Virus record (IMG/VR): IMGVR_UViG_3300027779_001746
Span: 1-20,273 of that record
Strand: one strand, 5' to 3'
Origin: a virus
Length of the DNA: 20,273 nucleotides
A program made the translations under genes and the position numbers. How positions within the stretch are numbered: position 1 is the first letter of the stretch; each line of letters starts with the position of its first letter. Shown piece after piece: positions 1 through 20,273 of this stretch. The notes beneath the pieces were generated by a model. The model did not search any database. It worked only from the letters and a program-made list of their open reading frames with translations, and had not been told where the DNA came from.

Positions 1-696
1 AGCTGTGAAGCTACCGGTTTACAGGCAGATTATATCCGCGATGGATTAAAGTATGATGTTTGGAAAGCTAACATGTATAAGTGTTTCCGTGAAGCTAAAC
101 TTGGCGGTGTTAATATTATGATGACTATCAATAGTCTGTGCCTGTTTAGCATAACTGATTTTCTCAATGATGTATATGAGATGAAAGAGTTCACCGGCAC
201 AAGTGCGCCTGTTGTTAGTCTAAATCTATTACGCTTTCCTAGCTTTCAATCACCACTCGCTTTGCCAGACCATATTAAAGATTATCTTAGAAAAAATATT
301 GAAGATTGGTGGTCTGTTGCTAAACTATTGCCTAAGTGGCATGACTTTGAGCGGGCTAGCATTGATAGATTGATTGACTATCTTGTTACTGTCGATGCAC
401 CTCACCGAAGAACCAGTGACAAGGTGGCTTTACATAGAGACTTCAAAACATTCTATAAACAGTATGATGAAAGGCGCGGTCTGTCGTTATCTGTATTTCC
501 TAAGATACTCACTGATTGGGTTGAGAGTATTCCAACAACTGAGACTATACAACTAGTCGATCTTATTGATGGTGATAGTACTCGACAATATGATAATGAT
601 CCTGACTTGAAGAAAGTAGCTAAAGATGAAGGTTGGAATCTGAACCCCGATAGTAAGAATATCGACAAGCCGCTTGCTACTTATGACGAAGAATGA
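1..696 (+). CDS. Radical SAM protein, C-terminal part (5' end outside window)
   Basis: The frame is open from base 1 and stops at 694-696, so 231 C-terminal residues are visible. An ATG at 73 is internal, because the coding sequence before it already matches the family: the segment ending ADYIRDGLKYDVW resembles GEYIRTGLKWSDW, which follows the SIDG motif in the next gene. The C-terminal stretch with YDERRG resembles MDERRG near the end of the fifth gene of the array. The CxxxCxxC iron-sulfur motif lies upstream of the window and cannot be checked. The next gene overlaps it by 14 bases, so this is the first visible member of a translationally coupled tandem array. Assignment rests on similarity to its neighbours; the substrate is unknown. 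Confidence 0.75.
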   Translation, partial: SCEATGLQADYIRDGLKYDVWKANMYKCFREAKLGGVNIMMTINSLCLFSITDFLNDVYEMKEFTGTSAPVVSLNLLRFPSFQSPLALPDHIKDYLRKNIEDWWSVAKLLPKWHDFERASIDRLIDYLVTVDAPHRRTSDKVALHRDFKTFYKQYDERRGLSLSVFPKILTDWVESIPTTETIQLVDLIDGDSTRQYDNDPDLKKVAKDEGWNLNPDSKNIDKPLATYDEE

Positions 697-1990
697 TCTG
701 TCGCCATATTTTTGCACCGCTCCCTGGACCCATACTTATGTGAGTCCTCAAGGGGAGCGCAGACTTTGTTGTGCGAGTCGGGAAGATGCTTCCTTTCAAA
801 AGCAATATATTGATGCTGGCTCTCAGGATAATGAGTTTGCGCCCGTTACATTGAAAGAACATTGGAATAGTGATTACATGAAAGATATCCGCAAGAAGAT
901 GCTTGCAGGTGAGAAGCTATCCCAATGCGAGGTGTGTAATAATCAAATACTGAACTTACACACATACAAGCAATACTTTAATGAAACATTATTCCCACAT
1001 AAAATAGCAGACATCATTGCCAAGACTGAGCCAGATGGACACTATAACGATCTTCCAGTTTCATATGACTATCGTGTTTCTAATCTATGCAATTTTAAAT
1101 GTCGTATGTGTGGTGATCAATTGTCGAGCAGTTGGGAAGCAGAGAATAAGAAATACAAAGAGCCAGACTATCAAGCAGACAAGTGGTTGCGACCTGATAT
1201 CCGAACTCGCATTGCATCATTTCAGACAGAAGTGTTAGAAGCAGAATTACAAGAATCGGTTGACAATAAGACTATAGAAGAAATATATTGGGTAGGTGGT
1301 GAGCCTTTGATGTTCGATAAACATTGGACTATCATGCAACAACTTGTAGACAACGGACACGCCAAGAATGTGACTGTCAGATACAATACGAATCTAAGCA
1401 GAGTCGAATATAAAGGAGTGAAACTATTTGACTTGCTACCACACTTTAAACATGTTAACATATGTGCAAGCATTGATGGAGTAGGTGAAATTGGTGAATA
1501 TATTAGAACGGGTCTTAAATGGAGCGATTGGCTCGAAAATTTTAAAATGGGTTTACCTCTCATTAGTCGTTTTGGTAGTGACGCCATGGTTTTTGATGTC
1601 ACTCTTACTACTCCTGGCTTTTTTGCCTTAAAGGAGTTGTTCGATGTTGTTACTGAATTGAATGTAAAATCGTACTTCAAGTTCACTTTTGCATTCGATC
1701 CATCTGTTGTTATGAGCCCAATGTGTTTGCCTAGAGACATTATGGAAGAACATGTCTATGATTTACTTGGTTACATTGAGCCCAGAATGACAGAGAAGAC
1801 CCATGTGTACAAGAAGTCTTTGGTTAACATGTTACAACGACAGACATTTGATGAAGAGTTTGCAGATGTTAAACAAGGGTTAAAACGAGGTAAAGGATAT
1901 ATGAAATATCTTGACAGTGTACGAGCAGACAAGATTGAATTCAGAGATACGTTATCAGTATCAGCAAAGGAATGGTGGGATGGGATCTAA
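683..1990 (+). CDS. Radical SAM protein with N-terminal Cys-rich twitch-like region (array copy 2)
   Basis: A 435-residue protein, started at ATG 683; a TTG at 674 is also in frame but adds only three residues. The N-terminus has FCTAPW (Cys11), a CC pair (Cys29-Cys30) and CEVC near residue 90, a pattern seen in twitch-domain radical SAM proteins where extra cysteines may hold an auxiliary cluster. The radical SAM motif CNFKCRMC (Cys136, 140, 143) binds the 4Fe-4S cluster, WVGGEP is the SAM-binding GGEP motif, and SIDGVGE follows in the barrel. The family cleaves SAM to a 5'-deoxyadenosyl radical for reactions on sugars, peptides or RNA; the substrate here is unknown. It overlaps the upstream gene by 14 bases and the downstream one by 11. 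Confidence 0.9.
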   Translation: MTKNDLSPYFCTAPWTHTYVSPQGERRLCCASREDASFQKQYIDAGSQDNEFAPVTLKEHWNSDYMKDIRKKMLAGEKLSQCEVCNNQILNLHTYKQYFNETLFPHKIADIIAKTEPDGHYNDLPVSYDYRVSNLCNFKCRMCGDQLSSSWEAENKKYKEPDYQADKWLRPDIRTRIASFQTEVLEAELQESVDNKTIEEIYWVGGEPLMFDKHWTIMQQLVDNGHAKNVTVRYNTNLSRVEYKGVKLFDLLPHFKHVNICASIDGVGEIGEYIRTGLKWSDWLENFKMGLPLISRFGSDAMVFDVTLTTPGFFALKELFDVVTELNVKSYFKFTFAFDPSVVMSPMCLPRDIMEEHVYDLLGYIEPRMTEKTHVYKKSLVNMLQRQTFDEEFADVKQGLKRGKGYMKYLDSVRADKIEFRDTLSVSAKEWWDGI

Positions 1991-3188
1991 AACATTTTGT
2001 TCTTTACCTTGGAAGCATCTTGCAACTCATCCTCACGGTGCGGTTACTCTTTGCTGTGAGTCGGATCATACTAATAGAATATCAGAGTCATTCGATAGTG
2101 GAGATTTCAAACGAGAATTTAAAACACTGCATACTACCGAATATGATTTTGATGCTATACAGAACAGTGATTCGTTTTCCACAGTAAGAAAGCAAATGCT
2201 TGCTGGCGAAGAACCAGCACCATGCACCAGATGTTTCGATTTTGAGCGTGTTGGAATAAAGTCTAAAAGACAGTTGGACAATGAGCGTCTAAATTTCACT
2301 GAAGAAGAAGCAATAAGAGTTACTAATGCTGACGGTAGTATTAATTCAGTTGATTATGAGTTTATAGAACTTAGACTTGGCAATATTTGCAATGTTGCAT
2401 GTAGAACATGTAATCCTTTTTCGACTTCACGTTGGGTCAAAGATTGGAACGAAGTAAATCCAGAAAATCCACAGACCATCGACCAGAATATGTTTAACTG
2501 GCCGACTGACCAGAATTTCTGGGACAAGTTAATACAGCACTGCGACTCATTACGAATTGTTTATATTAATGGTGGCGAGCCATTGCTTATTGACAAGCAC
2601 ATGAGTTTCTTGCAAGATTTGATTGATCGGGATGTAGCCAAGAACATTACATTGGTCTATTCTACCAATTGCACGATTGTAAATCACGAGTACGAAGAAA
2701 TATGGAAGAAGTTTAAGCATGTACAGTTGATGCTGTCAATTGATGCTCTTGGCGCACATAATCACTTTATCAGACACCCAACCAAGTGGGCTAAAGTATT
2801 AGAAACGATTAGTTGGGTAAAAGACTTATCTAAATTTGATAATATCAGCTATAACATAATGTGTACGGTTTCTATATACAATATCTGGTATCTCAAGGAG
2901 TTCCATGAGTTCTTTAAGGAAGTGCCTTACATCTCATTAAATTTCGTCACTGATCCAGCATATCAAGATGCAAGCCGCCTACCGGAAGCTATTAAACTTG
3001 CTGTATTGAAGAAGTATGTTGGATGTTCTTTCTATGATACAATAGAACAGTATCTAGGTCAGAAAGAATCAGTTAATGATCTTACGGAATTTATGCAGAA
3101 GACTCTGAAGATGGATGAACTTAGGAAGAACAACTTCAGTCAAACTTTTCCAGAACTATATAAAATGTTGACCCCCTATGTCAGATAA
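1980..3188 (+). CDS. Radical SAM protein with N-terminal Cys-rich twitch-like region (array copy 3)
   Basis: A 402-residue protein. ATG 1980 is chosen over an in-frame TTG at 1911 because an AAAGGA ribosome-binding site lies about 8 bases upstream and the family N-terminus (FCSLPWKH) begins immediately after it. Visible motifs are the N-terminal FCSLPW and CCES, CTRC near residue 82, CNVACRTC (Cys137, 141, 144), NGGEP for SAM binding, and LSIDALG. The C-terminus DELRKNNFSQTFPEL fits the D-x-x-R...FPE ending typical of the group. It overlaps the previous gene by 11 bases and the next by 11. It is clearly a paralogue of its neighbours but well diverged, which suggests distinct substrates or steps rather than recent duplication. 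Confidence 0.9.
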   Translation: MGSKTFCSLPWKHLATHPHGAVTLCCESDHTNRISESFDSGDFKREFKTLHTTEYDFDAIQNSDSFSTVRKQMLAGEEPAPCTRCFDFERVGIKSKRQLDNERLNFTEEEAIRVTNADGSINSVDYEFIELRLGNICNVACRTCNPFSTSRWVKDWNEVNPENPQTIDQNMFNWPTDQNFWDKLIQHCDSLRIVYINGGEPLLIDKHMSFLQDLIDRDVAKNITLVYSTNCTIVNHEYEEIWKKFKHVQLMLSIDALGAHNHFIRHPTKWAKVLETISWVKDLSKFDNISYNIMCTVSIYNIWYLKEFHEFFKEVPYISLNFVTDPAYQDASRLPEAIKLAVLKKYVGCSFYDTIEQYLGQKESVNDLTEFMQKTLKMDELRKNNFSQTFPELYKMLTPYVR

Positions 3189-4389
3189 CTTTTTCTGTGT
3201 TGCACCATTCGTTCATATGTACGGTCATCCCAACGGTGTTGTTAAGACTTGTTGTGCGGGCATAGATGACTTTGGTAGCCTGAAGACCAATTCACTTGAA
3301 GAGATTTGGCACAATGATAAGTTTACTCAATTGCGAAAAGACTTCATTGCGGGTGATGTTACCGATCTTGTAAAGAGCAATTGTGCAACCTGTGTTAACT
3401 TTGAAAAGAGTGGAATACATTCCTTGCGTGATGGATTAAATTCTGAGTTTACAAAACATGCTGTTATAGAAGAGAAGCCTGACTTGAATCTCCTCTACAT
3501 AGATTTCCGATTTAATAACTTTTGTAATTTCAAGTGCAGAGGTTGTTACTACGAGTACAGTAGTTCTATTGCTAATGAAGATGCTGGTAAACCTGTACCT
3601 ATAATCTTTGCGGGAAAGACTCCCGATGATCTATACAATCAGACATTGCCGCACTTAGAGTACACTAAAAAGATTTACTTTGCTGGTGGTGAGCCTCTGA
3701 TACAATGGGAACATTGGAAAATATTAGATAAGTTGTTAGAACAAAATAATACTGATATTTCGCTAGTCTACAACACAAACTTCAGTACCATGAAATATAA
3801 GAATAAAAACATAGTAGATTACTGGAAACAATTCAAGAATGTGAAACTCCTACTCAGCATTGATGGGATGGAAGAAGGCGGTGACTGGTGGAGACATGGA
3901 AACGACTGGGAGAGATTGCAGAATAATATTGAGACTGTTAAGACTGAATGTCCACACATCTCTCTAGGCGTTACTTGTACTGTTGGCTGGGCTAATCTAT
4001 ACACTGCGATGGACCTAATTGATTATTGCTCAGATACCCACTTAATAAATCCACAAGAAATGAATATTAATATATTACAATTTCCTGAGCCGTTTAGTGT
4101 TCAGAATGTTCCTGATTGGAAGAAGAGAGAACTTGAGGAAAGAGTTGAAAAAACTTTGTCTAAATACTTCTTATGTCATAGAGACTCTTTGCTATCTAGC
4201 AATCTCCGTGGACTAATAAATTTTATGTGGGAAACTAGTATTACTGATGAAACAGTTTACAAGGATCTTATAGTAGGACCGTGGAATGGACTTGTTACAC
4301 ATCGAGACATTCTACGCAAAGAAAGTTTCTTTGAGACTTTTCCAGAGCATATTAATATGAAGGAATTATTGAGTGAATCAGTTAGTTGA
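3178..4389 (+). CDS. Radical SAM protein with N-terminal Cys-rich twitch-like region (array copy 4)
   Basis: A 403-residue protein from ATG 3178, which overlaps the previous stop by 11 bases. The N-terminus has FCVAPFVHMYGHPNG and CCAG, then CATC near residue 65. The radical SAM motif is CNFKCRGC (Cys116, 120, 123), with AGGEP as the SAM-binding motif and LSIDGMEEGGDWWRHG afterwards. The C-terminus ends with ESFFETFPE, matching the family tail. The spacing before the cluster motif is about 20 residues shorter than in copies 2 and 3. No strong Shine-Dalgarno is visible, so translational coupling to the upstream gene is likely. Function is inferred at superfamily level only. Confidence 0.9.
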   Translation: MSDNFFCVAPFVHMYGHPNGVVKTCCAGIDDFGSLKTNSLEEIWHNDKFTQLRKDFIAGDVTDLVKSNCATCVNFEKSGIHSLRDGLNSEFTKHAVIEEKPDLNLLYIDFRFNNFCNFKCRGCYYEYSSSIANEDAGKPVPIIFAGKTPDDLYNQTLPHLEYTKKIYFAGGEPLIQWEHWKILDKLLEQNNTDISLVYNTNFSTMKYKNKNIVDYWKQFKNVKLLLSIDGMEEGGDWWRHGNDWERLQNNIETVKTECPHISLGVTCTVGWANLYTAMDLIDYCSDTHLINPQEMNINILQFPEPFSVQNVPDWKKRELEERVEKTLSKYFLCHRDSLLSSNLRGLINFMWETSITDETVYKDLIVGPWNGLVTHRDILRKESFFETFPEHINMKELLSESVS

Positions 4390-5707
4390 TGATGTAACCA
4401 AATCAGTTCGATCTGCATACGGCGGTTCGGTTGATGATATATTCCCCATACATAACTCCTCTGCTTGTCAATTTAAGTGGTCTTGGAGTACTATCTTTTT
4501 ATCTCACGGCACAACAACTAGTTGTCACCGATGCAAACATCTTACGTTCAATAAAGATACCATAAAAAACTTTCACAATCTTCCCGCAAAGATAGACGAT
4601 AGAGAGAAGATGTTAAATGGCGAGTGGAACGACAATGGGTGTTCTTATTGTAAGAGGGTAGAAGATGCTGGTGGCAAGAGTGAAAGGACTGCTTGGATTA
4701 ATGGTCGAGATTTAGTCCCACCTGAATTCACAGATACTGAATATCCCACTAGTGTAACTCCTCGATTGCTAGAAGTTTACTTCACTAACCTATGCAATCA
4801 GGCTTGTACTTATTGTTCTCCTCAGTTTAGTTCTGTCATAGAAGCAGACGTTAAAAAGAATGGTCCCATTCATGGTGCAGTAGACTACACTCTACGACCA
4901 ATACATCCAGACTACGACATATACTTAGAAAAATTCTGGGAATGGATGGAAGAGAATGGGCATCATCTATATGAGTTTCAGATTCTAGGTGGTGAGCCTA
5001 TGTATCAGCCAGAGTTTGTGCAATGTCTTGATTTTTTTGAGAAGAATCCAAACCCTAAGCTGACATTCAGAATTTTCAGCAACTTAAAACATACCCAGAA
5101 GAAATTTACTGCTCTAATTAAGCGAGTCAGAAAACTCCAAGACGATGGTAAGATTAAGAAGTTTCAAATTATTGCAAGTATGGACTGTTGGGGACCGCAG
5201 GCAGAATATGCCAGATATGGAATGAATTTAAAGAACTGGGAAACCAATCTACGCACAGCACTAGAACATAAGATCGAAGTTAATATTCATATGACCATAA
5301 GTCCTCTGACATTACCTACTATGGCTGAGTTTATGAGAAAGATATATCAGTTTAGAAAAGAATATAATACTGGTTTATATATGAGTTCAAACACTATTAA
5401 TAATCCTAAGATGTTCGATCCATATGTCTTCGGTAACAAGTTAACACCTTACGTACAGGATGCAATCGATGAGTTGAGTGATCCGGCAGATCAAGAACAG
5501 CGCGAATGCTTGCAGGGCATGGTAGATGCACTTACAAATAACAATAGGGTGCAACTTCAACATATTAAAACATTCAGAGTTTTCTTGGATGCAATGGATG
5601 AAAGAAGAGGGAAGGGTAAAGTCTTGAAGCGATTGGCAGATTGGCGTATACTCTATCCAGAGATCAATGTGATGGTAGAAGAAATTTTGAGGGATATAAT
5701 TGCGTAA
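4373..5707 (+). CDS. Radical SAM protein (array copy 5, most divergent N-terminus)
   Basis: A 444-residue protein started at GTG 4373; an AGGA ribosome-binding site lies 8 bases upstream and no ATG is available before the conserved part. It overlaps the previous gene by 17 bases. The N-terminal cysteines differ from the other copies: ACQFKWSW replaces FCxxPW and SCHRC replaces the CC pair, but NGCSYC is kept. The cluster motif is CNQACTYC (Cys141, 145, 148), with LGGEP and SMDCWG following. The C-terminus has MDERRGKGKVLKRL, close to the tail of the truncated first gene. It could act on a different substrate from copies 2 to 4, or form part of a multi-enzyme assembly with them. Confidence 0.9.
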   Translation: MNQLVDDVTKSVRSAYGGSVDDIFPIHNSSACQFKWSWSTIFLSHGTTTSCHRCKHLTFNKDTIKNFHNLPAKIDDREKMLNGEWNDNGCSYCKRVEDAGGKSERTAWINGRDLVPPEFTDTEYPTSVTPRLLEVYFTNLCNQACTYCSPQFSSVIEADVKKNGPIHGAVDYTLRPIHPDYDIYLEKFWEWMEENGHHLYEFQILGGEPMYQPEFVQCLDFFEKNPNPKLTFRIFSNLKHTQKKFTALIKRVRKLQDDGKIKKFQIIASMDCWGPQAEYARYGMNLKNWETNLRTALEHKIEVNIHMTISPLTLPTMAEFMRKIYQFRKEYNTGLYMSSNTINNPKMFDPYVFGNKLTPYVQDAIDELSDPADQEQRECLQGMVDALTNNNRVQLQHIKTFRVFLDAMDERRGKGKVLKRLADWRILYPEINVMVEEILRDIIA

Positions 5708-7361
5708 TCCAATTGAAATAAGCCTGATGACATACGAACAAGGAGAGAGAATAATTTCTCTACTTGAGGCTCTTGTAGGCGTATCAGATGTACATGCGAG
5801 TCAGTCTGTTGTTAATAAAGCCTTTCCTTTGTTTCCCGATATTGCTTTTCCTGCTAAAGGAAGGTACGAGAGACATGAGTATAAGCCCAGAACATTTAAT
5901 CTTTACTATGATAGATTCAGTGAAGCTATCGAGCATGAAAACCCAAATCCGAATAACAACCAACATAACATGCTAATGCCTTCAAACTGCTCATTGCAGA
6001 CTGCACCAATAGAAGCGGTTTGTAACATCGCCACCATGATGGATAGATTGAATCTTCCTGTGCAAAAATTTGATGTACAGAATGTCGAATCTTTGGAAGA
6101 ATTACAGAATGATGAAAACGCAAATATCTATCCCGTTGATATTTGGTCAGGTCCTCACCAACGTTACCATGAGATAGGACAAATAATTGCCAACATATCT
6201 GATGACGCTAAAGAATTAATTAGGAGTGGTAAACTATCACTATTGTTATCATGTGACGGTGAAGCGTTTAGTGCAGATGAACACCAGTGGTTCAGAAGAC
6301 TAACGGAAACAATCATTGCATATGGGTTAACAGAAGCCAAAATAGTTCTTACTTGTGCTGACCTAGATATACAGCAGAACTATCAGTTGTGGTCTGAGGC
6401 AAACAAAGACATCACAGAAAAGTTTCAATTCAGAAAAGTTCTTGGCATAGATTATTTTGCAACGCAGTATACCGAACAGTTCTTAACCAGAACGGGAAGA
6501 ATGAATTATGAAAATCTAGAAGGAACACTATTACCACAGAAAAGATATAACGAGGATATGATTCAAAAAGAAATTATGATGACGGTGCCAAGTGCAAGCG
6601 AGAAGACTACTGACTTCATGTGTTTAAATGCAGCCTCAAGACCACATCGAATTGCAATAGTATCGGAGTTGCAACGACTGGGATTACAAAATAACTTTAT
6701 TAGTCTTCTATGGAGATATCAGCCTAGTCCTTCTATTTCTGGAATGAAATTTCAAACTAGAATGATCACCGAGGGCTATTTTAAGTTTGAGTCACAAAAA
6801 GAATACTTTCTCAAGCATTATGATGAAGATAGAATGTCCAAAGTGGTTCAGTTAGACATGGGTGTTGGGACATTGGGAGAAGACGACAGGGCTTACACTT
6901 CTAAGTATTTCAAAGAATCGTACTTTAGTATAATCACTGAAACACAATTTGGCATAACAAAAAGTGCATATGACCATGCCGCCAATGGTGATATATGTTT
7001 ACCATATAATAGAACTTTCATGTTAACAGAGAAAGTATATAAACCTATTGCCAATTTTCATCCTATCATTATAATGGGATGTCCAGGAACATTGCAGTAT
7101 TTGCGGGATGAAGGTTACAAGACTTTCCCTGAGATGTTTGATGAGTCATATGATAAGATAGAAGATAAGAAAGAAAGATTTTGTGCTATCGTGGGTGAAA
7201 TTGAAAAATGGACATCTTATTCTGAAGAAGAAAAGGCACAAAGATATAATGCTGTTCGTGAATCGCTACGATATAATCATGAATTATTCATTGATAAATA
7301 TACTTCACTGAGAGAAAGACATTCACAATACTATAATTGTATTGGAACCTGCTTAAAATGA
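5700..7361 (+). CDS. Putative glycosyltransferase-like protein
   Basis: A protein of 553 residues from TTG 5700, which has a GAGGG ribosome-binding site 6 bases upstream and overlaps the previous stop by 8 bases; ATG 5727 would give 544 residues. The N-terminal half is not recognised. The C-terminal half carries LNAASRPHR (His316-Arg317), ITETQFG, TEKVYKPIANFHPII (from Thr443), a CPGTLQYLRDEGYKTF segment and FDESYD (Asp481). This block is repeated in the protein at 11986-13959 with the same 38-residue spacing between the TEK/SEK and DESYD motifs. Such TEK...KP motifs recall the nucleotide-sugar-binding half of GT-B glycosyltransferases of fucosyltransferase or exostosin type, and the context fits sugar transfer. 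The glycosyltransferase call is an inference. Confidence 0.55.
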   Translation: MRNPIEISLMTYEQGERIISLLEALVGVSDVHASQSVVNKAFPLFPDIAFPAKGRYERHEYKPRTFNLYYDRFSEAIEHENPNPNNNQHNMLMPSNCSLQTAPIEAVCNIATMMDRLNLPVQKFDVQNVESLEELQNDENANIYPVDIWSGPHQRYHEIGQIIANISDDAKELIRSGKLSLLLSCDGEAFSADEHQWFRRLTETIIAYGLTEAKIVLTCADLDIQQNYQLWSEANKDITEKFQFRKVLGIDYFATQYTEQFLTRTGRMNYENLEGTLLPQKRYNEDMIQKEIMMTVPSASEKTTDFMCLNAASRPHRIAIVSELQRLGLQNNFISLLWRYQPSPSISGMKFQTRMITEGYFKFESQKEYFLKHYDEDRMSKVVQLDMGVGTLGEDDRAYTSKYFKESYFSIITETQFGITKSAYDHAANGDICLPYNRTFMLTEKVYKPIANFHPIIIMGCPGTLQYLRDEGYKTFPEMFDESYDKIEDKKERFCAIVGEIEKWTSYSEEEKAQRYNAVRESLRYNHELFIDKYTSLRERHSQYYNCIGTCLK

Positions 7362-7382
7362 AACTGACAATGGGAAAGTGAT

Positions 7383-8549
7383 ATGAAGATTGGATTTATT
7401 GGCTTTGGTAAACTTGGGCAGCCATGTGGCGAAGTTATACAAGATAAAGGACACGATGTTGTTTACTATGATGTGAATAGTGAGATAGACACATCTGTAG
7501 TTGAATGTGCGACAATAGAGTTGTGTGTCTCGGATAGAGACATTGTTTTCATTGCGGTTCCTACTCCTCACGATACAGCATACGATGGAAGTTCGCCAAG
7601 CGCATCACTGCCTCCAAAAGATTTTGACTATACTACAGTCATAGAATGTGTGACCGAAGCTAACAGATTCATGCATAAGAATCAGTTGTTGGTTCTTATT
7701 AGTACAGTACTTCCTGGCACTGTTCGATCTCAGTTTGTGCCTCTTGTAACCAACACCCGGTTCGCATATAATCCATATCTTATCGCTATGGGGACTGTTG
7801 CTTGGGATATGGTTAATCCTGAGATGTTAATGATAGGCACAGAAGATGGATCAGAAACTGGTGATGCGAAACAGCTAAAAGAATTCTATGATACAATCAT
7901 GGAAAATGATCCTAGAGTCATCATAGGTACATGGGATGAATGTGAGTGCATCAAAGTTTTTTATAATACATTCATTAGTGCTAAGATCGGTCTTGTAAAT
8001 ATGATACAAGATGTTGCTGAGAAACAAGGCAACATTAATACTGATGTTGTTACTAGTGCATTGCGAGACAGTACAGATAGAATAATGGGTCCATCTTACA
8101 TGAAAGCCGGGATGGGTGATGGCGGTGCATGTCATCCCAGAGATAATATAGCATTGCGTTTTATGGCTGATAAGCTAGACTTGAAATATGACTTGTTTGG
8201 TGCTGTAATGCATTCACGCGAGATACAAGCAAGTAATATGGCACAAGCTATAGCTATGTCTGGTGATAAAATAGCATTTACCTCTGATTCATACAAGCCC
8301 TTTGTTCCTTACACCAACGGTAGCTATAGTCTATTGGTTCAGCACTATGTCAAACAGTGTGGAGCAACAATAGTAGCCATGTATGAGTGTCCAGATGTTA
8401 TCGTCCGGGTACATGAGTCAGATGTCATTCCGGAACATCAGGGAAATATAACGGTGTTCGATCCTTGGAGAAGTTATCGAAGCAACGAATACACAGTAAT
8501 ATCATACGGAAATACTCGGGAGACATCAAATGAAAAAGTTATGGAATAA
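7383..8549 (+). CDS. UDP-glucose/GDP-mannose dehydrogenase family protein
   Basis: A 388-residue protein from ATG 7383, 21 bases after the previous gene. The N-terminal Rossmann motif GFIGFGKLGQP (residues 4-14) binds NAD. VFIAVPTPH and LVLISTVLPGTV match the conserved segments of the family, and GDGGACHPRDN contains the catalytic Cys250 in the place of the family's GxGGxCxxxD motif. KVFYNTFISAKIGLVNM matches the central helix segment. These enzymes oxidise a nucleotide-sugar hydroxymethyl group twice to give a uronic acid. The length is close to short bacterial members. The C-terminal domain is poorly conserved by eye, so the exact sugar substrate is uncertain. It probably supplies an oxidised sugar nucleotide to the cassette. 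Confidence 0.88.
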   Translation: MKIGFIGFGKLGQPCGEVIQDKGHDVVYYDVNSEIDTSVVECATIELCVSDRDIVFIAVPTPHDTAYDGSSPSASLPPKDFDYTTVIECVTEANRFMHKNQLLVLISTVLPGTVRSQFVPLVTNTRFAYNPYLIAMGTVAWDMVNPEMLMIGTEDGSETGDAKQLKEFYDTIMENDPRVIIGTWDECECIKVFYNTFISAKIGLVNMIQDVAEKQGNINTDVVTSALRDSTDRIMGPSYMKAGMGDGGACHPRDNIALRFMADKLDLKYDLFGAVMHSREIQASNMAQAIAMSGDKIAFTSDSYKPFVPYTNGSYSLLVQHYVKQCGATIVAMYECPDVIVRVHESDVIPEHQGNITVFDPWRSYRSNEYTVISYGNTRETSNEKVME

Positions 8550-8643
8550 AGTAAAGACCTGGTGGCTGAAACGCAAGTTGAAACGCGAATATAAAAAACG
8601 AATTGAAGAGTTAAAGAAAAGAGATCCTTTTATATATGATTAG
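8530..8643 (+). CDS. Small basic protein, 37 residues
   Basis: This small gene runs from ATG 8530 to TAG 8641-8643. It overlaps the dehydrogenase gene by 20 bases and the carbamoyltransferase gene by 8, so it fits the coupled gene chain. The product is very rich in Lys and Arg, with Trp at positions 5, 11 and 12, predicted as one amphipathic helix, and ends in KRDPFIYD. There is no Cys and no recognisable leader-core layout. Without it, a gap of 86 bases would separate two otherwise tightly packed genes. It could be a membrane-surface or RNA-binding micro-protein; function is unknown. Confidence 0.6.
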   Translation: MKKLWNKVKTWWLKRKLKREYKKRIEELKKRDPFIYD

Positions 8644-10060
8644 ATGGGGAATTAGTGCAGGTACACATGATGCTTCTATTACGGTAATGCGCTCTGACAG
8701 AGTTGTGTTTGCCGCTCACTCCGAGCGGTACTCCAAAGTCAAGAATGACAAAGACCTAGATGTTAAACTAATACGAGAGGCACTCGCATTCGGCTCACCT
8801 GAAGTGGTATACTGGTACGAGAACCCTATTTTGAAAGCAACCAGAAAACTATATGCTGGTCAAGACAATATATGGTTGAGTCCGAAGAAGTATCTCGCAA
8901 AGTATGGGATTACTGCACCAATCAAATGGGGCTATCATCACGCTAGTCACCACGCCGCTGGGTACTATACTCGCCCATATGATTTTAATGATTGTGCTGT
9001 ACTAGTCATTGATGCTATAGGTGAATGGACAACAACAAGCATGTGGAAGAATGATGTCAAGATATGGTCAGCCAATTATCCTGCTTCACTGGGATTATTC
9101 TATTCAGCGTTTACAGCCAAGATAGGTTTACAGCCAAACTGCGATGAGTATATTCTTATGGGTATGGCGGCATATGGTAATCCTCATAGATTTTACACAG
9201 AGTTAAAAGATATCTGTATTGATGGTGTAAACTTGCACAGAGGTGCCAGCTGGTGGCGACCAGAGTTGACTGAAGCAGATTACTTTGATGTTGCCGCTGC
9301 CGTTCAGAGAATATATGAAGAGTACTTTGTTTCTTTATTAGCTAAAGCCAAAGAACTTACTGGCGCCGACAAGTTAGTATTCATGGGTGGTTGTGCATTA
9401 AATTGTTTGGGTAACAGACTAATTCCAAACTACTTTAAGAGACATTGGATTATGCCCAATCCTGGTGATGCCGGCTCATCACTTGGTGCTATTCTTGCAC
9501 ATACAAAGAAACACATAAATCTTAGTGGACCATATCTTGGACATCTTATTCAAGGTGATTATCCTGTCGTTGAGGCACTAAAAGAATTGACAACATGTGG
9601 TGTAGTTGGAGTTGCAAATGGTAGAGCAGAGTTCGGACCAAGGGCATTGGGCAACAGAAGTTTGTTTGCTGACCCACGCGGTGTTAAAACAAAAGATGCT
9701 ATCAATGCTATAAAACAAAGACAAGAATTCAGACCATTTGCTCCTGTGATAAGAGCAAAAGATGCTGGTGATTACTTTGATGTTGAGCCAGGATTTCAAT
9801 CGGCATATATGCAACGTATAGTAAAATGCTTGACACCAGACGAATATCCTGCTATTGTACACAAAGACGGAACAAGTAGAGTACAGACTGTCACTATGAA
9901 TCAGAACCCAGGTCTGTATAAACTCTTGACCGCATGGAAGGAAAAGACAGGTTGTCCTATGCTATTGAATACTAGTTTGAATATTAAGGGCATGCCCATT
10001 GTTAACACCATTGAAGATGGTCAAGATTTTGAAAGGAAGTATGGTGTCAAGGTTTTTTAA
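8636..10060 (+). CDS. Carbamoyltransferase, NodU/CmcH/TobZ family
   Basis: A 474-residue protein from ATG 8636. The N-terminal domain starts ISAGTHDASI, matching the GxHDxS opening of the family, and holds the histidine-rich motif GYHHASHHAAGYY (from residue 99) that binds metal and carbamoyl adenylate. The C-terminal YrdC-like domain has EFGPRALGNRSLFADPR (from Glu332), FRPFAPVI and LLNTSLNIKG. The family transfers a carbamoyl group from carbamoyl phosphate, through carbamoyl-AMP, to a hydroxyl of a sugar or antibiotic. At 474 residues it is shorter than the roughly 550-600 of NodU or TobZ, but both domains' key motifs are present. Its neighbours suggest that the acceptor is a modified sugar or cyclitol. 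Confidence 0.9.
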   Translation: MIRWGISAGTHDASITVMRSDRVVFAAHSERYSKVKNDKDLDVKLIREALAFGSPEVVYWYENPILKATRKLYAGQDNIWLSPKKYLAKYGITAPIKWGYHHASHHAAGYYTRPYDFNDCAVLVIDAIGEWTTTSMWKNDVKIWSANYPASLGLFYSAFTAKIGLQPNCDEYILMGMAAYGNPHRFYTELKDICIDGVNLHRGASWWRPELTEADYFDVAAAVQRIYEEYFVSLLAKAKELTGADKLVFMGGCALNCLGNRLIPNYFKRHWIMPNPGDAGSSLGAILAHTKKHINLSGPYLGHLIQGDYPVVEALKELTTCGVVGVANGRAEFGPRALGNRSLFADPRGVKTKDAINAIKQRQEFRPFAPVIRAKDAGDYFDVEPGFQSAYMQRIVKCLTPDEYPAIVHKDGTSRVQTVTMNQNPGLYKLLTAWKEKTGCPMLLNTSLNIKGMPIVNTIEDGQDFERKYGVKVF

Positions 10061-10487
10061 TATTCCAGTATGCTGGACAGACGAACATAAATCACTAGAA
10101 TACACTCGTAAGGGTGGACCAGGATTACTATATGATGAGTCTAACAATAAGCCACTTCCCGCATATACAAACGAAATCAAATTGCAGTTTCCTTGGTTAA
10201 AAGATATCAGCATGGCATATTATATAATGATGCCAGACGCACATCTACCCAAGCATGTCGATGAATATCCGTCTTATCGACATGTATTTGGTGTGGCAAA
10301 ATCTGATATTACCAGAGTATTGGTGTTTCTAGAAGATGGTGAACGAGGTCACTACCTTGAGATGGAAGGAGTGATAGTAACTAAGTGGAAAGCAGGAGAT
10401 GCAGTAATGTGGACAGATGAAGAACATGCCGCTGGCAACTTCGGAATATTACCACGATACACACTACAGATTACCGGTCATGTTTGA
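10041..10487 (+). CDS. Small 2OG-Fe(II) oxygenase-like (Asp/Asn hydroxylase-type) protein
   Basis: A 148-residue protein. ATG 10041 is preferred because it gives a compact start overlapping the carbamoyltransferase end by 20 bases; in-frame starts at 10017 or 9999 would lengthen the overlap. The sequence shows an HxD metal pair in LPKHVDEYP (His72, Asp74), a distal histidine in EEHAAGN (His129) and Arg139 ten residues later in LPRYTLQITG. This order is typical of 2-oxoglutarate- and Fe(II)-dependent dioxygenases related to aspartyl/asparaginyl beta-hydroxylases, where the Arg binds 2-oxoglutarate. The likely role is hydroxylation of a small molecule or protein side chain; the substrate is not known. 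A metal-binding cupin with another activity is an alternative. Confidence 0.65.
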   Translation: MVSRFFNIPVCWTDEHKSLEYTRKGGPGLLYDESNNKPLPAYTNEIKLQFPWLKDISMAYYIMMPDAHLPKHVDEYPSYRHVFGVAKSDITRVLVFLEDGERGHYLEMEGVIVTKWKAGDAVMWTDEEHAAGNFGILPRYTLQITGHV

Positions 10488-11076
10488 AGCAATCACCGAG
10501 TTTGAATCTGCACTTGCTGAGTACACTGGTGCACCATACGCGGTCGCTACTGACTGTTGCACACATGCAATAGAATTGTGCTTCCGGTTAAACAGACCCA
10601 AAGACACAGTTATATTCACGCCAAATACCTACATAAGTATTCCGATGCTTTTTCATAAGTTGAAGTTGAAGTATCAATACTTTCAGCCCCATGAGTGGAT
10701 AGGAGAGTATCAATTCTTCCATACAAATGTGTGGGATAGCGCGAGAATTCTAAAGCCTAACATGTATCGAAAAGCCCAGATGCAGTGTTTGAGTTTTGGA
10801 TATGATAAGCCACTGTCCATTGGCAGAGGTGGTGCTATTCTGCTAGACAACTATGATGACTACTTTGCACTGAAGAGAATGACATATGATGGCAGAGACT
10901 TGTCGATTAGCCCATGGGATTCACAGGGTGAATTTCAAGTAGGGTATCATTACAAGATGACGATAGAGGAAGCTATAACTGGATTAGAAATGCTATCTAC
11001 ATTTGAAGGTGAGAGCCAGGCGAAAGTCTATCCAGATTTACATAAAATAAGAATACGAGATTATGAAACTTTATAG
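10480..11076 (+). CDS. Short DegT/DnrJ/EryC1/StrS-type aminotransferase-like protein
   Basis: A 198-residue protein started at ATG 10480, overlapping the upstream stop by 8 bases; an ATG at 10417 lies deep inside the previous gene. Family marks are FESALAEYTGAPYAVATDCCTHAI at the N-terminus (the FE...GxxxAV...GT/S region), TPNTYIS, VWDSARI in place of the PLP-contacting Asp segment, and SFGYDKPLSIGRGGAIL with Lys110 as the expected PLP lysine. Full-length members have about 370-400 residues; this one lacks the whole C-terminal domain, yet the gene ends cleanly and overlaps the next start by 14 bases, so it looks deliberately compact rather than broken. Activity as a sugar aminotransferase is plausible but would need unusual dimer architecture. 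Confidence 0.72.
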   Translation: MFEAITEFESALAEYTGAPYAVATDCCTHAIELCFRLNRPKDTVIFTPNTYISIPMLFHKLKLKYQYFQPHEWIGEYQFFHTNVWDSARILKPNMYRKAQMQCLSFGYDKPLSIGRGGAILLDNYDDYFALKRMTYDGRDLSISPWDSQGEFQVGYHYKMTIEEAITGLEMLSTFEGESQAKVYPDLHKIRIRDYETL

Positions 11077-11989
11077 TAGTAATGAATATGATCAGTTGAA
11101 GCAGGTTATTCTTGGCACCGCAACCAATGCACACTGGCCAAGTAAATGCCCCGTCTATCGGGAATCTGAGAAAACTACAAAATGGAAAGAATCTCCTGTT
11201 CCTTCTGGTACAGTCGAGCAGTTTGTCGTTGATGAAGCTAATGAAGACTTAGAAATTTTTTCTAAAGTTTTGAAACTATGTGATGTTGAGGTCTTTCGCC
11301 CAAAAGATTTGGACTTTGCTTCCTTCGACGGCATGTATAATTACTGCCCTAGAGATAGACTTCTTGTTATAGATGATATTGTAGTTGATGCTCCTATGAA
11401 GTATCCAACCCGAATGCGAGAAATTGATGCATTGTCACATCTAATTGATAATGACATAATCTCCCCCAAATCACCTAGTGGTTCTCACAATGTAATGTTC
11501 GATGCGGCTAATATTATTCGCTTAGGTGATGGTAAACTATTGTATCTTGTAAGTGAGTCTGGTAATGTTGAAGGAGGCAAATGGCTACAGAAGAACCTTG
11601 GTAAAAAGTATGATATTGAAATACTGGATTCACATTATAGTGGTGTTCACTTAGATAGCACTATAATGCCGGTGGCTCCTGGGATAGCAATTGTTAACAG
11701 CACAAGAGTAAGTGAAGTAAAACTACCCAAACATATGAAGAACTGGGATATTATATGGATGCATAATCCAAGAAATCAATCATTTCATCAGTATCCATAT
11801 GCAAGCAACTTCATAGGCATGAATGTACTTTCTGTTAATCCACAAACAGTGATATGTGATACACTGAGTGTGGAACTTAGAGATCAGTTAGATAAAAGAA
11901 ACATAGAAACTATTGGTGTAACTTTGCGACATGCCAGAACATTGGGTGGCGGACATCATTGCACTACTTTGGATATGCTCAGAGTATGA
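11063..11989 (+). CDS. Amidinotransferase (glycine/inosamine amidinotransferase family)
   Basis: A 308-residue protein from ATG 11063. The catalytic triad of the family is visible: Asp147 in MFDAANI, His196 in YSGVHLDSTI and Cys300 in GGGHHCTTLD. The intervals of 49 and 104 residues equal those of human AGAT (Asp254, His303, Cys407). MYNYCPRD also matches the family's MxxxxPRD segment. These enzymes move an amidino group from arginine to an amine, giving creatine precursors or, in StrB1, the guanidino groups of streptomycin. Placement beside an aminotransferase makes an amino sugar or aminocyclitol a plausible acceptor. It overlaps the upstream gene by 14 bases and the next by 4 (ATGA). An arginine deiminase role is less likely given the family motifs. 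Confidence 0.9.
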   Translation: MKLYSSNEYDQLKQVILGTATNAHWPSKCPVYRESEKTTKWKESPVPSGTVEQFVVDEANEDLEIFSKVLKLCDVEVFRPKDLDFASFDGMYNYCPRDRLLVIDDIVVDAPMKYPTRMREIDALSHLIDNDIISPKSPSGSHNVMFDAANIIRLGDGKLLYLVSESGNVEGGKWLQKNLGKKYDIEILDSHYSGVHLDSTIMPVAPGIAIVNSTRVSEVKLPKHMKNWDIIWMHNPRNQSFHQYPYASNFIGMNVLSVNPQTVICDTLSVELRDQLDKRNIETIGVTLRHARTLGGGHHCTTLDMLRV

Positions 11990-13959
11990 GAGTACTAGTT
12001 GCAGGAGATAGTTGGACCTCGGGATATGGGGTAGAATCCCAGCAGACTTGGAATAATTACCTACCAAAACACTGGGACGTCACTAATGTGGGAGAGCCTG
12101 GCTCGGGCAACAGAAATATTGCCAGCAACATACGACATTACTTTGATGACCACGACCTCATAATAGTTGGTTGGTCATCTCCTGGAAGAATAGATGAGTG
12201 TGAAATTGAAGTACATTGCAGACCAGAAGCCAGTATGGAGCTACAAGCTAAAAGATTGGAATATTTTGAAACAGTTACTAGCGACACTTTGCGGAAAAAC
12301 TTTAGTAAATATATTTTGGAGATTGAAGGATTGCCATGTAAAGTAATCCATTTCTCAGTTTTTGATGATAGTCTACCAGTAGAAGTAAAGCATTCTGTTA
12401 ACATTTCGTACATGGAGTATCTTGCTAACTTAGCTGGCTATGAATTCTTACTGGATATACCAATGTGGGAATATGATTATCTACACAAGGACAATGTAGA
12501 TATAGTGAAAAATATTGCCCGAAACTCAGGATGGTCAGCCGACTGGGAGTTAGCATGTTTTGAGAGAGAACTACCTAAGATACATATAGAAAGAAATCCA
12601 TATCAGTTAGAATGCGGTCATCCCTCTGTACTTGGGCATGAGAAATGGGGTATGAAAATAGTAGGATTGATTGAGGAAAGAAGTATTGCAACTGAAAGTG
12701 AGTTCATCGGGTTCGACAATTACAATTTCATATCATGTGTTTATCAAGGAGAGGAGACAATATTTTGGAATAATCAACAAGAACTAAGAAAAACATTTTA
12801 CTATACTTTGGATGAGTCGGAGCGTCAAGATGGAGACCCCAAACGAGATTCTATATACGATGTTATGAAAGAAGGCATTGGTTTTGATGATGATACTATG
12901 ATAGTCTGTCAGCAAGGACATAAATATTTTGAAGGTGTAGATAAAGTAATAGACCATATCATTGATATTGATCCAAAGAAGGTACTATATTTCAATGATG
13001 ACGCCCACACAAGATGGTTTATTGATGAGCCTAAGCCCAAAGTTCTTGCATTGGATCTTACTAAATCACCCGAAGGCTCAACTATATCGGACATTGTTCG
13101 TGGTGTTGATAGACCGTATCATGTATATGATTGTGAATATGGTGCATTAGATCATTATACTGACATTCCAGCAAAAAAATATGGATATTATGACATCTTT
13201 ACCATGACATTTTATCCTGCTAATGTAGAACAGTTGGATGAGATTATTGAAGAGCATACTCAAGCTGGATTTCAGTACAAGGTATGTTGTACAAATAAAA
13301 GACAACAAGTACATCGTTTACTTGCATGTGTCTACTTGATTGATTCTCCTCATCTGGTAAAGTTAACACATTATCATAAGCCCAGACAGCGTGATATGCA
13401 CTGCATGAGTTATTTCTCCGGTATGATATCAAATCCAGATAAGCCAAATACTCTGCCCACATTTCAACTGTTATCGGAAGAAATGCAGAAAAACTTAAAT
13501 GATAAGTGGATGCTATTCACCTTTGCCGATCTTACATGGGACGAGAAATCAGAACATGATATTACTGGCTTTTCTCAAATGAATACAATGAAAATTGTGT
13601 CTGATTCTTTCTTGTCATTGGTTGCTGAAACTTTATGGGATACTGATGAACCATTCTGGTCAGAGAAAACTTTGAAGCCAATACTAATGTTACGCCCATT
13701 CATTTTGTTATCCACACCAGGAACACTCAAACTGTTGCGTAAGTTGGGCTTTAAGACATTCGGTAAGTTCTGGGACGAATCATATGACCTCGAGAAGAAT
13801 TCAGGAAAAAGATTTGAGATGGTTATGAAAACAGTGGACGCAATAAAAGAAAAAACAATTCCGGAATTAGAAGTCATGCTGAAAGAGATGAGGTCGATTC
13901 TTATACATAATAGAAAACAGGTGAAGAAGTTGCACACAAAGAATATACAAAATGCCTAA
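11986..13959 (+). CDS. SGNH hydrolase fused to glycosyltransferase-like domain
   Basis: A 657-residue protein. ATG 11986 overlaps the amidinotransferase stop as ATGA and begins directly at the SGNH fold; a TTG at 11959 is less likely. Residues 1-230 show SGNH blocks: AGDSWTSG (nucleophile Ser9), NVGEPGSGNRN (Gly and Asn of blocks II and III) and CGHPSVLGHEKWG (His212, His218). Residues about 240-640 carry the same domain as the protein at 5700-7361: TNKRQQVHR (His443-Arg444), VAETLW, SEKTLKPILMLRPFILL (from Ser559), a TPGTLKLLRKLGFKTF segment and WDESYD (Asp597). The fusion suggests deacylation or acylation of the same glycan that the second domain builds. The SGNH part is fairly certain; the C-terminal function is inferred. 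Confidence 0.7.
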   Translation: MRVLVAGDSWTSGYGVESQQTWNNYLPKHWDVTNVGEPGSGNRNIASNIRHYFDDHDLIIVGWSSPGRIDECEIEVHCRPEASMELQAKRLEYFETVTSDTLRKNFSKYILEIEGLPCKVIHFSVFDDSLPVEVKHSVNISYMEYLANLAGYEFLLDIPMWEYDYLHKDNVDIVKNIARNSGWSADWELACFERELPKIHIERNPYQLECGHPSVLGHEKWGMKIVGLIEERSIATESEFIGFDNYNFISCVYQGEETIFWNNQQELRKTFYYTLDESERQDGDPKRDSIYDVMKEGIGFDDDTMIVCQQGHKYFEGVDKVIDHIIDIDPKKVLYFNDDAHTRWFIDEPKPKVLALDLTKSPEGSTISDIVRGVDRPYHVYDCEYGALDHYTDIPAKKYGYYDIFTMTFYPANVEQLDEIIEEHTQAGFQYKVCCTNKRQQVHRLLACVYLIDSPHLVKLTHYHKPRQRDMHCMSYFSGMISNPDKPNTLPTFQLLSEEMQKNLNDKWMLFTFADLTWDEKSEHDITGFSQMNTMKIVSDSFLSLVAETLWDTDEPFWSEKTLKPILMLRPFILLSTPGTLKLLRKLGFKTFGKFWDESYDLEKNSGKRFEMVMKTVDAIKEKTIPELEVMLKEMRSILIHNRKQVKKLHTKNIQNA

Positions 13960-14770
13960 AATACTCTACAGACAAAATAGACCAATAGAGATAAACCATA
14001 TTCATGTTTATGGATGTTCCATGCCCGCTGGACATGAAATAAATGATCCACACGGAATTCCAATGTGGCTAGAAGCAGATGCGGATGATGCAAAGGCAAA
14101 GAATAAAGAACAATCTTTTGCCGCAGTCTTTGCCAATCTTATGGGCGTAGAACATACTAACAACTCGATATATGGCTCCTCTAATGGATATGCAAAGAGT
14201 TTGCTTAGTATGGATATTATTAAACAGAAGATAAAACCAAATCATGCTGTATTCTTTTGTACTACAATAATTGATAGAATTCATGCTTTTGATCCTCGAG
14301 GCGGCAAACCTTCGTCAATACAGGGCGCAGATTTAGATCAGTCATTGTTAGACCATTACAATGATTATAAGATTTTACACAATCACTTCTGGGATCTATA
14401 CACAGTACTTACTCTTGTAAAGACTACTGGCGCGCCTTGCTTCTTCATTCCCATGTTTACACCGACAACTTATAATGCGATGCGAGATTATAATCATCCA
14501 ATTAATCCTAAGTGTAAAGCGGTAGACATTAGAAATTGGCAAGAAATTTCCCTAATAAAGAAGATGTGTCTAGACCTAGATCCGTGTGACGCAGGCATTG
14601 AACCGTTCAATGATTGGATAATGCGTAATGAAAAGGGTAGAGGTCCGAATAGGGTGCGTAAACCCAAAGGCGGCTGGCGATATCCAGGTGGACATCCTAC
14701 AGTAGAATTGCACAATATATATGGTAAAATGTTATACGATTTATTAAGTGAAAAAGCGGAAGACGCATAA
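13952..14770 (+). CDS. SGNH hydrolase-like protein
   Basis: A 272-residue protein from ATG 13952, overlapping the upstream stop by 8 bases. It has an SGNH-like block I after a short lead, VYGCSMPAGHE with Ser23 as the candidate nucleophile, then NNSIYGSSNGYA as a block II/III-like segment, and YPGGHPTVELHNIYG near the end with His248 in the block V position. The Asp usually three residues before that His is replaced by Pro (PGGH), a difference seen in many divergent phage members. It follows another SGNH domain, so the two may act on related esters or acetyl groups. It ends 8 bases before the next gene. The specific substrate is unknown. Confidence 0.62.
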   Translation: MPKILYRQNRPIEINHIHVYGCSMPAGHEINDPHGIPMWLEADADDAKAKNKEQSFAAVFANLMGVEHTNNSIYGSSNGYAKSLLSMDIIKQKIKPNHAVFFCTTIIDRIHAFDPRGGKPSSIQGADLDQSLLDHYNDYKILHNHFWDLYTVLTLVKTTGAPCFFIPMFTPTTYNAMRDYNHPINPKCKAVDIRNWQEISLIKKMCLDLDPCDAGIEPFNDWIMRNEKGRGPNRVRKPKGGWRYPGGHPTVELHNIYGKMLYDLLSEKAEDA

Positions 14771-14778
14771 ATAGAAAC

Positions 14779-15087
14779 ATGAGCAATATCATAAACTTTC
14801 CAAAGAAGTATTCACCTTCTCCGACCGGTTACAGAATAAATCTGTACACCGAGGCTGAGATATCAATTGTTCTCCTATGTTGTAATATAGGAGAAGATCA
14901 GGACAGTCACAAGAAATACATGAAAAGTGACTTGAGAACACTTGACCCTATCTTTGTTATTAATCGAATGTACGAGTGCATAGACGGCACTCTCCTCTCA
15001 CGCGAATCAAAGGAGACCATTAAAAAGATAACCAATTCAATTGAAGTTATCTCCCTATCAACATTATCAACCTATTCAGAGGCATAA
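14779..15087 (+). CDS. Hypothetical protein, 102 residues
   Basis: Not recognised. The gene starts at ATG 14779, 8 bases after the SGNH gene, and encodes a soluble-looking protein with a short basic start (FPKKYSPSPTG), an AEISIVLLCC segment and a Ser/Thr-rich C-terminus. There is no membrane segment of convincing length and no catalytic motif. A 41-base gap follows before phoH. The layout suggests it belongs with phoH rather than with the sugar cassette, but this is only positional. Confidence 0.6.
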   Translation: MSNIINFPKKYSPSPTGYRINLYTEAEISIVLLCCNIGEDQDSHKKYMKSDLRTLDPIFVINRMYECIDGTLLSRESKETIKKITNSIEVISLSTLSTYSEA

Positions 15088-15128
15088 CCCTGTACTTTGC
15101 CTTATTCTTAAACTAAAAGGGACTCCAA

Positions 15129-15896
15129 ATGGCAAGACGTAAATCTACTCTCCGTGTAGTTGACCATGAGAATTATGATGATGACGTTAGACAACCTCTA
15201 AAAAATAATCAGTGTAAGTTATCACTGAATGACCTTAAAACAATAGGAGCCATGACTGAAACACAAGGACAATTCTTTTCACAGTATAGTGCAGGTGCTA
15301 CAGCAATGTTACTGCACGGAGCAGCCGGTACAGGCAAAACATTCATAGCCCTATATCGTGCATTAGAAGAAGTTCTAGAACCTCAAAGTAAGTTTGAAAA
15401 AGTAGTAATCGTTCGATCGGCAGTTGCTAGCCGTGACATCGGTCATCTCCCCGGTGACCAAGAAGAAAAAACCGCAGTCTATATGCAACCATATGTAGAG
15501 ATATGCGATAAGTTATTCCCCAAGAAGAAATCCGCTTTCAAAAGACTAATCGAGCAGAATGACGTAGAATGGATGATAACCTCATACGTTCGCGGAATCA
15601 CGTTGGATAAAGCTATTGTCATAGTCGATGAATGCCAGAATATGAATGACATGGAAATGAATTCTATACTGACAAGACTAGGAGAAGGTAGCAAATTATT
15701 GATGTGCGGAGACTTCAGACAGTCCGACTTATATCGAGCAAACGATAAGTCCGGATTGCAGAAGTTCATGGTCATAGCAGAAGACATGAAATCCTTCAAA
15801 ATTCACGAGTTCGGACCAGAGGACATAGTTAGAAGTAAGTTCGTCAGGGAGTATATTCTTGCCAGAATGCGCTATGAAGACGAATATGGTGCATAA
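15129..15896 (+). CDS. phoH: PhoH-like ATPase
   Basis: A 255-residue protein from ATG 15129 with AAAGGGA upstream as a ribosome-binding site. The Walker A motif GAAGTGKT spans residues 64-71, Walker B is VIVDECQNM, and LLMCGDFRQSD matches the conserved motif after it. RSAVASRDIGHLPGDQEEKT matches the RPxxxxGxxxGFLPGxxxEK segment of PhoH. PhoH proteins are P-loop NTPases related to superfamily 1 helicases; they are common in marine phages, where they are often used as a marker gene, and their exact role in infection is unresolved (RNA metabolism and phosphate stress have both been proposed). Length is close to that of other phage PhoH proteins. Confidence 0.95.
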   Translation: MARRKSTLRVVDHENYDDDVRQPLKNNQCKLSLNDLKTIGAMTETQGQFFSQYSAGATAMLLHGAAGTGKTFIALYRALEEVLEPQSKFEKVVIVRSAVASRDIGHLPGDQEEKTAVYMQPYVEICDKLFPKKKSAFKRLIEQNDVEWMITSYVRGITLDKAIVIVDECQNMNDMEMNSILTRLGEGSKLLMCGDFRQSDLYRANDKSGLQKFMVIAEDMKSFKIHEFGPEDIVRSKFVREYILARMRYEDEYGA

Positions 15897-15935
15897 GCTA
15901 GTATATTCTTATAGCATAATGATCTAACAAAGAGG

Positions 15936-15964
15936 TTGACATTGGGTAGGTTTAGTAGTATAAT
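15936..15964 (+). promoter_or_regulatory. Sigma70-type promoter ahead of the exonuclease gene
   Basis: A perfect -35 box TTGACA (15936-15941) is followed by a 17-base spacer and a perfect -10 box TATAAT (15959-15964) in the gap between phoH and the exonuclease gene. Transcription would start near 15971, leaving a leader of about 35 bases. Both boxes match the bacterial housekeeping consensus, so host RNA polymerase could use it early in infection. Confidence 0.88.
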
Positions 15965-16005
15965 ATAACTAAAGAAATCGAGAACTAAGAGTTATATATT
16001 ACATT

Positions 16006-16668
16006 ATGAAAAAATTTACACACATTGAACTACCAAATCTACCCGCTTTAACCAGAAAGAATATTGACGGTAAGCGCATGTATCTAACGGAGAGTGGTGA
16101 GAGATATCCATCTGTCACCTCTGTCCTATCTGTTCGCGGTAAAGCGGGCATTCAAAAGTGGCGACAACGAGTCGGTGCTGTGGAAGCTGATAAGATATCC
16201 AAGAAAGCGTCCACGCGCGGTACCAGAATTCACGGATTATGTGAAGACTATCTTAACAACAAAGAACTACCAGAGCTGTCCATGCTGGACAGAGACACCT
16301 GGAACACATTCTGCCCCATTGTCGAGCGTATCGACAATATTCATGCAGTTGAACCATATCTCTTTAGCAATCATCTAGGAATGGCAGGTCAGTGTGATGC
16401 CATTGCTGAGTTTGATGGTAAGCTATCAGTCATAGATTTCAAGACCTCTCGTAGGGTGAAATATCACTCTCAGATATCCAACTACTTTGCACAGTGTGCC
16501 GCATACGCTATCATGTATGAAGAAATGACTGGCATTGCTATCAATCGAACTGTGGTGCTTATTGCAGTTGATGGCGACTCGCCTCAGATATTCATTGAGA
16601 AGCGCGACAACTACGTCCCACATCTATTAGAAACTAAGCGCATGTTTGATAATGGCGAAAGTGATTAG
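16006..16668 (+). CDS. PD-(D/E)XK family exonuclease (RecB/Cas4-like nuclease)
   Basis: A 220-residue protein from ATG 16006. The core nuclease motif is visible: Asp131 in GQCDAIAEF, then Asp144-Phe-Lys146 in SVIDFKTSRR, the D...DxK signature that binds the catalytic metal. GTRIHGLCEDYL near residue 68 matches the conserved His helix of RecB- and Cas4-type nucleases (GxxxH), and YFAQCAAYAIMYEE matches the QxxxY motif after the core. RYPSVTSVLS at the N-terminus is typical of phage exonucleases of this group. The probable role is DNA end processing in recombination or host DNA breakdown. It has its own strong promoter. Confidence 0.88.
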   Translation: MKKFTHIELPNLPALTRKNIDGKRMYLTESGERYPSVTSVLSVRGKAGIQKWRQRVGAVEADKISKKASTRGTRIHGLCEDYLNNKELPELSMLDRDTWNTFCPIVERIDNIHAVEPYLFSNHLGMAGQCDAIAEFDGKLSVIDFKTSRRVKYHSQISNYFAQCAAYAIMYEEMTGIAINRTVVLIAVDGDSPQIFIEKRDNYVPHLLETKRMFDNGESD

Positions 16669-16672
16669 CCAC

Positions 16673-16701
16673 TTGACAACAAGCATTATTTCTGCTATTA
16701 T
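16673..16701 (+). promoter_or_regulatory. Sigma70-type promoter of the tmRNA gene
   Basis: TTGACA (16673-16678), a 17-base spacer and TATTAT (16696-16701) lie just before the tmRNA acceptor segment. Only one base of the -10 box differs from consensus. Expected start is near 16708, just upstream of the first paired element of the RNA. Confidence 0.82.
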
Positions 16702-16706
16702 AAATA
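16699..16706 (+). promoter_or_regulatory. T4-type late promoter motif overlapping the tmRNA promoter
   Basis: The octamer TATAAATA is identical to the T4 late promoter consensus read by gp55 with gp33 and the sliding clamp. It overlaps the -10 box of the sigma70 promoter, so the RNA could be made both early by host polymerase and late by the phage-modified enzyme. The motif is short and AT-rich, so chance occurrence is possible, but the phage does encode gp33. Confidence 0.5.
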
Positions 16707-16771
16707 ATAAATTCGATGATGTTAACAAGATAAGAAGTATGGACGCGGGTTCGACTCCCGCCAGCTCCACC

Positions 16772-16808
16772 ATAAGCGTATTGTGAAAAGTAGCAGTACG
16801 CTTATGAT
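16772..16808 (+). other. Excised intervening segment of the tmRNA precursor
   Basis: Between the CCA end of the acceptor piece and the GGGG start of the coding piece lies a short segment with a perfect 9-bp inverted repeat, ATAAGCGTA (16772-16780) and TACGCTTAT (16797-16805), separated by 16 bases. In the precursor it would close into a hairpin extending the acceptor stem, and be removed by tRNA-processing enzymes such as RNase P at 16809. Confidence 0.8.
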
Positions 16809-16903
16809 GGGGCTGAACTGGTGATCGACATGCGACTGAAGGGTTAACGGAGAATCAGGCAATGCTGAAGCCTGTCATGTAGTAAAGAAGCAAAACCATA
16901 AAT

Positions 16904-16936
16904 GCAAACGATGAAGTTTTTGCACTAGCCGCATAG
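16904..16936 (+). other. tmRNA tag reading frame, ANDEVFALAA
   Basis: From the probable resume codon GCA (16904-16906) the frame reads ANDEVFALAA and stops at TAG (16934-16936). With the alanine carried by the tmRNA itself, the tag added to a stalled protein would be AANDEVFALAA. The AND start and ALAA end match tags that deliver proteins to ClpXP and related proteases. Confidence 0.9.
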
Positions 16937-17002
16937 GTTAGTTGAGGCATGGGAACCACCTTATAATCAAACGGTCCCACCACAATGTAGGAAGGATACT
17001 GT

Positions 17003-17623
17003 ATGTTATTACTACGAGAGAAGTTAGTATATACGGCAATGTTTTTTATACTTGCCAGTTATGCAACATTAAACCTAGTTCAGGCATTCGATACGTCTGA
17101 TATAATAGAAACAGAAGCAGTGGAAGAAACTGATCCACTTAAACAAATCTTTGATACCATTGATGAAATAGATTATAATAGTATTGTCGAAAGTACTATG
17201 CCAGATGCACATTGCCTAGCTACTAATATTTACTTTGAAGCTAGAGGTGAATCAGAAGCCGGTCAGATAGCAGTTGCTTTTGTCACATTGAATAGAGTAA
17301 GAAGTAGCAACTTTCCAAATGATATTTGTGATGTTGTATATCAAGCGCAACATTCAGAATGGTGGAAAGAACATAAGAACAAGTTAGTACCCATTAGACA
17401 CCGTTGTCAGTTTAGTTGGTATTGTGATGGTAAATCTGACAAAGTACATAATGAAGATGAGTATCTCCGTCTTCTGGAATTAGCATTTGAAGTGTTGATG
17501 GATAACCATACAGATAATACTGGTGGTGCTGTTTACTACCATGCGGATTACGTTGAGCCATATTGGGCAATAGCTTATAATAAGACAACGAGTATTGATG
17601 ATCATGTTTTTTACAGAGAGTAG
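17003..17623 (+). CDS. Cell wall hydrolase, SleB/CwlJ family
   Basis: A 206-residue protein from ATG 17003 with a strong AGGAAGGA ribosome-binding site that begins right at the end of the tmRNA. Residues 1-29 form a signal peptide or membrane anchor (basic start LLLREK, hydrophobic core, possible cleavage after LVQA). An acidic linker follows (residues 30-60). The SleB-type domain occupies about 70-200: CLATNIYFEARGES with the candidate catalytic Glu79, VAFVTLNRV, CDVVYQ and CQFSWYCDG. The family cleaves peptidoglycan glycan strands, like a lytic transglycosylase. The export signal suggests it acts in the periplasm, either during lysis or wall remodelling. Confidence 0.88.
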   Translation: MLLLREKLVYTAMFFILASYATLNLVQAFDTSDIIETEAVEETDPLKQIFDTIDEIDYNSIVESTMPDAHCLATNIYFEARGESEAGQIAVAFVTLNRVRSSNFPNDICDVVYQAQHSEWWKEHKNKLVPIRHRCQFSWYCDGKSDKVHNEDEYLRLLELAFEVLMDNHTDNTGGAVYYHADYVEPYWAIAYNKTTSIDDHVFYRE

Positions 17624-17626
17624 TTC

Positions 17627-18496
17627 TTGAATATTATAGTCACCGGCGGATGTGGATTTATTGGTTCACATCTTGTCGAGACTCTATTGATTATGGGTCA
17701 CAATATTCTAGTAATAGATGACATGCGATCTGGTAAATGGATCTGTAAAAGTCCTAATGTGATGTATATCAAGAAAGATGTGTGTGATGCAATTCTCCCA
17801 GAAGGAGACTTTGATGCTATTGTACATCTAGCAAACACTCCTAGAATTCGATTAGCCCTAGAACAACCTATTTTAGCATTGCGTAATAACATTGATCCAA
17901 CAATACATGTTGCAGACTGGGCAAGAAAGTTAAATTGCCGCTTGTATTTTGCGACATCTTCTAGTACAATATACTCAGACAAACTATCTAACCCGTACAC
18001 ACTGGGTAAGTCTGCCAGTGAAGATATCCTACAGATGTACGAGAAGATATACAATTTAAAATATAATCTGATGTACTTCTACAATGTCTACGGACCAAGA
18101 GAAGCAGATTATGGAGAACACAGTACTGTTATTCGCTGTTTCAAGAAAGCAGTCGTTGCAGGAGAACCATTGAGAATATTTGGCAGTGGGAGAAAGACGA
18201 GAGACTTTACCCACGTTGACGATGTTATTGATGGTATTATCATATTACTTAATACTGAAAGAAAACCAAAACACGCTCATCTGGGGACAGGCTCACCACA
18301 TTCTATAATGGAAGTAGCTACCGCATTTGATCAAAAATTCATACATGAGTTTAATCGTAGTGGGGAAGCAGAAGACACTTTGTGTAAGACACCCTATTCA
18401 CCATGTACGTTTGATGTTATACAATATATTACATCATGGAAGCAAGACTTCAACGAGTCGTTAGAGTACCTCGAAACCCAAAAGGATATAAACTAG
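17627..18496 (+). CDS. NAD-dependent epimerase/dehydratase (extended SDR)
   Basis: A 289-residue protein starting at TTG 17627, three bases after the previous stop. No ATG fits because the Rossmann motif VTGGCGFIGSH (GxxGxxG) begins only four residues in. The catalytic YxxxK pair is NPYTLGK (Tyr124, Lys128), with SSSTIYSD before it as the Ser/Thr segment, YFNVYGPRE-like YFYNVYGPRE after it, and DFTHVDDVIDG near the C-terminus. These marks are typical of UDP-glucose 4-epimerase and dTDP-glucose dehydratase relatives. At 289 residues it is slightly short. It probably alters the nucleotide sugar used by the cassette upstream, although it sits among replication genes. Confidence 0.9.
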   Translation: MNIIVTGGCGFIGSHLVETLLIMGHNILVIDDMRSGKWICKSPNVMYIKKDVCDAILPEGDFDAIVHLANTPRIRLALEQPILALRNNIDPTIHVADWARKLNCRLYFATSSSTIYSDKLSNPYTLGKSASEDILQMYEKIYNLKYNLMYFYNVYGPREADYGEHSTVIRCFKKAVVAGEPLRIFGSGRKTRDFTHVDDVIDGIIILLNTERKPKHAHLGTGSPHSIMEVATAFDQKFIHEFNRSGEAEDTLCKTPYSPCTFDVIQYITSWKQDFNESLEYLETQKDIN

Positions 18497-18784
18497 ATGC
18501 ACAAAGTAGTTGATAATGTAATAACCGACAAGCCTACAATGTCGGACGTATCTCTTATAACAAAAGAGTTCAGAACATCAAATGATTTTTCACAACACAT
18601 TGAGAAGATGGCTAATGTAACCAATAGCTATATCGATGCTGTCGTTGATTACTGTGAGAGGCGAGACATTGAAATTGAAAGTGTTAAGAAACTACTGTCA
18701 GTATCATTGAAAGATAAAATAAAGAATGAAGCTGAAGGGCTCAATATGCTGAAAGGCACCAAAGGCGGCAAGCTACCCATATGA
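18497..18784 (+). CDS. 33: Late transcription co-activator, gp33-like
   Basis: A 95-residue protein from ATG 18497, directly after the epimerase stop, with AAGGA upstream. In T4, gp33 bridges host RNA polymerase and the sliding clamp to activate late promoters together with gp55. The call rests on gene order (33-59-32 as in T4), size (T4 gp33 has 112 residues) and a helical, charged sequence containing FSQHIEKMANVTNSYIDAVVDYCE, typical of marine T4-like gp33. The hydrophobic C-terminal clamp-binding tail of T4 gp33 is not obvious here; it ends in GGKLPI. It overlaps gene 59 as ATGA. Confidence 0.78.
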   Translation: MHKVVDNVITDKPTMSDVSLITKEFRTSNDFSQHIEKMANVTNSYIDAVVDYCERRDIEIESVKKLLSVSLKDKIKNEAEGLNMLKGTKGGKLPI

Positions 18785-19383
18785 TCGATCCGTTTGAACT
18801 TTACAAATTGTATCTTGCTCTGAAACTACATTTCACCAAGAAAGATTATGACATCACCAAAACAAAAGGTGCTGTTAAAGTGAAGAGAGAAACCTTTCTG
18901 AAAAGAAGAGACTTAATATCGATTCGTAAATTGGCTAGAGATTATAAGCGGGCTGAGATGATAGACTTTCTTGTAGCTAACTTTGTGTCTGGTGAGAAAT
19001 GGGGTGGACTGTTTGATGCTGAAGCTGGCAAGCGATATAAAGCCTGGCTTCAAAGGAAGACTAAGAGAGAGTACATCTTTGAACAAGACGTAGATAAGAT
19101 ACTACTGGAGATGGAGAAGCATGAGATATCTAATCCTTTTTATGCAAAAAACTCTCAACACCCCTTGACATTCAGACTTTATTTTGCTAATATAGTTACT
19201 ATAGAATCATTAGTGATACTTGATAAAAGTTTCAACTATGCAGATTCTAACTCGGAAGATATTTTTATGGATGATCTATGTTTGATCATTAAGAAGTATC
19301 GACCGTTTATAAGAATAACAGACAAGATGAAGTCCGTTATAACACCTCTTGAAACCATTATAAATAAGGATGTAGAGTTCTAA
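18781..19383 (+). CDS. 59: Replicative helicase loader, gp59-like
   Basis: A 200-residue protein from ATG 18781. In T4, gp59 loads the gp41 helicase onto gp32-coated forked DNA and links recombination to replication. The pattern DPFELYKLYLALKLHF near the start, then KKDYDITK, a KRRD motif near residue 41, LARDYKR and FLVANFVSGEKW, matches T4 gp59 (VYKLYLMIKQH, KYDVIKY, KRRD, LSEKYK, ISNLVAN) in order and spacing. Length is close to T4's 217. Neighbouring genes 33 and 32 support the call. The stop overlaps the next start by one base (TAATG). Confidence 0.9.
   Translation: MIDPFELYKLYLALKLHFTKKDYDITKTKGAVKVKRETFLKRRDLISIRKLARDYKRAEMIDFLVANFVSGEKWGGLFDAEAGKRYKAWLQRKTKREYIFEQDVDKILLEMEKHEISNPFYAKNSQHPLTFRLYFANIVTIESLVILDKSFNYADSNSEDIFMDDLCLIIKKYRPFIRITDKMKSVITPLETIINKDVEF
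19359..19366 (+). promoter_or_regulatory. T4-type late promoter motif ahead of the gene 32 region
   Basis: An exact TATAAATA lies inside the end of gene 59, 16 bases before the start of the next small gene. Transcription would begin near 19373 and include the small gene and gene 32. T4 also has promoters within gene 59 for gene 32. Confidence 0.5.
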
Positions 19384-19598
19384 TGAGCAAGAAAAAGCGC
19401 AGTCATAGAAATGTGAGTGATGAGCGCCGTGTTAGGAAAGTTGATAGTGAATTAAAAACACCACTTGACAAGTACAAGCACATACTATATAATGATTACT
19501 TGTATGATGAAGATGACTTTTATTATGATACAAATACAAACCATACTTCGCAAATACATCGCAATAAAACCCAATATAACGCATATACGGAGAAATAA
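19383..19598 (+). CDS. Hypothetical protein, 71 residues
   Basis: Not recognised. It starts at ATG 19383, overlapping the gene 59 stop by one base, and ends two bases before gene 32. The first 20 residues are strongly basic (KKKRSHRN, DERRVRK); the middle is acidic and tyrosine-rich (DYLYDEDDFYYD); the tail is polar. It looks unstructured, with a charge layout suited to binding nucleic acid or another replication protein. In T4 no gene sits at this exact place between 59 and 32, so it is an insertion in the conserved block. Confidence 0.65.
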   Translation: MSKKKRSHRNVSDERRVRKVDSELKTPLDKYKHILYNDYLYDEDDFYYDTNTNHTSQIHRNKTQYNAYTEK

Positions 19599-19600
19599 AT

Positions 19601-20273
19601 ATGTCTTTTAGCAACCTTTCTGACCTACGATCTGCACGTGGTAACTTTGACTCTCTAATGAAAGAAGTAGAGAAGATGAACACAAATACTAACCAGTCTA
19701 ATAAAGACGATGGTAATATTTGGAAGCCCACTGTCGATACTGCGGGTAATGGCTACGCTGTTATTCGATTCCTTCCAGCCCCTCAAGGAGAAGATTTGCC
19801 TTGGGTACGCATGTGGAATCACGGCTTTCAAGGACCCACTGGAAAGTGGTACATTGAAAACTCACTAACCACTCTTCAACAGCAAGATCCTGTGTCTGAA
19901 CTGAACAGCGAATTGTGGAACAGTGGTTCTGATGCAAGCAAAGAGATTGCGCGGAAGCAAAAACGTAGGCTTGCTTATTACGCCAACATCATGATTGTCC
20001 AAGATCCATCTGCACCTGAAAATGAAGGTAAAGTTTTCATGTACAAGTTTGGTAAGAAAATCTTTGATAAGATTATGGAAGCAATGAAGCCAGAGTTTCA
20101 GGATGAGACTCCTCTAAATCCTTTTGATTTCTGGGACGGTGTAAACTTTAAACTCAAGATTCGTCAAGTTGAAGGTTATCGCAACTACGACAAGTCAGAG
20201 TTTGAACAAACGCCAGTAGCAGTCGCAGAAGGTGATGAAGCGATTGAAGCAATTTGGAAACAGCAACACTCTC
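19601..20273 (+). CDS. 32: Single-stranded DNA-binding protein gp32 (3' end outside window)
   Basis: ATG 19601 follows a GGAG ribosome-binding site; 224 residues are visible before the window ends. In T4, gp32 coats single-stranded DNA at forks and recombination intermediates. Matches to T4 gp32 include NGYAVIRFLPAP, NHGFQGPTGKWYIE, YYANIMIVQDPSAPENEGKVF, YKFGKKIFDKI and LKIRQVEGYRNYDKSEF, covering the OB-fold core in order. The region that carries the zinc-binding Cys residues in T4 reads ENSLTTLQQQDPVSELN here, and no Cys occurs in the visible part, so the zinc site seems absent. The acidic C-terminal tail lies beyond the window. Confidence 0.96.
   Translation, partial: MSFSNLSDLRSARGNFDSLMKEVEKMNTNTNQSNKDDGNIWKPTVDTAGNGYAVIRFLPAPQGEDLPWVRMWNHGFQGPTGKWYIENSLTTLQQQDPVSELNSELWNSGSDASKEIARKQKRRLAYYANIMIVQDPSAPENEGKVFMYKFGKKIFDKIMEAMKPEFQDETPLNPFDFWDGVNFKLKIRQVEGYRNYDKSEFEQTPVAVAEGDEAIEAIWKQQHS

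Follow-up and report, generated by a model that had tools for sequence, protein, structure and literature searches.

The window, a 20,273-nt virus record from an aquatic T4-like phage, carries on its plus strand a complete, circularly permuted gene for a two-piece tmRNA (16673-16990), as indicated jointly by Rfam covariance models, ARAGORN, the predicted fold and covariation among relatives. At the level of sequence, this evidence shows an intact, structurally well-conserved permuted gene with a promoter-like site of its own and an alanine-type acceptor identity. The surprising part of the finding lies in related phages, where protein genes appear to be nested in the segment between the two tmRNA pieces; in the window itself, this segment is a bare 36-nt hairpin.

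Identification of a permuted tmRNA gene

Two Rfam families match the region: tmRNA_permuted (RF04321) at 16710-16936, with 116 bits against a cut-off of 47 (E 1.9e-22), and beta_tmRNA (RF01850) at 16659-17008, with 93.9 bits (E 1.2e-27), only modestly above its cut-off of 84. ARAGORN likewise calls a permuted tmRNA (tmRNA*) at 16680-17027 with the tag ANDEVFALAA. The original prediction had pointed to the alphaproteobacterial covariance model as the check. The significant matches to RF04321 and RF01850 bear out the gene, but not that lineage: the betaproteobacterial model, rather than the alpha model, heads the three lineage models, a ranking taken from Rfam output that kept only the top clan member and dropped lower-scoring ones. 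The window gene matches beta_tmRNA above the curated threshold and ahead of the other lineage models.

The predicted arrangement of parts was recovered in full. The acceptor half, with its T arm, acceptor 3′ strand and encoded CCA, lies upstream of the coding half (Table 1), and the two pair through a 7-bp acceptor stem containing G3-U70, in which 16809-16815 and 16762-16768 match at all 7 of 7 positions. Both proposed P2 elements (CATGC/GTATG and GTTAAC/GTTAAC) are present in the minimum-energy fold of 16716-16960, together with the acceptor stem, the T stem, the intervening hairpin and a stem located where pseudoknot 1 would lie; the energy of this fold has a z of -3.5 relative to 200 dinucleotide shuffles. 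The tag frame opens with an alanine resume codon and closes with a hydrophobic LAA-type end and a stop, and the tag pattern has a single match in the window but none in 100 shuffles. By sequence comparison, the loop of the 3′ hairpin resembles the corresponding loop in other beta-type tmRNAs.

A sigma-70-type promoter-like site ends 14 bases before the acceptor piece, and a T4-late-like TATAAATA, read from the sequence, overlaps its -10 region. Promoter-like matches of at least 10 of 12 positions lie upstream of related tmRNAs in 42 of 154 unique regions, compared with 2.6% of shuffles.

Table 1. Features of the tmRNA gene and its neighbors in the window
Feature	Position	Strand	Basis or remark
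PhoH-like, conserved upstream neighbor	15129..15896	+	
PD-(D/E)XK exonuclease, conserved upstream neighbor	16006..16668	+	
Sigma-70-type promoter-like site TTGACA-17-TATTAT	16673..16701	+	11/12 match
Acceptor piece: P2 3′ strands, T arm, acceptor 3′ strand, encoded CCA	about 16716..16772	+	Rfam, ARAGORN, fold; 5′ end inferred
T arm GCGGG-TTCGACT-CCCGC	16745..16761	+	T stem 16745-16749/16757-16761; fold, alignment of relatives
Acceptor 3′ strand CAGCTCC + ACCA, includes U70 of G3-U70	16762..16772	+	Encoded CCA ends at 16772
Intervening segment: hairpin TAAGCGTA.../...TACGCTTA, then TGAT	16773..16808	+	36 nt; without protein gene
Coding piece	16809..16986	+	Rfam, ARAGORN; 3′ end approximate, inferred
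Acceptor 5′ strand GGGGCTG and D-loop-like region to TCGAC	16809..16829	+	Fold, alignment of relatives
P2 5′ strands	16829..16848	+	CATGC 16829-16833 pairs with GTATG 16737-16741; GTTAAC 16843-16848 pairs with GTTAAC 16721-16726
Stem CAGGC/GCCTG at pseudoknot 1 position	16856..16874	+	Fold
Tag reading frame ANDEVFALAA, GCA...TAG	16904..16936	+	Stop TAG; ARAGORN, tag pattern
3′ hairpin GGGAACC...GGTCCC	16951..16978	+	beta_tmRNA alignment; sequence comparison
Cell wall hydrolase, conserved downstream neighbor	17003..17623	+	
gp33 late-transcription coactivator	18497..18784	+	
gp59 helicase loader	18781..19383	+	
gp32 single-strand DNA-binding protein	19601..20272	+	Cut by window end

Covariation across relatives

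An alignment of 21 phage sequences is sufficient on its own to recover the acceptor, T and P2 stems (RNAalifold). At 10 of 19 pairs, a change on one side is compensated by a change on the other; at the fifth pair of the acceptor stem, both sides change in 11 of the 21 sequences. P2 pairs at 5 of 5 positions in 26 of 41 distinct combinations, as opposed to 8.9% for mismatched partners. The intervening segment has a stem formed by its first nine bases and the bases preceding its last few, with at least 8 of 9 pairs in 125 of 135 unique segments versus 18.5% for arms taken from different loci. In most loci (97 unique segments), the segment ends in TGAT. Compensatory changes thus support the predicted acceptor, T, P2 and intervening stems. 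Because the search for relatives used a TCCACCA anchor, U70 is forced in them; the window was found independently of the anchor.

Gene order and relatives

The T4-type surroundings named in the original prediction are confirmed, with gp32, gp59, gp33, PhoH and PD-(D/E)XK exonuclease genes as neighbors of the tmRNA; the gp32, gp59 and gp33 genes mark the window as coming from a T4-like phage. An epimerase gene also lies downstream, between the cell wall hydrolase and gp33. Between the gp32 of the window and its counterpart in Pelagibacter phage HTVC008M, identity is 66.5%; the values are about 61-65% for the cyanophages compared and 62% for Melnitz. One near-identical contig (L065) has the same genes at 97-100% protein identity. 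Elsewhere in the window (674-5707), four radical-SAM genes stand in a row, and three of them have SPASM domains; downstream of these come a UDP-glucose-dehydrogenase-like gene and one for a carbamoyltransferase.

An intact permuted tmRNA, with 7/7 acceptor-stem and 5/5 T-stem pairs, is present in 211 contigs, including the window. These derive from a permuted-tmRNA pattern (64 viral contigs matched), a tag-only pattern that does not require permutation (at least 120 contigs) and two further pattern scans; among the tag-only matches listed, about 100 of the loci brought in are permuted according to ARAGORN. Tags in the relatives end mostly in LAA, VAA or IAA. The order PhoH-exonuclease-tmRNA-cell wall hydrolase-gp33-gp59-gp32, or parts of it where a contig is cut, recurs in dozens of contigs at roughly 30-65% protein identity, and Melnitz has the order PhoH-exonuclease-tmRNA-gp33-gp59-gp32, without the hydrolase in that place. 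Because this order is common to many contigs and to Melnitz, the position of the tmRNA gene must be old. Melnitz is matched best by the alpha lineage model; the remaining syntenic phages that were scanned, the window among them, are matched best by the beta model. With blastn, no isolate phage with a similar tmRNA was found for the window, L168 or L144, the window giving short T-arm matches only, and the Melnitz tmRNA as query returned Melnitz isolates only.

Two variant forms were also seen. At L030:1385-1552, a permuted tmRNA match of 63.4 bits, missed by ARAGORN, appears on inspection to have a tag frame of no more than AMAA ahead of the stop. In L049 and L060, a short permuted tmRNA with the tag ANDNFALAA adjoins tRNA-Ile in a phage tRNA cluster.

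Predicted protein genes nested in the intervening segment of relatives

Long intervening segments are frequent: of 144 unique ones, 49 fall in the range 76-120 nt and 32 are longer than 120 nt. In many long segments, a single ORF begins 9-23 nt past the CCA and stops within the final 20 nt, often at the TGA that belongs to the terminal TGAT. The nested ORFs usually have a Shine-Dalgarno-like motif in one stem arm and their stop in or beside the other: the conserved stem, which continues the acceptor stem, holds a candidate ribosome-binding site (TAAGGA) in its 5′ arm, while its 3′ arm and the bases beyond often form the final codons and the stop (TCTTTA-TGA-T). Such ORFs are found in L168, L228, L131, L206, L231, L144, L137, L239, L242, L177 and others, and the predicted proteins, of about 22-144 aa, are of unrelated types.

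Spanning ORFs are far more frequent than chance would give. When the 81 segments longer than 75 nt were clustered into 55 families, 24 had a spanning ORF compared with 2.9 expected and a maximum of 9 in 400 shuffled sets that kept both segment ends; each family was represented by the member with the longest spanning ORF, itself the sequence shuffled, which somewhat favors the observed count. For segments above 120 nt, the figures are 15 of 21 families versus 0.14 expected, and for families from the tag-only scan, in which the segment was not selected on, 15 of 40 versus 2.6. Half of the ten nested ORFs tried (5/10) passed Pfam cut-offs, as DUF2061 (L168, 3.7e-21), Oxidored-like (L121 group, 3.3e-12), GNAT (L206, 2.1e-6), CxxCxxCC (L131, 1e-5) and HNH (L231, 8.1e-5). 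Differences between homologous nested ORFs fall mostly at the third codon position in the four larger groups compared, members of the smallest groups being too alike to judge; the counts at first/second/third positions are 80/89/218 for the Oxidored-like group, 9/13/43 for the 123-aa group, 45/13/71 for the 52-aa group and 24/19/47 for the 56-aa group.

In the tag-only set, a Shine-Dalgarno-like motif occurs within the first 12 nt in 15 of 19 segments with a spanning ORF versus 4 of 59 without (Fisher p 2.7e-9, the related loci not being independent). The four exceptions include two Oxidored-like segments. The motif lies inside the 5′ arm of the conserved stem, and folding of the tmRNA would therefore hide it, which leads to an either-or model. 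We think it likely that the intervening segment of the relatives is a nest for protein genes, of which the window holds the empty version, and that a given transcript could then either be translated into the nested protein or mature into the tmRNA, but not both. The sequence shows these ORFs as reading frames; their expression and the either-or link are what we propose. If true, a permuted RNA gene would be put to a new use, with one transcript serving as both mRNA and tmRNA precursor. Our search of accessible papers, largely without subscription journals, found no report of protein genes within tmRNA intervening segments, and to that extent the nested genes appear unreported. The tmRNA database paper, which covers 79 phage sequences, describes two permuted genes whose intervening sequences hold, respectively, a tRNA-Ala and a repetitive element (PMC11915505).

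Several segments depart from the single-ORF pattern. The Oxidored-like ORF (CCGRGCEGCVW), present in L113, L121, L148, L152, L170, L208 and L209, has no start codon within the segment, and the group was therefore left out of the spanning-ORF count. In 6 of 7 cases, L208 being the exception, the frame stays open back to an ATG within the acceptor piece, and the protein may therefore share sequence with functional parts of the tmRNA. The segments of L246 and L245 each contain two tandem ORFs, and each of those in L246 has a homologue standing alone elsewhere (L251, L255). T-arm-like sequences (GGTTCGAGTCC and similar), perhaps tRNA remnants, occur in the segments of L202, L149 and L213.

Proposed function and alternatives

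Judged from its sequence, the window gene contains all the RNA-side requirements for trans-translation, and it is very probably a functional phage-encoded two-piece tmRNA. Host-assisted trans-translation during infection would be its likeliest function. SmpB was matched in 0 of 18 tmRNA-phage records compared with 10 of 14 control genomes; therefore, the SmpB of the host is presumably used, and AlaRS, the processing enzymes and the proteases presumably also come from the host. The gene would be transcribed as a precursor in which the acceptor stem forms beneath the intervening hairpin. Host tRNA-processing enzymes would excise the intervening segment, host AlaRS would charge the acceptor piece and host SmpB would bind the phage tmRNA. 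During T4-like infection, mRNA is turned over extensively. Ribosomes that stall on mRNA cleaved in the infected cell would be rescued, the products would be tagged with ANDEVFALAA for host proteases, and a phage-controlled supply of tmRNA would in this way free ribosomes. That a ribosome-rescue RNA holds a conserved spot in the replication region across a broad group of aquatic T4-like phages suggests that infection carries a real cost in stalled ribosomes.

The same RNA could instead act chiefly by marking host or competing proteins for degradation, or by diverting host trans-translation, and not by freeing ribosomes. The window tag does keep a degron-like ALAA end, and selective tagging of host proteins was proposed by the authors of the Melnitz study (PMC9004378). 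Tagging, however, targets stalled ribosomes rather than chosen proteins, and our analysis gave no sign of selectivity, so that we regard this role as unlikely. A decoy that interferes with host tmRNA is more doubtful still. Its precedent is mycobacteriophage DS6A, whose tag-less form is reported to inhibit endogenous tmRNA in E. coli (PMC11915505); mycobacteriophage tmRNAs are phage-borne like that of the window, but the DS6A form lacks a tag frame, whereas the window gene is permuted and complete. The tag frame, resume codon, stop and coding-piece structure are all present in the window, and likewise in related phages.

We give least credence to the idea that the gene was captured from a host, or is host contamination, and has no role in the phage. 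Genes for tmRNA are integration sites, fragments of which are carried by temperate phages (PMC9004378), and the short T-arm matches to phages noted above would fit such an origin. The position of the gene between T4-type core genes, in the same order in many lineages, the near-identical contig and the compensatory changes in the tmRNA stems argue the other way, and conserved position and covariation already contradict this explanation. Trans-translation with host factors remains our preferred reading.

Relation to known two-piece tmRNAs and donor search

The original prediction considered a permuted copy beside T4-type genes striking. The context is real, but it is less striking in view of Melnitz, a T4-like phage described on OM43 strain H5P1, for which a two-piece tmRNA at the same locus is already published, in a study reporting 53 two-piece tmRNA structures among phage genomes (PMC9004378). 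Phage two-piece tmRNA is a known but little-studied kind of gene, and that of the window is not the first. The ssrA of Melnitz (Methylophilales phage, MZ577097.1) resembles the window gene in being permuted, in a T4-like phage, and between PhoH/exonuclease and gp33/gp59/gp32. It differs in its tag (ANDNYVPVDYALAA), in an intervening segment of 142 nt rather than 36 nt, and in matching alpha_tmRNA best (106.7 bits) with an adjacent glutamine riboswitch match, whereas the window matches beta_tmRNA best and has no such match.

Betaproteobacterial two-piece tmRNA (RF01850) has the same order of parts as the window gene and is its best lineage model at 93.9 bits. RF04321 also matches the window at full length; as a general model of the tRNA-like domain, it reveals no difference of weight. 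The bacterial permuted tmRNAs found here have only 4 or 5 nt after the CCA, in contrast to the 36-nt hairpin of the window. In bacteria, beta_tmRNA members above the cut-off were present in 1 of 369 genomes of a class sample and 2 of 85 of an order sample.

A search of genome contigs for the exact tag matched just two, L068 and L069, and identified no donor. The tmRNA of L068, from a Thiotrichaceae MAG, is of the standard one-piece form. That of L069, from a Flavobacteriales MAG, is permuted, but its best lineage model is alpha, and the ORFs on the contig look phage-like. The genome to which L069 belongs (G002, labelled Flavobacteriales) has three permuted tmRNA matches above the cut-off on separate contigs; given the phage-like ORFs on L069, the contig examined, phage contigs may have been binned with this MAG.
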